From the NCBI GenBank assembly GCA_947499155.1, contig CANMND010000001.1:62001-126000 (forward strand): a stretch of 64,000 bases of DNA. The letters run 5' to 3'. This document shows positions 1-64,000 of the stretch, in pieces. The first letter of the stretch is position 1; each line of letters opens with the position of its first letter. The DNA comes from an uncultured Sphingomonadales bacterium (lineage in GTDB: Bacteria; Pseudomonadota; Alphaproteobacteria; Sphingomonadales; Rhodothalassiaceae). The translations under genes were made by a program, and so were the position numbers. The notes beneath the pieces were generated by a model. It did not search any database. It was given only the letters and a program-made list of their open reading frames with translations, and was not told the origin of the DNA.

Positions 1-746
1 TTGCTTATATGGCCTGCAAGAAGCAAAACCGGGGCCGGTATCGGCATTATACGCACCGGGCGTCCCAGGCCGCCTGACAAAACCTGCGCAAGATCTTCAT
101 AACTATAGCCATTTTTATGACCATCATCCACATCAACCAACTGACCACGCATTATATGAGATTGGGTAAGGTGCCCCAGAACCTCAGCAAGATCGGGTCC
201 ATAGATCAATGAAACGCGATGATGCCGGTTTCCAGGAACCGGCAGAATTCCACGGCGGGCCGCTTTTATCAGCTTCAGGATTTCACGATCCCCCGGACCA
301 TAAACACCCGGTGGGCGAACGATCATCCAGTCTTGACCGGCCCCTATAGATTCAACAGCCTTTTCCGCTTCATATTTGCTGGCGGCATAATGCGAAAGTT
401 CCGGCCAGCGTGCAGCAAGACTTGAAACATGCACCAGTTTTGCGCTCGGCGCCGTTTTCCCCATGGCATCAATAAGACGACAGGTTCCGTCCACATTGGC
501 CGCAAAAAAGTGCCGTCTGTCCGACGCTTTCAACACAGCTGCCAGATGGACGACCGCATCAGAGCCCGCAACAAGACGCTCCAGCGCTGCCCCATCTTCC
601 AAGGTTCCCGGCACCCACTCAAGGCCTGGGCGTGCCGGCTGTGGACGTCTGGTCAAAGCCTTTACCGTGTGGCCATGGTCGAGCGCATTATTGATCAGGT
701 GAGCGCCGACAAACCCGGTCCCACCTGTGAGTGCGATGACAGCCAT
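1..746 (-). CDS. NAD(P)-dependent epimerase/dehydratase (partial, C-terminus beyond window)
   Basis: Extended short-chain dehydrogenase of the NAD-dependent epimerase/dehydratase family, predicted to act on a nucleotide sugar or similar substrate in the cytosol. Reading back from the ATG at 746, the protein opens with the Rossmann motif TGGTGFVG (about residues 7-14) and carries the catalytic HYAASK (Y-x3-K) near residue 133. The frame stays open to base 1 (248 codons), so the C-terminal part is missing. It starts 59 bp after the acyl-AMP ligase stop on the same strand and is probably co-transcribed with it. The substrate cannot be told from sequence; a 3-beta-HSD/isomerase-like role on a lipid is an alternative, given the neighbour. 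Confidence 0.85.
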   Translation of the reverse strand, partial: MAVIALTGGTGFVGAHLINNALDHGHTVKALTRRPQPARPGLEWVPGTLEDGAALERLVAGSDAVVHLAAVLKASDRRHFFAANVDGTCRLIDAMGKTAPSAKLVHVSSLAARWPELSHYAASKYEAEKAVESIGAGQDWMIVRPPGVYGPGDREILKLIKAARRGILPVPGNRHHRVSLIYGPDLAEVLGHLTQSHIMRGQLVDVDDGHKNGYSYEDLAQVLSGGLGRPVRIMPIPAPVLLLAGHIS

Positions 747-805
747 TTAAATGCCTGTTGCTATTTTCAAAGCCATTTTGCCTGTCTTTAAGGCAATTGG
801 TTGTC

Positions 806-2671
806 TCAAAAGTCCAGTGCCTCAATCGTGCCTGCCATAAACTGCTGGCGTGCTTTAGAGCGGCTGAGCTTTCCAGATGAGGTCCGGGGCAAAGTACGAG
901 GAGGAACCAGCTCAATCCGGCAATTGATCCCGGCAACTGACTGAATCTGGCGCTTGATCTGTTCCACAAGTTGGCGGCGCTCGTCTTCCGTTCGCAAGCG
1001 GCATTGTACCAGAACGGTTGCCACTTCTTCTCGTGATTTGCCCGGCAAGGATATGGCCGCGATATCACCGCTGCGCATGCCCGGAATTTGTTCCACGGCC
1101 CATTCAATATCTTGTGGCCAGTGGTTGCGACCGTTGACAATGATCATGTCTTTGGCCCGCCCGATTACATAAAGCCCGCCGTCGCGCATGTATCCCATGT
1201 CGCCCGTATCAAGCCAGCCATCGGCAGACAAGACCGACGCCGTGGTTTCCGCATCATCGAAATAGCCGGTCATCACGCTATCACCGCGAACAAAAATCCG
1301 TCCAATTTGGCGTTCAGGAAGTTTGCTGCCGTCTTCATCGCGAACGTGCAATTCATATTCGGGCAATGGAATGCCGCAGCAGACGACCTCGCGGTAGCGG
1401 ATATCATCTTCCGACACACTCTCATCTGATTTAAGATGGATATCACTATCCACATCAGCCAGCACGCCATTAGCCGCTACATGCAGATGATCATCAGTAT
1501 TTTGCGGAATATCGCCTGACAGCACCCGCTCATCCACAAGGTCGATTTCCATCCCGCGTCCCAGAACAGCAAAGCTGACAGCGAGAGTACACTCGGCAAG
1601 GCCATAGCTGGGCACGAAGGCCGTTGAACTGAATCCCGCGTCCTTGAAGGTTTCGGCGAAGTGCCGGATCACATCGGGCCGTATCATGTCGCCGCCGATC
1701 CCGGCCACACGCCATGAAGAAAGATCCAAACTTTTCATGGCTTCCGCGCCCACGCGACGCGCACAGATATCATAGCCGAATGTGGGGCTGTATGTGATGG
1801 TGCCACGATTGCGTGTCATCAGTGTCAGCCACTGCATGGGACGCCGGGCAAAATCCTCGGTCGCCAGAAAATCAACGGACACCTGATTGGCGATAGGCGT
1901 CAACAAAGTGCCAACCAGCCCCATGTCATGATAAAATGGCAGCCACGAAATACAGCGATCATCATCAACAAGCTGAACCCCGTCACGCCCCTGCCCCTGA
2001 CAATTCGCCATCAAGGCCTTGTGCGTAATGGCGATACCATGGGGAAAGCGAGTAGAACCGGACGAATATTGCAGATATGCCAGATCATCGCTTGACGGAT
2101 GTCCAAGCTCGCCCTCAGCGACCTTGAGCGCATCAAACTCCTGGAACGTCCCACAAAACAGAAGATCCAGACCTTCGGCTGCCTGCTGATTGAATTCTTC
2201 CATGCTATCTGGCCCAACCATGGCCCGCGCCCGGCAGCTTTGCATTTGAAGGCGCAATTGCGTCACATAACCGTCCCGTCCACCAAAAGATGTGGGTAAT
2301 GGCAATGGAACGGGAAGCACACAGGCGTATTGGCAGCCCATAAAAAAGGATACAAAATCAGCCTCAGTTGCCGCAATCAGCGCGATGCGATCACCAGCCT
2401 CAAAGCCCATACCCTTAAGCTTGCGTCCAATTTGCCTCGCCTTGTCGCGCAAGGCTGCGTAAGTCATGACGTCACCGAGTTCGCCACGGGCGGTATAGAA
2501 ATTTACCCCCCTTACACCCAAAGCCGCATAATCCAGAGCGTCGACAAGAGTCGGGAAATCCCCCATACGCCGAGGCAAGTTATCTTGCGTCGGAGTGGGT
2601 GCTACTACATCAAGTGTATCTATTACAGCCGCGGAACTCAATGAAACGCCTCTGCCTTTAAAGGTCATCAT
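806..2671 (-). CDS. Fatty acyl-AMP ligase (FAAL), stand-alone
   Basis: Adenylate-forming enzyme of the FAAL / long-chain acyl-CoA synthetase superfamily (621 aa). Such enzymes activate fatty acids as acyl-AMP and usually hand them to an acyl carrier protein rather than CoA. The AMP-binding P-loop is visible as YLQYSSGSTRFPHG near residue 200; the C-terminal lobe holds GWLDTGDMGY and NGRNHWPQDIE, and PRTSSGKLSR near the end contains the usual C-terminal lysine. No carrier-protein or ketosynthase domain is fused, and none is encoded in the window, so the acyl acceptor is unknown. The start is one of two consecutive ATGs and no strong Shine-Dalgarno is seen. It is divergent from the class V aminotransferase and probably co-transcribed with the epimerase. 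Confidence 0.9.
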   Translation of the reverse strand: MMTFKGRGVSLSSAAVIDTLDVVAPTPTQDNLPRRMGDFPTLVDALDYAALGVRGVNFYTARGELGDVMTYAALRDKARQIGRKLKGMGFEAGDRIALIAATEADFVSFFMGCQYACVLPVPLPLPTSFGGRDGYVTQLRLQMQSCRARAMVGPDSMEEFNQQAAEGLDLLFCGTFQEFDALKVAEGELGHPSSDDLAYLQYSSGSTRFPHGIAITHKALMANCQGQGRDGVQLVDDDRCISWLPFYHDMGLVGTLLTPIANQVSVDFLATEDFARRPMQWLTLMTRNRGTITYSPTFGYDICARRVGAEAMKSLDLSSWRVAGIGGDMIRPDVIRHFAETFKDAGFSSTAFVPSYGLAECTLAVSFAVLGRGMEIDLVDERVLSGDIPQNTDDHLHVAANGVLADVDSDIHLKSDESVSEDDIRYREVVCCGIPLPEYELHVRDEDGSKLPERQIGRIFVRGDSVMTGYFDDAETTASVLSADGWLDTGDMGYMRDGGLYVIGRAKDMIIVNGRNHWPQDIEWAVEQIPGMRSGDIAAISLPGKSREEVATVLVQCRLRTEDERRQLVEQIKRQIQSVAGINCRIELVPPRTLPRTSSGKLSRSKARQQFMAGTIEALDF

Positions 2672-2882
2672 GATCGGAAAACCGATTGCGATTGAAGCAC
2701 TCTTCCGCCTGAAATTGCAATACTTTCAGGCATTGTCGGCTTCCCTAACGGAAATACGAACGATCATTACTCTTGTTCACTACCGCTCGGGTCAGTTACA
2801 GGAGAAAGTCAACCGTCTGCAAGCGTTTTGTCCGCTTTATCTAACGTATGCGGGCCGGATATAAGGGAATTGTGACAAAAAC

Positions 2883-4097
2883 ATGACCAACACAGCCACC
2901 CAGAATGACCGCCCACTATTCACATCCTATGACATAATGCGTCTGCGCAAAGAGACGCCTGGCACTGAACACCGCATCCACCTGGACAATGCAGGAGCTG
3001 CACTAATGCCCCTTAGGGTGTCCGACACATTGCGCAAACATATTGACCTGGAAACAAGGCTGGGCGGCTATGTGGCACAAGAACGAATGAGTGATAAGCT
3101 TGAAAAAAGTTACGAATCCACAGCCAGACTTTTAGGGGCACACCCTGATGAGATCGCGTATCTGTCCAGCGCGACCGATGCCTGGGATCGGGCTTTTTAT
3201 AGCCTGCGCCTGCGCCCTGGTGACAAAATTATCACGGCATTCAATGAATATTGCTCAAACTTTGTGGCCTTTTTGCATCGGGTCCAAAGGGACGGCATCC
3301 AGATCATCGTTATCGAAAAGGACGACACAGGCACTCTTGACCTTAAGGCCATGGAAGCAGCCATCGATAAAAAAGTGAAGCTGATCGCAATCAGCCACGT
3401 GCCATCATCCTCGGGGCAAATAAATCCGGCAAAGGCGGTCGGGCGGATCAGTCGTGCCCACAACATCCCCTATCTGCTTGATGCCTGCCAATCTGTTGGA
3501 CAACTCCTTGTGGACGTCGATGATATTGGCTGCGATATGCTAACGGGGACGGCACGTAAATTCCTGCGCGGCCCCCGGGGCATGGGTTTTCTTTATATCA
3601 GGCGCAGTTTTCTGGATAAGCTGGATCCGGTCATGCTGACCAACCAGGCTGCAAGCTGGACAGACTCTGACAGCTATAGCTTGCGTACCGATGCCCGCAT
3701 CATGGAAGCATGGGAACGTAATATAGCGGCGCAACTGGCCTTTGGTGCTGCGGCGGACTATCTGCTTGATCTGGGCGTCGAACGGGCAATCAGTCGCACT
3801 GCCACGCTTTCAAAATATCTTCGAGACGGGCTAACCACATTAAAGCCAGTCACACCAACAGACCCAGGGCACGATCTGTGCGCCATCGTCACGTTCCAGC
3901 ACCGCAACCATGAACCCGGCAATATCAAGCAGATGATGGAGCAGCAGGGAATTGCCGTGCAGGTCTCAAGCGTTGAACATACCAGACTTGATCTGGATGC
4001 CCGCGGCATCAGCAAAACCGTCCGCGTCTCGCCGCATTACTACAATACCGAAGACGAGATTGATCGCTTTCTTGAAGCCCTTGATGCCTTGAACTGA
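2883..4097 (+). CDS. Class V aminotransferase / cysteine-desulfurase-like PLP enzyme
   Basis: PLP-dependent enzyme of fold type I (404 aa), aminotransferase class V family (SufS/IscS, isopenicillin-N epimerase relatives). HLDNAGAALMP near residue 33 is the usual substrate-entry segment, the PLP-ring aspartate lies in LLDACQSVGQ (D200), and the Schiff-base lysine is K226 in TARKFLRGPRG. No flexible active-site loop with a cysteine (typical RxGHHC of SufS) is evident, and no suf/isc genes are nearby, so a role in Fe-S assembly is unlikely. The reaction may be an amino acid lyase, epimerase or desulfurase. It is divergent from the FAAL gene and meets the EamA gene tail to tail with 7 bp between. 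Confidence 0.85.
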   Translation: MTNTATQNDRPLFTSYDIMRLRKETPGTEHRIHLDNAGAALMPLRVSDTLRKHIDLETRLGGYVAQERMSDKLEKSYESTARLLGAHPDEIAYLSSATDAWDRAFYSLRLRPGDKIITAFNEYCSNFVAFLHRVQRDGIQIIVIEKDDTGTLDLKAMEAAIDKKVKLIAISHVPSSSGQINPAKAVGRISRAHNIPYLLDACQSVGQLLVDVDDIGCDMLTGTARKFLRGPRGMGFLYIRRSFLDKLDPVMLTNQAASWTDSDSYSLRTDARIMEAWERNIAAQLAFGAAADYLLDLGVERAISRTATLSKYLRDGLTTLKPVTPTDPGHDLCAIVTFQHRNHEPGNIKQMMEQQGIAVQVSSVEHTRLDLDARGISKTVRVSPHYYNTEDEIDRFLEALDALN

Positions 4098-4104
4098 ATC
4101 CTGA

Positions 4105-5016
4105 TCAAGACACACGCCGGTGTCTGCGCCAGCGCACACGTTGAGCGATAAGAATACCAGTCAGAATGAGAACAAGACCGAAAAAACTGGACCAACTGAA
4201 ACTTTCATTGAGAAAGGCAACGCCCAGAATACTTCCAGTAACCGGGACGATATAATTGTTCAAGGATACCAGGGTCGCCCCAACCCGTGCCAGCAACCAG
4301 ATCAAAATCAGAACCGTAATAGCTGAAGGAACAAGCCCCAGCCAAGTTAGGGCGGCAAGGCTTTGCCAATCGGGACTGGCCGCAAAAGGGTTCTCAAAAA
4401 TCAGAGCCAAGGGCACAACAACCAGCGAACTGATCGCCATCACACCAGCTGCAGCGACAAGAGCCGGCATGCGGGACAACTTTCTGAATAACAGCGACCC
4501 AAGGCCATACCCGATAGCACCAGTAAGAACGGCGAGTTTTCCCAGGACTCCATCGTGCGTCATATCCCCCGACACACCGCCCATGAGTACGACCACCCCC
4601 ATGAAGCCCATAACAAGGCCAATCAGCTTCCTTTTGGTGATCTTCTCGTCATTGGTCATCACATGTGCAAAACCCAAGACAGCAAGGGGCGTAAAGGCCA
4701 TGAGGATAGCTGCTTCAGAACTGGCAATATGCGTTTGCCCCCAGGAAATCAGCATGAAAGGCAGGGCTGTTTCAACCAAAGCCGCCAGCACCAGCAAGCC
4801 CCAGTTCCTGCGCGTCAATCGTGGGAACCGCTCCCGCCTCACGAAAGCTATGGATAATAGAAACAGGGCACCAATAAAGATACGCCCAGCTGCAACCGTC
4901 AGCGGCCCGAAATGGCGAAGAGCAATGGCAATGAAGAAAAATGACGATCCCCAGCTCACCGCCAGAACTGCAAGACCCATAAAATCAGCCAATTTTGGCT
5001 CACTAATTGGTTTCAC
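4105..5016 (-). CDS. EamA/DMT-superfamily transporter
   Basis: Ten-helix drug/metabolite exporter (303 aa) with two EamA repeats, residues about 15-140 and 155-290, in the inner membrane. Family members export amino acids or small metabolites; the substrate is not predictable here. The start is GTG at 5016: an in-frame TAA lies directly before it, and the next possible ATG is about 14 residues inside. The C-terminus is basic (RVRWRRHRR), compatible with a cytoplasmic end. It converges on the aminotransferase and diverges from recX. Confidence 0.88.
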   Translation of the reverse strand: MKPISEPKLADFMGLAVLAVSWGSSFFFIAIALRHFGPLTVAAGRIFIGALFLLSIAFVRRERFPRLTRRNWGLLVLAALVETALPFMLISWGQTHIASSEAAILMAFTPLAVLGFAHVMTNDEKITKRKLIGLVMGFMGVVVLMGGVSGDMTHDGVLGKLAVLTGAIGYGLGSLLFRKLSRMPALVAAAGVMAISSLVVVPLALIFENPFAASPDWQSLAALTWLGLVPSAITVLILIWLLARVGATLVSLNNYIVPVTGSILGVAFLNESFSWSSFFGLVLILTGILIAQRVRWRRHRRVS

Positions 5017-5094
5017 TTATGGTCTTTCTTTCAAAGTCTTCCCGATTTGGTCAAATAACTTGCAGACGACAACAAGGAGCGGCAGGCTTATCCC

Positions 5095-5703
5095 ATGACA
5101 AGACAGTTCAAGCCCCCAAAGCCCATGACACCTGACCGATTGGAACGCGCTGCCTATCATTATCTGGAGCGTTACGCCACAAGCACATCTGGCTTCCATC
5201 GTGTTATGGAACGCAAAATCCGGCGAACCAATGAAAATTTTTCTCCGCTCACTTCTGAACAACAAGGCTGGATTGATGCTCTAACAGAAAAATGTCTCCG
5301 CCTGCAGCTTTTGGATGACAGGCTTTATGCCGACCAAAAAGCACGAACGCTTTCCCTACAGGGGAAGCCCATGCGGACAATCAAGCAATGGCTGTCTGCA
5401 CGAGGTGTCGATCCTGATACGATTGATCAGGCACTTCAGGCACTGGCAGATGATCATGGTGACAGCCAGACCGCAGATATGAAGGCCGCCTTGCGCTTTG
5501 CCCGCAGGCGACGCTTTGGCCCCTGGCGGCGCGATGATGGCGACAAAAAAAAGCGTGACAAGGAAATTGCTGCATTCATGCGGGCAGGCTTTGGCTGGCA
5601 ACAAACCATGGCTGTGCTTGAAGCAGAAAGTGTGGAGACCGCCCTGGCACTGGCAGAAGAAGTTGACAGGCCCCATATCGTAGCTGATTGGCCCGACAAC
5701 TGA
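5095..5703 (+). CDS. recX: Regulatory protein RecX family
   Basis: RecX-like protein (202 aa), a modulator of RecA filaments in the family. It shows the typical three-helix repeats: an N-terminal segment (AAYHYLERYATSTSGFHRVM), a middle block with LDDRLYADQKARTLSLQGKP, and a C-terminal block with RRRFGPWRRDD and AAFMRAGFGWQ. RecX often lies beside recA, but recA is not in this window, which is common in alphaproteobacteria. The gene is divergent from the EamA transporter with 78 bp between; an AAGGAG lies rather far (about 15 bp) upstream of the ATG. Confidence 0.88.
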   Translation: MTRQFKPPKPMTPDRLERAAYHYLERYATSTSGFHRVMERKIRRTNENFSPLTSEQQGWIDALTEKCLRLQLLDDRLYADQKARTLSLQGKPMRTIKQWLSARGVDPDTIDQALQALADDHGDSQTADMKAALRFARRRRFGPWRRDDGDKKKRDKEIAAFMRAGFGWQQTMAVLEAESVETALALAEEVDRPHIVADWPDN

Positions 5704-5838
5704 CCGTGCTACATTGGGCTATACGAGGTTCCTGGGGCATCACGCCACACAGATTGAAGACTGTAATGTCTCGATTACCAAGACGATTAATGATAGAGCC
5801 AGCACGTGAATGACGTATGACAATTGGAGACAACAGGC

Positions 5839-6930
5839 ATGAGGCCCGAAAATGCCGCTGACTTTCCGCTGAGAGAGGCACGTACCATCATCAGGAATCT
5901 GGTGCGGCCAAAACCCTGGATATACTGGACCGACTTTCTGATCAGCGCAGCCATTGGATGGAGTGCGTTTATTCTGGCTGCCCTGTCCGTCCCGTTTTCT
6001 GCCATTCAGGTCCTGTCAGTAATCGTTGCCACCTTCGCCCTTTATCGCGCGGTTATTTTCATTCACGAACTGTCGCACCTAAAACGCGACACATTTAGGA
6101 TGTTCCGGCTGGTCTGGAATCTGGTCTGCGGGTTTCCCATGCTGGTTCCCTCCTTTACTTATGCAGGCGTTCATATTGATCACCACCGTCGCAAAATATA
6201 CGGCACCCATGGCGACGGTGAGTATGTGCCCTTTGCCAATGGGCCTGCCTGGAAACTCATCAGTTACGTCTTTTTGTCGTTTCTGCTGCCGCTGTTGTTT
6301 ATCGGGCGTTTTCTTGTTCTCACGCCCTTGAGCTACATCTTCCCTCCGCTGCGAGGCTGGCTGTGGGAGCGTGCATCATCGCTGACGATCGATCTGGATT
6401 ATCGCAGGCCGCCTCCGGCCAAGCGGGACGGCACCACATGGCGTATTCAGGAGTTCATGGCATTTCTTAGCGCTGCTACTTTTACAACATTGTTTGTAAC
6501 CGGGGTGCTTCCCTTGTCGTTTCTCGCGGTCTGGTACGTCGTTGTCCTGTTGATTTTTGTTTTCAATTCCCTGCGGACCCTTTGCGCACACGCCTATCGG
6601 AATCCAGGCGATACACCAATGACTGCCGCTGAAGAATTTCTCGATTCTGTGAATGTGCCAGGCAATCGCTTTATCACGTCCCTATGGGCTCCTGTGGGCT
6701 TACGCTTTCATGCGACACATCATCTGTTTCCCGCCATTCCCTATCACGCACTGGGGGAAGCTCATCGCAAGCTGATCGCAGAGTTGCCGGACAACAGTCT
6801 TTATCTTGCAGCAAGCAGGCGCAGCATGGCTGATGCACTCACGCGTATCTGGCAAGAGGCAAAGATGGCTGAAAAACAGACACGTTCCAATGCCGCCAGC
6901 AATCCACAGCCCTCATCGCGAACTGTCTGA
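5839..6930 (+). CDS. Membrane fatty acid desaturase
   Basis: Integral-membrane di-iron desaturase (363 aa). The three histidine boxes are present: HELSH (residues 76-80), HIDHH (112-116) and HATHH near residue 290, with hydrophobic segments between them (for example residues 35-75 and about 135-170). These boxes bind the two irons that introduce a double bond in an acyl chain, using O2 and electrons from a reductase. The ATG at 5839 is preferred over an in-frame TTG 15 bp upstream because GGAG sits 9 bp before it. The last 18 bp overlap the 3' end of the convergent mocA-like gene. A hydroxylase or carotenoid-modifying role is possible in this superfamily. Confidence 0.88.
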   Translation: MRPENAADFPLREARTIIRNLVRPKPWIYWTDFLISAAIGWSAFILAALSVPFSAIQVLSVIVATFALYRAVIFIHELSHLKRDTFRMFRLVWNLVCGFPMLVPSFTYAGVHIDHHRRKIYGTHGDGEYVPFANGPAWKLISYVFLSFLLPLLFIGRFLVLTPLSYIFPPLRGWLWERASSLTIDLDYRRPPPAKRDGTTWRIQEFMAFLSAATFTTLFVTGVLPLSFLAVWYVVVLLIFVFNSLRTLCAHAYRNPGDTPMTAAEEFLDSVNVPGNRFITSLWAPVGLRFHATHHLFPAIPYHALGEAHRKLIAELPDNSLYLAASRRSMADALTRIWQEAKMAEKQTRSNAASNPQPSSRTV

Positions 6931-7524
6931 GTGAAGCAATATCCTGATTCGCGAAAGGGCTTGCGGGTCATCTGCATCCAGAAATATGCCGGGATCCTTC
7001 ACCTTACACATGTGTAAGGACTCACCCATATCGGCCAGCAGATGTCGCGCGCCCTGGTCACCCTCCAGAGCCAACAGAGCCGGAAACATGCGACGGTGCC
7101 ATAGAACAGGGTTTCCGCGCTTGCCGTTCATGGTCGGCACAACTGCGCTACAGGTATCTGCAAACTCGTTGGCGAGCGCCCTGATCGTCACTGCTTGGAC
7201 CAGAGGCATATCACCCAGGACGATCATGGCTCCATCCACTGCGTCCGACAGGTTGCCAATTCCGCACCTTACGGAAGATGCCAACCCCATTTCATGCTGT
7301 GAATTATGAATAAACTGCACAGGCAAGCCGCACAGGGACTTACGCGTTCTGGCAGCCTGATGGCCAGTCACCACATAAACCGGCCCTATATCTGCCGCCA
7401 GCACATGATCAGCCACATGCCGCAACATCGCCTTCTCAGCAACAACCGCCAAAAGCTTGTTATGACCACCCATCCGGCGCGAATGTCCCGCAGCAAGTAT
7501 GATCGACACCAGACTGGCTGTCAT
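6913..7524 (-). CDS. mocA: MocA-like molybdenum cofactor cytidylyltransferase
   Basis: Nucleotidyltransferase of the MobA/MocA family (203 aa). The N-terminal signature LAAGHSRRMGGHNKLL (residues 10-25) binds the nucleotide, and MIVLGDMPLV holds the metal-binding aspartate. MocA enzymes add CMP to molybdopterin for xanthine-dehydrogenase-type molybdenum enzymes. AAGGGG lies 6 bp upstream of the ATG. On the same strand upstream lie the decayed xdhC and coxG, the usual companions of a CO-dehydrogenase/xanthine-dehydrogenase maturation set, which supports MocA rather than MobA. A sugar-phosphate nucleotidyltransferase is a less likely alternative. Confidence 0.85.
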   Translation of the reverse strand: MTASLVSIILAAGHSRRMGGHNKLLAVVAEKAMLRHVADHVLAADIGPVYVVTGHQAARTRKSLCGLPVQFIHNSQHEMGLASSVRCGIGNLSDAVDGAMIVLGDMPLVQAVTIRALANEFADTCSAVVPTMNGKRGNPVLWHRRMFPALLALEGDQGARHLLADMGESLHMCKVKDPGIFLDADDPQALSRIRILLHSDSSR

Positions 7525-7659
7525 ATCTTACCCCTTTGTCTCTGGTTTTCGTGTGTTTGAATGATCGAATCACGTCAACTTCTCAAAATCAGGGTTAATT
7601 GAGTCGTGAAAAATATAGGGTTTAAGCGATAATTCTCGTTACGCATGTAGATAAGCTTG

Positions 7660-7933
7660 TCAACCTATCCGAAAAAGTGTCCACTTTGTTGAAACAAGTC
7701 CCAAAAACGGGTCTGGCCATACGTTATAAGTCTTCCTATTCGCCCATGATCCGATGTAGAAGGCTGAGGAGTCGAGCGTCCCGGCCAGTGCCGCATCGTC
7801 CAGTTTCGGATCGTGGGTCAGCGTAACCACGGCGGCACATGGACCGGGACGCTCGGCCGACTTAACATGCCAGACCCTCTCCTAATGTTCACCAATTCTG
7901 GAACTGGGCCACTGGTGTGTCGACCGGCCTCAT
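7660..7933 (-). pseudogene. xdhC-family remnant (XdhC/CoxI maturation factor), internally deleted
   Basis: Between coxG and mocA on the same strand lies a decayed XdhC gene. An ATG at 7933, just after the coxG stop, opens a 14-codon frame (MRPVDTPVAQFQNW) that resembles an XdhC N-terminus and then hits a stop. About 55 bp later, a different stretch encodes AAVVTLTHDPKLDDAALAG followed by SSAFYIG, the conserved C-terminal Rossmann signature of XdhC proteins, which normally continues with A-L-G-S-R. Here the match breaks off right after YIG, and the frame runs to a stop at 7660. The remnant is about 275 bp, against 700 bp or more for an intact gene. XdhC inserts or sulfurates molybdenum cofactor, so this operon has probably lost that function locally. 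Confidence 0.72.
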
Positions 7934-7935
7934 GG

Positions 7936-8565
7936 TCACCTTAAAAGCACATACAGCAACACAAGAACGGCAAGTATCACTGCAGACGCCCAAACCAGCG
8001 GCGACAAAGCCCGGCGCCCTGAAGCAACGCCTGCCAATTCCGGTTCTTCTGCCGTCTTTATAGCTTTATCAGATACATCAACGGATTCAGGTGAAGGTGT
8101 GACCGCAATCACTGCCTCAGCACGCTCCTGCGCCAAAGCAGAAAAAACGCTGAAAAAATCATCTGCGTATTTCTTGGCAGTGCTGTCAATCAGACGCGCT
8201 CCCATCTGGGCAAGCTTGCCGCCCACGCTGGCCTCTGCTGCCCATACAAGTTTTGTACTCACTCCATCATCCAGTTCCTCCAGGGCCACATCCGCATGAC
8301 CCCGTGCAAAGCCTGCGGCCCCCTTGCCTTCTCCCACCAGTTTATAACTTATTGGCGCATCGATATCCTCAAGCCTGACATCGCCTTTGAATTTGGCTTT
8401 CACTGGCCCCAGCTTCACGGTCAGGCTTGCCACAAGTTCCGTATCACTGACCCGCTCCAGTGCTTCACAGCCCGAAATACACTGGATCAACAGCGTTTCA
8501 TCATTTAACGCCTCCCAAACGATAGCCCGTGGTGCCGCAATAACCGTTTCGCCACTCAGTTTCAT
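7936..8565 (-). CDS. coxG: CoxG-family (SRPBCC fold) protein with C-terminal membrane anchor
   Basis: Carbon monoxide dehydrogenase subunit G family protein (209 aa). Residues 1-145 form the START/SRPBCC lipid-binding-like fold (KLSGETVIAAPRAIVWEALN at the start; VKAKFKGDVRLEDID near residue 55). A low-complexity linker follows, and the last 21 residues (from PLVWASAVILAVLVLLY) are a membrane helix. CoxG recruits CO dehydrogenase to the cytoplasmic membrane in Oligotropha-type systems. It is first in the coxG-(xdhC)-mocA operon. No cox structural genes adjoin it; a CoxL-like large subunit lies 16 kb away. Confidence 0.85.
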   Translation of the reverse strand: MKLSGETVIAAPRAIVWEALNDETLLIQCISGCEALERVSDTELVASLTVKLGPVKAKFKGDVRLEDIDAPISYKLVGEGKGAAGFARGHADVALEELDDGVSTKLVWAAEASVGGKLAQMGARLIDSTAKKYADDFFSVFSALAQERAEAVIAVTPSPESVDVSDKAIKTAEEPELAGVASGRRALSPLVWASAVILAVLVLLYVLLR

Positions 8566-8754
8566 TCCAAGTCCATCCTTCTCGTATAAGCGTAGGGCAA
8601 TTTATGATTCATAGCCTAAAAATTAGCACAATCGTCCGATTGCCTACCGGGTTTTCTTGATTTGCGGCGTGCGACCATCTAAAAACCAGATGATTTCCCG
8701 CATGTCGGACACTCTGTCAGACATTCTTACACAGTTCAGCATCAAGAGAATCAA

Positions 8755-10353
8755 ATGTCACCAACGCTTCATGCCTTGCGTACCAACTTTCTGGGACATG
8801 CGCCCGGCTGGTACAAAATTACCATTCTCACATTTTTGATTATCAATCCGCTTTTGATGCTGACTGCCGGTAAATATGTTGCCGGCTGGGTTTTGATTGG
8901 TCAGTTCATCTTCACTCTGGCCATGGCACTCAAATGTTATCCACTTCAGCCTGGCGGCCTTCTGGCCTTTGAGGCCGTACTGCTGGAATTAACGACACCG
9001 GCCACAGTCTATTTCGAGATTGCACACAATCTGGAAGTGATCCTGCTTTTGATGTTCATGGTCGCTGGCATCTACTTCATGAAAGACATGCTGCTCTTCG
9101 TGTTCACGAAGCTGATGACCCGTGTGAAATCAAAAATCGTGCTGTCACTGCTATTTTCCTTCACGGCTGCAGTTCTTTCCGCCTTCCTTGACGCGCTGAC
9201 AGTAACCGCCGTCATCATCGCCATCGGCGTCGGCTTTTATTCCGTTTATCACAAAGTCGCGTCCGGCAAGGATTTCCATAGCGATCATAACTATTTGGAC
9301 GATGAGACAGTTGAGCCACTCAATCGCAATAATCTTGAACAGTTCCGTGCTTTCTTGCGTTCCTTGCTGATGCATGCCGCAGTAGGTACAGCTCTTGGCG
9401 GGGTTATGACCATTGTCGGCGAGCCGCAAAATATTCTGATCGGCACCCAGGCCGGTTGGGAGTTCATGGAATTCTTCTTCCGTATGCTTCCGGTTACCCT
9501 TCCAGTTCTGGTCATGGGCCTTATGACGGTCGTCTTCCTTGAGGTCACAGGCTTGTTTGGTTATGGCACCAAACTGCCGCCAGCCGTATTGAAGATCCTT
9601 CAGGATTTCGAAGCGCACGAAACCAAAAAGCGTACAAAAAACGAATCCATGTCCCTGGTCGTTCAGGCAGTCGTCGCTGTATGGCTGGTGATCGGTCTGA
9701 TGTTCCACTTGGCACCCGTCGGTCTTATCGGACTGTCGGTGATTGTTCTTGCTACAGCATTCACAGGTATCATCGAGGAGGGACGCATTGGTCCCGCCTT
9801 TGAAGAAGCCCTGCCCTTCACCTCGCTTCTTGTAGTATTTTTTGCTGTAGTCGCCGTCATCAACGATCAGGCCCTGTTTGCTCCTGTTACAGAATTCGTA
9901 CTCGACATAGAGGGACAGGGGCAGATCGCTGCTCTTTATGTAGCAAACGGCCTCCTGTCAGCTATCTCTGACAATGTGTTTGTCGCCACCGTTTATATTG
10001 GTGAAATGATGACCGCCCTTCAGGCAGGCATTATTGACAGGGACACCTTTGACCTGATGGCTGTTGCGATCAACACGGGAACCAATATCCCATCGGTCTC
10101 AACACCTAACGGTCAGGCTGCGTTCCTGTTCCTGCTGACATCAGCCATCGCACCGCTGATCCGGCTGTCTTATATGCGCATGGTTGTTATGGCTCTGCCT
10201 TATGCAATCACCATGTCAGTGGTCGGTTACATCGCTGTTTATTTCTGGCTCGTGCCTGCAACCCAGTATCTTTATGATACGGGCCTGATCGAGCATCATT
10301 CAGCGAGTGAAATCACCATGATGAACGATGGTGCCAATAAGACTGGCCATTAA
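8755..10353 (+). CDS. nhaB: Na+/H+ antiporter NhaB
   Basis: Sodium/proton antiporter of the NhaB family (532 aa, close to the family length), inner membrane. Segments very typical of NhaB are visible: APGWYK near residue 15, [14 protein letters not shown] near residue 60, [19 protein letters not shown] near 100, and FLDALTV near 145. About 12 hydrophobic stretches are present. It exports Na+ in exchange for protons, which suits a saline habitat. The Shine-Dalgarno is weak (AAGAG). The gene stands alone, with the coxG operon divergent upstream and the cold-shock gene after it. Confidence 0.93.
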
Positions 10354-10363
10354 AATCCAACGT

Positions 10364-10396
10364 CTTCGCGCATGGCGCAATGTTCCGTGCGCGAAG
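10364..10396. terminator. Hairpin after nhaB (weak terminator candidate)
   Basis: CTTCGCGC and GCGCGAAG form an 8-bp stem with a 17-nt loop, 10 bp after the nhaB stop. There is no T-run behind it on the plus strand, so it may be an RNA-stabilising or Rho-associated hairpin rather than an intrinsic terminator. Confidence 0.4.
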
Positions 10397-10487
10397 ATAT
10401 CTGTAGCAGTTTACAACAAATGCTTGGCATTCTCCCTCCAAATACGGCAAGATTTTGCCACGGCTTCAAGTCGTGTTAAAGTAAGGA

Positions 10488-10504
10488 CCTCATTTAAAAT
10501 GAGG
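10488..10504 (+). promoter_or_regulatory. Inverted repeat in the cold-shock gene leader
   Basis: CCTCATTTAAAATGAGG is a perfect 7-bp inverted repeat around TAA, ending 16 bp before the Shine-Dalgarno of the double cold-shock gene. It could be an operator or a small leader hairpin affected by temperature. Confidence 0.35.
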
Positions 10505-10530
10505 CCATAGTGACTCTTGGGGAGGGGTGC

Positions 10531-11070
10531 ATGTCGCAAACGACTGAGGCCTCAGCGGTCGAAGTTCAAGGTGTGGTTAAATGGTTTGACGCCGTAAAGG
10601 GGTACGGCTTTATCATTGCAGATGACGGAAAAGGAGATGTTCTTCTTCACTTTTCTGTCCTGCGCGAAGTTGGCAGACGATCTGTACCGGAAGGAACAAC
10701 CGTCGTCTGTGACGCAGTTGCCAGACAAAAAGGCCGCCAGGCCGTCCGCGTCACCACTTTGGACCTGTCCACCGCCAAGGCTCCCGATAACAAGCCAGAC
10801 AGCAACTGGGACAATCCTTCACAGCCGGAACGGATTGAGCCACAGGCTGACCTCGATTATGTGGACTGTACTGTAAAGTGGTTTAACCGAACCAAAGGCT
10901 ACGGATTTGTGTCATCAGGTGAAGGGACCGAGGACGTCTTCATTCACATGGAGACACTGCGCCAGGCTGGTATGCATGATATACAACCAGGCCAATTGGT
11001 ACGGGTGGCCATCACAAAGGGGGATCGTGGCCCTCTTGTCTGTGATATCATCCGCCCTCGTCCGTGCTGA
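10531..11070 (+). CDS. Two-domain cold-shock (CSD) protein
   Basis: Nucleic-acid-binding protein with two cold-shock domains (179 aa), at about residues 10-70 and 110-175. Each has the RNP1-like motif: [13 protein letters not shown] in the first and [13 protein letters not shown] in the second. Double-CSD proteins are common in alphaproteobacteria and act as single-stranded RNA/DNA chaperones. The start is set at ATG 10531 because GGAGG lies 5 bp upstream; an in-frame GTG at 10510 has no such site. The downstream DUF192 gene follows at 41 bp, a pairing that recurs in this class and suggests co-transcription. Confidence 0.92.
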
Positions 11071-11111
11071 CCGGAAGGCAGCCGCCATAGTTTAAAGGAC
11101 CGACAGGCCCC

Positions 11112-11663
11112 ATGCCATTTGGACAAGGTACGAAGGTGAATTTCCACAAAGTGCGTCCCGGTGCAATCATGGGAATTGTCACAGGCTGGGTTTTGATATT
11201 CTCAACATTTGGCTTTGCGCTTTCCGGGCAAGCAAAGGCGCAGCAGCCACAGTCCTTGCCGGAATCTCCTCTGATCGTGGAAACGGATCAGGGATTGCAC
11301 CATTTCACGGTACAACTGGCCAATACGGACTCTGAACGCTCTATAGGTTTGATGTATCGGCGCGAGATGGCCACAGATCACGGCATGCTGTTTGATATGG
11401 GCACGGCGCAACAGGCTCATTTCTGGATGAAAAATACATATCTCCCGCTCGATATCATCTTCATCCGCACCGATGGGCGTATCAGCAACATCGAACAGGG
11501 CGTCCCCATGCAGCTTTCCCCGCCCGTCCTGTCCAAGGGCCGTATACTTGGCGTACTGGAATTAAATGCGGGTACGGCCGTGTCTTTGGGCATCGGGCCT
11601 GGTGATATCGTCCGGCACCCCATTTTCGGGAACTGGCCCAAGGATGGAAAAGAAACCCCCTAA
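11112..11663 (+). CDS. DUF192 domain protein, exported
   Basis: Secreted or periplasmic DUF192 protein (183 aa). The N-terminus has basic residues followed by a hydrophobic segment (IVTGWVLIFSTFGFAL) and an AKA-Q site near residue 43, a plausible signal peptide. The DUF192 domain covers about residues 55-175 and shows family signatures: RSIGLMYRREM, MLFDMG, FWMKNTYLPLDIIFI and VLELNAGTA. The function of DUF192 is not established. An internal ATG at 11169 would give a shorter signal peptide without a basic n-region. It is probably co-transcribed with the cold-shock gene. Confidence 0.88.
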   Translation: MPFGQGTKVNFHKVRPGAIMGIVTGWVLIFSTFGFALSGQAKAQQPQSLPESPLIVETDQGLHHFTVQLANTDSERSIGLMYRREMATDHGMLFDMGTAQQAHFWMKNTYLPLDIIFIRTDGRISNIEQGVPMQLSPPVLSKGRILGVLELNAGTAVSLGIGPGDIVRHPIFGNWPKDGKETP

Positions 11664-11858
11664 GATATCCCAGCCTTCCTCACTTTAGTTATAGTCCAGG
11701 CATTCATCTTCTTTGATGTTGTGCCCACCCTTATCGCCGTCACGCGCTTTTATCTCATTTTGAGACGTGGGAAAAATCTTGAGCCTTTCCGCTATGATCA
11801 AATATTCATGGCGGGAAAGCCTCGGTCTTGGTGATGATGAACAGGCCAAAGTGCCCTG

Positions 11859-12302
11859 TCAGCGATAGCCAAGCCCCATTACATAGTCGCGCAACAGGGA
11901 CTCCTGATGCTCCACCTCTCCGAGCAAGGCATGTAGAACAGCAAGGGCGCTAAGGACACCTAAAGGTTTTTTCCGGGCGTCGATAACAGGTAGATGTACG
12001 AAATTCCGTTCCTTCATCACATCCCACACATCCGTCAGGCTATCGTCTGGATGGCAGCTTATAACAGACTGTGCCATTACATCCTGCACCTGCTTCAAAC
12101 AGGCACCGCCCATGCAGGTTCCGATGCGACGCACCACATCAGTCTTGCTGACCACACCAACCATGGCACCTGACTCATCACAAACGATGACGAGACTACC
12201 TCGATTGTCGGATAACAAAGCTGCCGTCTCGTTCAACAAACCGTCTGCGCGCACGATTAACAGGCATTTGTTCGCCACAGGCAGGATATCGCTTACATGC
12301 AT
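11859..12302 (-). CDS. CBS-domain pair protein
   Basis: Small cytosolic protein (147 aa) made of two CBS domains, about residues 1-65 and 72-140. Typical phrases are DESGAMVGVVSKTDVVRRIG at the end of the first, and FVHLPVIDARKKPLGVLSAL in the second. CBS pairs bind adenine nucleotides and act as energy sensors or regulate partner proteins; the partner here is unknown. AAGGA lies about 9 bp upstream of the ATG. The 195 bp between this gene and the DUF192 stop holds nothing recognisable. Confidence 0.88.
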   Translation of the reverse strand: MHVSDILPVANKCLLIVRADGLLNETAALLSDNRGSLVIVCDESGAMVGVVSKTDVVRRIGTCMGGACLKQVQDVMAQSVISCHPDDSLTDVWDVMKERNFVHLPVIDARKKPLGVLSALAVLHALLGEVEHQESLLRDYVMGLGYR

Positions 12303-12559
12303 GGCGGTTCATCCTTATTTCTACTCTTGTTCGACTTTTAGCCTGATTGTCCCGCCTGAAAACACAGCAGTCAAGATTGTGATTTGGTGCTCGGGCGTTG
12401 CCACCCCTGACCCGTTAAAAGATTTAGATTATGAATGAGGAGACAAATTCTACGAATCAGACTCAGGGATATGGCTCTCACGAATCTGTGATCAGGATAT
12501 ATTACACAAAACCTCTGACGCTCCCCATATAGGGAACTGACATTATCTCATGTCAAATG

Positions 12560-12577
12560 CTGCAACACGCGTTGCAG
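12560..12577. promoter_or_regulatory. Operator-like palindrome upstream of the GST gene
   Basis: CTGCAACACGCGTTGCAG has 7-bp arms around ACGC and ends 31 bp before the glutathione transferase start. A second pair, TGACA-N8-TGTCA, lies just upstream at 12538-12555. Either could be a regulator site; the rest of the 306-bp gap to the CBS gene shows nothing else. Confidence 0.4.
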
Positions 12578-12608
12578 ACTTTTACAATTCACTTTCAGGG
12601 GACTGTTA

Positions 12609-13220
12609 ATGAAGCTCTATTATGCTGCAGGGGCCTGTTCACTGGCCACTCATATCACACTCAATGAGTTGGAACTTGATTATCAGATCGAGCAGGTCGA
12701 CCTGAAAACAAAGAAAACGGCAAGCGGCACTGATTATAAGACCATCAATTCACAAGGCTATGTCCCGGCACTTGATGTCGGCAAAGCCGTTCTGACCGAG
12801 ACGCCTGCGATTCTGCAGTATCTGGCCGACCAACATCCAGACAAAGGGCTTGCCCCTGCTCCCGGAACGATTGAACGTGCGCAACTTCAGGCATCGCTGA
12901 ATTTCACAGCTTCCGAACTCCATAAGGCGTTCGCACCGCTTTTCTCTGGTACAGACATGGATGCTGCAACCAAAGAAGCAGTAATGAACCGTCTGTACCT
13001 GCGTATGCAGCATGTCGAGGACACACTTGCAGATGGCCGTCCCTATCTGATGGGTGACGACTTCTCCATAGCAGACACTTATTGCTTTGTCGTTTGCAGC
13101 TGGACCGGGCCGCTTGGCATTGATATCGCGCGGTGGCCGCATATCAAGGCCTATATCGACAGAATAATCCAGCGCCCATCAGTCCAGGCTGCCATGAAAG
13201 AAGAAGGCCTTATTTCCTGA
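12609..13220 (+). CDS. Glutathione S-transferase (beta class, GstA-like)
   Basis: Cytosolic glutathione transferase (203 aa). The N-terminal thioredoxin-fold domain (residues 1-80) begins MKLYYAAGACSLATHI, with the beta-class cysteine at C10; SQGYVPAL and LTETPAILQYL are the glutathione-contact segments. The all-helical C-terminal domain spans about residues 90-200, ending with SVQAAMKEEGL. It conjugates or reduces electrophiles with glutathione. AGGGGA lies 7 bp before the ATG, and the gene has its own hairpin downstream, so it is probably monocistronic. Confidence 0.92.
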   Translation: MKLYYAAGACSLATHITLNELELDYQIEQVDLKTKKTASGTDYKTINSQGYVPALDVGKAVLTETPAILQYLADQHPDKGLAPAPGTIERAQLQASLNFTASELHKAFAPLFSGTDMDAATKEAVMNRLYLRMQHVEDTLADGRPYLMGDDFSIADTYCFVVCSWTGPLGIDIARWPHIKAYIDRIIQRPSVQAAMKEEGLIS

Positions 13221-13272
13221 AGACGCCCAGTGCACCCCAATTTTATCAAGGGGCCTGTCTGAACATGTAACA

Positions 13273-13298
13273 AGACCCGGCCTCAATTGGCCGGGTCT
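13273..13298. terminator. Hairpin terminator between GST and subtilase genes
   Basis: AGACCCGGCC and GGCCGGGTCT form a perfect 10-bp GC-rich stem around TCAATT, 52 bp after the GST stop and 36 bp below the convergent subtilase stop. The T-content behind it is modest on both sides, so it may serve both genes. Confidence 0.7.
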
Positions 13299-13333
13299 CT
13301 GCTTTGGTTAGTAAATGTTTTTAGAAAACACGA

Positions 13334-14515
13334 TCAAAGATGGCAGATCGGATCTGGATTACCATCTGGGTCACCGGTCACAAAGCCACCAACATAAGCC
13401 GTACCGTTGTTGATCAGGAGAATACCAGCAACATGTGGTGCGGCCATTGATGTACCGGAGATGGTGTTATAGCCACCATTCAGCCATGTTGAATGGATCG
13501 AAACACCTGGAGCTGCACAATCAACCGGCGGATTGCCAAAGTTGGAGAAGCTGGCAAAGCGGTCCGAGCTGTCATGGGCTGAAACGGTGTAGATGTTAGC
13601 GCCATTAGCACGAGCTGGCGACACATTACCTGCATGTTGAGCTTCATTACCGGCGGCGAGTGAGAAGAAGATACCGCGAGCGGCTGCGTTGCGCACAGCA
13701 TTATCCAAAGCGGTATTGGCTCCTCCGCCGAGGCTCATATTGGCGACTTCACCAGGAAGACCAACCTGTGCAACATAGTTCACACCAGCAATGATATTGG
13801 AGATAGAACCACTGCCCTGTGCGTTCAGCACGCGAACGGCCACAACCCGTGCACCGGCTGCTACACCGACCACACCAATCCCGTTATTCTTGGCGGCAAT
13901 CGTCCCTGCAACATGAGTCCCATGTCCATTCTGGTCATTGGCTGACGACAGGCCTGATACGAAGCTGCGGCTGAGTGAAGTGGATACGTTAAGGTCTGGA
14001 TGATCAAGGTCGATACCCGTATCAAGCACAAAGGCATAGCGACCAAGATTGGCACCATTGACCGGCCCGCCAACCCGGGTAACACCCCAAGGTGTTGACT
14101 GGGCCATGGCAGAAAAGCCGTTATCGGCTGCTGCAGACACATCAGCATCATCCAGCGTCACAAACGCGACACTATCTGGAACTGAATAACTGACGACAGG
14201 ATCGCCCATAACACGTGACGCTACGCGCAAAGGCATTTTTGCAGAAAAGCCCTTAATGGCCGTATCATAGATATGACCAATTTCAACACCAGCACGCTTC
14301 GCCATTGCCTTGGCAATGCCCCGAACCTTGCCTGCTGGTACATCGTCATTAAACACGACAATATAATTATCTCGAACCTGCTCTTGCAATTCGACCGAAA
14401 TGCCAAACTGGGGCGTTGCTACACCCTCTTTCTCTAAAGGCAGGTCTGCTGCAACAGCACCGCCTGCGGTCATAAGCGACAGAGCAGCAACTGTAGAGCT
14501 TAAACGTCTAATCAT
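13334..14515 (-). CDS. Secreted S8 family peptidase (subtilase), copy 1
   Basis: Subtilisin-like serine protease (393 aa). A signal peptide ends near A23 (GGAVAA). An inhibitor-I9-like propeptide follows (YIVVFNDDVPAGK to about residue 120). The catalytic triad is D165 in VLDTGIDLDHPDL, H198 in NGHGTHVAGT and S356 in SGTSMAAPHVAG, with the oxyanion asparagine N290 in AAGNEAQH. All key residues are intact. Only two cysteines exist (C333 and C391, the latter three residues from the end), suggesting a disulfide. The tail GDPDGNPDPIC is shared with copy 2. GGGGA precedes the ATG by 6 bp. It is divergent from copies 2 and 3. Confidence 0.93.
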   Translation of the reverse strand: MIRRLSSTVAALSLMTAGGAVAADLPLEKEGVATPQFGISVELQEQVRDNYIVVFNDDVPAGKVRGIAKAMAKRAGVEIGHIYDTAIKGFSAKMPLRVASRVMGDPVVSYSVPDSVAFVTLDDADVSAAADNGFSAMAQSTPWGVTRVGGPVNGANLGRYAFVLDTGIDLDHPDLNVSTSLSRSFVSGLSSANDQNGHGTHVAGTIAAKNNGIGVVGVAAGARVVAVRVLNAQGSGSISNIIAGVNYVAQVGLPGEVANMSLGGGANTALDNAVRNAAARGIFFSLAAGNEAQHAGNVSPARANGANIYTVSAHDSSDRFASFSNFGNPPVDCAAPGVSIHSTWLNGGYNTISGTSMAAPHVAGILLINNGTAYVGGFVTGDPDGNPDPICHL

Positions 14516-14861
14516 TATGCATCCCCATAAGATGGTTGTTTATGTCGGATGAATTCTCTTTTTAAGACGCATCATTGACAAGCATAAATTTCTTCTTTTA
14601 CGGGCATCACGTATTTTTGAAATATATGGATATATAATACATATTACAGATTGCCCGTTAACCTAATGATATATAGAGATAAAATTACACATAAGTCATT
14701 GGCTTTAAACGTATTAATTGTATGAATGATAGATAAAATTTTATCTATATTGCACTTGCCCGACAGGTTCAGATCATCGAATCAGCTATCCTATTGCGCG
14801 TATAAATTTACAAAATACATGTAAAATTCAAAAAGGATGGACACTTTTACAGTGGTTGGAA

Positions 14862-14890
14862 CCTATCCGATTGGTCGGTCATAGGACCAA
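14862..14890. promoter_or_regulatory. Nested palindromes in the divergent subtilase promoter region
   Basis: CCTAT (14862-14866) pairs with ATAGG (14881-14885), and inside lie CCGATTGGTCGG and TTGGTC-N8-GACCAA. The 9-mer CCTATCCGA here recurs inverted in the promoter of the PraR-like regulator (18250-18258). The rest of the 505-bp, AT-rich gap between the divergent proteases holds no gene. Confidence 0.4.
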
Positions 14891-14931
14891 TTCAGCGCAA
14901 TACGCAGCCAAATTCATAAATCCCCTTTCAG

Positions 14932-14961
14932 TTGAAAAAAGTTCCGTAACACAATTATGAT
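14932..14961 (+). promoter_or_regulatory. Sigma-70-type promoter of subtilase copy 2
   Basis: TTGAAA at 14932-14937 and TATGAT at 14956-14961 are separated by 18 bp, 59 bp before the ATG at 15021. The match is good for a housekeeping promoter. The nested palindrome lies about 70 bp upstream, where an activator or a distal repressor site could act. Confidence 0.45.
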
Positions 14962-15020
14962 TTTACACAGGAGCGGTTAGACATTAATAATATCGCATCA
15001 ACATGGGAGCATTAATTGTT

Positions 15021-16190
15021 ATGAAATATCAACTTTCAAGCCTCGTCGCCGCCTGCGCGCTTATTCCCGTAATGGCGTCGGCTCAACCAATCTCATCTGA
15101 CAGTACGCCTCAAAATATGGCCGGCGTTTCTGTTGAGTTGCAGGATGAAATCAGAAACAATTTTATATTTGTCTTCAAAAATAATATTAAGGCCTCCGAA
15201 GCCCCTGGAATTTCTCGTGCCATGGCCGTAAATGCTGGTGGTCAGCTTGGTCATGTCTACACCAAATCCATGAAAGGTTTTTCCGCAAAAATGTCGGCAA
15301 CAGCCGCCGCGCGGCTCGCCGCAAATAACCCGGCTATCGCCTACTATGAAGCCGACCAAATTCTTTACGCCTCTAAAGGTCAGCCTTCAGCCAAGAAGGG
15401 CAAGCCCGGCGGCGGCACAACACTCCCACCGCAGGTAACGCCCTGGGGCATTTCACGGGTAAACGGCGGAGTTGACGGCACGGGTCTGACTGCCTGGGTT
15501 ATCGACACAGGCATTGATCTTGATCACCCTGATCTCAATGTCGATGCATCCCGCGGTGCAAACTTCATTTCGAAGGGAAAAAGCACCACTGATGACGGAA
15601 ATGGGCATGGCACTCATGTTGCTGGTACCATCGCTGCTATTGACAATGACATTGGCGTGATCGGTGTAGCCGCTGGTGCGACTGTCATACCTATCCGCGT
15701 TCTTGACAATCGCGGGTCCGGCAGCACTTCAGGTGTGATAGCAGGGATTGATTTTGTCGGTGCCAACGCCGCACCTGGCGATGTCGCGAATATGAGTCTT
15801 GGCGGCGGCTTCAGCCAGGCTCTCAATGATGCGGTTATTGCAGCCGCCGACAAGGGAATTAAATTCGCCCTTGCCGCCGGTAACGAGGCTCAGCATGCCG
15901 GCAATACATCACCTGCAAGCGTCAACCATCCCAACGTCTATACTGTGTCTGCAATAAACATCAATGATGTGATGGCCAGCTTCTCTAACTTTGGAAATCC
16001 GCCAGTTGATTGCGCAGCGCCGGGTGTATCCATCCTGTCCACATGGAATGATGGAGGACTCAACACCATCTCCGGCACATCAATGGCAGCACCTCATGTA
16101 GCGGGTATCCTGCTCCTTGGCCCTGTGGCTTTTGATGGCTTTGCGTCAGGCGACCCGGATGGAAACCCTGATCCTATCTGCGTCCACTAA
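15021..16190 (+). CDS. Secreted S8 family peptidase (subtilase), copy 2
   Basis: Subtilisin-like protease (389 aa from ATG 15021). This start gives a clean signal peptide (MKYQLSSLVAACALIPVMAS, cleavage after ASA); an in-frame ATG at 15003 adds six residues and has no better ribosome site. Propeptide about residues 25-120 (NFIFVFKNNIK), then a short Lys/Gly-rich linker. The catalytic aspartate is in WVIDTGIDLDHPDL, the histidine in GNGHGTHVAGT, asparagine in AAGNEAQHAG and serine in SGTSMAAPHVAG. The mature part has two cysteines, in PPVDCAAPG and in the C-terminal PICVH. It is followed by its own hairpin and then by copy 3 in the same direction, so this looks like a tandem duplication. Confidence 0.93.
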   Translation: MKYQLSSLVAACALIPVMASAQPISSDSTPQNMAGVSVELQDEIRNNFIFVFKNNIKASEAPGISRAMAVNAGGQLGHVYTKSMKGFSAKMSATAAARLAANNPAIAYYEADQILYASKGQPSAKKGKPGGGTTLPPQVTPWGISRVNGGVDGTGLTAWVIDTGIDLDHPDLNVDASRGANFISKGKSTTDDGNGHGTHVAGTIAAIDNDIGVIGVAAGATVIPIRVLDNRGSGSTSGVIAGIDFVGANAAPGDVANMSLGGGFSQALNDAVIAAADKGIKFALAAGNEAQHAGNTSPASVNHPNVYTVSAININDVMASFSNFGNPPVDCAAPGVSILSTWNDGGLNTISGTSMAAPHVAGILLLGPVAFDGFASGDPDGNPDPICVH

Positions 16191-16252
16191 GATCAGAGAC
16201 GCCTGTCCAAAAAAGCGCAAAATAGCTAGTCAGAGTAATTAAAAACAGAACC

Positions 16253-16279
16253 AGGGCCGTGTCTTAGTGATGCGGCCCT
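16253..16279 (+). terminator. Hairpin after subtilase copy 2
   Basis: AGGGCCG and CGGCCCT form a 7-bp stem around 13 nt, 62 bp after the stop, followed by ATTGTTT. A similar hairpin, also built on GGGC/GCCC, follows copy 3, so the terminator seems to have been duplicated with the gene. Confidence 0.6.
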
Positions 16280-16351
16280 ATTGTTTAGATAGCAGCCTGA
16301 GCAAAAACTAATCTGAGTTGAATTAAATTTTAAATTACAATCTAGGCTTTA

Positions 16352-16357
16352 TATAAT
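16352..16357 (+). promoter_or_regulatory. -10 element of subtilase copy 3
   Basis: A perfect TATAAT lies 52 bp before the ATG at 16410. The -35 region (TTTAAA/TTAAAT) is poor. Its presence between a terminator and the next gene suggests copy 3 has its own promoter. Confidence 0.4.
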
Positions 16358-16409
16358 CTCCTAAAAGGGGTATATGACACTTTCCATCAACTTAGGAAGG
16401 TCGATAACA

Positions 16410-17579
16410 ATGAAATATAAATTTACAGCTTTGCTGGCTGCAACCTTACTTATTCCGACTGCGACCATGGCGCAGACAGATTCAATTGGAACATCTGGCG
16501 AAAGCTTAAGAGGGGTCAGCATTGAACTAAGAGAAGAAGTTAAAGACAATTATATTTTTGTATTTAAGAACAACATGAAAGCGGCTGAAACATCCAGCAT
16601 TGCCCGTGCCCTTACAGCGAACGCCAGCGGCCAGCTTGGCTACGTCTATAAAGAAACCGCCATGCGTGGCTTTACAGCTAAAATGACAAAAGCTGCTGCA
16701 GCCAAACTTGCCGCAAACAATCCATCTGTCGCCTATTATGAACCTGACAGCATTGTCTATCTTTTGCAAAATAAGGCTGACCCCGATAAACAGCCTATAT
16801 TCGACCCTGTGCCGTTCTCACAAACAACTCCATGGGGCATTACACGTGTCAATGGCGTTGAACATACCAACAATCTCCTCAGAGCATGGGTGATTGATAC
16901 AGGCATTGATTTGGACCATCCCGATTTGAATGTAGAGACAGCGCGTGGTGCAAACTTCGTCACCAGCGGTCCGAATACACCTAATGACGGGAATGGCCAT
17001 GGCACCCATGTCGCAGGCACAATTGCGGCGATTAACAACTCAATCGGTGTCATTGGTGTTGCCCCTGGCGCAGCCGTTGTCCCGATCCGTGTTCTCGATA
17101 ATCAGGGATTTGGAACCTTGTCGGGCGTAATCGCGGGCATCAATCACGTTGCGGCTAATGCGCAACCCGGTGAAGTAGCCAATATGAGTTTGGGTGGTGC
17201 TCCCAGTACTGCTCTCGACAATGCTGTCATTGCAGCTGCAGATCTTGGTATCAAATTTGCGGTTGCCGCAGGTAATGAAGGACAACATGCAAGCGGGTCA
17301 TCGCCTGCCAGAGTGGAACACCCAAATGTTTATACGGTAGCTGCCATCAATCAGAATGACACCATGGCCAGCTTCTCCAACTTTGGCAATCCACCAATCG
17401 ACTGTGCGGACCCAGGTGTTGGCATTTTGTCAACATGGCTCAATGGCGGTTATAATACCATTTCCGGCACGTCCATGGCAGCGCCACATGTAGCTGGTAT
17501 TTTGCTGCTTGGTCCTGTGGCATTCGACGGCTATGCCCTTGGCAATCCCGGTGAACCTATCCCCATTTGTGTCCACTGA
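16410..17579 (+). CDS. Secreted S8 family peptidase (subtilase), copy 3
   Basis: Third subtilisin-like protease (389 aa), closest to copy 2. The ATG at 16410 follows AGGAAGG by 9 bp and opens a clear signal peptide (MKYKFTALLAATLLIPTATM, AQ cleavage). The propeptide (NYIFVFKNNMKAA) runs to about residue 115. The aspartate is in WVIDTGIDLDHPDL, histidine in NGHGTHVAGT, asparagine in AAGNEGQHAS and serine in SGTSMAAPHVAG, so it should be active. The two cysteines of the mature enzyme are kept (PPIDCADPG and PICVH), but the tail lacks the DPDGNPDP stretch of the other two copies and reads GNPGEPIPIC. All three are probably extracellular scavenging proteases. Confidence 0.93.
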   Translation: MKYKFTALLAATLLIPTATMAQTDSIGTSGESLRGVSIELREEVKDNYIFVFKNNMKAAETSSIARALTANASGQLGYVYKETAMRGFTAKMTKAAAAKLAANNPSVAYYEPDSIVYLLQNKADPDKQPIFDPVPFSQTTPWGITRVNGVEHTNNLLRAWVIDTGIDLDHPDLNVETARGANFVTSGPNTPNDGNGHGTHVAGTIAAINNSIGVIGVAPGAAVVPIRVLDNQGFGTLSGVIAGINHVAANAQPGEVANMSLGGAPSTALDNAVIAAADLGIKFAVAAGNEGQHASGSSPARVEHPNVYTVAAINQNDTMASFSNFGNPPIDCADPGVGILSTWLNGGYNTISGTSMAAPHVAGILLLGPVAFDGYALGNPGEPIPICVH

Positions 17580-17642
17580 AAACCATGGGAGTTTTCCTGA
17601 AACAGATACGCTTTCAGGAAAAGGCTAATAAAAGCAATATAA

Positions 17643-17669
17643 AGGGCGGCGTCTTCATGACGCGGCCCT
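17643..17669 (+). terminator. Intrinsic terminator after subtilase copy 3
   Basis: AGGGCGGCGTC and GACGCGGCCCT form an 11-bp stem with one G-G mismatch around TTCAT, followed by TCCTTTTC, 63 bp after the stop. Confidence 0.75.
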
Positions 17670-17761
17670 TCCTTTTCACAAGCTGAGACTTATGCCGCGT
17701 CTGTTGAAGACGCTATCCCGCAACCCCGTATTTGTAGACGAGACAGATTAACTGTCAGTAT

Positions 17762-18184
17762 TCAATGCTTTGACTCAGCTTTTTCACCACCAAGGCGCCT
17801 GATCAAAGAAAAAATCTGGTCGCGAGTTTCCTCGTCCTTAATCGCGTAGAAATCACGCACCAATTGAACAGTCTCGCGTTTGCCAATCTGGCGCATGTCA
17901 AACGAATCTTCCGGGCGGGGTGGTATCAGATCTTCCGCCAGCTCTTTTGACATGTCATCAAAAAAGAACTCCACCGGGACATCAAGAACCTGGCTTATCT
18001 TGTACAGATTACTTGATCCGATTCTATTCATACCGCGCTCGTATTTTTGGATCTGTTGAAATGTCAGACCAAGCGCATTGGCAAGTTTCTCCTGACTCAT
18101 TCCAAGTAACGTCCGACGCAAACGCACACGAGAGCCGACGTGTACATCTATGGGGTTTGGACCACGAACCACTTTATTCTCCAT
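17762..18184 (-). CDS. XRE-family transcriptional regulator (PraR-like)
   Basis: Helix-turn-helix repressor (140 aa) of a type widespread in alphaproteobacteria and related to rhizobial PraR/PhrR. PNPIDVHVGSRVRLRR leads into the HTH (about residues 22-70: LGMSQEKLANALGLTFQQIQ, then KYERGMNRIGSSN), followed by a segment with VPVEFFFDDM and a C-terminal helix with LVRDFYAIKDEETRDQIFSL. The ATG at 18184 is preferred; a TTG seven codons upstream is in frame. Relatives control biofilm, quorum sensing or stress genes. Its location next to the subtilases and a palindrome in its own promoter suggest autoregulation and perhaps protease control, which is inference. Confidence 0.9.
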   Translation of the reverse strand: MENKVVRGPNPIDVHVGSRVRLRRTLLGMSQEKLANALGLTFQQIQKYERGMNRIGSSNLYKISQVLDVPVEFFFDDMSKELAEDLIPPRPEDSFDMRQIGKRETVQLVRDFYAIKDEETRDQIFSLIRRLGGEKAESKH

Positions 18185-18237
18185 TTTTTTTCTTACAAGG
18201 TGCAACCACTCCCCACCAGCACGTTACACCAAGACAA

Positions 18238-18258
18238 CCTATAGACTAGTCGGATAGG
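18238..18258. promoter_or_regulatory. Operator-like palindrome upstream of the XRE gene
   Basis: CCTAT-N11-ATAGG lies 54 bp upstream of the regulator start. Its right half, TCGGATAGG, is the inverse of the CCTATCCGA seen in the subtilase promoter region at 14862-14870, which makes it a candidate binding site for this regulator. Confidence 0.42.
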
Positions 18259-18761
18259 ATCGAAAAGAGAAGTCTTTCATATCACCATCAAATAGAAAGT
18301 TAATTACACACTATCATCACAATGGAGCGATTTTGGACAACATACAGCCCATAGTTACTAGTCCACCCTGACCGTTACGCAACATTAATGTCTATAACAA
18401 ATCATATACATATCATAAGCAGTGTCTAAGCCTGTCTTTAATTCAATTTCACAAAGCTTGAGCAGGCAAATCCTATTTTAGTGCTAACCTTTTCAAGTTA
18501 TTCACATCATCAAGGCTTGTTTGCCATATTCTCTTTATACGAGTGCCCGCAACGCGCTGATAAAAAAACACTGAAGCAAAAGCCTCTCTTTGCTTGCGTT
18601 TCCCAATCCAATCGTTTGTCATGTGCCACATTCTGGCCCAAAGCGAAATAAGGCCTAGGAAAGCAAACCCTGAAACGGGTGAACAAGATGCTTAACCTCT
18701 GCCGATAGATGTGGGGTGTCCGTTCAACACCACGCACACCACAATAAGGGAGCGATTCACA
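18259..18761. other. Gene-free stretch upstream of the dicarboxylate symporter
   Basis: About 500 bp, AT-rich in its first half, with no frame that resembles a protein and no clear RNA gene. It must hold the symporter promoter, but no convincing -35/-10 pair was picked out. The only translation signal is AAGGGAG at 18746-18752 before the symporter ATG. Confidence 0.5.
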
Positions 18762-20024
18762 ATGTGGCAAAGCTGGACAATGATAACCTTATGGAAGCGT
18801 ATTCTCATCGCATTCCTGCTTGCCGTTTTGATCGGCGGAACATTAAAAGCCGCAGGTCTTGGCACTATCGCTGTCGACGCCCAGCCCGTCGGACTGGTTT
18901 TTATTAACGCCATCAAGATGCTGATGGTTCCAATTATATTTACCACCATCGTGTCGGGCGTGACCTCGCTCCATGACAGTAACAAACTAGGGCGTCTCGG
19001 TGTAAAGACCATCGGCCTGTATTTCCTCACCACCAGTTTTGCCGTTATTATTGGCCTCGTTATGGGGGGACTTTTGGAGCCTGGCGCCGGCATTACCCTG
19101 CCAGATCCTGGCCTGGCTGGCGGGAATGCTCCCGACCCCAATGCCAGCATCAGCCTGCGGGATCTTCTCATCGGTCTTGTGCCATCGAACCCGGTAGCTG
19201 CCATGGCCGAAGGCAATGTTCTTCAGATCATCGTTTTTGCTGTTCTGACAGGTATTTCCATCAATATGGCTGGCAGCAAGGGCGAGCCGATGCGGAAATT
19301 TTTCGATTCTGCAACGGAAGTCATTTTCAAGCTCGTCTTCATCATCATGGAACTTGCACCCTTTGGTGTTTTTGCCCTGATTGTCTGGGTGATCGGCGAG
19401 CTTGCAATTGACGAGCTTTTCTCTTTGGTCTGGATTGTTGTCACCCTTTATGCTGCCTGTCTGGTGCAGATTGTCCTGGTCTATGGCGGCCTGCTCACGG
19501 GATATGGCCGCCTCAATCCCCGTAAATTCTTCCGGGGCATCATTGATGCGCAAGTGGTTGCCTTTTCAACTGCAACCAGTGCTGGAACCCTCCCCGTCAC
19601 CATGGCCAATGTCGAGCGCAATCTGGGCGTCTCAAGCCAGGTTACGAGTTTTGTCTTGCCGCTTGGTGCGACAATGAACATGGATGGAACGGCTATTTAT
19701 ATGGGGATTGCCGCCATGTTCACAGCACAGGCCCTTGGTATTGACCTTACCATGACGCAGTATATCACCGTCATTCTTACAGGGACGCTTGCCTCTATCG
19801 GTGCTGCCAGTATCCCCAGCGCCGGACTCATTCTTATGCCTGTGGTTCTGAGTTCAGTAGGCTTGCCGCTTGGCGCGATTGTCCTGTTTTTCCCAATCGA
19901 TCGTCTGATGGATATGATGCGGACTCTCACAAACGTCACTGGAGACGCGACAATCTCTGTTCTGGTAGCCCAATCGGAAAATGAACTGGACATGGCTGTT
20001 TTTGATGCAGATCCGGTCGAGTAA
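18762..20024 (+). CDS. Dicarboxylate/amino acid:cation symporter (DAACS family)
   Basis: Inner-membrane symporter (420 aa) of the GltP/DctA family, which imports glutamate, aspartate or C4-dicarboxylates with Na+ or H+. The start is ATG 18762, with AAGGGAG 9 bp upstream; longer in-frame GTG starts add a hydrophilic leader. N-terminal helices (ILIAFLLAVLIGG, GLVFINAIKMLMVPIIFTTI) are followed by the serine-rich re-entrant hairpin HP1 (FSTATSAGTLPVT near residue 270), the NMDGTAIYM motif in helix 7 and the second re-entrant loop IGAASIPSAGLI near residue 350. These residues form the substrate and cation sites. The exonuclease III gene follows 23 bp later. Confidence 0.92.
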   Translation: MWQSWTMITLWKRILIAFLLAVLIGGTLKAAGLGTIAVDAQPVGLVFINAIKMLMVPIIFTTIVSGVTSLHDSNKLGRLGVKTIGLYFLTTSFAVIIGLVMGGLLEPGAGITLPDPGLAGGNAPDPNASISLRDLLIGLVPSNPVAAMAEGNVLQIIVFAVLTGISINMAGSKGEPMRKFFDSATEVIFKLVFIIMELAPFGVFALIVWVIGELAIDELFSLVWIVVTLYAACLVQIVLVYGGLLTGYGRLNPRKFFRGIIDAQVVAFSTATSAGTLPVTMANVERNLGVSSQVTSFVLPLGATMNMDGTAIYMGIAAMFTAQALGIDLTMTQYITVILTGTLASIGAASIPSAGLILMPVVLSSVGLPLGAIVLFFPIDRLMDMMRTLTNVTGDATISVLVAQSENELDMAVFDADPVE

Positions 20025-20047
20025 ACTTTGAAAAAACGGATGCATAG

Positions 20048-20827
20048 ATGAAAATAGCAACCTTCAACATCAATGGTATCAAGGCCCGTCTGCCCCGGCT
20101 TCTTGAATGGTTGGACGAGTCCCAGGCTGATGCTGTCTGCCTTCAGGAAATAAAGTCCATGGAGGACAATTTTCCCCGGCTTGAGTTCGAAGACAAGGGC
20201 TGGCATGTGGAAGTTCTGGGACAAAAGGGCTTCAATGGTGTTGCTCTTTTAAGCCGCGAGCCTATGGCAGATGTGATGCGCGGTCTCCCAGGCAATGAAG
20301 ATGATCCGCAAGCCCGCTATATCGAAGGAACACTAAAGGGCGTCCGCATCGCATCACTTTATCTGCCAAATGGCAATCCGGTTCCGGGTCCAAAATATGA
20401 GTATAAAATGTCCTTCATGGACCACCTGATTACTCACGCTGCCTCGCTTTTAAAAAGTGAACAGCCGGTTGTCATTGCGGGTGATTACAATGTTATCCCG
20501 ACACCAGAAGACTGTCATGACTCCAAGACATGGGAAAATGACGCACTGTTTCTCCCCCAGACACGGGAAAAATATCGCACGCTTTTATATCAGGGCTGGA
20601 CAGATGCTATCCGCCAGATCCATCCGCGCGGGGATTGCTTTACCTTTTGGGACTATCAGCGTGGAGCCTGGCAAAAAGATGATGGTATCCGCATCGATCA
20701 CCTGCTTCTTTCACCTCAAGCGGCTGACATGCTTGTCGATGCCGGCATCGACCGCTTGCAACGCGGCAAGGAAAAAGCCAGCGATCATGTGCCTGTCTGG
20801 ATCACATTAAAGCAGGATGACCAATAG
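20048..20827 (+). CDS. xth: Exodeoxyribonuclease III
   Basis: Exonuclease III/AP endonuclease (259 aa), acting in base-excision repair. The Mg-binding start MKIATFNINGIKAR, VCLQEIKS (glutamate ligand), IAGDYNVIPTPEDC (catalytic Asp-Asn pair), DGIRIDHLLLS and the final catalytic ASDHVPVW are all present. Family length is normal. It follows the symporter closely and stops 3 bp before the convergent queuosine-precursor transporter gene. Confidence 0.94.
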   Translation: MKIATFNINGIKARLPRLLEWLDESQADAVCLQEIKSMEDNFPRLEFEDKGWHVEVLGQKGFNGVALLSREPMADVMRGLPGNEDDPQARYIEGTLKGVRIASLYLPNGNPVPGPKYEYKMSFMDHLITHAASLLKSEQPVVIAGDYNVIPTPEDCHDSKTWENDALFLPQTREKYRTLLYQGWTDAIRQIHPRGDCFTFWDYQRGAWQKDDGIRIDHLLLSPQAADMLVDAGIDRLQRGKEKASDHVPVWITLKQDDQ

Positions 20828-20830
20828 ACG

Positions 20831-21517
20831 TTATTGTTTAAGTGAAAAAGGGTTAAGGCTCGTTTCGGTGTCGAAATGATCCACACTTTCAACCTGCTTC
20901 AGCCATGCAACCCCCTTGTAGGTTACAGGCGTCAGGCAAGCCTCCCAAACCACTTTCAGGGCATAATTTGTGACCATGATGAACAAAAGTAATTTCAGCG
21001 GCCACACGCCCAGAAATGCCACAGGGTAAAAGATCAGGCTGTCAATTCCCTGCCCTACAACCGTTGATCCAATCGTTCGTGCCCATAGATGCTTGCCGGC
21101 AGTCAGGACCTTCATGCGCGCCATCACCATGGCATTGGCAAACTCTCCCATCCAAAAGCCGATCAAGGATGCCAAAACGATACGCGGTGTCTGCCCAAAG
21201 ACCTGCTGATAGGATTCCTGCCCGGTCCAGTCCTCTGCAGGCGGCAGTGCCACCACAATCCAGCTCATGAACGCCATGAATAAAAGCGCCCCAAAGCCTG
21301 CCCACACTACACGACGCGCGCGCGCATAACCGTAAACCTCTGTCAGCACGTCTCCAAGAACATAGGACAGGGGAAAGAACAAGACGCCCGCCCCAAATTC
21401 AAATCCCCAAAGATCAGCAACCTTGGCAGCGCCGATCAGATTGGAACAGATCAGCACCACAACAAAACCTGCCATGGCGAAATCGTAATACCGGAAACCG
21501 CGTGTTTTTCTCATCAT
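20831..21517 (-). CDS. Queuosine precursor transporter (YhhQ/QPTR family)
   Basis: Six-helix membrane protein (228 aa) of the YhhQ/DUF165 family, which imports queuosine precursors (preQ0/preQ1) in characterised members. The signature SYVLGDVLTEVYGYARARRV is at about residues 51-70, and the hydrophobic segments YDFAMAGFVVVLICSNLIGA and VVWAGFGALLFMAFMSWIVV flank it. GSTVVGQGIDSLIFYPVAF is the conserved second half motif. AAGGG lies just upstream of the paired ATGs. No queuosine biosynthesis genes lie nearby. Confidence 0.9.
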   Translation of the reverse strand: MMRKTRGFRYYDFAMAGFVVVLICSNLIGAAKVADLWGFEFGAGVLFFPLSYVLGDVLTEVYGYARARRVVWAGFGALLFMAFMSWIVVALPPAEDWTGQESYQQVFGQTPRIVLASLIGFWMGEFANAMVMARMKVLTAGKHLWARTIGSTVVGQGIDSLIFYPVAFLGVWPLKLLLFIMVTNYALKVVWEACLTPVTYKGVAWLKQVESVDHFDTETSLNPFSLKQ

Positions 21518-21577
21518 GCACCCTTATGGGAAAATCATGATGGACTTACAACGTGACACGGCAGGATGCTACCACTA

Positions 21578-22213
21578 TTAATTAACTGATTTTGCTTGTA
21601 TTTGATCAAGCACCGCAATGATTTCATCGGACGGCTGCGCGCCACTCAGGGCATGACGCTTGTCGAACACAAAGACTGGAACACCGGTGACGCCCATCTG
21701 CCGGACGGCATTTATCTCCTGAGATATTGTGTCTCTATCCCGCCCTTCATCCAAAAGCTGTTCGACCAACGCATCATCCATCCCATTGGAACGAGCAACA
21801 GACAGCAAGACAGAACGGTCGGAAACGTCTTCTCCCTTGACAAAATAAGCGGTGAACAAATCCTCCACCACCTGATCCTGGCACCCGGCCGAGCCTGCCC
21901 ATTTAATCAGAAGATGCCCCTCCAGTGTATTGGGAGCGCGGGTAATGCGGTCGAAATTAAAGACGAGTCCGTCTTCTGCACCCGCTTGTGACACTCGCTG
22001 GTAAATCTTTGCAGCCCCCTCAATTGAGCCGAATTTTTGCACCAGCATCTCTGCCCTCGCCATCCCTTCAGGTGGCAGTTCTCCATGAAGCTGATACGGC
22101 CGCCAGTGAATGGTAACGTCAAGTGCAGGCCGCGCTGCCAGTGCCTTTTCAAGCCGCCTCTTGCCAATAAGGCACCATGGGCAAACGATGTCAGAAATAA
22201 TGTCGATATGCAT
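21578..22213 (-). CDS. DsbA-family oxidoreductase, FrnE-like
   Basis: Thioredoxin-fold protein (211 aa) of the DsbA/2-hydroxychromene-2-carboxylate isomerase clan. The N-terminus MHIDIISDIVCPWCLIGKRR carries the CPWC redox motif (C11, C14). The helical insertion covers about residues 60-140, and TGVPVFVFDKRHALSGAQPS near residue 180 is the conserved cis-proline and C-terminal block. There is no signal peptide, so it is a cytosolic FrnE-like disulfide oxidoreductase rather than a periplasmic DsbA. It stands between the queuosine transporter and the EAL gene on the same strand. Confidence 0.88.
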   Translation of the reverse strand: MHIDIISDIVCPWCLIGKRRLEKALAARPALDVTIHWRPYQLHGELPPEGMARAEMLVQKFGSIEGAAKIYQRVSQAGAEDGLVFNFDRITRAPNTLEGHLLIKWAGSAGCQDQVVEDLFTAYFVKGEDVSDRSVLLSVARSNGMDDALVEQLLDEGRDRDTISQEINAVRQMGVTGVPVFVFDKRHALSGAQPSDEIIAVLDQIQAKSVN

Positions 22214-22254
22214 ATTATTTATCCGCTAATCTGGTCTAGATAATACTCTTGATT

Positions 22255-24075
22255 TTATGGTGTTTCCCCACGAAGGCCTGCAAATCGTGATTTCATCACA
22301 GCCATCAAATCTTTTCCAGGCACAGGGGGAGAACACAAATAACCCTGATAAAGATCACAGCCTTCCTCAGTAAGACGCGCAAGCTGATCTTGTGTTTCCA
22401 CACCTTCTGCCACAACAGTCATATTAAGGGTATTCGCCATGGAGATGATAGCCCGCAACAATGCACGGTCTTCGTTTTCGTTACCAATAATAAAGCTCCG
22501 ATCAATCTTCAACTCATCAATAGGCAGAGCCTTTAAATAGCTTAGTGAGGAATATCCCGTCCCAAAATCATCAAGGGCCAGATGTATCCCCAGCGCCTTC
22601 AAGTCATCAATTACGCGCGGCGCATTACCACTTTCATCCACAATCGTGCGTTCGGTAATCTCAAGGGTGAGTTGTTGCGCCGGCATGCCAAATTCCGCCA
22701 GGGTGGCAACCATGAAATTCACCAGTTCGGCACCGCTCAGGTCTACAAACATATCGGCAGACACATTGACTGAAAGCCGCAAACGGGCCAATCCGCTTTC
22801 CTGCAAGCCCCTGATTTCCTTAATGGCAGAACGAATGGCCCAACAACCAAGGTCGGCAGAGATACCGGCTTCTTCCGCAATAGGGATAAAGTCTTCTGGA
22901 CTGACCAGCCCAAGATCCGGATGGTTCCAGCGCACCAGAGCTTCCAAACCTCTCACTTTGCCTGTCCGGATACTGACCTGTGGCTGGTAAAACATTTCCA
23001 GCTCACCGCGTGCCATGGCCTCCCGCAACCGATGCTCCGTATCCATTTTCCGCGCTTCACTTGCCGCAAGGTCCGGGGCATAAAAGGCAACAGAGTTTCC
23101 AGCCGCCTGCTTGGCAACAGAAACAGCCGAATGCGCTGCGCTCAGAAGGCTGCTTGCATCGGTCGCATCTTTGGGAGCAAGGGCAACGCCCGCACTGGCT
23201 GAAAGATAAACGGACTGGTCGTTAATCCGTGCAGACTGAGCCAGAGAGCGTAAAATATGCTGAACAGTATCCATCACGTCAGCCTGTCCTGTCATGTTGG
23301 GCAGAAGCACGGCAAACTCTTTCGTCCCCATGCGCGACACCACGGGAAATGCCGCCGATGATGAGGCCAAAGCCAGCTTTGATACGCCACTATGATTTAA
23401 GCGTCTCGCTACAGCATTCCGAGTCCGCGTTAGAACTACCGCCATAAGGTAATCGCCCCGGTCCTTGCCAAACCGGGTAACAATCCGGCTGAACCGGTCT
23501 ACATTTATGAGAATAAGAGCCGTCACCATATCAGCTTTTGTATAGGCAATGGCGTCCATAATGCGGGTGTTCAAATCCTGATAATCAAGTTGGTACCCGG
23601 TTAGACGGTCTACTCCGGTGATTACCTCATTTTCAGCTTTCACCGGAACAGGACTACTAAACAGTCTTGATGACGGCGGCATAACTGAAACGCCTTCCTT
23701 GTGCCCAAGACGCAAGAAAGCAAAATGAACCCGCGTTGCAACGACAGCGGACGGGCTTTCACTGACCAGAAAATCATCTACCTGCAACTCTCCGGCTGTC
23801 ACCAGGTCCGCATGCGCAACTGTTCCTTTACGGCTGTGCATCACTGCGATTGTTACTGGCCGTGCATCTTTCCAGTGCTTACTTGTTTTCTGATACACAT
23901 TGCGACCGGCAATGCTGCAACCCACGTCAAAAAAAATAATACCAGGTGTTTTTAGAGGGCTCAAATCGACAAGCTCATCAGGAGTGACATGCCGACATGG
24001 GAACCCCCATCTTTCAAGACGGGACAACCACCGATCAGCTCCTTGTTCTGCAATCAGGACACAGTCAAAACCCAT
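22255..24075 (-). CDS. Receiver-like / degenerate GGDEF / EAL c-di-GMP phosphodiesterase
   Basis: Cytosolic signalling protein (606 aa). Residues 1-125 look like a degenerate receiver domain (PGIIFFDVG with a possible phospho-acceptor near D51). Residues about 160-335 form a GGDEF domain in which the motif has decayed to MGTKEF, so cyclase activity is unlikely. Residues about 345-600 form an EAL domain with the catalytic LEALVRWNHP, the loop-6 motif ALDDFGTGYSSLSYL and VVAEGVET, which should hydrolyse c-di-GMP. Such proteins control the switch between motility and attachment. Nearby flagellar genes fit this role, though no direct link is shown. There is no membrane segment. Confidence 0.9.
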   Translation of the reverse strand: MGFDCVLIAEQGADRWLSRLERWGFPCRHVTPDELVDLSPLKTPGIIFFDVGCSIAGRNVYQKTSKHWKDARPVTIAVMHSRKGTVAHADLVTAGELQVDDFLVSESPSAVVATRVHFAFLRLGHKEGVSVMPPSSRLFSSPVPVKAENEVITGVDRLTGYQLDYQDLNTRIMDAIAYTKADMVTALILINVDRFSRIVTRFGKDRGDYLMAVVLTRTRNAVARRLNHSGVSKLALASSSAAFPVVSRMGTKEFAVLLPNMTGQADVMDTVQHILRSLAQSARINDQSVYLSASAGVALAPKDATDASSLLSAAHSAVSVAKQAAGNSVAFYAPDLAASEARKMDTEHRLREAMARGELEMFYQPQVSIRTGKVRGLEALVRWNHPDLGLVSPEDFIPIAEEAGISADLGCWAIRSAIKEIRGLQESGLARLRLSVNVSADMFVDLSGAELVNFMVATLAEFGMPAQQLTLEITERTIVDESGNAPRVIDDLKALGIHLALDDFGTGYSSLSYLKALPIDELKIDRSFIIGNENEDRALLRAIISMANTLNMTVVAEGVETQDQLARLTEEGCDLYQGYLCSPPVPGKDLMAVMKSRFAGLRGETP

Positions 24076-24251
24076 ATATGGCCATATTCTTCCCGACTAC
24101 GTGCATCCAGCACCAAGAGCCAAAACCACGTAAGACTTTAGGACCGCTCATGAAAGGGCACAAGCACCATGATCTGCCTTAACTATCTTTCTTCACGCGC
24201 CTTTTAACAATTTTCGCATATCATCCACGTGAAGATAGGAGGAATTGATCC

Positions 24252-24641
24252 ATGAAAATCGCAGATATTGCGATCAGCGCCCTGTCTGTACATCAAAAGC
24301 GTGTGGAGACATCTGCAAACAATATCGCCAATCACATGACTACAGGGTCTGATGAAACAGTTTTCCGCCCTAGTCGAACTGTATCAATTGCACGGAATGA
24401 CGGCAGTGTCGTGGCAAGAACCCGTTTATTGTCTCCTGGAACGGTATCAGTTTTCAGTCCCGATCATGAACTGGCAGACGCTGACGGCCTGATTCAAGCG
24501 CCAAATGTGTCTCTGGCGACAGAGCTGATGGAGATAAAAACAGCAACTGCCAGCTACAAGGCCAGTCTTAAACTCTTGCACACAGCCGAGGAAATGGCCT
24601 CAGGTCTGTTAGAGGCAGGTAAAAACAAAAACACACGCTAA
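24252..24641 (+). CDS. FlgC-like flagellar rod protein (orphan)
   Basis: Short flagellar rod-like protein (129 aa). The N-terminal signature AISALSVHQKRVETSANNIA (about residues 8-27) and the C-terminal block with APNVSLATELMEIKTATASY and LLHTAEEMASGLLEAG match the proximal-rod family, closest to FlgC. Those two ends form the coiled-coil D0 region of rod proteins. AGGAGGA lies 8 bp upstream of the ATG. It stands alone, with no flgB, fliE or flgF/G in this window; the hook-associated genes are 3.5 kb away. It may be a second, divergent FlgC copy or the only one. It converges on the CoxL-like gene with 11 bp between. Confidence 0.8.
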   Translation: MKIADIAISALSVHQKRVETSANNIANHMTTGSDETVFRPSRTVSIARNDGSVVARTRLLSPGTVSVFSPDHELADADGLIQAPNVSLATELMEIKTATASYKASLKLLHTAEEMASGLLEAGKNKNTR

Positions 24642-24652
24642 GCCCTGCTTTC

Positions 24653-26962
24653 TCACCCAGCCATGCGGGCAGCGCGAACAGATTCCCACACCCTTAAGGG
24701 TGTCGCCGGCATATCAAGATGGGAAACGTTCAAGGGGGCCAAAGCCTCAATTATAGCAATCATGGCAGACGGACAGGCACCAATTGTTCCTGCCTCACCA
24801 CAGCCTTTAAGACCCAGCGGATTGGTCTGGCATAAAATCTCATTATAGCTGAAATCAATAAAGGGCACCTCGTCTGCACGGGGGATGCCGTAATCCATAA
24901 AGCTGCCGGATAAAAGCTGGCCATCGCCGTCATATATAACCGTTTCTCCCAAAGCCTGACCAAGGCCTTGTACGACGCCACCATGGACCTGACCTTCGAC
25001 CAGCATTGGATTTATGATCTTGCCAAAATCATCCACCACCACATAGGCAACAACCCTTGTAACACCGGTCTCAGGGTCCACTTCCACCTCACAGATATGA
25101 CAGCCATTCGGGAAGGTGGATGCGGGCTTTGTGTAGGTCGCAACTAGATCCAGACCACCAGTAAACTCCTGCGGCAAGTCGGGTGCTCGTTGACCTAATT
25201 CAGCCAGTTCCATTACCGTTACGCGTTTGTTGGTGGCGTCAACCTCGAAGTGGCCATCCTTAAAACTGACAGCTTCAGGCGCACAATCAAACAGGTGCGC
25301 CATAAGCCATGTTCCCTGTGTGATTACCTTGTCTCCCGCATCAACGCAGGCATTTCCAACCATTTGCAAGGACCGCGAGCCACTGGTGCCCCCGCCTGTA
25401 TTCTTGCGCCTGGTATCTCCTTGCCGGATATCTATCAATGAGGGGTCAATTCCCAGACGGTCTCCCAGAATCTGGGCATAAGCTGTTTCATGCCCCTGCC
25501 CTGTGGATTGGGTACCAACCGCCACTTCCAGACGACCGTCAGACGTAAAGTGAAGAGCGATATCTTCGGTCGGAGCACCGATTGTGCACTCCACATAATA
25601 CGCCATGCCAATGCCGCGAAGCAGACCCCGTGCGGACGATTCTGCACGGCGTGCCTCAAAACCCTGCCAGTCCGCCCGCTTCATCGCATCGGTCATTGTG
25701 CGCAGGAAATCTCCACTGTCATAGACTGCCCCTGTTGCATTTTTATAGGGCATGTCGCTGCTGGCAACGAAATTTCGGCGACGAATTTCATCCTGGCCAA
25801 GCCCCAGGTCCATAGCCGCCTTGTGCATCAGGCGCTCCAGCAGATAGGCCGCTTCCGGTCGTCCGGCTCCACGATAGGCGTCAATAGGAGCGCTGTTACT
25901 GTAAACGCCTGTCACATGCTGATGAACTACCGGAATATGATAGGGCCCTGTCACTACCTGCAACGGCGCAAGGGTGGCAATAGCCGGCCCAAAGCTGGAC
26001 AGATATGCCCCCATATTGGCGACAGTACGTATACGATAAGCCAGAATATGCCCGTCATTGTCCAATGCCAGCTCTGCCGTACTTGAAAGGTCGCGCCCGT
26101 GCAAATCGGACAGAAAGGCGTCAGACCGGTCGGAGGTCCATTTAACAGGACGGCCCAATCTTCGCGCCGCCATCAGGACCGCAACATATTCCGGATAATT
26201 AAACGCCTTCATGCCAAAGCCACCCCCCACATCAGGGGTCATCACACGCATTTTCTCAGGCTCAACACCTAGGTTTGTCGCCAATTCTCCTTGCAATCCG
26301 GCGACCCCCTGACTGCCCAGGGTGACTTCAAATCCCTTATCCTGATCATAAAGCGCATTGATGGCACGCGGCTCCATTGATGTCGGGGCCACACGGTTAT
26401 TGCGAATTTTGACCTGCGATATATGGGCGGCACCGGCGAAGGCTTTTTCCACAGCGGCCTCGTCCCCGGTTTCCCAGACAAAAGCCCGGTTTTGTGCGAT
26501 ATCTTCATAAAGAAGGGGCGCGGATGGGGACAAGGCAGCGTCACCGTCGGATACGGCATCCAGCGGATCATAATCTACCATGACAGCTTCTGCCGCGGCG
26601 CGTGCCAAACCCACACTTTCGGCCACAATAACAGCCACAGGCTCGCCGACATACCTCAGCTTGCCTTCAGCAAGGACAGGCCTGTTTCTTGTGATCATGC
26701 CCGGCAGACTTGCGGCACACTTTAAAGGTGAGACGCCTTCAGCGGTTACATCCTGATGCGTCAGAACCAGATGAACGCCCTCCATTTCAAGGGCAGCAGA
26801 CACGTCAATTTCAAGCAGATTCGCATGGGCGACAGGCGCACGCAGGAATACGGCATGGAGTTGGCCATCAAAGACAAAATCATCAGTATAACGGCCCTGC
26901 CCTTCCAAAAAGCGCCGATCCTCAACGCGGCCTAATGACTGGCCAATTCCAAAACGCCGCAT
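24653..26962 (-). CDS. CoxL-like molybdenum hydroxylase large subunit (form II / aldehyde oxidase type)
   Basis: Molybdopterin-binding subunit of the xanthine dehydrogenase / CO dehydrogenase family (769 aa, full length). It opens GIGQSLGRVEDRRFLEGQGR, typical of CoxL-like proteins. The active-site loop reads AYRGAGRPEA near residue 360; genuine form I CO dehydrogenases have a cysteine-bearing AYRCSFR motif instead, so CO is unlikely to be the substrate. The catalytic glutamate lies in KGCGEAGTIG near the C-terminus. AGGAG precedes the ATG. The gene follows the class II aldolase gene (39 bp gap). The medium FAD and small [2Fe-2S] subunits are not encoded next to it, so it is an orphan here. 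The true substrate could be an aldehyde or N-heterocycle. Confidence 0.88.
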   Translation of the reverse strand: MRRFGIGQSLGRVEDRRFLEGQGRYTDDFVFDGQLHAVFLRAPVAHANLLEIDVSAALEMEGVHLVLTHQDVTAEGVSPLKCAASLPGMITRNRPVLAEGKLRYVGEPVAVIVAESVGLARAAAEAVMVDYDPLDAVSDGDAALSPSAPLLYEDIAQNRAFVWETGDEAAVEKAFAGAAHISQVKIRNNRVAPTSMEPRAINALYDQDKGFEVTLGSQGVAGLQGELATNLGVEPEKMRVMTPDVGGGFGMKAFNYPEYVAVLMAARRLGRPVKWTSDRSDAFLSDLHGRDLSSTAELALDNDGHILAYRIRTVANMGAYLSSFGPAIATLAPLQVVTGPYHIPVVHQHVTGVYSNSAPIDAYRGAGRPEAAYLLERLMHKAAMDLGLGQDEIRRRNFVASSDMPYKNATGAVYDSGDFLRTMTDAMKRADWQGFEARRAESSARGLLRGIGMAYYVECTIGAPTEDIALHFTSDGRLEVAVGTQSTGQGHETAYAQILGDRLGIDPSLIDIRQGDTRRKNTGGGTSGSRSLQMVGNACVDAGDKVITQGTWLMAHLFDCAPEAVSFKDGHFEVDATNKRVTVMELAELGQRAPDLPQEFTGGLDLVATYTKPASTFPNGCHICEVEVDPETGVTRVVAYVVVDDFGKIINPMLVEGQVHGGVVQGLGQALGETVIYDGDGQLLSGSFMDYGIPRADEVPFIDFSYNEILCQTNPLGLKGCGEAGTIGACPSAMIAIIEALAPLNVSHLDMPATPLRVWESVRAARMAG

Positions 26963-27001
26963 TGTCGTCTCCTGCTATTATTGAAAGCTGTTATACATGT
27001 C

Positions 27002-27784
27002 TCAGGACTTATAGGTCGGGTCCAGCCTGTCAGCCTTACGCAATAAAGCCGCCCAGTTAAGTGCTGCAGGCTTTTCAAAGCCATGGGACGCCTGATGATG
27101 CACTCGTGCACCCATGGCATCTGTATGCAAAATCAAAGAAGCACCGCCTGCCTGCGCTGCAATCTGCATCTCGCAAGCACGTTGCAGGAAAAATAATCGC
27201 AAGAACGCGGCCCCTATGGTGTCTCCAACGGTCAAAAGGCCGTGGTTGCGTAGTATCATGCAGTTCTTGTCACCCATGTCCGCCACCAGACGCTCTTTCT
27301 CACCTGGCTCCAGCGCCAGCCCTTCATAATCATGATAGGCAATGTCACCCCATTGGGTCATGGCATCTTGAGTAAGCGGCAACAGGCCACCGCGCTGACT
27401 GGCCACTGCCGTTCCGGCGATGGTGTGTACATGCAGGACACACTGCGCATCCTCACGCGCTTCATGCAAGGCTGAATGGATAACAAATCCCGCCGGATTG
27501 ACCGGATAAGGTGACGGCAAAATCTTTTCGCCCGCAAGATTAATCTTGACCAGAGACGACGCCGTGATCTCCTCAAAGAACAAGCCAAGAGGATTGATCA
27601 AAAAATGATGTTCTGGCCCCGGCACCCGCACGGTCAAGTGGGTGAAGATCATTTCATCCCAGCCAAAATGGGCGACAAGTCGATAAGCAGCGGCCAAATC
27701 AACCCGCAAGGCCCATTCCGCTTCCCCCACCTCATTGCGAACAGACACCCCTTGGTCATTTGCGGCTTTGGAACCGATCGGCAT
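27002..27784 (-). CDS. Class II aldolase/adducin family protein
   Basis: Zinc-dependent class II aldolase/adducin head-domain protein (260 aa), related to fuculose-1-phosphate aldolase and ribulose-5-phosphate epimerase. The metal-binding histidines are in CVLHVHTIAGTA near residue 120 and in the ILRNHGLLTVG block near residue 188; YHDYEGLAL is between them. AAGGG lies 7 bp upstream of ATG 27784. It leads an apparent two-gene operon with the CoxL-like gene. Many family members of this type have no known substrate; the pairing suggests a role in an aldehyde or sugar-acid pathway, which is inference. Confidence 0.86.
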   Translation of the reverse strand: MPIGSKAANDQGVSVRNEVGEAEWALRVDLAAAYRLVAHFGWDEMIFTHLTVRVPGPEHHFLINPLGLFFEEITASSLVKINLAGEKILPSPYPVNPAGFVIHSALHEAREDAQCVLHVHTIAGTAVASQRGGLLPLTQDAMTQWGDIAYHDYEGLALEPGEKERLVADMGDKNCMILRNHGLLTVGDTIGAAFLRLFFLQRACEMQIAAQAGGASLILHTDAMGARVHHQASHGFEKPAALNWAALLRKADRLDPTYKS

Positions 27785-27902
27785 TTCATCACCCTTTCAG
27801 TCATCAAGAACGTCAGACCATAGCATTGCGCCGTTCTGCGGGAAAATAAACCCTGTTGTTCTGCCACGGCGCACACAGTGCCTGAAAGCAAGAGACGGCT
27901 AC

Positions 27903-27918
27903 TGGCATACAGTTTGCA
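27903..27918 (+). promoter_or_regulatory. Sigma-54-type promoter upstream of flgK
   Basis: TGGCATACAGTTTGCA fits the -24/-12 consensus (TGGCAYR-N4-TTGCW) with GG and GC separated by exactly 10 bp. It lies about 160 bp upstream of the flgK start. Sigma-54 control of late flagellar genes is known in Caulobacter and relatives. Confidence 0.65.
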
Positions 27919-27957
27919 TTAATCTGATCAGGATCTTCTGACTTTAGGCAAAAAACT

Positions 27958-28080
27958 ATGGCGATGATTGAGGAAAGTCTGGTTCACCGTGATGTTGCGA
28001 CTGTGATTTTTCATGCGTCAAGGCAGGTCTTGCTCGGTAATTTGTGCCGCATAGTCAGCAGGAGAGGTACGCTTTCATGA
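27958..28080 (+). CDS. Short leader ORF overlapping the flgK start (40 aa, tentative)
   Basis: A 40-codon frame starts at ATG 27958, about 40 bp after the sigma-54-type promoter, and its TGA overlaps the flgK ATG as ATGA. The product begins MAMIEESLVHRDVATVIFHA and resembles nothing I recognise. An AGG lies about 9 bp upstream. The four-base overlap suggests translational coupling. It may equally be a chance frame in the leader. Confidence 0.35.
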   Translation: MAMIEESLVHRDVATVIFHASRQVLLGNLCRIVSRRGTLS

Positions 28081-30197
28081 CACTTTCATCCATTATTTCC
28101 ACCTCCCTCACCGGTCTTTTTACAAGTCAGGAAGCCTTAAGAGTCACAGGCGCCAACATCGCCAATGTGAATTCTCCAGATTACGCGCGGCAGGTGGTCC
28201 GAACTGCCCCTGATATACAATCCGGCCGTTCAGTTGGCGTCAAAATCTCAGAAATTGAACGGGTCGTGAACCGCTTTTTGGAAAGTGCAGTCCTTAATGC
28301 CCGGGCAGAATCTGGCCGCTATGAAGTGATGGGCGTTCTCCATGACCGCCTACAGGCAGCATTAGGTGCACCCGATTCTGAAACCAGTCTCAGCGCACGT
28401 ATGGACAGGGTTTTTGGAGCCCTGGCCACACTCAGCCTCAATCCCTCCGATGCGGTGACACGTCAGCACTTTTTGTCTGTCATCCAGGGTTATACAGAAG
28501 AATTGTCGCGCATAGGCTCGACCTTGCAATCCCTGCGTGGCGATGCCAGCCTTGAAATCGAAGCACGTATAGACCCTGTAAACGAGGCGCTGGCCCAAGT
28601 CTTCAACCTTAATCAGCGCATAGCCCAGCAGCAGGCAATGGGAGGCGAGTCCGGTGGTCTGGAAAACCAGCGGCAATCGGCCCTAAGCGTTGTCTCGGAA
28701 AATCTCGATATTCGCACCATCGAAAACAGCGACGGCTCAATTGACGTTGTAACCGGGACCGGAACCCAACTCGTCACAAGAAGCGGTTACAGCAAATTAT
28801 CCTATACAAGTCCCGGAGGCGTCGGGGCAGAAACTATATTTCCAACGATCGGCTTTCAACGGTTTGACCCCAAAACGAATGAACCGTCCGGGCCGGTACT
28901 GGCCCTTGACGGTCATATCAGGTCAGGCGCTCTCCGCGGACTGATGGATTTGCGGGATAACCAGCTTGTGGACCTTTCTATCGCATTGGGCGAGTTGGCG
29001 GCTCGGGTAACCGATGAAATGAATGCTGTTCATAATCTCAGCACAGCAGTTCCACCCCCTTCCAGCCTGAAAGGAAAGACTGTTCCATTGACTGGGACGG
29101 ATCCCCATAATTTTACTGGCAGTGTGACATTCGCAGTTGTCGATACAAACAGTCGTGTGGTCGCAAAAACCAGCTATGATTTTGATGCCAATCCCGGCGC
29201 CAGCATCGATGATGCTATTGCCGCTCTTAATGCAGGATTGGGCGGTTCTGGCACTGTGAGCTTTATAAATGGCGTGATGTCTTTTGATGCCGCAAACTCT
29301 GCTCATGGCGTCGTTATAGCAGAAGATCCGGCAAATACCTCTGACCGGGGCGGGCGGTCTGTCTCTCATTTCTTTGGCATGAATGACCTTCTGACAGCCC
29401 GTTCTCCAGGGATATATGAAACGGGCCTAAAACCGACGGATGCCCATGGTTTTGGCCCTGGTGAACAAATGGAATTCTCAGTTACAGATGGCTTCGGACG
29501 TGAACGATTCCGCACTACGATTGATACCACTGGAACCACAAGTTACGCGGATATTCTCTCCGACCTCAACAATCCTGCAGGACTGGGTGCCTTTTTCACC
29601 TTTGCTCTCGACAGTCTGGGTGCAATGACGGTCACACCCAAACCTGGCAGCGGTAGCAGCAGGCTGAACGTCCTTTCAGATACGACCAATTCATCAGGCA
29701 CCGGCATCGGCATGAGCGCCATGTTCGGACTTGGCGACCGCTATCGGGCAGAAGCTGCAATCGATTTCCGCCTGACTGAACAGGTTCCACAAAATGCCGG
29801 ACTTCTGGCAACCGCTCGTTTCGAGCTTGGTGCAGCGGTCGGCGATGTGGCGCTTGCTGTAGGCGACCAGCGAGGGGCGCTGGAACTGCAGCGGCTTCAA
29901 GACAGGGTGATCAGCACAGCCAATGCCGGCGAGCTTGCCGCGCAAAAACGTACACTTTCAGGATTTAATGGCGCTGTTCTGGGGAATTTTGCTGTCATGG
30001 CTGACCGGGTTTCAGTCGCAGACGGAAATAGCCAAGCCTTGATGGCGGAAGTTGACCAGCGCCGCCAATCGGTCTCTGGCGTCAATGTCGATGAGGAACT
30101 TGCCAATCTGATCATTTACCAGAATTCCTATAACGCAGCGGCCCGCATCCTGTCATCGGTGCAGGACCTTTATGACAATCTTCTGAACGCAGTCTAG
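28077..30197 (+). CDS. flgK: Flagellar hook-associated protein FlgK (HAP1)
   Basis: First hook-filament junction protein (706 aa). The N-terminal rod motif LFTSQEALRVTGANIANVNS (residues about 12-31) and the C-terminal D0 segment with SVSGVNVDEELANLIIYQNS and YNAAARILSSVQDLYDNLLN are typical. The middle (about residues 330-580) is a variable exposed region that makes the protein long for the family. GGAGAGG lies 9 bp upstream of ATG 28077. flgL follows after 10 bp. The gene has a sigma-54-type promoter and a short ORF overlapping its start. Confidence 0.93.
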   Translation: MTLSSIISTSLTGLFTSQEALRVTGANIANVNSPDYARQVVRTAPDIQSGRSVGVKISEIERVVNRFLESAVLNARAESGRYEVMGVLHDRLQAALGAPDSETSLSARMDRVFGALATLSLNPSDAVTRQHFLSVIQGYTEELSRIGSTLQSLRGDASLEIEARIDPVNEALAQVFNLNQRIAQQQAMGGESGGLENQRQSALSVVSENLDIRTIENSDGSIDVVTGTGTQLVTRSGYSKLSYTSPGGVGAETIFPTIGFQRFDPKTNEPSGPVLALDGHIRSGALRGLMDLRDNQLVDLSIALGELAARVTDEMNAVHNLSTAVPPPSSLKGKTVPLTGTDPHNFTGSVTFAVVDTNSRVVAKTSYDFDANPGASIDDAIAALNAGLGGSGTVSFINGVMSFDAANSAHGVVIAEDPANTSDRGGRSVSHFFGMNDLLTARSPGIYETGLKPTDAHGFGPGEQMEFSVTDGFGRERFRTTIDTTGTTSYADILSDLNNPAGLGAFFTFALDSLGAMTVTPKPGSGSSRLNVLSDTTNSSGTGIGMSAMFGLGDRYRAEAAIDFRLTEQVPQNAGLLATARFELGAAVGDVALAVGDQRGALELQRLQDRVISTANAGELAAQKRTLSGFNGAVLGNFAVMADRVSVADGNSQALMAEVDQRRQSVSGVNVDEELANLIIYQNSYNAAARILSSVQDLYDNLLNAV

Positions 30198-30207
30198 GAC
30201 AAGATCA

Positions 30208-31131
30208 ATGGCGCGCATTTCAAGTTTTGGACAATCTTCCTTGCTGTTGCAAAATACCTTGCGCAATCAGGGACGCCTCTTTACGTCACAACAACAGATC
30301 ACGACTGGCAAGAAGGCGCACACATTCCAGGAAATGTCACCAAAAGTTCAGGAGGCAATGAGTGCGCGGCAGAGCCAGTTCAATACAAAAAACTTTCGTG
30401 AGACAATTCTGTCTGTGCGGCAGAATGTAGATATTTATGATGTCCAGCTCAGTACAATTACGGATGCCATCAGGGATCTGAAACAGGCAACTGTTACGGC
30501 AGTTGGCCAAAATGACGCGGCCGGCTACATGTCTGTTCTGGAGCAGACCTTTGATCTTGTCAGCACTGCCCTTGGCACCCGTCTCAACGGAAATTTCATT
30601 TTTGGCGGTACACGGACAGACCAGTCGCCACTTGCCATCAACAGCCTTGCCGACCTACAGGCCCTTGCCGTGTCGGACGATGCCTTTGTCAATGACCAGA
30701 AAACAAAAACTGCACTGGTGGCGGACGGAATCGATCTGGAATTCGGTCAACTGGCAGATACTGTGGCATCAGATATTATGGCCTCCCTCAAACGCATCGC
30801 CGATTTCAGCTCCGGGCCATCTGGTCCCTTGACCGGAGACCTGACACCCGCACAAAGAACCTTTCTTGAGGGAGAAATCAGTCTGATTGAACAGGCTGCA
30901 CAAAAGGCACAGGCCTCGCAGACTCAAAACGGACTGGTATCAAACCGGCTTGATATTATCGATGATCAACACCAGACATCCCTTGTTTTTCTCGAACAGC
31001 TTGTCTCTGATATTGAAGATGTGAACCTGGCAGAGGCAATTACGCGATTACAGCAGGATCAAACGGCACTGGAAGTCTCATTCCAGGCAATCAGTACATT
31101 GTCACGTCTCAGTTTGCTCAACTTCCTTTAA
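30208..31131 (+). CDS. flgL: Flagellar hook-associated protein FlgL (HAP3), flagellin-like
   Basis: Second hook-filament junction protein (307 aa). The N-terminal flagellin-like helix (QNTLRNQGRLFTSQQQITTG, residues about 15-34) and the C-terminal helix with DIEDVNLAEAITRLQQDQTA and LEVSFQAISTLSRLSLLNFL are the D0/D1 coiled coils; LNGNFIFGGTRTDQ in the middle is a FlgL hallmark. AGGA lies 8 bp upstream. It forms an operon with flgK. The 149 bp after it holds no clear terminator or gene. Confidence 0.92.
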   Translation: MARISSFGQSSLLLQNTLRNQGRLFTSQQQITTGKKAHTFQEMSPKVQEAMSARQSQFNTKNFRETILSVRQNVDIYDVQLSTITDAIRDLKQATVTAVGQNDAAGYMSVLEQTFDLVSTALGTRLNGNFIFGGTRTDQSPLAINSLADLQALAVSDDAFVNDQKTKTALVADGIDLEFGQLADTVASDIMASLKRIADFSSGPSGPLTGDLTPAQRTFLEGEISLIEQAAQKAQASQTQNGLVSNRLDIIDDQHQTSLVFLEQLVSDIEDVNLAEAITRLQQDQTALEVSFQAISTLSRLSLLNFL

Positions 31132-31280
31132 ACCTATAATAAAATTCTCCAATAGTATTTGATAATTAAGTGTTTCTTAATGGGAACCAGTAAGAGTAGT
31201 ATTGTTTTATTGGGCCGTATACGCCTAAGGTGCTCGTAAAGAAGTGCCCAGGTCAGCGGCAACAACAATGATTGCTGTTT

Positions 31281-32396
31281 ATGGGTGACAGAATTCACGA
31301 ACTTGTTCGTCTAGCTCAGCAGAAAACGGCGCAGTCCAGGCGGCGCCTGTTTGAGAACATGACAGATCTGTTCCTCACCGACGACGGACGGCTGAGCGAG
31401 CATGAGCGGGCCTTGATGAATGACATCATGGTCAAGCTTGTTCGCACGGTCGAGCAGGAATTGAGGCGTGATCTGTCGGAATTCTTTGCCCGTACCGATG
31501 TGGACCTGCCCGATGTCGTGCGCCTGTTGGCCAATGACGAGATTGAAGTTGCCCGCCCTGTACTGGAAAAAAGCAAGCTCCTCCAGGATACAGACCTCAT
31601 CGAAATCATTCAGATGCGTACGGACGAGCATCGGCTTGCCATCGCGTTGCGTGATGAGGTGAGCGAAGATGTATCCAACGCATTGGTCGAATACGGCAAT
31701 GACGATGTGATCGAGGCCCTGTTGCGAAATGAAGATGCCAGTCTGTCGCAGCGCGCCATGGAGTATCTCGTCTCGGAATCACGAAGAATTGATCGCTTCT
31801 CCGAACCCCTCGTCAATCGTTCAGATTTACCCGCAGAACTTGCTTACCGCATGTATTGGTGGGTTGCTGCCGCTCTTCGTCGAAAAATAGTCAGTGAGTT
31901 TGATATTGACCCCCTGATTGTTGACAATGCCATGCGGCATGCAACGCGCAATATTCTCGCAGATCGGCAGAATTCGGAAGGTTCTTATGTTAAAGCGCAG
32001 CGACTGGTGCGACGCCTGTCTGAAACCGGGGACCTGACTATTGAGTTTTTGATGGGCAGTCTGCGCCAGCGCCGCATTGCTGTATTTGTTGCAGGTCTTG
32101 CAGAATTGGGGGGTATCGATTTCAGGACCGCATGGCGAATATTCAATGATCCTGGAGGAGAGAGTCTCGCCGTTCTGGCCCGGGCTGTCGGAATGGAGCG
32201 TGGACAATTCACATCAATTTTTCTATTAATAAGGCAGCTGAAAGATGGGGAAAAGGCACGGGGGCCGGGAATTCTGAAGACTATCCTAGCACTTTTTGAT
32301 TCTGTCTCTACGGTCAACGCGCGTGGTGCCCTGCATTACTGGCAGCAGGATAGCGCCTATCAGATCGCACTGGAGGAATTGCGGCATGTCGGATAA
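31281..32396 (+). CDS. DUF2336 domain protein
   Basis: Cytosolic, largely helical protein of the alphaproteobacterial DUF2336 family (371 aa from ATG 31281; a TTG three codons earlier is also in frame). The segment with VARPVLEKSKLLQDTDLIEI (about residues 92-111) and the following HEAT-like helices are typical. The domain covers most of residues 20-300. Its function is not established. The stop overlaps the start of the histidine kinase by 11 bp, so the two are translationally coupled, which suggests a joint signalling role. Confidence 0.85.
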   Translation: MGDRIHELVRLAQQKTAQSRRRLFENMTDLFLTDDGRLSEHERALMNDIMVKLVRTVEQELRRDLSEFFARTDVDLPDVVRLLANDEIEVARPVLEKSKLLQDTDLIEIIQMRTDEHRLAIALRDEVSEDVSNALVEYGNDDVIEALLRNEDASLSQRAMEYLVSESRRIDRFSEPLVNRSDLPAELAYRMYWWVAAALRRKIVSEFDIDPLIVDNAMRHATRNILADRQNSEGSYVKAQRLVRRLSETGDLTIEFLMGSLRQRRIAVFVAGLAELGGIDFRTAWRIFNDPGGESLAVLARAVGMERGQFTSIFLLIRQLKDGEKARGPGILKTILALFDSVSTVNARGALHYWQQDSAYQIALEELRHVG

Positions 32397-34203
32397 GCTC
32401 AATCCGGGAGCGGCGCAGGAGGCTATCGACCTGTCCGGATGGGCACGCACATTAACCCAGGCCGCCCGACCCGTTTCGCATCATGCAGGCGGCACCAGCC
32501 TGAACGAGACCGGGCGTGTTGCAGCTTCACCTGAAGCTTCAAAATCCTATATCAGGCCAGATCACAATCAAGAGGCCCTCGCGCACCGCCACGCGGCCAA
32601 TGACAGCCTGTTGACGCAGGCAGGCCGGATTATTGTTGATGAAAGTCAGCCTTTTTATCTGGCCACCCTTCCTGGCATTCTTCAAAATGTTAATGACGCC
32701 TACCGTAGTTTAGCGGCTGAAGCCGGCGATACACTGCCAAGTTCCGGTACTCCGGTAATTGGAGCAATGGTGCCGCTTGAGCACAGAAAAATACTTAAGC
32801 AGGTAGCAGATACCGGCGATACAGTGACGACAGAAGAATGGGTTGGGGCCCAGAGCCAGCAAAGATGCTGGCGAGGGCGTCATTTCCCAGTCAGAAATCA
32901 GGCGGGCGATCTTATCGCGGTCGCGGGCACCTATACCGAGATCACTTTAGACCTCAGCATGCGTCATGATGCGATCTATGCCCGTCGACGGTTCAGCGAT
33001 TTCGCCCGTGCGGCCTCGGACTGGTTCTGGGAAACCGACAGGCAAGGCAGACTGACCCTTTTGTCTGAACGATTTGCTGCCAGCGCGGGCCTGCCGGCTG
33101 CGGTCTTTTACAAACGGCCTCTGACGGACCTTGGCAAGTCGGGGGCTGATACCTCTCTTGTCAAGCGACTGGAACAGGCGCTGGCGGATCGGACACCTTT
33201 TCGGAATGTACCCATCGAAATTAAATCCGCCGATACAGAAACCAAACGCTGCCATTTGTCAGGAGTTCCAGTTTTCGATTCAACAGATGGTACGTTTTTG
33301 GGGTTTCGTGGTGCTGGCATGGACGTAACCCAGATGCATCGCAATGCCGTGCGGGCAGCTGAAATGCGGCAGAACCTGCAATCTACCCTGGAAGAGCTCA
33401 CGCGTAAAAATTTGGAGTTGGATATCGCCTCCGTTCACGCCGAAAGCGCACTTCGTGCCAAGAACGAGTTTCTGGCTGCCATGAGTCATGAATTGCGTAC
33501 CCCGCTCAATGCCATTATTGGTTTTGCGGAAAGCATGGACTTACAGACATTTGGCGAACTGAACGATCAGTACCGCAGCTACAGTCGTGATATCAGCGGC
33601 GCCGGCCGCCATCTGCTCAGCCTGATTAATGACGTGCTTGATGTTGCTGTTCTGGAAAGCAACGGAATGTCAGTCGAACCTGAACCGCTGTCCTTGAAAA
33701 CACAATTCGAGCAGGCCGCAGGCCTGATACGTATCCGGGCGCAAGGGCGCAATATTGATCTGTCTGCCCTTACACTGCCGCGGGATGTGACGATCTTCGC
33801 CGATGATCGAAGGACAACCCAGATCTTCCTGAATCTTTTAACCAATGCCACTAAATTCACCCATGAAGGCGGGCGCATTGGCGCTGAACTGCGTACGGGA
33901 GATGGTATGGCTGCCGTCACGATCTGGGACACGGGGATCGGCATCCCGCCAAATATGCAAGAGCGTGTCTTCGACAAATTCCAGCAGGTACGTGAAACCA
34001 TTTACAGCCGCAGCAGCGAAGGCGCAGGTCTTGGCCTGCATATCAGCCGTGAACTGGCGCGCCTGATGGGCGGCGATATCCAGCTTGTATCCAAAGAAGG
34101 CTCAGGCTCTCGCTTCACAGTGACTCTGCCGATGTTAAAGGATCACGCGTCTTCGACTACGGCAGGCACGCCGCAGGACGCCAGCGCAACTCCTATTGAA
34201 TAA
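32386..34203 (+). CDS. PAS-domain sensor histidine kinase
   Basis: Hybrid-free sensor kinase (605 aa from ATG 32386), without membrane helices. Residues about 80-190 and 200-315 look like PAS domains ([39 protein letters not shown]). The dimerisation/phosphoacceptor helix is [20 protein letters not shown], with the histidine in HELRTP near residue 367. The ATPase domain shows [14 protein letters not shown] (N box), [10 protein letters not shown] (G1) and [18 protein letters not shown] (G2). No receiver domain is attached, so the response regulator is encoded elsewhere. It overlaps the DUF2336 gene upstream and, by 11 bp tail to tail, the NAD kinase gene. Confidence 0.92.
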
Positions 34204-34963
34204 ACTGTTCCAGCAAGATGCGTTCGGCCAGATTATGTTCGGGGTCAAACAGCACCTCCATGCTGATTGAGCGGTCTTCTTCTATTTCTACCGCTGCTAT
34301 ATCGCGCACTTCATGAAAATCCGCTGTCGCCGACACCTTGCGCTTTCGGCTTTCAAGAACTGTGAACAATACCCGCGACTCCTGTGGCAGAAGCGCCCCA
34401 CGCCAGCGACGCGGACGAAAAGCACTGATCGGCGTCAGGGCCAGCATGGCAGACCCCATGGGCAGAATCGGTCCATGGGCTGACAGGTTATAGGCCGTGC
34501 TTCCTGCAGGCGTAGCCACCAGCACACCGTCACAGACAAGCTCATCCATGCGTACTTTGCCATCGATGGTGATGCGGACTTTTGCCGCCTGCCGTGTTTC
34601 ACGCAGCAAGGACACTTCATTGACTGCCAAATGTTCGCTGACCGTGCCGTCGACTCCAAAAGCTCGCATACGCAATGGATGAAGTGTAAAGGAATCTGCG
34701 GTCTCAAGCCGTTCCATCAGTCCATCGGGACTATATTCATTCATCAGGAACCCAACAGTTCCGCGATTCATTCCAAATATGGGTACCTTGCGACTGATGG
34801 ACCTGTGAAGAGTCTGCAGCATGAAGCCGTCGCCGCCAAGGGCAACGATCAGATCAGCATTCTCCTCATCAACATGGGGATAACGCTTCTTTAAGATTGC
34901 CACTGACGCTTCGGCCTGAGGACTGTCGCTGGCGATAAATGCAATGCGGGGTGACGTGGACAT
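34193..34963 (-). CDS. nadK: NAD kinase
   Basis: ATP-dependent NAD kinase (256 aa), making NADP. The GGDG motif lies in [15 protein letters not shown] near residue 45; [11 protein letters not shown] and the C-terminal nucleotide-binding segments with [15 protein letters not shown] complete the fold. Length is typical of the short alphaproteobacterial form. It overlaps the 3' end of the histidine kinase gene by 11 bp in convergent orientation. Confidence 0.93.
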
Positions 34964-35076
34964 AAGACCCGTTTATGTAGTTGCGATTGGTACATCTAAT
35001 CAGAGCGGACCGGTGCAAGACAAGGACTGGATTGACCGGCTTGATTCTGCTCTATGCTTTTTGAGGAGTTATTTTC

Positions 35077-35709
35077 ATGGTAAAAGCACTTCACGACGGC
35101 TATCTGGCCTTCCGTAAAGAAAACTGGCCGTCAAAGCAGGGTCTCTACCAACATCTTGCGCGCAGTGGACAGTCTCCTCGTGTCATGATCATCGCATGCT
35201 GTGATTCCCGAGCGGACCCTACACTGATTTTCAATGCCGATCCGGGAGATCTCTTTGTCGTTCGCAATGTTGCGAATCTGGTGCCGCCCTTTGAGTCGAA
35301 CGCCCAATTTCACGGCACAAGCTCTGCCATAGAGTTTGCCGTAACTGGTCTTGGCGTTGAACATATTGTCGTCATGGGGCACGCCCATTGCGGTGGTATT
35401 GCCGCGTGCCTTGATGATGACCCCGGCGTTCATGGTCATTTCACGACCAAATGGATGTCCAGCATGTCTGAAACAAAGGCACAGGTTTTGAAAAGCTGTC
35501 CCGAAGCCGATCATCAGACCGTTCTAGAACATGAAGCCGTGCGCCACTCACTGGAAAACCTTACCAAATTTCCTTTTGTTGCCGAACGAGTGAAGGCCGG
35601 GACACTCGGCCTGTTTGGTGCATGGTTCGATATCGAAAGCGGAGAGCTGGAATGGCTTGACCAGGAACAAGGCCGCTTTCGTCCTGCTGCCGAATACGCA
35701 CCCATCTGA
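35077..35709 (+). CDS. can: Beta-class carbonic anhydrase
   Basis: Zinc carbonic anhydrase of the beta class (210 aa), converting CO2 and bicarbonate in the cytosol. The zinc-binding cysteine, with the Asp-Arg dyad, is in ACCDSRADPTLI near residue 46, and the second half-site is HAHCGGI near residue 107. GAGGAG lies 8 bp upstream of the ATG, giving a strong start. It is probably monocistronic, with moaA convergent 10 bp downstream. Confidence 0.93.
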   Translation: MVKALHDGYLAFRKENWPSKQGLYQHLARSGQSPRVMIIACCDSRADPTLIFNADPGDLFVVRNVANLVPPFESNAQFHGTSSAIEFAVTGLGVEHIVVMGHAHCGGIAACLDDDPGVHGHFTTKWMSSMSETKAQVLKSCPEADHQTVLEHEAVRHSLENLTKFPFVAERVKAGTLGLFGAWFDIESGELEWLDQEQGRFRPAAEYAPI

Positions 35710-35719
35710 ACATCCACGC

Positions 35720-36769
35720 TCACCCGCCGGTCACATTCATGTGGCGGGTGATTGCAGGCGTGTTTGTCTTTCGATCCATTACAAAATCATGGCCCTTGGG
35801 CTTTTGCCCGATGGCTGCATCAATAGCGGCATGGAGAGCCTTGTCGTCATTGCTTCCCCGCAAAACCTCTCGCAAGTCCGCATAATCATTCTGACCAAGA
35901 CACAGATAAAGCCTTCCGGTACATGTCAGCCGGACCCGGTTGCACGATTCACAGAAATTATGGGTAAGTGGCGTGATAAACCCCAGCCGCCCCCCGGTTT
36001 CGGCAATCTGGACATAGCGCGCAGGACCTCCTGTGCGCCATGGGATATTGTCCAGTGTCCAGCGGCTTTCCAGATCGTCCCGCACTGCACTCAAGGGCAG
36101 ATAGTGATCAAGGCGATCCGTGCCGGTATCCCCCATGGGCATGGTCTCGATCAGGGTCAGGTCATGGCCCCTGTCACCGCAAAACCGGATCATCGCATCA
36201 ATTTCGTGATCATTGACGCCCTTCAGCGCCACAATATTGATCTTGACCCCAAGGCCCGCAGCCCTTGCTGCCTCAAGTCCGTCCAGCACTTTGCTCATAT
36301 CCCCGCGCCGGGTGATGGTCTTGAACGTGTCAGCATCAAGGGTATCAAGCGAGACATTCACCCGCCGGACCCCTGCATCAAAAAGCGGTTGCGAAAAGTC
36401 GGCGAGACGGCTGCCATTGGTGGTCAGCGTCAACTCCTGCAAGGCGCCAGTCTCAATATGGCGGCCAAGGCGGCGAAACAGCCACATGACATTTTTCCGC
36501 ACCAAAGGTTCGCCACCGGTCAGGCGCAATCGCGTCACACCTTTTGCGATAAACACGCTGCACAGCCTGTCCAGCTCCTCAAGGGACAAAAGATCAGGCT
36601 TAGGCAGAAACGTCATCTTCTCAGGCATGCAATAGACACAGCGAAAATCACACCGGTCCGTCACCGACACCCGCACATAGCTCACAGTGCGCCCAAAGGG
36701 GTCAACCATACCTCCAGCCCCGGACTGGTCATGATCACGATTGTGGCTATGTGCAAAACAGTCCGGCAT
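35720..36769 (-). CDS. moaA: GTP 3',8-cyclase MoaA
   Basis: Radical-SAM enzyme of molybdenum cofactor biosynthesis (349 aa), starting molybdopterin synthesis from GTP. The N-terminal cluster motif is CDFRCVYC (C-x3-C-x2-C), followed by [11 protein letters not shown], and the C-terminal cluster has [15 protein letters not shown]. The protein ends in GG, as MoaA proteins do. ATG 36769 has AAGGA 6 bp upstream; an internal ATG at 36709 would start at the conserved VDPFGR. It provides cofactor for the molybdenum-hydroxylase genes in the window. Confidence 0.94.
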
Positions 36770-36960
36770 GGCGCATCCTTGTCAGTCGAAGGTGCCATTG
36801 TCCGCCTGGCACAATTTATTGCAAGCACTGGTGTGAAGGAAATGAAAGGCGGACCCACTATTAGGTGAAATTTAGCAAGCTTTGCTTTACCGACGTTACC
36901 TTGACCCTCCGGCCCTTCATCATCCCGCATCTCCACCCTTGGTCGCCCCACAGCCCCCTT

Positions 36961-37018
36961 GACCGCCCCACATCCTCACACTTGACCGCCCCACATCCTC
37001 ACACTTGACCGCCCCACA
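36961..37018. repeat. 23-bp tandem repeat (about 2.6 units)
   Basis: The unit GACCGCCCCACATCCTCACACTT is repeated twice and followed by a partial third copy (its first half listed as two 20-base-or-shorter parts: GACCGCCCCAC and ATCCTCACACTT). It lies in the 546-bp gene-free stretch between moaA and the small Y-polymerase-linked gene. Confidence 0.85.
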
Positions 37019-37054
37019 ACCCTACCATTCGTCACCCCACAACCCCCACCCTTC

Positions 37055-37144
37055 GTCATCCCACGACTTGATCGTGGGATCCATAATGACATCCATGCCA
37101 CACGCTTTTTAAAGACAGATTCCCCGGTCAAGCCGGGGAATGAC
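37055..37144. repeat. REP-like inverted repeat pair, diverged copy A
   Basis: Two hairpins, one built on CCCACGA/TCGTGGG and one on TTCCCCGG/CCGGGGAA, separated by about 35 bp. The same two-hairpin layout recurs at 44083-44171 and 44431-44519. Protein frames reading through such repeats are spurious. Confidence 0.75.
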
Positions 37145-37147
37145 AAA

Positions 37148-37197
37148 AGAGAGGACGGGGAAGGGTAACCGAAGAGAGGACGGGGAAGGGTAACCGG
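37148..37197. repeat. 25-bp tandem duplication
   Basis: A purine-rich 25-bp unit (starting AGAGAGGACGGGG) is present twice in tandem, right after REP-like copy A, differing at the last base. Confidence 0.8.
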
Positions 37198-37315
37198 AGA
37201 GAGAGCCAAGGAATGACGACGAGGACGGTGACAGTGACAGGAGTGAACGAACGGAAGCCAAGGACAAAAGCCGGAACCACTGATCCGGATCAAAGCGGTG
37301 CAGATCGTTTCGTCC

Positions 37316-37579
37316 TCACGCCAGACCGCCGATGAAGTGGTGGTCTTTGTGGGCGCGGATGGGCATGATTGTTATCTGTTGTGCCGCTTTGCGCGGGTGA
37401 TCGCGGCTGCGTGGGCAGACAAGGGCCTGCTCCACCTCTGGAAGGTACATGCGGGCGTGGATGCGGGGCCTTTTCAAAAGCTCTGTGGGCAGCTCGTACC
37501 ACGTAAAACCACAAAGACAACAGCGGCAGGCAAAGCGATAGCCGTCCTCATAATCAGTCAGTTGCAGGTCAATGGTCAT
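37316..37579 (-). CDS. Small Cys-rich protein coupled to a Y-family polymerase (unrecognised)
   Basis: Hypothetical protein (87 aa). Its ATG shares one base with the polymerase stop codon (TAATG), so translation is coupled. The N-terminal half is acidic and carries a Cys cluster, FACRCCLCGFTWYELP, which could bind zinc or iron; the middle holds RIHARMYLPEVEQALVCPRS with one more cysteine. No family is recognised. Position and overlap suggest an accessory factor for the polymerase or a DNA-damage response, which is inference. Residues toward the C-terminus lie near the repeat island and may be less conserved. Confidence 0.6.
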   Translation of the reverse strand: MTIDLQLTDYEDGYRFACRCCLCGFTWYELPTELLKRPRIHARMYLPEVEQALVCPRSRDHPRKAAQQITIMPIRAHKDHHFIGGLA

Positions 37580-38826
37580 TACCAGGAATCCTCGATATCA
37601 GGAATGCGGCTGAAAGCGATCTTGGCCCCGGCATAGCCGCCGGGTGGTGGTGTCCATGGCCCCTGACTGATGACCGTTGCGGCATATTTGGCATTTACCT
37701 CGTCAATGACCTCAGAGACACGCCGCCAGCGCTCGGACTGTGGCGTTGGTGGCTCCAGCAGATCCAGTTGCCGATGGCCTTCCAAAGCCAGATCATAATG
37801 GGCCACATGAACCCGGATGATCCGTGACAGGGGCCGCAAAACCGTGCGTGCCTCTTCCCACAAGCGGGAAAGTGCCGCCATTGAGGCATGATCGTCATTG
37901 CTTTCATGAAGCCGCGCCTCGCCTGACCATTTGTGGTCTTTCATATCCAGCCACAAACCAAAACGCCGCGCCACATAGCCTTCCCGGCGCATTCGTCGGG
38001 CTGCCTTGACGGTCAAAAGCCGGGAATAGGCAAAAGCCTCGTCAGGGCTGCGCTGGTCCGGTGGCAAAACCCGGCCATGACCGAACATGGCACGCGCTGC
38101 CTTTTCCGCCTGCACCGCATAGCCATGAAGCGCATACCAGAAACGCTCGCCATTCACATTACCCCAAAGCGCCCGCAACTGCTTTGGCTGCGTGTTCCAC
38201 AAATCCTCGACAGACCAGATCCCTGCATCCTGGAGGCGGGCCAGCATCCGCCGCCCCACGCCGGGGATATCGTCCAGCTTCAAGTCCAGCAATCGCCCCG
38301 GCAGATCATCCGGCTGAAGAATGGTCAGGCCATTGGGCTTGTCCATATCACTGGCAATCTTTGCCAATTGCCGGTTGGGCGCCATGCCGATGGAACAGGT
38401 GATGTAGGGGCCGACCCGCTCGACAATGCGGGCCTTGATCCGTTGCGCCAGGTCTTGTGGATTTTCCCTGTCGCCTGCATCCAGAAGGCAGGCCAGTTCA
38501 TCAATCGAACAGACCACATCAATGGGAACAACGGCCTCAATCTCTAAAAGCAGCTTTCTGTGGGCGCGTGCATAAAGCTCTGGCGATTGGGGAACCAGTT
38601 GAATATCGGGACACAGGCGTCGCGCCTCAAGAACAGCGGTGCCAGTACGAACACCAAAGGCCTTGGCACGGGCATTGGCAGCGATCACTATGGTTGCCGT
38701 AGCATGCTCAAAAGGAATCACTCCAATGGCCGCGCCACGTAGGCGCGGCCGCGCCTGCTCCTCAACAGCTGCGAAAAAACCATCAAAATCAATGTACATG
38801 CATTCCAGCGTGTCAGGCTTGCGCAT
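37579..38826 (-). CDS. Y-family DNA polymerase (UmuC/DinB-like)
   Basis: Translesion polymerase (415 aa). The palm begins MYIDFDGFFAAVEEQ with the first catalytic aspartate; the second catalytic pair is in CSIDELACLLDAG, which keeps the S-x-D-E pattern. ITCSIGMAPNRQLAKIASDM is the conserved thumb-approach block, and DIPGVGRRMLARL is the helix-hairpin-helix. The little-finger domain starts near residue 245. There is no visible beta-clamp motif of the canonical type and no umuD, imuA or dnaE2 partner nearby; instead a small Cys-rich gene is coupled to its 3' end. It is likely to bypass DNA lesions. Whether it is SOS-controlled cannot be told: no clear LexA box was seen. Confidence 0.88.
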   Translation of the reverse strand: MRKPDTLECMYIDFDGFFAAVEEQARPRLRGAAIGVIPFEHATATIVIAANARAKAFGVRTGTAVLEARRLCPDIQLVPQSPELYARAHRKLLLEIEAVVPIDVVCSIDELACLLDAGDRENPQDLAQRIKARIVERVGPYITCSIGMAPNRQLAKIASDMDKPNGLTILQPDDLPGRLLDLKLDDIPGVGRRMLARLQDAGIWSVEDLWNTQPKQLRALWGNVNGERFWYALHGYAVQAEKAARAMFGHGRVLPPDQRSPDEAFAYSRLLTVKAARRMRREGYVARRFGLWLDMKDHKWSGEARLHESNDDHASMAALSRLWEEARTVLRPLSRIIRVHVAHYDLALEGHRQLDLLEPPTPQSERWRRVSEVIDEVNAKYAATVISQGPWTPPPGGYAGAKIAFSRIPDIEDSW

Positions 38827-38933
38827 CGTGTTCCCATTTACTTATTGCCATGACGATCAATAAGAACAAAATGAGAACAAATGTGCAAGGGTCACACAGC
38901 CACAGATGCTTGATTTTGACACTTCGCCCGAAA

Positions 38934-38968
38934 CAGAAAACGCCAGGGCTTCTGATGAAGACCTGGCG
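38934..38968 (-). terminator. Intrinsic terminator of tRNA-Glu
   Basis: Read on the minus strand, CGCCAGG and CCTGGCG plus an inner CTTC/GAAG pair form a long hairpin that is followed by TTTTC, 22 bp after the tRNA 3' end. Confidence 0.75.
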
Positions 38969-38990
38969 CAAAATCCGAAGATTTTAAATC

Positions 38991-39066
38991 TGGTGACCCC
39001 TACGGGACTCGAACCCGTGTTTTCGCCGTGAAAGGGCGACGTCCTAGACCGCTAGACGAAGGGGCC
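38991..39066 (-). tRNA. tRNA-Glu (UUC anticodon)
   Basis: A complete cloverleaf reads from 39066 to 38991: acceptor GGCCCCT pairing with AGGGGTC, anticodon arm CGCCCTTTCACGGCG with anticodon TTC, T-arm ACGGGTTCGAGTCCCGT, discriminator A and an encoded CCA. It is followed by a terminator and has the recJ gene upstream on the same strand. Confidence 0.96.
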
Positions 39067-39156
39067 TCAGTGAGCGTGTGGGCGGTGTGTAGCCAATAGA
39101 CGCCACATCCGTCAAGCACACTTTGCGTAAAAGCCATAAAAGTCTGCAAATTAGGC

Positions 39157-40953
39157 TCACGCCAAAGACGCATCATCAAGAGTCATCTCGACACGGGGCG
39201 TGGTTCCCCAGTCGTCACGCTTCAGGCGTCCGGCCAAATGAAAGCGCTTGCCCCTGCCTGCCAGCAAGGTCGCCCCCATCTCGGTTTCCGCCGACCGAAA
39301 GGCTATGGCCTTCAGGCGTCCGCCATCGGGACTTGAGAATATGGCCCGCACATGATCCTTGCCGACCCTGTCCACATGCACAAGCTCAACAGACGGTAAA
39401 GCAAAGCGCGGAGCAGGATTCCCCATTCCGAAGGGGCCAAGCGCCTCCAGAGCCTCTACAAGCTCAAGACGGCACCCCTTAAGTCCAAGGACACCGTCCA
39501 GTTCCAGTACACGACCAGCCCGGGCCTTGTCCACGCGCAAGGCCATAAATTCATTCAGGAAATCCCTCAGATCATCAAGTCGGGATATATCAGCCGTCAA
39601 ACCCGCCGCCATGGCATGGCCGCCACCGTTCACAATCAAGCCGCGATGCCCGGCCTCAATGATCGCTGCACCGACATCCACTCCAGATATGGAGCGGCAC
39701 GATCCTTTTGCAACACCTGCATCATCAATGCCGATCACCACACTGGGCCGCCCGAATCTTTCAGTCAGGCGGGATGCCACAATGCCGATCACGCCGGGAT
39801 GCCAGCCTTCACCTGCTGCAAAAACAATCGGATGAGGGTCTTCGCCCCCCTTTTCAGACAGAACGCTCGCCAGCGCATCGTCATGAACTGCCGCCTCAAG
39901 ATCCTGGCGTTCCTTGTTGAACAGATCCAGGTGATCAGCCATTTGACGCGCTTCATCAGGATCGTCACAGGTCAAAAGACGGGCACCCATGCCGGATTCG
40001 CCTACACGCCCACCGGCATTGACCCGTGGCCCCAGCAAAAACCCCAAATGATAAACGCCGGGCGCGCTGTCCATTCGTGCGACATCCGCCAAGGCAACCA
40101 GACCGGGATTGCGCCTTCTGGCCATCACCTTCAGCCCTTGCGCCACCAAGGCCCGGTTGGCACCGGTCAATGGCACCACGTCACAAACCGTCCCCAGCGC
40201 CACCAGATCAAGCCATTGCATCAGATCAGGCTCGGGACGTTCATCCTTATAATATCCAGCAGTCCTAAGCGCCCTGTTGATCGCAACAACCAGCAGAAAA
40301 GTGACTCCCACAGCCGCCAGTTGGCCATGTGTGTCGTCTTCATCAAGGCGGTTTGGATTGACCACAGCCACCGCACGCGGCAACGTCGTCTCTGCCTTGT
40401 GATGATCAACCACGATCACCTCAAGTCCCATGGTGGCCGCTGCATCCAGCGGTTCAAAGGACAAGGTGCCGCAATCAACCGTGATCACAAGCCGGACCCC
40501 ATCCTGTACCAGAGATTGAAGCGCCGGAATATTGGGGCCATAGCCTTCGGTGATGCGGTCAGGGATATAGATACGCAGTTCCCCGCCTACAGCATCGCAA
40601 AAGCGCTTCAGCAACGCAGATGATGTTGCGCCATCCACATCATAATCGCCAAAAACCGCCATCTGTTCGCCGGACATGATCGCTTTGGCAATCCGATCAG
40701 CCGCCACATCCATGTCTTTGAGAACAGAAGGGTCCGGCAGGCTGGTGCGCAAGGACGGAGACAGAAAGTCCCCCACATCATCGGGACCAATCCCCCGCCC
40801 GGCCAGAACGCGCCCTACCGGCTCTTCAAGGTCATGGGCTTCCGACAGGTAGGCCGCCAGTCGCTCGTCACAATCACGCAGCCGCCAGGCCCGTCCGCTC
40901 AAGGAACGGACGACACCCAGCGCTGCTTCATCAATGGAATCAAGGAGTGTCAA
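39157..40953 (-). CDS. recJ: Single-stranded-DNA-specific exonuclease RecJ
   Basis: 5'-3' single-strand exonuclease (598 aa) of recombination and mismatch repair. The DHH phosphoesterase motifs are seen in FGDYDVDGATSSALL near residue 98 and VIVVDHHKAETTLP near residue 177; the DHHA1 domain follows (GGGHAMAAGLTADISR near residue 447). The OB-fold end is in the last 150 residues. The start is a TTG at 40953, since no other start codon is available nearby; it overlaps the glpX stop by four bases (TTGA), so the two genes are coupled. Confidence 0.93.
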   Translation of the reverse strand: MTLLDSIDEAALGVVRSLSGRAWRLRDCDERLAAYLSEAHDLEEPVGRVLAGRGIGPDDVGDFLSPSLRTSLPDPSVLKDMDVAADRIAKAIMSGEQMAVFGDYDVDGATSSALLKRFCDAVGGELRIYIPDRITEGYGPNIPALQSLVQDGVRLVITVDCGTLSFEPLDAAATMGLEVIVVDHHKAETTLPRAVAVVNPNRLDEDDTHGQLAAVGVTFLLVVAINRALRTAGYYKDERPEPDLMQWLDLVALGTVCDVVPLTGANRALVAQGLKVMARRRNPGLVALADVARMDSAPGVYHLGFLLGPRVNAGGRVGESGMGARLLTCDDPDEARQMADHLDLFNKERQDLEAAVHDDALASVLSEKGGEDPHPIVFAAGEGWHPGVIGIVASRLTERFGRPSVVIGIDDAGVAKGSCRSISGVDVGAAIIEAGHRGLIVNGGGHAMAAGLTADISRLDDLRDFLNEFMALRVDKARAGRVLELDGVLGLKGCRLELVEALEALGPFGMGNPAPRFALPSVELVHVDRVGKDHVRAIFSSPDGGRLKAIAFRSAETEMGATLLAGRGKRFHLAGRLKRDDWGTTPRVEMTLDDASLA

Positions 40954-41921
40954 GAGCGGATGATATCCTTCTTGATATGGTCCGTACGGATAAAGCGTAC
41001 CGTCCGGGTGGACGCACGCATGACGACCGTTTCCGTGCGATAGCGCTGTGCCGATTTATGGACACCTTTCAGCATATTGCCATCGGTGACCCCGGTTGCT
41101 GAAAAGATGGTGTCGCCGCGCGCCAGATCGTGCAATTCGTATTTGCGGTCAAGATCAGTTATGCCCCAGCGGTGAGCACGGCTTTTTTCATCTTCATTAC
41201 GAAACAAAAGCCGGCCCTGGAACTGTCCGCCCACGCAATTGAGCGCAGCTGCGGCCAGAACCCCTTCAGGCGCACCACCTGACCCCATATACATGTCAAC
41301 GCCGGTCATTGGATCGGTCGTCTCAATAACACCGGCTATATCACCATCGGGAATAAGCTGGACACGCGCCCCCACGGCCCGCAAATCCTTGATCAGCGTC
41401 TCGTGGCGCAAGCGGTCGAGCACGCAGACGGTAATATCTCCGGGTTCTACGCCCTTTGCATCCGCCAGCGCCTTCACATTGTCAGCAGGGCTGCGATCCA
41501 GATCAACCAGACCTTTGGGATAGCCGCCGCCAATGGCAATCTTGTCCATATAAACGTCAGGTGCATTCAGTAGATGGCCTTCTTCGGCAATTGCCAAAAC
41601 AGCAAGGGAATTGGGTGCCCAGCGTGCAGTCAGACCGGTCCCTTCCAATGGATCGAGAGCGATATCAACTTTCTGGCCGCCCAGACCCACCTTTTCACCG
41701 ATGAACAGCATGGGAGCTTCGTCCCGCTCTCCTTCGCCAATGACGACGGTGCCATCAATATGCAGCTTGTTGAACGCCTTGCGCATGGCTTCAACGGCTG
41801 CATGGTCTGCATCTTTTTCCTTGCCCCTGCCCCGCCAGTCAGCCGCCGCCACTGCCGCTGCCTCTGTCACGCGGACCATTTCCATGACCAGTTGCCGGTC
41901 AAGTGTACCCGTGTCCGTCAT
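40950..41921 (-). CDS. glpX: Class II fructose-1,6-bisphosphatase
   Basis: GlpX-type fructose-1,6-bisphosphatase (323 aa), for gluconeogenesis. The metal and phosphate site is visible in GEGERDEAPMLFIGE near residue 58 and DPLEGTGLTA near residue 84; YMGSGGAPEGVLAAAAL is the third conserved block. ATG 41921 has AGGA about 8 bp upstream and starts the family-typical MTDTGTLDRQLVMEMVRV; longer in-frame starts have no support. The hom gene that often precedes glpX in alphaproteobacteria is absent. recJ overlaps its stop. Confidence 0.93.
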   Translation of the reverse strand: MTDTGTLDRQLVMEMVRVTEAAAVAAADWRGRGKEKDADHAAVEAMRKAFNKLHIDGTVVIGEGERDEAPMLFIGEKVGLGGQKVDIALDPLEGTGLTARWAPNSLAVLAIAEEGHLLNAPDVYMDKIAIGGGYPKGLVDLDRSPADNVKALADAKGVEPGDITVCVLDRLRHETLIKDLRAVGARVQLIPDGDIAGVIETTDPMTGVDMYMGSGGAPEGVLAAAALNCVGGQFQGRLLFRNEDEKSRAHRWGITDLDRKYELHDLARGDTIFSATGVTDGNMLKGVHKSAQRYRTETVVMRASTRTVRFIRTDHIKKDIIRS

Positions 41922-42115
41922 TCTCGTTCCTTTCTGCATCCCACATCCGAAATTTCCCTGATACCGCAGCACAGGCTTTGGAGCGTACAATAGCGTTCCA
42001 CCGATCATTCGCAAGGCGCTTCAAGACCATAGATATCTATTGATTGCAGCCCGGACCAGACCGGGATACATCTTGGTGGGGCAAAGGAACAAAGGATGCA
42101 AGGACGCGGCGCGCC

Positions 42116-43939
42116 ATGACCAGAACAGACAAGAACGCCGATGCCACAAAAAAACCATCGGACAAGGCCCCGGATCAGCAGGATCTGTCAGAAAGCCTTG
42201 CGCGGGCACTGGAAAAAAACCAGCGCATGGTGCTCGACTGGCTGAAAAATAATGAATCGCAGGATAACGCCAGCAGCCCGGAACAAAACAGCTTTGCTCA
42301 TGCCATAGCTGAACTGACTACCAGATTGTGGTCCGACCCAGCGCGTCTATTTGAAACCCAAATGGAGATGTACCAGGACTATTTGAACTTGTGGCAGCAA
42401 AGCATGCAAAAAATGATGGGCGAAGAGACAAAGCCTGTCATTACGCCGGAGAAAGGTGACAGGCGTTTCAAAGATTCGCAATGGTCGGAAAACCAGCTTT
42501 TCGACTTTATCAAGCAATCCTATCTTTTGACCGCCCACCATATGCAAAAAGCCGTGCGGGAGACAAAAGGACTCGACAAGGAAGATGCGCGCAAGGCGGA
42601 CTTCCTGACCCGGCAGTTCATCGACGCCGTCTCGCCGTCAAATTTCGTCCTGACCAATCCGCAGGTTCTGCAAGCCACTCTCGACAGCGGTGGCGAGAAT
42701 CTGGTCAAGGGCATGCAGAACCTGCTGCGCGATCTGGAAAAGGGCGGCGAAATGCCTGCCATCTCCATGACCGATGACAGCGCATTCGAGTTAGGCCGCA
42801 CGATAGCAGCAACACCGGGCAAGGTGGTCTATGAAAATGACCTGTTCCAGTTGATCCAGTACAGCCCCGCAACCGACAGCGTTCACGAAGTGCCCTTGCT
42901 GATTTTCCCGCCCTGGATCAACAAATTCTACATTCTTGATCTGACACCGGAAAAAAGCTTCGTCAAATGGTGCGTCGATCAGGGCCTGACCGTGTTCATG
43001 GTATCATGGGTCAATCCCGATGCCACTTTGCGCAACAAGACCCTTGATGATTACATGAAAGATGGCCAACTGCGCGCACTGGAAGTGGTTGAAGAAATCA
43101 CCCGCATCAGGGGCGTCAATGTCATTGGCTATTGCGTTGCTGGCACCCTTTTTGCTGCTACCCTTGCCTGGCTCCATGCAAAGGGTGAAGAGGACCGCGT
43201 CAAAAGCACCACGTTCTTTACAGCACAGGTGGATTTTGAAGATGCTGGCGAATTGAAGGTCTTTGTCGATGACGAACAGTTAAAGGCTTTGTCAAAACGT
43301 ATGCATGACAAAGGCTATCTTGATGCCCGCGCCATGTTCACAACTTTTAATCTTTTGCGGGCGAACGACCTGATCTGGTCCTTTGTTGTCAATAACTACC
43401 TGCTGGGAAAAGACCCCCTGCCCTTTGATCTTTTGTACTGGAATGCCGACAGCACCAATATCGCCGCCACGGTGCATGAACAGTATTTGCGGGCGATGTA
43501 TTATGAAAACGCCCTGGCAAAACCCAACGGCCTTACCCTTGATGGCACCCCCATCGACCTTGGACGCATCAAGACACCACTCTATATTCAGGCTGGCCGC
43601 GAAGATCATATTGCGCCCGCCCAATCAGTCTACAAGCTGACAGGGCTTGTGTCGGGACCTAAGCGCTTTGTCCTTGCAGGGTCGGGCCATATCGCCGGTG
43701 TCATCAATCCGCCTGCCGCAAAGAAATACCAGTACTGGACGAAAAACGGACGCCTGCCAAAGTCATTCGACCGTTTTATCGAGGGTGCAAAGGAAACGCC
43801 CGGCTCATGGTGGCCAGATTGGCTGAAATGGCAGCAAATACACGCAGGCCCCATGGTTCCAGCGCGCGCGCCGAGCTCAAAGGGCCATCCGCCAATCGAA
43901 GACGCGCCGGGCCGCTATGTAAAGGTAAGGGCGAACTAG
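42116..43939 (+). CDS. phaC: Class I poly(3-hydroxyalkanoate) synthase
   Basis: PHA synthase (607 aa) that polymerises hydroxyacyl-CoA into storage granules. The PhaC N-terminal domain spans about residues 70-240. The alpha/beta-hydrolase part has the lipase-box-like nucleophile NVIGYCVAGT (catalytic cysteine near residue 345), an aspartate in LLYWNADSTN and a histidine in GSGHIAGVINPP. Length fits class I, which works without PhaE. The ATG at 42116 follows AAGGA at about 11 bp; an in-frame TTG at 42044 would add 24 residues. No phaR, phasin or phaAB is adjacent. It is divergent from glpX. Confidence 0.93.
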   Translation: MTRTDKNADATKKPSDKAPDQQDLSESLARALEKNQRMVLDWLKNNESQDNASSPEQNSFAHAIAELTTRLWSDPARLFETQMEMYQDYLNLWQQSMQKMMGEETKPVITPEKGDRRFKDSQWSENQLFDFIKQSYLLTAHHMQKAVRETKGLDKEDARKADFLTRQFIDAVSPSNFVLTNPQVLQATLDSGGENLVKGMQNLLRDLEKGGEMPAISMTDDSAFELGRTIAATPGKVVYENDLFQLIQYSPATDSVHEVPLLIFPPWINKFYILDLTPEKSFVKWCVDQGLTVFMVSWVNPDATLRNKTLDDYMKDGQLRALEVVEEITRIRGVNVIGYCVAGTLFAATLAWLHAKGEEDRVKSTTFFTAQVDFEDAGELKVFVDDEQLKALSKRMHDKGYLDARAMFTTFNLLRANDLIWSFVVNNYLLGKDPLPFDLLYWNADSTNIAATVHEQYLRAMYYENALAKPNGLTLDGTPIDLGRIKTPLYIQAGREDHIAPAQSVYKLTGLVSGPKRFVLAGSGHIAGVINPPAAKKYQYWTKNGRLPKSFDRFIEGAKETPGSWWPDWLKWQQIHAGPMVPARAPSSKGHPPIEDAPGRYVKVRAN

Positions 43940-44082
43940 ACTGTCGACCAAGCCCTGTGATCCCACTCTTCAGGCCTCCCTCATCCTGTGACCGCCCCTT
44001 GCGCCACAAGCCGGTCACCCACGGCCCATGCCCTCCTGTCATCCCATGCAGACCTCCCCGTCATCCTACGGCTTGACCCCTT

Positions 44083-44219
44083 GTCATCCTACGGCTTGAC
44101 CGTGGGATCCATGGCGAATGCAACGCCGCAGCGGCTGGAAGATGGATTCCCCGGTCAAGCCGGGGAATGACTCAAAAAAAGAGCCGGGGAACGACGGACG
44201 AAGTGCGTTGGGAATGACG
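44083..44219. repeat. REP-like repeat copy B (shares 128 bp exactly with copy C)
   Basis: Contains hairpins on TTCCCCGG/CCGGGGAA and the phrase GGCTTGACCGTGGGATCCAT. Bases 44092-44219 recur identically at 44440-44567 (offset 348 bp), indicating a recent direct duplication. Confidence 0.85.
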
Positions 44220-44239
44220 AGAAAAAATGGCCGGGGAAA

Positions 44240-44308
44240 GACGGGCGAAGTGCGTTAGGAACGACGAACGAAGTGCGTTGGGAATGACGGACGAAGTGCG
44301 TTGGGAAC
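44240..44308. repeat. Three degenerate 23-bp tandem units
   Basis: Units starting GACGGGCGAAGTGCGTT, GACGAACGAAGTGCGTT and GACGGACGAAGTGCGTT, each ending GGAAY. A further unit lies at 44193-44215 inside copy B. Confidence 0.8.
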
Positions 44309-44430
44309 GGCGGGTCATGAGTAGCCAAAGGGATAAGCGGGAAACGGCACCGATTTTTCGGTTCTGCCTTTCCACACTTCACACCACCGCCTACGCCTCA
44401 CCCTCCTGTCATCCCACGGCTTACCCCCTT

Positions 44431-44567
44431 GTCATTCCCCGGCTTGACCGTGGGATCCATGGCGAATGCAACGCCGCAGCGGCTGGAAGATGGATTCCCC
44501 GGTCAAGCCGGGGAATGACTCAAAAAAAGAGCCGGGGAACGACGGACGAAGTGCGTTGGGAATGACG
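44431..44567. repeat. REP-like repeat copy C
   Basis: Second member of the 128-bp duplication, bases 44440-44567. It ends in the first unit of the 23-bp tandem array. Confidence 0.85.
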
Positions 44568-44609
44568 GATGAAGTGCGTTGGGAATGACGGATGAAGTGC
44601 GTTGGGAAT
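44541..44609. repeat. Three 23-bp tandem units
   Basis: Units start at 44541, 44564 and 44587, each GACGGAYGAAGTGCGTT followed by GGGAAT. The whole gene-free block 43940-44675 is built of these elements plus REP-like hairpins and holds no gene. Confidence 0.85.
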
Positions 44610-44675
44610 GACGAATAAAATAGTATGAAGAATGACGGCGCAGCGGTTGAGAACGACCTCACGCCGCCTATTTCC

Positions 44676-46889
44676 TCACTCCGCCTTGAGCCTGCTGTCA
44701 AAAAACTTCAACGCATCATGCCACAGATGGCCACGCGCCTTCTCACCGCGAATGCCGTGACGCTTGCCCGGATAGGTCATGAGTTCAAACGACACGCCGC
44801 TTTCCTGCAACTGGCTCATGAGCTTGACCGTATTGTCGAAAAACACATTGTCATCAGCCATGCCATGGACCAGTCGCAATGTACCTGAGCGAATACCGTC
44901 CACATAAGGGAAAACCGACGACTTGTCATAAGCATCACCCACATTGGGATCGCCAAGGAAACGCTCGGTATAGTGCGTGTCATAAAGTCGCCAGTCGGTG
45001 ACCGGTGCAACCGACAAGCCTGCCTTGAAAATCTCAGGGGCCTTGGACAGCAATTGAATGGTCATGAACCCGCCATAGGACCAGCCATAAACACCGATAC
45101 GGTCCGGATCCACAAAGCCCTGTCCCTTCAGGAATTCTGCGGCTGCCACCTGGTCCACCACTTCCCTGTCACCCATATTGTGATAGATCACTTTTTCAAA
45201 GGCCTTGCCGCGATTGCTGGAGCCGCGATTATCAAGCTTCAGGACCACATAACCGTTGCGCACCAGTATCTGGTCAAAATCAATGCCCCATGCCTTTCGC
45301 ACCCGCTGCACCCCAGGGCCGCCATAAACATTGACCACAGCCGGATAGGTCTTTTCAGGATCAAAATCAGCGGGCCTTAACATCATGTAATGAAGGTCAG
45401 CGCCATCTTCCGCCTTGATCGTTCCAAAGACCGTCCCGCCATGACCCTCGACAAAGGGCGCATAAGGATGCGTTTCATCAAGCGGGTTATCCTCGATCCA
45501 GGTAAGAATTTCCCCATCCATGCTTTTGAGCGCCACGCGCGGCGGCAGGTCGGGGCCGGAAAAACTGTCCACAAAGATCGAACCGTCTTTCCCCACATCA
45601 ACGCCATGCCAACCACTTTCAGCGGTCAGGCGCGTGACCTTGTCCGGCGCCGGATCAAGCGGCACGGCGTAAAGGTGATTCTCAATGGGTGTGTCCTTGA
45701 AGCCGCTGAAATAAACGGTGCCTGCCTTTTCATCGACATGCTCAAGTTTTCCTACCACCCACTGGCCTGATGTGAGTGCCCCTAAGTCATTGCCTTCCAG
45801 ATCATAAAGATAAAGATGCCTGAACCCTGACCGCTCTGACGACCAGACGAACCGGTCGCTGTCTTTCAGGAACGTCAAATTATGGTGCAGGGTCAGCCAG
45901 CTGTCCGATGTCTCGGTCAGGATGGTGGATTGTGTACCCTTCTCCACATCTGCAAACACCAGATCAAGCTTTGATTGTGCCCTATTTTGACGCTGGAACG
46001 CCACGTGGCCGCTATCGGGAAGCCAGTTGACGCGGGCAAGATAGATGTCCTTTTCCTCACCCAGATCAATCCAGTCCATATCACCGGATTCAATCTCCAC
46101 CACACCCAGTTCAATCAACACATTATCAGTACCAGCAAAGGGATAGCGCTGCTCAATTGTGGTGACGCCACCATCGGCGGACAGCTCATACCGATTGACC
46201 AGTTTAACCGGGCTTTCATCAACTCGCGTGAACGCGATGCGGGTTTCATCTGGCGCCCACCAATAGCCGGTATCGCGGTCCATTTCTTCCTGGGCGACGA
46301 ATTCCGCCATACCATTCAGAATTGTGCCGCCACCATCATTGGTAAGCTGGGTTTCAGCGCCTGTGTCCACATTGACGATGAACAGATTCTGGTCGCGTAT
46401 GAAGGACACATATGTGGCTTCAGGGGAAAATTTGGCGTCCGTTTCAAACGCGTCTGTCTCCGTCAGGCGCTTGACAGTACCGCCAATGGGCAGGACGTAA
46501 AGATCGCCGCCCAGCGGGAACAGCAGGCTCTTGCCGTCTTTGGAATAGTGGTAGTCCACGATACCGCTTGCGGTAATGCGCTGACGTTCGCGGCGGGCTT
46601 TTTCCACCTCGCTCAGGACTTCGTCCTCACCGCCCAACAGGTCGCTGCTGTCCACCAAAAGGCGGGTCTCGCCGCTGGCAATATGAAATTCCCACAAATC
46701 CTGAACACGGAAATCCTCGTCCTTGCCTTTTAAGAAGGTCACCCTTTCGCCATCGGGAGAAATCTTGAGACCGGCAACCTTTGGCCCGTCAAGAGACGGG
46801 CTGCCGACCATGCGGTCTATGGTCAGTTCATCGGCTGTGACAACAGATGACAGTGCGGCAAACCCCGCAGCAAGCAGAATGGTACGCAT
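44676..46889 (-). CDS. Prolyl oligopeptidase family (S9), DPP IV-like peptidase
   Basis: Secreted dipeptidyl peptidase IV-like enzyme (737 aa). A short signal peptide (MRTILLAAGFAALSSVVTA) is followed by the DPP IV N-terminal beta-propeller (about residues 60-460), with the typical EFVAQEEMDRDTGYWWAPDE carrying the double-glutamate substrate-recognition motif. The S9 catalytic domain has the nucleophile in GVYGWSYGGFMTIQL near residue 608, the aspartate in HGMADDNVFF and the histidine in GKRHGIRG near residue 719. GGGGA lies 6 bp before the ATG. It would remove X-Pro/X-Ala dipeptides outside the cytoplasm and could complement the subtilases in peptide use. Confidence 0.93.
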   Translation of the reverse strand: MRTILLAAGFAALSSVVTADELTIDRMVGSPSLDGPKVAGLKISPDGERVTFLKGKDEDFRVQDLWEFHIASGETRLLVDSSDLLGGEDEVLSEVEKARRERQRITASGIVDYHYSKDGKSLLFPLGGDLYVLPIGGTVKRLTETDAFETDAKFSPEATYVSFIRDQNLFIVNVDTGAETQLTNDGGGTILNGMAEFVAQEEMDRDTGYWWAPDETRIAFTRVDESPVKLVNRYELSADGGVTTIEQRYPFAGTDNVLIELGVVEIESGDMDWIDLGEEKDIYLARVNWLPDSGHVAFQRQNRAQSKLDLVFADVEKGTQSTILTETSDSWLTLHHNLTFLKDSDRFVWSSERSGFRHLYLYDLEGNDLGALTSGQWVVGKLEHVDEKAGTVYFSGFKDTPIENHLYAVPLDPAPDKVTRLTAESGWHGVDVGKDGSIFVDSFSGPDLPPRVALKSMDGEILTWIEDNPLDETHPYAPFVEGHGGTVFGTIKAEDGADLHYMMLRPADFDPEKTYPAVVNVYGGPGVQRVRKAWGIDFDQILVRNGYVVLKLDNRGSSNRGKAFEKVIYHNMGDREVVDQVAAAEFLKGQGFVDPDRIGVYGWSYGGFMTIQLLSKAPEIFKAGLSVAPVTDWRLYDTHYTERFLGDPNVGDAYDKSSVFPYVDGIRSGTLRLVHGMADDNVFFDNTVKLMSQLQESGVSFELMTYPGKRHGIRGEKARGHLWHDALKFFDSRLKAE

Positions 46890-47058
46890 GAAGAATCCCC
46901 ATTGATATGATGCGCCTGACGTCTTTGGCCGTCACTTTGCGTCGCATGACGTGACAAGGCAAGGGACTAATCGGGAAAGGGGCAAGTGAGGAAGGTAAGT
47001 GAGGGGCCAAGTAAAGGGGACGAGTGGAGGACCAGTTATGACCAAGTGCGTTTTAGCT

Positions 47059-48816
47059 TCACCAGCCGCCGCCGCCACCGCCGCCACCACCGCTGCCTCC
47101 AGAAAATCCGCCACCGCCGAAACTCGACCCTGATGACGACGAAGGCGGCGTGGCCGCAGCGCTAAAGGACGATGCCATCCCGGTTCCCACTGCTGCTGAA
47201 AAAAGTGCCGGGTTGAACGAGTGTCCCGAACGAAGCTGTCGGCCGCTATACCAGTGGGGCTGCCAGCTCTTACCGGTGTTGGGATCACGAACTGCCTTCA
47301 GAATCGCATCAAACTGCCTGCCCCACGCCTGTTCCACGCCAAGAGCGATGGCATAGGGCAGGTAGCGTTCAAACAGCTCGGGCGTCTTTTTCGGCGGATT
47401 ATGGAAATTCATCCTGTCTTTTTCCGCCACCTCCAGATAGCGCCGGAACCCCTCGATCTCGTCCATCAGCTTGCGGCCCTTCAAAGTCGGTGCGCGCAAA
47501 AGCTGAAAAAACACGAAGTTGAGCAGCGCCAAAAGAACCAGCGATATAATCATGAGAAGTGAGAAATGAGTAAGCGTAAGGACACTCGCCAGAACAAATC
47601 CGGCGCTCATTAACAGGCCCGCAGCAAAAACGCCCCTGTTAAGATTGAAATGCACCCCCATGTGCTCACGTGCCAGCGCCCTTTTATGGGCTGAGCGTGC
47701 GGCTTGCAGAATCTTGTAGTTCTTTTGTTTGACAGTGAGACTGTCCCCGGCGCTGAACAGTGCCTCAAACAGGGCTTTTTCCCCTGACGACAGACCTGCC
47801 GGCTTATGCCCGGTGCCTGCCTTGTGAACGGTTATGGTTTTGTCATCGGCTTCTTCGATACGCAAGCCACCTTTTACCGCCAGATTGACAATGGCTGCGC
47901 TGAATCCCGTATCATCCCAGCCCTGCCTCAATAAAAAGCGTGCGGCAGCGGGCGACATTTTGTGGGGCGGCTCATAAAGCGCAATAATCACACCCTTTGG
48001 CGGGTCACGCCCAACCCTTGCCCACACCCACAGATAAAATGGGAAAACAACCAGTACGCCCAAGAAGGCCAAAAGGGTACTGAGATTGTCACGGACAAAC
48101 CAGAACACCCCATCAATTCTGTCTGGTCGCGCCACATGCCCTGCGGGCCATGTGAGGGCAATGGTCATCCCTTCACCCGGCTTAAGAGGACCATTCGCCC
48201 TGAATAACACGGTGCCGGAATCAATCATGTCAACGGATGCGCCACCTTCCCCCGCACCGGCAGCACCAGCCGACACCTTGTAATCGGACACCGACACGCC
48301 ATCGGGCAGGTTTACAGTCACTTCGGCATTTAGAATCGGGAAGTCCCAGCCATAGGCAATAGCTTGATAGGTCAATTCATCACGCTCCGGCAGGAACATT
48401 AATTGTCGCCGGGTCTGGAAGCGGATGGAAAATGTATGAAGGCCCGGTGACAGGATTTTGTCCTTGTCGCCTATTTGCAGTCTTTTGCCGTGGTCAAGGG
48501 ACGTGACCTGCCACGGCACTGGCCCGCCATCAAGCTTTACATCCTTGACCGAAAATGTCGTCCGGGACCGGCCCAAATCGCCCTGATAGTCCGTTTGAAA
48601 GTCACGAAAAATTCCACGGCGAATCTTTCGGCCTTCGCTGCGGACAAGAATATTTTCTTCCACCTCCATCACCCCGGACGGCAGAACCGTAAGCGTTGCC
48701 GCATAGCGCTCGATGACTTCTGCTGCGTGAGCCGCAAAGGCAGAAAATGCAGCAATCCACGCCAGCGCCAACGCGCCGACAAGTCTTGTCACTGGTCTTG
48801 TCATTGGCCGGTTCAA
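47059..48816 (-). CDS. DUF2207 membrane protein with Gly-rich tail
   Basis: Membrane protein (585 aa) of the DUF2207 family. A signal peptide (LVGALALAWIAAFSAFAAHA) leads into a large extracytoplasmic domain (about residues 35-230) with VLPSGVMEVEENILVRSEGR. A helix pair at about residues 245-265 and 400-440 anchors it, and the C-terminus is strongly Gly/Ser rich, ending in GGSGGGGGGGGGW. The glycine-rich tail is a usual feature of the family. Its ATG overlaps the lemA stop by 4 bp, and lemA and DUF2207 genes are often paired. The function is not established; an envelope role is inferred. Confidence 0.9.
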   Translation of the reverse strand: MNRPMTRPVTRLVGALALAWIAAFSAFAAHAAEVIERYAATLTVLPSGVMEVEENILVRSEGRKIRRGIFRDFQTDYQGDLGRSRTTFSVKDVKLDGGPVPWQVTSLDHGKRLQIGDKDKILSPGLHTFSIRFQTRRQLMFLPERDELTYQAIAYGWDFPILNAEVTVNLPDGVSVSDYKVSAGAAGAGEGGASVDMIDSGTVLFRANGPLKPGEGMTIALTWPAGHVARPDRIDGVFWFVRDNLSTLLAFLGVLVVFPFYLWVWARVGRDPPKGVIIALYEPPHKMSPAAARFLLRQGWDDTGFSAAIVNLAVKGGLRIEEADDKTITVHKAGTGHKPAGLSSGEKALFEALFSAGDSLTVKQKNYKILQAARSAHKRALAREHMGVHFNLNRGVFAAGLLMSAGFVLASVLTLTHFSLLMIISLVLLALLNFVFFQLLRAPTLKGRKLMDEIEGFRRYLEVAEKDRMNFHNPPKKTPELFERYLPYAIALGVEQAWGRQFDAILKAVRDPNTGKSWQPHWYSGRQLRSGHSFNPALFSAAVGTGMASSFSAAATPPSSSSGSSFGGGGFSGGSGGGGGGGGGW

Positions 48817-49385
48817 AAAGCCACCTTCACCGGCTGACGGACCGTTGCTGCATCATCCAGTTCGAAAAAGTCACGCCTTTCGATTGTGAACGCTTTCGCC
48901 ACCAAGTTGGATGGAAAGCTGTCCACCTGCGTATTTAAAAGCCGCACATTGCCGTTGTAATAGCGGCGCGCTTTCTGGATATGGTCTTCGATCTGGGATA
49001 ACTCGTCGGCAAGCTGCTTGAAATTGGCATTGGCCTTAAGGTCAGGGTATGCCTCAGACACCGCAAACAGGGACTTAAGCGCCCCCGCCAGCATGTTTTC
49101 CGGCACAGCCTGCTCCGATGGCGAACCCGTTGCCCCCATTGCCATGGTCCGTGCGGCAGTCACCCGCTCCAGCGTTTCTTTCTCGTGGCCAGCGTAGCCT
49201 TTCACCGTCTCAACCAGATTGGGAATGAGATTATAGCGGCGCTTCAACTGAACATCGATATCGCTCCAGGCCTCTTCGGAATGGGTGCGCAGCCTGATGA
49301 AACGGTTATAGGTGATGATCACATATAGTCCGGGGACAAGCACAAGGCCCAGCCCGACCATGAGTCCGAGTACTGTACTGTCCAT
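48813..49385 (-). CDS. lemA: LemA family protein
   Basis: LemA family membrane protein (190 aa from ATG 49385, with AGGGG about 10 bp upstream). One N-terminal helix (STVLGLMVGLGLVLVPGLYV) anchors it, and the rest is a helical bundle: YNRFIRLRTHSEEAWSDIDV, LKRRYNLIPNLVETVKGYAG and NFKQLADELSQIEDHIQKAR are the family signatures. Function is poorly understood; the N-terminus is thought to face outside. It forms a two-gene operon with the DUF2207 gene. Confidence 0.92.
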   Translation of the reverse strand: MDSTVLGLMVGLGLVLVPGLYVIITYNRFIRLRTHSEEAWSDIDVQLKRRYNLIPNLVETVKGYAGHEKETLERVTAARTMAMGATGSPSEQAVPENMLAGALKSLFAVSEAYPDLKANANFKQLADELSQIEDHIQKARRYYNGNVRLLNTQVDSFPSNLVAKAFTIERRDFFELDDAATVRQPVKVAF

Positions 49386-49474
49386 AGTCCGCAAACCCCT
49401 TGTTATCGTGAGAAGGTCAACAGCTTAGAGACAGTCGATACGATTGCCAATAAAAAGGCGTTAAATGTGCACCT

Positions 49475-50473
49475 CTAATCATCGTCCATAATCGACTGAC
49501 CAAATGCCCGTAAAAGACTGTCAGCGCCATGGGTTGGTGTCAGCCGTCCTTTGGCAACAGAGGCTTCCACGTCCGGCAAAGCGGCCTTGACTGCGTCGTG
49601 ATTACGGAACCGGGAAAGCAAACGGTCTTCCACCATCGCCCACATCCACGTCACATGCTGCTTTTGGCGGCGCGCATTGAACAGTCCCTTGTCCTGCATG
49701 ATCGTCCGGTGCTGTTCCAGGCTGGACCACAAATCTTCAAGCCCAAGCCCTGTGAGACCTGAAATCGTCAGAACAGGCGGTTTCCACAATGCATCAGCGC
49801 GGGTCATAATGCGAAGGGCCGACTTATAATCACGTGCGGCGCGGCGGGCTTTGCCTGGATCCTGGTCCGCCTTGTTAATTGCCAGAATATCGGCAATTTC
49901 CAATATACCTTTTTTAATGCCCTGCAATTCATCACCCGCGCCCGGCAGCATCAGGACAAGGAACACATCCACCATGTCGGCAACCACATATTCCGATTGC
50001 CCCGCACCCACGGTTTCCACCAGAATAACGTCATAGCCCGCAGCCTCGCACAACAGCATGCTTTCCCGCGTTGCCCGGCCCACACCACCCAGAACACCTG
50101 ATGACGGCGATGGCCGGATAAAGGCATTTGGATCAACGGACAGGCGCTCCATCCGCGTCTTGTCACCAAGGATCGATCCGCCTGTGCGCCCGGAAGATGG
50201 ATCAACGGCCAGCACTGCCACCTTCTTGCCAAGACCAGTGAGATAAGACCCAAACGCATCAATAAACGTGGACTTCCCCACACCGGGGATGCCGGTAATG
50301 CCAATACGGTGTGCATCACCAGTCAAGGGCAACAGGTTGCTTAAAAGTGCCTGGGCCTGTGGCAGATGTGCCGGATTGCGGCTTTCAACAAGGGTAATGG
50401 CCCGAGCCAGCATGGCCCGATCCCCGGCGCGTACGCCCGCTTCCAGTTCTAAAGAAGACGGATATCGAGACAT
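49475..50473 (-). CDS. meaB: Methylmalonyl-CoA mutase-associated GTPase MeaB (ArgK family)
   Basis: G3E GTPase (332 aa) that protects and reloads B12 in methylmalonyl-CoA mutase. Walker A is in GITGIPGVGKSTFIDAFG near residue 58; LAVDPSSGRTGGSILGDKTR is the conserved switch region, DVILVETVGAGQSE the Walker B/G3 region, and AINKAD the base-specificity motif. Full length for the family. The mutase subunits are encoded 1.1 kb away on the same strand, separated by an NsrR-like regulator and a truncated haemoglobin. Confidence 0.93.
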   Translation of the reverse strand: MSRYPSSLELEAGVRAGDRAMLARAITLVESRNPAHLPQAQALLSNLLPLTGDAHRIGITGIPGVGKSTFIDAFGSYLTGLGKKVAVLAVDPSSGRTGGSILGDKTRMERLSVDPNAFIRPSPSSGVLGGVGRATRESMLLCEAAGYDVILVETVGAGQSEYVVADMVDVFLVLMLPGAGDELQGIKKGILEIADILAINKADQDPGKARRAARDYKSALRIMTRADALWKPPVLTISGLTGLGLEDLWSSLEQHRTIMQDKGLFNARRQKQHVTWMWAMVEDRLLSRFRNHDAVKAALPDVEASVAKGRLTPTHGADSLLRAFGQSIMDDD

Positions 50474-50572
50474 GAGCGCACTTTAGGCACAGGAGATAAA
50501 AGCCACAAGGGGCCAGATGATTTGTCCATAAGCATAAGACTTGAGCGGTCAACCTGGCTGGACTTCGGCTTG

Positions 50573-51019
50573 TCAGGCAGCTGCTTCATCAAGGCCAAGC
50601 TGTTTGCGCATAGCCGCTGGCTTACTGATTGTATCGGCCAAAGTATACTGGTCCAGAACCGCAAGCCATGCATCCAGTGCCGTATGCAGAATTCCGCTCA
50701 GGCCACAGGATTTTGTTATGACGCACTTGCTTATACCGGTCGTAAAACATTCCACAATCTGGAAATCTTCTTCCATCAGGCGGACGACATCCCCGATATT
50801 AATGTCAGCGGGATCATGGGCCAGTTGCAAACCCCCGGTCCGACCACGAATTGTTTTCACATAGCCATTCCGGCCAAGTTGCTGGGACACTTTCATCAGA
50901 TGATTTTTTGAAATGTCGTAGCTGTCAGCAATCGTCTGAATGGTGGAAATCCTGCCCGGACGCAGCGCGAGATACATCAAGACACGCAAGGCGTAGTCTG
51001 TGTGCAGGGTCAGGCGCAT
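50573..51019 (-). CDS. nsrR: Rrf2-family regulator, NsrR-like (Fe-S, NO-responsive)
   Basis: Rrf2-type repressor (148 aa from ATG 51019, with GGAG 6 bp upstream; an ATG four codons earlier is possible). The winged helix covers residues 1-75 (MRLTLHTDYALRVLMYLALR; NGYVKTIRGRTGGLQLA is the wing). Three cysteines at 91, 99 and 105 (C-x7-C-x5-C) match the Fe-S ligands of NsrR, which loses repression when NO attacks its cluster. It is divergent from a truncated haemoglobin gene, which fits control of NO detoxification. IscR is a weaker alternative because no isc genes are present. Confidence 0.88.
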   Translation of the reverse strand: MRLTLHTDYALRVLMYLALRPGRISTIQTIADSYDISKNHLMKVSQQLGRNGYVKTIRGRTGGLQLAHDPADINIGDVVRLMEEDFQIVECFTTGISKCVITKSCGLSGILHTALDAWLAVLDQYTLADTISKPAAMRKQLGLDEAAA

Positions 51020-51078
51020 GAGATTCTCCATAAATACGAGTGTAAAATGCCGATACCTTGTTTTATGTCCCTCTGCAA

Positions 51079-51090
51079 TATATGCATATA
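51079..51090. promoter_or_regulatory. Palindrome between nsrR-like and haemoglobin genes
   Basis: TATATGCATATA is a perfect 12-bp palindrome in the 130-bp divergent region, followed by ATGTATAG. It resembles part of NsrR sites (which contain ATGCATTT-type half-sites), so it is a candidate operator for the NsrR-like regulator. Confidence 0.4.
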
Positions 51091-51149
51091 ATGTATAGCA
51101 TTTAATTTACAGCCCGTCACATCCCATCTTCGTCATCGAGCAAAGCAAT

Positions 51150-51572
51150 ATGACTAACGACAAACCAATGCGTGCCCCTCTTCATCCCGACATCACAGAA
51201 GAGATGATCGAACAGCTGGTGCACAGCTTTTATGGGAAAGTCCGCAAGGATGAACGCTTGGGCCCATTATTTGATAATGCCATCACCGAACCTTGGCCCG
51301 ACCATCTCAAGAAAATGTGTGATTTCTGGTCATCGATAACGCGCCTCACCAGTCGCTTCAAGGGAAGGCCGATGCAAAAACATGCCCGCATAACAGATAT
51401 CCGCGTTGAGGACTTTGCCATCTGGCTTTCATTGTTTCATGAAACCGCGCATCAAGTTTGCCCTCCGGACATCGCGGCCATCTTTATCGAAAAGGCGGAA
51501 ATGATTGCCGAGAGTTTCAAGCTTGGCCTGTTTTACCGCCCGAACGCCATCCCTGTTGTGGCTGCCAAATAA
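51150..51572 (+). CDS. Group III truncated haemoglobin
   Basis: Small haem protein (140 aa) of the group III truncated haemoglobin family. The B-helix segment HSFYGKVRKDERLGPLF and the E/F region around MQKHARITDIRVEDFAIWLS, with the proximal histidine likely in the FHETAHQV segment, agree with the group. Family members bind O2 or NO and are linked to NO or nitrite stress in Campylobacter. It is transcribed away from the NsrR-like gene and stops 22 bp before the convergent mutB gene. Confidence 0.9.
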   Translation: MTNDKPMRAPLHPDITEEMIEQLVHSFYGKVRKDERLGPLFDNAITEPWPDHLKKMCDFWSSITRLTSRFKGRPMQKHARITDIRVEDFAIWLSLFHETAHQVCPPDIAAIFIEKAEMIAESFKLGLFYRPNAIPVVAAK

Positions 51573-51593
51573 AGAGAGGCAAAACGCTACATA

Positions 51594-53765
51594 TCAGTTC
51601 AATTCATCAAGAAGCTTCTCAGCTGCATCCGAAATAACTGTGCCCGGACCAAAGATAGCCCGTGCCCCGGATGCATAAAGCGCATCATAATCCTGTGGCG
51701 GAACAACACCCCCCACGACGACCAGAATATCATCACGGCCTTCCGCCTTCAGAGCGTCACGCAAGGCGGGAACAAGGGTAAGATGCCCGGCTGCAAGAGA
51801 GCTTGCGCCAACAATATGCACATCATTTTCAACCGCCTGACGGGCGGCTTCTTCCGGGGTCTGGAACAAGGGACCGATATCCACGTCAAAGCCCAGATCG
51901 GCAAAGGCCGTGGCAATAACTTTCTGGCCGCGATCATGGCCATCCTGTCCCATTTTGGCGACCAGTATCCGGGGCCTTCTGCCTTCACGCTTCTCAAAGG
52001 CCTCTACCTTTTTCAAGACTGAGGCCAGTTTTTCATCAGACTGTCCCACTTCGCCTGAATATACCCCCTGAATTGCGTGAATACGGGCTGTGTGGCGGCC
52101 AAATTCCTTTTCCATCGCCGTGGAAATCTCACCGACCGTCGCCTTTGCCCGCGCCGCATCAACGGCCAGAGCGAGCAGATTACCTTCCCCGCTTGCTGCC
52201 GCCTTTGTCAATGCGCCAAGGACTACCTTAACAGTGTCTTCATTGCGGTCAGCCCTCAGGCACTTCAGCTTTTCAAGCTGGCCACGGCGCACAGCCGCAT
52301 TATCAACGGTCAAAACATCCACATGTTCGGTTTCATCCAGAACATATTTATTGACGCCCACCACAGTCTGGCGACCGGAATCAATCCGGGCCTGGGTGCG
52401 GGCTGCTGCCTCTTCAATCCGCATTTTGGGAATGCCGGCCTCAATTGCCTTTGCCATGCCGCCTTCCGCTTCTACTTCGGCAATATGCGTCAGCGCACGC
52501 TCTGCCAGATCATGGGTCAGCCGTTCCACATAGGCGCTGCCACCCCATGGGTCGATGCTGCGTGTGGTTCCGGTTTCCTGTGCGATCAAAAGCTGGGTAT
52601 TGCGGGCAATGCGGGCGGAAAAATCCGTCGGCAGGGCCAGAGCCTCGTCAAAGCTGTTAGTGTGCAGCGACTGGGTATGGCCATGGGTTGCCGCCAGCGC
52701 CTCGATCATGGTGCGACTGACATTATTATAGACATCCTGCGCCGTCAGCGACCAGCCAGAGGTCTGGCAATGGGTGCGCAGGGACAGGGATTTTGGGTTT
52801 TTGGGCTGAAAATTTTCTGTCATGAGCTTTGCCCACAGCAAACGAGCGGCCCGCATTTTCGCCACTTCCACGAAGAAGTTCATGCCAATGGCCCAGAAAA
52901 AGGACAGACGCGGTGCAAAGCTGTCGATATCAAGCCCTGCCTTCACGCCAGCACGGGCATATTCAATGCCGTCAGCCAACGTATAGGCCAGTTCAAGATC
53001 CGCCGTCGCTCCTGCTTCCTGCATGTGATAGCCGCTGATGGAGATGGAATTGAAGCGCGGCATATGCTGCGACGTATAGGCAAAAATATCTGAAATGATC
53101 CGCATGGATGGCGCGGGAGGATAGATATAAGTGTTGCGGACCATGAACTCTTTCAGAATATCGTTCTGAATGGTTCCTGACAGCTTTTCCAAAGGCACGC
53201 CCTGCTCTTCGCCAGCGACGATATAAAGCGCAAGAACAGGCAGCACAGCGCCGTTCATGGTCATCGACACGCTCATCTTGTCGAGCGGGATACCATCAAA
53301 CAACTGACGCATGTCATAAATGGAATCAATGGCCACTCCTGCCATACCCACATCGGCGGCAACCCGCGGGTCATCGCTGTCATAGCCGCGATGGGTGGGC
53401 AGGTCGAATGCGACTGACAACCCTTTTTGACCCGCTGCCAGATTGCGGCGGTAAAAGGCGTTCGATTCTTCTGCGGTTGAAAAGCCCGCATATTGGCGAA
53501 TAGTCCAGGGACGCTCCACATACATGCTGGGATAAGGCCCGCGCAAAAAGGGTGCAATGCCCGGAAGCCCGTCGGTAAAATCAAGACCCGCCAGATCCTT
53601 GGCATGATAAAGCGGGCTGACCTTTATACCCTCAGGCGCCTGCCATGCAGCCTCATCAAATGAAACACCACTGTCTTTTTCGAATGCGGCCTGCCAGTCG
53701 GCGAGGTCGGCGGTCGGCGAGGATGCACCAAGATCAATTTTCGAAAATTCGGGAATCCTGCTCAT
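51594..53765 (-). CDS. mutB: Methylmalonyl-CoA mutase large subunit
   Basis: Adenosylcobalamin-dependent methylmalonyl-CoA mutase alpha/large chain (723 aa). The TIM-barrel substrate domain fills residues 1-560 ([20 protein letters not shown] near residue 85), and the C-terminal B12-binding domain carries the base-off ligand motif [20 protein letters not shown] near residue 605, with DxHxxG as D-G-H-D-R-G. It converts methylmalonyl-CoA to succinyl-CoA for propionate, odd-chain fatty acid and branched amino acid use. Its ATG overlaps the mutA stop by four bases. Confidence 0.95.
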
Positions 53766-55702
53766 TTGCTGCTCCCCTTGTCTGCATCATAGCGTGCAAG
53801 TGTTTCACGCAAAATCCTTAGAACATCACAGCCCACGTGAATACAGCCATCTATGCCTGCCTCTTTAAGCTCGTCGGAAGTTTTACCCGGCTTGCCTGCA
53901 AGGGTGACCGTACGCGCACCTGCCTCCTTTAAGGTTCGGGCGAGTTCACTGGCATAGTCCTTATAAAGCGTATCTGATCCGCAGATCACTGCTTCTTGGG
54001 CACCGCTTTTCCTGAAATCGTCCGCAATGACTGCGCAATCCACTCCGCCAGCACCAGCGACCGCCTCAAGCCCACCTGAAGCATAAAATTTTTCAGCCCA
54101 TGACGCACGGGCCGTGTGCTCCGCCACAGCGCCCAGATTGGCAAGGAATATGCGCGGACGGACTGGATAGCTATCCGCCTTTTCTCGCAAAGTCTCATAG
54201 CCTTCAGCCAGGCGATAAACAGGTAGCGGGTCCATGGTTGCCTTGTCGCTATCAGCGGCCAGACCATCCACCGTCCCGCCAGTACGCGCCCCAAGAGCGC
54301 TGCGTTCTTCCTTTGACACCTGCACCACAGCTACGGGCTTTTCAAAGAGATTGGGAAATTCCGAAACACCTGTCAGAGCATCTTTTCTGGTGGCAAGGCG
54401 TTCATCCCGAACAGCGCGACTTTCCGCCAGCATATCAGCCATCTCACCGGACAAAAGCACAGGAGCGATCCCGCCTTTTTCCTCAATCTTCCGGAACAGA
54501 TCCCAGGCTTTTTGGGCCTGATCTCTGGTCAGGCTCTCCACCATATAAGAACCGCCTGCAGGGTCGATTACGCGACCAAGCCCGCTTTCTTCTTGCAAGA
54601 TCACCTGAATATTACGGGCGATACGGTTCGCGGCCCTGTCAGCCACGCCGATGGCATCTGTGAATGGCGACACAGTTACAGAATCCGCACCCCCCAGACC
54701 GGCTGCAAAGGCTGCGGCCGTGGTGCGCAGAATATTTACATAAGGGTCGCACTTGCTCAGCATACGCGGGGCCGTCTCGGCATGAATGTACACCACATGA
54801 TCAGCAACGCCACATGCCTCCATCACCCTTGCCCATAGCAGGCGCATGGCGCGGATTTTACTGATGGTCAAAAACACGTCCTGATCCGCCATCAGCGTAA
54901 AAGAAAGCTGTCTCGATGCGTCTTCCACGCTCAAGCCTGCTGCCTCACACGCACGCAAATAGGTGGTGCCGGTCGCAAGTGCTGTCGCCAATTCCTGGGT
55001 TGTCGTCGCCCCGGCACCATGAACTGCACGGGTGGACACCTGCAATGCCGTCACCTTGTGAAAGCGGTCATGACATTGGGCTGCAATGGCACCGGCTTCT
55101 TTTAGGGCATTGTCCAAAGATGATAAAAGCTCGCCCTCAGATGCAAGAGCTGCCAACGGGTCAATGCCAAACCCACCGGATACCACATCAGCAGCAAGAC
55201 CGCGCTTCCCCCACAATGCCATCAGAAGAGCCGCACTCTCTGCCCCGAAACGCCCCGCATCCAGATATAAAGCTGCAATTGCCAGATCAAAATCTGCAAG
55301 TGTGCGCTCAAGATCATCCAGTGAACCAATTGCCACGCCTTTTTCGGCGGATGGATCAATGGTCAAAGTTATGGCATCCGCTCCGCGCTCCAGATCGCGC
55401 AGAATAGCTTCATTCGCCTGGACAGGGTCCGGGTGGCTATGTCTTTGGCGTATCTGCCAGCCACGGCCATCGGCACGGGCACCACGGATCAGCGGGTAAA
55501 AGCCGGGAAAGCCCGAAGGATCATCGCCCTTTGGCAGGTCTTCGCGGGTGTACAAGGGAGCAACAGCAATGCCATCAGCCGTTTGTGACACCAATGCGTC
55601 TTCAAGGCTGCGCCCCTTGAGCGTGCTTTCAATCAACGCACGCCATGTGGCAAGATCAGGCTTGTCAAATTCCCCGGCAAGGGAGAGACGGGTTTGCGGC
55701 AT
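53762..55702 (-). CDS. mutA: Methylmalonyl-CoA mutase small subunit
   Basis: Beta/small subunit (646 aa), homologous to the large one but with a degraded B12 site: the C-terminal domain lacks the DxHxxG ligand motif. The barrel part includes [20 protein letters not shown] near residue 72 and [20 protein letters not shown]. It pairs with MutB in the heterodimeric mutase. It starts at ATG 55702 and leads the mutA-mutB operon. No propionyl-CoA carboxylase or epimerase gene is in the window. Confidence 0.92.
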
Positions 55703-55777
55703 CCTCGACCCCTTAAATCCATGCTGTCTTCTCAGGCTAGGGTTTAAGCCTTAAGCCACTGCTGTGGCAAGGGGCGG

Positions 55778-56617
55778 TTAAAACAGACTGAGAAACAACC
55801 GTGTAGATGTCAGCACCAGAAAGCCGCCAAACAGGACTGATAATGTCCGCCGATTCAGCTTATGGGCAGCCCGTGCACCCAGTGGCGCCGTCATGACCGC
55901 AATCGGCACCACCAGCAGAACTGCAGGCAGATAGACAAAGCCCAGCATGAAACGCATTCCCAACTCCGCGCCCAGCCCTGCCAGCATGTAAGATAGCGCC
56001 CCTACGACGCTGACTAAAGATCCAACCAGGGCCGCTGTTCCCAATGCACGATGCATGAGAGTGCCGTAAACAGTCAGATAAGGGACAGTAAAAGTAGAGC
56101 CGCCAATTCCCAGCATACTGGCAAGAAATCCGATAGTGAATGGCGCGGGCATTCCGGGAACACCCCTTGGAAGTTCAGAGCCAATACGGACATGATCCAA
56201 TGGCAGCAACATTTTTACTGCCATCAAGGCTGCAAGGCAGGCAAAGGCTGCAACAAGGACATCAGCAGACAGGCCAGACGCCACAAAAGCGCCCGTTCCT
56301 GCACCCAATGCCACCATCGGCAACCACAAACGGGCTATTTTCCAGTCTACTGATCCATGACGGGCATGGGCGCGGGCCGCTGACAGTGTTGTCGGTGCAA
56401 TAATGGCTAGGGATGTGGCGACTGCCATATGCATGCGCCAGGCATCTGGCGCGTCGGCCCAAATAAAGATCTGGAACAAAACCGGCGTGAGAACAATACC
56501 GCCACCAATGCCCAAGAGGCCCGCAAGAAAGCCTGCAACCAGAGCGGCGCCTACCAGCATGACGATCATCAAGATAAAATCGGGAGGCAAAATAAGATCG
56601 GGGAGAAATTCTGGCAC
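55778..56617 (-). CDS. TauE/SafE family sulfite exporter-like permease
   Basis: Inner-membrane permease (279 aa) with about eight helices (DFILMIVMLVGAALVAGFLA; GGIVLTPVLFQIFIW). LLGIGGGIVLTPVL near residue 34 and MLGIGGSTFTVPYLTVYGTL near residue 185 are the repeated family signatures. The start is GTG 56617 with GGAG 9 bp upstream. Substrates in the family include sulfite, sulfoacetate and others; none is inferred here. It stands alone between mutA and the patatin gene. Confidence 0.88.
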   Translation of the reverse strand: MPEFLPDLILPPDFILMIVMLVGAALVAGFLAGLLGIGGGIVLTPVLFQIFIWADAPDAWRMHMAVATSLAIIAPTTLSAARAHARHGSVDWKIARLWLPMVALGAGTGAFVASGLSADVLVAAFACLAALMAVKMLLPLDHVRIGSELPRGVPGMPAPFTIGFLASMLGIGGSTFTVPYLTVYGTLMHRALGTAALVGSLVSVVGALSYMLAGLGAELGMRFMLGFVYLPAVLLVVPIAVMTAPLGARAAHKLNRRTLSVLFGGFLVLTSTRLFLSLF

Positions 56618-56712
56618 GCGACATAACTCCGAAAGGCTGCCCGGCGGTTATGCAACAGGCCCGCCATGGATGCAATGCCGGCTTGCTTATCCTGATCTGG
56701 CCTTTTATTGCC

Positions 56713-59217
56713 TTATACTGAACTCGCGCTTCCAAGTGCGCTTGCATCCTTGCGCAAGGTAGCAATTTCCGCTCGCACTTTGGTGAGATGTGGCGCTTCT
56801 GCATCCAGAATGGCAAGAAACAGGCGTTTTTTTACTTCGAGAATATCAAAGCGTCCCGATGCAACAGCCTCTGGTGCAGCGCTGGCCAGAATGTCCACCA
56901 ATCGTTCCGCCCCCGTCAACCTGCCCCACAGATAATCATTCTCTCGAAAGCGCCTTGAAAAGAAGGCACCAAAATTACCCAGTTCCACGCCTTTCAGAAT
57001 ATCCCGCGCTGCTCCCTTGCGCAGGGTATTGGCGTCATTAACAGAAATGCGATCCACCTTGATTTCATCCAGTTCATCAAGAGAACGCCAATGGGACATC
57101 GGTAGAGTAAGAACGTCATAATAAGAAAAGCCCAGATAGGTGATCACCACCTCACGCCACAACATGGGATAAGGGCAATGAGTGCCTGCAGTGGCCAGCA
57201 GTTGATCCAGATCTATATCGACTGATGCCAGATTCATACGATCAGCCATTTTCTCCAGAAGCTTGTCGATCGTCTGGCCGCTCTGCGGTGCCTCACAAGC
57301 TGGCCAGGTTCCCAAATCCTTCACCACATCCACATGGCGATAGAGACTTTTTTTCAAGCTATTGAGCCAGGCGTGACGAAGACGTGGATCTGTATCTGAG
57401 TCGCCCCCATTATAATAAAGCTCGTTCAGGCGTCGGATCAAAAAACGGATGCGCCGAACGCGATAACGGACATCAAAACGCTTCAGAAAATGAATCCAGG
57501 CAACGCTTTCACTATCCTGTGCCTGAATCGGCGCATTGCCCAAAGGCCTGATACCCATACGCCAGGACCAGGAATCAATCAGGGCTTCTGCTTCCACTGC
57601 ATCGGTAATGGACGCACAAGCCTGCAAACTCTTAGTAACATCCGAGAGCACCGACAAAACCTTGAATCGGGCATAACCATCATAGGCATATGACGCATCA
57701 CGTGCCGCGCTTTCATTGGCAATACCACGCCAGGTGATAAGACGGCCCACATCCGGGGCGGCGTCAATCCGATCACCCAGAAGCTGCATCACCATTTCAA
57801 TTACCTTGGGCTTGATCGCGTCAACCACCTGCTGGCGGGTCCGCACATGCTTATTAAAGTCTGCCAGCCATTCCAGATCATCGCGAATGGGCTGATTGCG
57901 CGGAATATCGGACATCGCAGATTTGATGGTTTTGAAGAACCCTGGAATCTCACGCGGTGAGTCTCGCGAGATCTCGGGATTCGGCTCGATATAAACAAGC
58001 CGACGGTCCACTTCCCTGTGGGCGGCGCGACTTTGGATGGCTTCAATCGCAAGCGATATGGGCTTGTTCATCAAAACACTGCCATCAATAAAGGCGGCCT
58101 GTTCCGGATCTTCTCCTGCCTTGGCCAGCGCCGAAAAATTCTCCGCAATAAAGTCTGCGCGCCCCAACCATTTGATATCACGCTGATCCAGCAACGCATC
58201 CATCTCGGCAAATCGTGCGGGCGGGAATGCCCCTGGAAAACAACTGGTTGCGCGCGCGGCAAAAGCCAATGACGGGATATGTTCATCCCCCATTTGACTA
58301 ATCACAGTGCCGTCCCATTGCTGCACATAAGAAAAACGCAGGATGTGCCGATGCTCACGTTCGGAGATTATCGCCGGATCATGCAGAACGATATCTTCGG
58401 GGTGTCCCCAAAAGTCAGTGGTGGTGACAAACAGTTCCAATTCCTGGCCGTTGGGCAACAAGGACCGGCCTTCATTTCTTGTCCCGCCCATAGTCATCAC
58501 GGCATCCAGCATCATCTCGCTCATCCGTGGACCGGAAAAAGGCGGCTCGAACCAGCGAGAACGCATGAACAAGGACAACTTTTGACTGACTTCAGGGTCC
58601 TCCCCTTCTCCTCCCAGCTTGCGGGTCTGACGGCGTTGCCACAGATTGACCGCACTAAAAAATGGTCGCATATAAGGCTTTGACCACAATCCGGCACGGC
58701 CTTTAGGGTCCAGAAGTTCTGTTACATCCGCCAGATTGAGCCACAAGTCACGATGGCCTTCCAAAGACAGGTCATACGCAAGTGCCCGGGCCAACATGAC
58801 AGCATTGATCCCGCCAGCTGATGCACCCGCAACCACATCCACAATCACGCGCAATTCAACCTGCTGACCGACAGCGCACAAAAGCTCGTAATAGACATCT
58901 TCGCTGTCCATCTCGTCTTCGTCGTGGCTATGATCGCTATAACAGCTTGTGGTTCTTTCCAACCGGTCGTCAATGGAGTGAATGGTACGGGACGCACGAA
59001 CCAGCTTTAAAATTTCTTTGGTAATGCCATGCATATAAACGGCGAGTGACACGCCGCCATAACAGACCAGTGCCAATCGCAGTTCGCGTTCAAGTCGATT
59101 GGTCTGTCGGACGGTATCAGATGCGCCTGTGTCCTCTGTACCCAATGGCCCCTCGTCCGCTCGCATATGCGCTTTGTTTTCCAATACCATTTCAATATGC
59201 TTTTGCCCTGTGCACAT
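56713..59217 (-). CDS. Patatin-like phospholipase with DUF3376
   Basis: Large patatin-like protein (834 aa). The N-terminal patatin domain (about residues 45-400) holds the glycine-rich oxyanion block LRLALVCYGGVSLAVYMHGI, the nucleophile elbow GASAGG near residue 133 and the catalytic dyad aspartate in FIDGSVLMNKP. The C-terminal half (about residues 430-830) corresponds to DUF3376, mostly helical. It probably has lipid acyl-hydrolase activity in the cytosol or at the membrane. The start is uncertain: ATG 59217 gives the longest form, and a later in-frame ATG at 59190 is possible; no strong ribosome site decides it. It is divergent from the ferredoxin reductase gene. Confidence 0.9.
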   Translation of the reverse strand: MCTGQKHIEMVLENKAHMRADEGPLGTEDTGASDTVRQTNRLERELRLALVCYGGVSLAVYMHGITKEILKLVRASRTIHSIDDRLERTTSCYSDHSHDEDEMDSEDVYYELLCAVGQQVELRVIVDVVAGASAGGINAVMLARALAYDLSLEGHRDLWLNLADVTELLDPKGRAGLWSKPYMRPFFSAVNLWQRRQTRKLGGEGEDPEVSQKLSLFMRSRWFEPPFSGPRMSEMMLDAVMTMGGTRNEGRSLLPNGQELELFVTTTDFWGHPEDIVLHDPAIISEREHRHILRFSYVQQWDGTVISQMGDEHIPSLAFAARATSCFPGAFPPARFAEMDALLDQRDIKWLGRADFIAENFSALAKAGEDPEQAAFIDGSVLMNKPISLAIEAIQSRAAHREVDRRLVYIEPNPEISRDSPREIPGFFKTIKSAMSDIPRNQPIRDDLEWLADFNKHVRTRQQVVDAIKPKVIEMVMQLLGDRIDAAPDVGRLITWRGIANESAARDASYAYDGYARFKVLSVLSDVTKSLQACASITDAVEAEALIDSWSWRMGIRPLGNAPIQAQDSESVAWIHFLKRFDVRYRVRRIRFLIRRLNELYYNGGDSDTDPRLRHAWLNSLKKSLYRHVDVVKDLGTWPACEAPQSGQTIDKLLEKMADRMNLASVDIDLDQLLATAGTHCPYPMLWREVVITYLGFSYYDVLTLPMSHWRSLDELDEIKVDRISVNDANTLRKGAARDILKGVELGNFGAFFSRRFRENDYLWGRLTGAERLVDILASAAPEAVASGRFDILEVKKRLFLAILDAEAPHLTKVRAEIATLRKDASALGSASSV

Positions 59218-59271
59218 CGATGATCATAGTATCACCGACAAGAATGAAAATAGCGATAAGGAACAAAATAT

Positions 59272-60489
59272 ATGAAACACCGGGTTGTCATAATCGGAGG
59301 CGGACAGGCCGGTTTTCAGGTTGCAGCCAGTCTTGCACAAAAAGGCCATAACGGTGAAATTATCATTTTGGGCGCAGAAAGCACGCCCCCATATGAACGT
59401 CCACCCTTGTCGAAAGCCTTCCTGAAGGGTGATCTTGAAGCAGAGCGGCTTTTGTTTCGTACAGCTTCATTTTATCCTGAGAAGGGAATCACACTGCGCA
59501 CCGAATGTCCGGTTGTCTCAATTAACAAGGACAGGCGCACTGTCACAACATCTGCCAATGAAGAAGTGCCCTATGACACGCTGGTCATTGCAACAGGTGC
59601 CCAACTGCGCCGCCTGCCCCTTCCCGGTGCCGATTTAAAAGGTATTCATTATCTTCGTACCATCGAAGACAGTCGCGACCTTCATAACTCCCTGACCACG
59701 GGCAAAAAGCTGGCAGTTGTTGGTGGCGGCTATATCGGGCTGGAGGTTGCCGCATCCGCACGACATTTAGGGGCAGACGTCACCGTCGTTGAAATGGCTG
59801 ACCGTGTTATGTCCCGCACGGCGTCCTCCTATGTCTCAAATCTTTTAAGCGACCGCCATTGCAAGGAAGGTGTGGAGCTAAAGACTGACACCGCCCTTTC
59901 CGGCTTTGAGGGTAACAGCGGACATGTGAGCGGCCTGCGCCTTGGTGACGGCAGCATATTGGCGGCTGATCTGGTGGTCGTCGGCGTTGGGGTTAGTCCG
60001 GACATATCATTGGCACGTGACGCCGGTCTTGAAACCGAACGCGGTATTCTGGTTAATGGCGTAGGTGCAACATCATCGCCCCATATTTATGCAGCGGGCG
60101 ATTGTGCGCGTTACGTCCACCCCCATGGTCCCGGTGCCATGACCATCGAGTCTGTACAAAATGCCGTTGATCAGGCTAAAGCCGTCGCCAGCGCCATCCT
60201 TGGTGAGTCAGTACCTTATGACTCAGTGCCGTGGTTCTGGTCAGACCAATATGATCTCAAATTACAAACCGCAGGCCTGTTTGCCCCTGGAGATGAGGCC
60301 ATATTGCGCGGGTCAGCAGAAGACGACGGCATCAGCGTCGTCCATCTGCGCGACGGGCGCTTTGTCTCAGTGGAGACGATTAACCGGATGCGGGACTTTG
60401 TTCAGGGCAAAAGACTGATCGCAGCACATGCAAAGCCTGACCGGGAAAAGCTGGCAGATCCCGACATCCCACTTAAAGACCTCTTGTGA
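59272..60489 (+). CDS. FAD-dependent ferredoxin reductase
   Basis: Flavoprotein of the rhodocoxin/putidaredoxin reductase type (405 aa) that passes electrons from NAD(P)H to a [2Fe-2S] ferredoxin. FAD motif VVIIGGGQAGFQVAASLAQK at the N-terminus, NAD motif LAVVGGGYIGLEVAASARHL near residue 147, and AAGDCARYVHPHGPGAMTIE near residue 280. AAGGAA lies 8 bp upstream. An adrenodoxin-type ferredoxin is encoded 1.4 kb away, a likely partner, but no cytochrome P450 or oxygenase is in the window. Confidence 0.91.
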   Translation: MKHRVVIIGGGQAGFQVAASLAQKGHNGEIIILGAESTPPYERPPLSKAFLKGDLEAERLLFRTASFYPEKGITLRTECPVVSINKDRRTVTTSANEEVPYDTLVIATGAQLRRLPLPGADLKGIHYLRTIEDSRDLHNSLTTGKKLAVVGGGYIGLEVAASARHLGADVTVVEMADRVMSRTASSYVSNLLSDRHCKEGVELKTDTALSGFEGNSGHVSGLRLGDGSILAADLVVVGVGVSPDISLARDAGLETERGILVNGVGATSSPHIYAAGDCARYVHPHGPGAMTIESVQNAVDQAKAVASAILGESVPYDSVPWFWSDQYDLKLQTAGLFAPGDEAILRGSAEDDGISVVHLRDGRFVSVETINRMRDFVQGKRLIAAHAKPDREKLADPDIPLKDLL

Positions 60490-60498
60490 TCTCGCAGT

Positions 60499-61680
60499 TC
60501 AGGACGTTTCATCCAAGGTAAAGTGAAGACCTGCATGGTCCGCAACACGAGCCATAAGTGCCTCACCAAAAACCGCACCAGGTGTAAGGATTCCACCTTT
60601 GGCGTCCTTGTCTTCCTTCAACAGGCAAAGCGCACTTTCTGCCAGTATCCGTGAAGTGGAGCCATAGCCCGGATCGCGCTCGCCATAAACAGACAGGGAC
60701 AAACTGCCGCCATCGGGCATGACAGCGATGAACAGCAAGTCGTAATAACCGCTTTCCCGTTCAGCCTTGTCCGGCCCCTCACCGGGCTTGCGGCCATCAG
60801 CACTGGCCAGCGGATTGCTGTTCGCCACGGTTTCAGCCATCGCCTTTCCTTCATCACCCGGACCGGTCAACAGCATCTCATCATAGGCAAAATCCGTCCC
60901 ATAAGGATGCCCCAACAAGGCATTGGTCCGGTGAATATTACGGGTATTGATAGCCGCCATCACGAATGGAGCCGCCCAAGACCCCAGCGTTTCGTCATAG
61001 GCTGGCGTATCGCCATCCGGTTGCTCTGCCCCCTTGAACCCCGGTGTCAAAGAAAAAGGATTGCGCAACAGATCCCGAATAGCCGGATCAGCGGCAGCGG
61101 CAGCAAGAGACGCCTTAAGGCTTGCAGCCGTACCACCCGAATAGCTGCCCTTAAGTGCGCGCACACGTCCCTTTACCCGAGGAGATGCCTTACCGAAACG
61201 AGCCTTCACACCTTTTTGCAGGGCCTTCACACCAAGATCAAACGGGATAGAGTCGAAGCCGCAGGAAAATACGATACGTGCGCCGCTTTTTTGTGCCGTC
61301 TTATCGTGGGCATCGATCATCTGTCGCATGAAGGCAGGTTCGCCGCACAAGTCCACATAATCTGTCCCCATCGCTGCACAGGCCGCTATGAGATCTGCAC
61401 CATAAAGCTGATAAGGGCCAACCGTGCTGATAACCAGCCGGGTGCGACGGACCATATCCTTGATGGAATCCGGGTCTGTTGCATCGGCTACGACAAGCGG
61501 AAAGTCACTATCAAGTTCGAGCGATGCCCGGACATCTTCCAGTTTATCCAGCGATCGTCCAGCCATTGCCCAACGCAGCTTTTCATCCCCTTGGCGCCGG
61601 GTCAGATGTTCGGCCACCAGTTTTCCTGTGAATCCGGTTGCACCGTAAAGGATGATATCAAATTCTCTGCTCTGTGACAT
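60499..61680 (-). CDS. Saccharopine dehydrogenase-like oxidoreductase (trans-acting enoyl reductase type)
   Basis: Oxidoreductase (393 aa) of the saccharopine dehydrogenase / trans-acting enoyl reductase family. The N-terminal Rossmann fold begins DIILYGATGFTGKLVAEHL (residues 7-25); STVGPYQLYGADLIAACAAM and GTDYVDLCGEPAF follow. FSCGFDSIPFDLGV is a further hallmark. The ATG at 61680 follows AAGGG by about 8 bp; longer in-frame forms add unlike residues. Relatives take part in mycobacterial phenolic lipid reduction or have unknown substrates. It lies between the ferredoxin and its putative reductase. Confidence 0.88.
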   Translation of the reverse strand: MSQSREFDIILYGATGFTGKLVAEHLTRRQGDEKLRWAMAGRSLDKLEDVRASLELDSDFPLVVADATDPDSIKDMVRRTRLVISTVGPYQLYGADLIAACAAMGTDYVDLCGEPAFMRQMIDAHDKTAQKSGARIVFSCGFDSIPFDLGVKALQKGVKARFGKASPRVKGRVRALKGSYSGGTAASLKASLAAAAADPAIRDLLRNPFSLTPGFKGAEQPDGDTPAYDETLGSWAAPFVMAAINTRNIHRTNALLGHPYGTDFAYDEMLLTGPGDEGKAMAETVANSNPLASADGRKPGEGPDKAERESGYYDLLFIAVMPDGGSLSLSVYGERDPGYGSTSRILAESALCLLKEDKDAKGGILTPGAVFGEALMARVADHAGLHFTLDETS

Positions 61681-61783
61681 GACGTGCCCTTTTAACTGAT
61701 TAATCTGAATAATGCTGCGGCAGCATGAAAAATTCAATCTCCACGATAAAATTGGCTTTCCGTGGAAGAAATAGGTCGTCAAT

Positions 61784-61817
61784 AAAAAACGTCCCGGCCA
61801 TGAGCTGGCCGAGACGT
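61784..61817 (-). terminator. Intrinsic terminator of the ferredoxin gene
   Basis: Read on the minus strand, ACGTCTCGGCC and GGCCGGGACGT form an 11-bp stem with one T-G pair, followed by six T residues. It lies 26 bp after the ferredoxin stop. Confidence 0.88.
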
Positions 61818-61842
61818 TGACCTAACGGTACAGATAAAGCAC

Positions 61843-62163
61843 TCAGTCTTCCGGCGCAATCGTCACTTTTAATCCGTCAAGGGCATCGGTGAAAGGAATC
61901 TGACATGACAGACGCGATGCATCCTCTTCATAAACCGACGTGTCTGAGACCAGATCAAGTTCGTCATCCTCACGCGGTGCAAGCTTTTCAAACCAGCTTT
62001 CCTCCACATAGACATGGCATGTAGCGCAAGAACAGCAGCCCCCACAGATCGCAGCCAGATCTTCAATCCCTGCCTGCCGAATATTTTCCATAACCGTCAT
62101 TCCGACGCGGCCTTCAATCACATGTTCCCGGTCGGACCAGTCGGTCACATAAATTTTTGGCAT
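61843..62163 (-). CDS. Adrenodoxin-type [2Fe-2S] ferredoxin
   Basis: Small electron carrier (106 aa). The cluster ligands are C40, C46, C49 and C87 (C-x5-C-x2-C then LSCQIP), the adrenodoxin/putidaredoxin pattern; C43 and C44 lie in the same loop. The ATG at 62163 is chosen because GGAG precedes it; upstream in-frame ATGs add five residues. It ends with its own strong terminator and is probably the partner of the ferredoxin reductase at 59.3-60.5 kb. Confidence 0.92.
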   Translation of the reverse strand: MPKIYVTDWSDREHVIEGRVGMTVMENIRQAGIEDLAAICGGCCSCATCHVYVEESWFEKLAPREDDELDLVSDTSVYEEDASRLSCQIPFTDALDGLKVTIAPED

Positions 62164-62220
62164 AAACTCCATCTCCATAAGATTTAACTCGCCATTGCTG
62201 CATCGAATGCAGGATCAGGC

Positions 62221-62787
62221 TTAGGGGTTCTCATCTATCGCAGAACAGAAAACTGCTTCTCGCGCGATGTATCTGACTTTATCAACACATTTTCTGTCAC
62301 ATGACGATCGTAATAATCGGAAATAGCTCATAAGGACAGTCTGAACTAATTCCCGTTTTTCATTCTCAGATGCTGACCGGCCCATCTTCTTTGGTCCTTG
62401 TCCCCATTCGCATTGCACCAGCATGGCTTGTTGTGCGTGCTCTGCCTCAATTTCTGCGATCAACAGTGCGTCATAAACCACCGAAAGTGACTTATCCCTT
62501 AACATCGTTTGCTTTATCTGCCTGCGATAGCTTCGCATCGGGAGAATGACACCTTCTCGCCAGTCTGCGACATGGGCACTCATACGTTCCAGCGCCTTCA
62601 TGTCGAGTGCACAGTCTTTGATGACTGCCTGATAACAGCAGAAAAGCACCAGATTGATATCGGCGCCTTCACCATCTTGCAGAGTTAACAAGCGCTCGGT
62701 AACGCCAGCTTTGCTGTATAGTAAGCGCGCATAGGCCTTGAATGCGGCAAATTCCGCGTCCATGCCAGATATTTCAGCCTGCGTCAT
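62221..62787 (-). CDS. TIGR02444 family protein (DUF2390)
   Basis: Helical cytosolic protein (188 aa) of the TIGR02444/DUF2390 family. The N-terminal segment AFKAYARLLYSKAGVTERLL and DGEGADINLVLFCCYQAV are the family signatures; the C-terminal half is poorly conserved. Function is not known. The ATG at 62787 overlaps the 3' end of ubiX by 14 bp, so translation is probably coupled. A longer in-frame start at 62874 exists but would overlap ubiX by 101 bp and is unlikely. Confidence 0.82.
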   Translation of the reverse strand: MTQAEISGMDAEFAAFKAYARLLYSKAGVTERLLTLQDGEGADINLVLFCCYQAVIKDCALDMKALERMSAHVADWREGVILPMRSYRRQIKQTMLRDKSLSVVYDALLIAEIEAEHAQQAMLVQCEWGQGPKKMGRSASENEKRELVQTVLMSYFRLLRSSCDRKCVDKVRYIAREAVFCSAIDENP

Positions 62788-63358
62788 GGCTGCCCAGCGA
62801 GGGGCCGGTCCAGCGAGGAGCCAGCCCCACATCGATTTGAAACAGGTCAAGAACCCGTCCGATACTATGGTCAATCATTTCTTCCAAAGACTTCGGTCGG
62901 CCATAGAAGGATGGCATTGGCGGGGCGATCACAGCTCCCAGATCCATCGCATCCATCATCAACTTGCAATGGCCTTTATGAAGCGGTGTTTCGCGAGGCA
63001 TAAGTACCAGCCGGCGCTGTTCTTTCAAAGTGACGTCTGCCGCACGGCTGATGAGATCATCGGCGTAGGAATGGGTAATGGCGGATAAAAGTTTCATGGA
63101 ACAGGCCGCCACGATCATCCCGTCAGTATGAAAGGAGCCACTGGCAATAGATGCCGCCAGATCACCGGGCTTATAGACATGGTGAGCGAGTCCTTCCACA
63201 TCGGACACCGTCCAGTCCGTTTCAATGGGTATAGTGCGCCGTGCCGTGCGGCTCAGCACCAGATGTGTTTCCACAGTGCCCAACTTTTTGAGAACCTCCA
63301 GCAGGCGAATGCCGTAGACAGGGCCACTTGCTCCCCCAATTCCCACAATCAGCCGCAT
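62774..63358 (-). CDS. ubiX: UbiX-like flavin prenyltransferase
   Basis: Flavin prenyltransferase (194 aa) that makes the prenylated FMN cofactor used by UbiD decarboxylases. MRLIVGIGGASGPVYGIRLL at the start is the FMN-binding signature, followed by LVLSRTARRTI and AACSMKLLSAITHSYADDLI near residue 108; RRLVLMPRETPLHKGH is the conserved prenyl-phosphate region. AGGAG lies 7 bp upstream of ATG 63358. No ubiD is in the window. It overlaps the TIGR02444 gene. Confidence 0.92.
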   Translation of the reverse strand: MRLIVGIGGASGPVYGIRLLEVLKKLGTVETHLVLSRTARRTIPIETDWTVSDVEGLAHHVYKPGDLAASIASGSFHTDGMIVAACSMKLLSAITHSYADDLISRAADVTLKEQRRLVLMPRETPLHKGHCKLMMDAMDLGAVIAPPMPSFYGRPKSLEEMIDHSIGRVLDLFQIDVGLAPRWTGPSLGSHDAG

Positions 63359-63585
63359 CAAAACACTCCTGATTATCCACTCAAATAGATGCGCTCTACT
63401 TCAGGTCGTTACCTGCCAGAGTAACGGCCTCTTATCAGAATGTCTTGTGCCATGACACAAGGCATATCTGGAAGCAAAGTAAGAATAAACGCATTTACAA
63501 GTACGGCAAGCCACCCCGACCAGACGCCCCCCCCACATAGCAATCACACGTTCGGTATATTCCGATATCACACTTGCCATCTTTC

Positions 63586-63599
63586 GTACCGAACGGTAC
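63586..63599. promoter_or_regulatory. TetR-type operator-like palindrome
   Basis: GTACCGAACGGTAC is a perfect palindrome with 6-bp arms and AA centre, a shape common for TetR-family operators. A half-related site, CGTTCGGTAT, lies 36 bp upstream at 63549-63558. The gene that it would control is not evident; the 553-bp stretch 63359-63911 holds no convincing gene. Confidence 0.4.
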
Positions 63600-63681
63600 A
63601 GTCCTTCACGTCGGCGGCTATGTATGATGAACGACATCGTCGTCTTCGAACCACTGGTCCAGTTATGGGCCCACCTTTTAT

Positions 63682-63714
63682 ACGGACCGTCTCTTAAATG
63701 GCGGTCCGTTTTTT
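63682..63714 (+). terminator. Intrinsic terminator in a gene-free stretch
   Basis: ACGGACCG and CGGTCCGT form an 8-bp stem around 12 nt, followed by TTTTTT on the plus strand. No plus-strand gene ends just before it, so it could end a small RNA or a lost gene. Confidence 0.7.
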
Positions 63715-63911
63715 CACGCTCTTTGACGGCACCCATTTGCCCTTTCTACAACAAAACATATTTTACACATTATAATAATAATAAAATAATTAATAGAATG
63801 ATTATAATAATGTATGAAAACTCGCAATATCATTCAAATAGCGTGCGTATACACTCACTACTATGATATAAATAATATAGCTAAATGGGTCTAAGGTGTG
63901 AGGGTAAGCAT

Positions 63912-64000
63912 ATGGCATCAACATCTGGCAATGAGTTATCATGTTTAAAAAAACTTCTAATCGTTGACCCTGCTCATGAAGGAGACGATGGCGCCGCCGC
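63912..64000 (+). CDS. Gene start cut by the window edge (unrecognised)
   Basis: An ATG at 63912, with GAGGG about 7 bp upstream, opens a frame that is still open at base 64000 (29 codons). The visible product, MASTSGNELSCLKKLLIVDP then AHEGDDGAA, is too short to assign. IVDPAHEGDDGAA recalls the DPGHGG-x-D-x-GA metal site of N-acetylmuramoyl-L-alanine amidases, but there is no signal peptide and the match is loose. The preceding 150 bp is very AT-rich, as expected for a promoter. Confidence 0.45.
   Translation, partial: MASTSGNELSCLKKLLIVDPAHEGDDGAA

Follow-up and report, generated by a model that had tools for sequence, protein, structure and literature searches.

Two overlapping genes lie on the minus strand of the window, by which we mean the whole 64,000-nucleotide stretch of DNA analysed. 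The upstream gene (positions 37579-38826, ATG start) encodes a Y-family DNA polymerase of 415 amino acids, identified from the open reading frame list, a Pfam match and intact catalytic residues. The downstream gene (37316-37579, ATG start), recognised from the same list and from its homologues, encodes a small cysteine-rich partner of 87 amino acids containing CRCCLCG. At the junction, TGGTAATGACC, the polymerase stop codon TAA and the small-gene start codon ATG share base 37579 (TAATG). A sequence-only reading of the locus had described this one-base overlap, the 87-residue product with its CRCCLCG and a UmuC/DinB-like polymerase. All of this held up; both open reading frames are present on the minus strand, translation of 37316-37579 gives the protein described and the polymerase belongs to the Y family. 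A motif search also located a LexA-type box that had been overlooked. This element, GAACAAAATGAGAAC, occupies 38864-38878 on the minus strand, has the form GTTC-N7-GTTC and precedes the polymerase start by 37 nt. The GTTC-N7-GTTC direct repeat is the reported alphaproteobacterial LexA-binding motif (PMC3323433).

The polymerase matches PF00817 (IMS) with an E-value of 7.3e-34 and 117.3 bits, against a cut-off of 23.2, and IMS_C is also matched. The NCBIfam DinB equivalog cut-offs are not reached (153.1 of 256 bits at best) and the UmuC model PRK03609.1 scores far under its cut-off (67.4 of 431 bits). Residues D13, D15 and S107-I-D-E110 are invariant in an alignment of 18 relatives, so the enzyme should be active. 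We take D13 and D109-E110 to be the catalytic carboxylates, by assignment from D8, D103 and E104 of DinB. Residues 353-357 (37756-37770, minus strand) form a beta-clamp-binding-like motif, QLDLL, in which Q353 is invariant in the 18-row alignment. It is similar to QxxLF, the consensus for clamp binding (PMC12926913). C-terminal to it lies a segment, VIDEVNAKYAATVISQG (residues 373-389; 37660-37710, minus strand), that aligns by profile to RecA N-termini. In hhalign comparisons, the RecA N-terminus matched the partner-bearing polymerase clade weakly (E 0.046) and the partnerless sisters with an E-value of 6e-4, in the same register. The C-terminal tail, GGYAGAKIAFSRIPDIEDSW (37582-37641, minus strand), is conserved in the alignment of relatives; 89 of 111 end in EDFW and 18 more are one residue off. 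The window polymerase itself ends in EDSW. Tails are broken, cut or further diverged in L129, L136, L162 and L207, and the polymerases with broken tails include the partner-bearing L129 and L136. Sister polymerases have tails that are related to that of the partner clade and mostly run on differently, for example as AKIAFNRIP..EF.E.

The small protein belongs to no family that we could identify. Among 11 small proteins compared, none matched a Pfam or NCBIfam model above its curated cut-off, and YolD was absent from the Pfam matches at E-values up to 1. Hence, a hidden UmuD, YolD or other known family was rejected. PHROGs, which has no cut-off, gave no convincing match for nine small proteins (best E 3e-4, over a 35-residue stretch), and a sequence search of solved structures had a best E-value of only 0.036. 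The sequence-only reading had likewise recognised no described family.

Six residues (D9, C20, C23, C55, F82 and G85 in window numbering) are invariant across 70 aligned small proteins. They include the first cysteine pair, C20-x2-C23 (37511-37522, minus strand). The second site is C55-PRSRD-H61 (37397-37417, minus strand), where other members have CxxC or CxxxxC. The conserved motif of the family is therefore CxxC with a second CxxC or CxxxxC pair, and CRCCLCG is only a local feature. Four cysteines in two pairs characterise 98 of the 100 members compared. Only the window protein and its congener depart from this pattern; in this genus the last cysteine of the second pair is missing, C20, C23 and C55 are kept, and a histidine lies six residues past C55. 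The C-terminal FIGGLA tail (37319-37336, minus strand) contains the invariant F82 and G85.

AlphaFold2 modelled the window protein with a mean pLDDT of 83.1, although confidence in the tail is low (near 52 for the last residues). A four-cysteine member gave a pLDDT of 75.7. A Foldseek search of the PDB, made with the window model only, returned nothing at an E-value of 0.001. Most fold-alignment rows were zinc domains, from HypA, MCM and sirtuins; all rows were weak (Z 4.1 at most), and the top row for the window model was an unrelated polysaccharide-export protein that is not a zinc protein. We take the small protein as zinc-ribbon-like, with zinc a presumed rather than proven ligand. The two-knuckle zinc domain of HypA shows weak likeness in fold (Z 4.0) and in sequence, below cut-offs, which would reflect a common fold only. 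A role as a hydrogenase metallochaperone was dropped because this likeness falls below all cut-offs and no hydrogenase context was seen.

Used as a single query, the small protein found homologues at 14 loci in 13 of 99 genomes, namely the window genome and relatives, most of them from its order. A Y-family polymerase of 55-100% identity lies directly upstream at 13 of these loci; the fourteenth, L014, is a lone small gene with its own LexA-type box. Single-sequence queries miss divergent members; G070, a genome of the same set, has the partner at locus L207, where it was found by profile.

After removal of identical sequences, 111 of the polymerases fetched were at least 45% identical to the window polymerase, a line that was drawn after inspection of the data. 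They came from a scan of one genome per species (77), viral contigs (18), relatives (10), plasmids (5) and a class-wide search (1). The small gene was adjacent in 103 cases, nearby in four (L098, L105, L112 and L125, 93-400 nt from the polymerase), absent nearby in three and unassessable in one. Co-occurrence thus extends to 107 of 110 assessable polymerases. The genes overlap in 95 of the 103 adjacent pairs, by 4 bases in 49 and by 1 base in 46. At 30-45% identity, the partner was absent beside 42 of 43 polymerases and one was unassessable. The sequence-only reading would have suspected a chance frame had homologues not stood beside Y-family polymerases in other genomes, and they do so in 103 of 111 cases. 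The three polymerases without an adjacent partner (L089, L206 and L075) are all full-length. In the L089 genome the partner sits behind another polymerase copy, and the L206 genome holds a lone small-protein homologue with its own LexA-type box. No small-protein homologue was found in the L075 genome. One adjacent pair, from a metagenome-assembled genome (L129, 4001-5482), reads as one open frame of 494 residues following a shift of frame within the tail of the polymerase, and represents either a fusion or a sequence error.

Isolates of Kordiimonas, the Brucella/Rhizobium group, Novosphingobium, Paramagnetospirillum and Yoonia carry the pair, and we take these to represent five alphaproteobacterial orders. 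The pair is also present on plasmids and viral contigs. The scan covered 84,980 species and gave at least 449 confirmed polymerase relatives. Because its alignment (A3) was built mostly from polymerases adjoining the small gene, and the best 80 of at least 449 were kept, the counts lean to close relatives. A class-wide polymerase search, free of this bias, found a match in 30 of 387 genomes. All three polymerases at 54-100% identity had the partner; of 27 at 35-44%, 26 had none and one was unassessable. In one genome search, 12 of 42 polymerase matching places fell outside the locus counts. Eleven of these are at 38-44% identity and the other, at 66% (G034), is a gene that runs off its contig.

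Searches of viral contigs found 19 polymerase relatives, and one phage carries a relative of 36% identity. Against plasmids, the polymerase matched 29 records. All 12 plasmid polymerases of at least 46.9% identity (H1-H12) adjoin a divergent small gene, as judged by annotation, translation or match position, and in one of these records the small gene is unannotated. Five of the seven plasmid records first read have the small gene; the two without it have polymerases of 37.8% and 33.6% identity. The window small protein, as query, matched nothing in plasmids at an E-value of 0.01. A plasmid-type member matched 36 plasmid records and none among annotated phages, and another member, used alone, matched nothing in viral contigs. 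Eighteen of the 19 plasmid polymerases H1-H19 bear the annotation 'type VI secretion protein ImpB'; their IMS domain suggests that this is a naming error.

A maximum-likelihood tree was drawn from 94 polymerases: 49 of 105 partner-bearing sequences, the three exceptions, 41 partnerless relatives and one DinB. All 49 partner-bearing polymerases and the three without an adjacent partner form one branch (support 100/98). The 41 partnerless relatives and DinB fall outside it. Because DinB sits on a very long branch, the root is unsure. The partner label changes three times on the tree, as expected from one gain and later losses. Within the partner clade L206 branches off first, and it is possible that it never had a partner next to it. 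Distances between polymerases correlate with those between their partners (r 0.874, 100 pairs; none of 2000 permutations was as high). This is expected of co-inherited genes, and common inheritance alone may explain it, so the correlation is not proof of contact.

The window contains three GTTC-N7-GTTC sites, against 1.5 expected, and a single box is weak on its own. The box upstream of the polymerase is strong evidence because it is conserved across relatives. A LexA-type box occurs within 200 nt upstream of 99 of 106 assessable polymerases of at least 45% identity; in the background of these loci, 30 of 4183 windows of 200 nt contain one. It was also present in 20 of 29 more distant polymerases examined; hence, SOS control of the polymerase looks to be an older trait. 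Sister polymerases often carry both LexA boxes and the related tail without a partner, so neither feature is specific to the pairing. Putative LexA control would make the polymerase DNA-damage-inducible. The two genes almost certainly constitute a LexA-controlled, functionally linked module.

Elsewhere in the window genome, PF00817 identified one DinB only, and the DinB locus shows no LexA-type box. A PF07733 (DNA_pol3_alpha) search found a single DnaE and no DnaE2. The three S24 proteins, read by eye, are LexA and two repressor-like proteins, with no UmuD-like protein among them. The lexA gene has a LexA-type box 68 nt before its likely ATG. The lack of umuD and dnaE2 partners, which the sequence-only reading had remarked on at the locus, extends to the whole genome on these searches. 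With no Pol V and no DnaE2 mutasome found, the pair is the only candidate SOS mutasome of the window genome.

We think it fairly probable that the pair is an SOS-induced translesion module in which the zinc-ribbon-like small protein is a dedicated polymerase subunit, in place of UmuD or YqjX. A subunit is favoured by the overlap of the genes, by the LexA-type box that they share and by pairing that is close to obligatory. The gene pair, its box, the pairing, the single clade and the motifs can be read from sequence. From these we infer induction, zinc, binding, a docking site and a direction of effect. Briefly, DNA damage would inactivate LexA and the overlapping genes would be translated together, in matched amounts. 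The clamp-binding motif would take the active Y-family polymerase to the fork. The small protein, with its zinc-ribbon-like domain and conserved C-terminal GFVGG(L/M) tail, would act as the dedicated subunit. The two proteins may touch at their conserved ends; docking would most likely be on the polymerase C-terminal tail, KI.(F/Y).RIP..EDFW, where UmuC has its UmuD' site. The small protein may then license or target the polymerase, perhaps with RecA via the degenerate RecA-NT segment. The C-terminal tail of UmuC is known to bind UmuD' (PMC6511836). Conversely, the YqjW tail makes no contact with YqjX in published models (PMC12926913), so by analogy a conserved tail need not be a docking site. 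Also counting against the subunit reading are the broken tails of L129 and L136, the weak RecA-NT likeness, the missing fourth cysteine of the window protein and the top fold row that is not a zinc protein.

Elsewhere in Alphaproteobacteria, the small-family profile gives weak matches to small proteins that stand alone and contain two CxxC pairs. A profile built from eight of these relatives matched in 45 of 289 genomes, including that of the window and two others with polymerase partners. We obtained 29 standalone proteins from 40 loci by setting aside the polymerase loci L248 and L254, six repeats, and L241, L245 and L014, which lack the CxxC..CxxC pattern. Several of the standalone proteins, which fall among the loci L226-L255, L025, L027 and L224, have the core ..WCNRCGHN.. 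RCSGCGSKD..TRP.WP. No Pfam or NCBIfam family was matched above cut-off by nine standalone relatives, and five of the nine show sequence likeness to HypA (E 0.003-0.1) below cut-offs. The standalone and polymerase-partner profiles match with a probability of 97.7 and an E-value of 2.5e-12, spanning both cysteine pairs, although this match is partly selected since the proteins were found by profile search. The LexA boxes were not selected. For 17 of the 29 standalone proteins, the 300 nt before the first cysteine codon include a LexA-type box; among control windows taken at these loci, 3 of 221 do.

Since SOS-boxed homologues also stand alone, a Y-family polymerase is not a necessary companion of the domain. 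Hence, the small protein might instead be a general SOS zinc-ribbon adaptor for the RecA filament, SSB, the clamp or RNA polymerase, placed beside the polymerase only for co-induction. We consider this unlikely, though it draws on the profile match, on the box frequency and on the orphan copies L014 and L224, which have their own LexA-type boxes. Such an adaptor would not account for pairing that is near obligatory in the polymerase clade, with genes that mostly overlap. Furthermore, the GFVGG-type C-terminal tail of the partners is missing from the 29 standalone sequences, although the orphan L014 has one. Most likely, an SOS-controlled zinc-ribbon gene came to lie behind a LexA-controlled polymerase on one occasion and was retained thereafter. 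Tentatively, and with rather more doubt than belief, we also entertain an uncatalogued alphaproteobacterial superfamily of LexA-controlled small zinc-ribbon proteins acting as SOS adaptors.

Less probable still is that the small protein acts as a brake. In that role it would bind the polymerase and hold mutagenesis down until damage proved persistent, or would tag the enzyme for degradation. So tight a linkage to an enzyme that could do harm is consistent with a brake, and small regulatory subunits have been proposed for several mutasomes (PMC12926913). The three full-length polymerases that lack an adjacent partner argue otherwise, though in two of these genomes a homologue is present at another place. 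That the small gene is a chance open frame without function can be dismissed as wildly improbable, given the upstream polymerase at 13 of 14 loci, the residues invariant in 70 proteins, the 107 of 110 co-occurrences and the single clade. The dedicated, perhaps metal-binding accessory factor proposed in the sequence-only reading is therefore the interpretation that survives, since the partner stands beside so many of the fetched polymerases; its binding and its metal are presumptive.

On sequence grounds, our best reading of the subunit proposal is that the module would work like UmuDC or YqjW-YqjX and belong to neither. Like E. coli Pol V (UmuC with UmuD'), it has a polymerase with a conserved C-terminal tail. 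It differs in that the small partner has no S24 peptidase match, the UmuC-model score is low and the polymerase gene comes first. In Pol V the gene order is umuD-umuC. Like B. subtilis YqjW-YqjX (UvrX-YolD), for which RecA is the proposed third member, it joins an active Y-family polymerase to a small accessory protein in an SOS operon (PMC6511836, PMC12926913). In contrast to YqjX, the small protein has no YolD match, and has cysteine pairs and a conserved C-terminal tail rather than an SH3-like barrel with an N-terminal arm. In the PolY type with standalone ImuB-C, the gene next to that of the Y-family polymerase likewise encodes a small protein, of some 80 residues (PMC3765255, PMC6511836). 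As described there, ImuB-C is mostly beta with a conserved C-terminal tryptophan, which sets it apart from a family with two cysteine pairs and a GFVGG(L/M) end. The PolY-RecA type of Timinskas and Venclovas may share its RecA-NT segment with the partnerless sisters and, on a weak match, with the window polymerase. However, the partner clade adds an obligate-looking component that does not appear to be named in PMC12926913.

Known or proposed mutasomes combine an active Y-family polymerase, RecA and a small regulatory protein, such as UmuD', YqjX/YolD, ImuB-C or an SRAP-like protein (PMC6511836, PMC12926913). The pair fits this plan with a different small protein. A 2026 survey recognises eleven kinds of Y-family/DnaE2 mutasome, none of which appears to have a zinc-ribbon subunit (PMC12926913). 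Neither the pair nor the standalone family appears to be named in the text of PMC12926913, PMC6511836, PMC3765255, PMC3323433, PMC3901139 or PMC6472365. Within that literature, the plan is known, and the small protein and its pairing appear to be new. Hence, an SOS polymerase with a small, probably zinc-binding protein looks like an apparently undescribed kind of mutagenesis complex. It offers a small, testable two-gene system for understanding how bacteria license error-prone synthesis without UmuD. It also draws attention to another set of SOS-boxed zinc-ribbon genes, which stand alone and for which no family name was found.

The module is accessory and stands beside a tRNA gene. This tRNA-Glu gene (38991-39066) lies between the module and recJ. 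In the congener G001, recJ and tRNA-Glu are kept and the DNA behind the tRNA differs; genome searches at the thresholds used found neither gene of the pair. On the other side of the module, between the small gene and a moaA-like gene, positions 36913-37200 contain short tandem-like repeats, in five copies at 20-23 nt spacing, and a 25-nt exact duplicate. Next in frequency among the neighbouring genes is a cluster of SRAP-like (SOS response-associated peptidase) proteins, found at L017, L018 and 16 of 80 long loci. Six members inspected lie upstream of the pair on the opposite strand.

Several copies of the pair in the Brucella/Ochrobactrum group and viral contigs (L130-L160) are near lysis-type genes. 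These are lysozyme- and spanin-like open reading frames, named by eye, and the viral contigs are 28-66 kb long. Prophages seem to carry the SOS polymerase module. Members of the small-gene family also occur on Acinetobacter and Aeromonas plasmids (H35-H46, H48 and H49; L190:2986-3252). In an A. bereziniae record the small gene lies beside tet(Y) and the polymerase is missing; pBY3, from Aeromonas, carries it together with the polymerase. The plasmid small gene looks like a hitch-hiker from an alphaproteobacterial source of the tet(Y) segment. In enterobacterial plasmids (H54-H59), matches to the small gene are unannotated and split into two pieces. One E. coli plasmid record (L192, around 3001-3238) has its match flanked by tetR(C) and an IS26 transposase gene.
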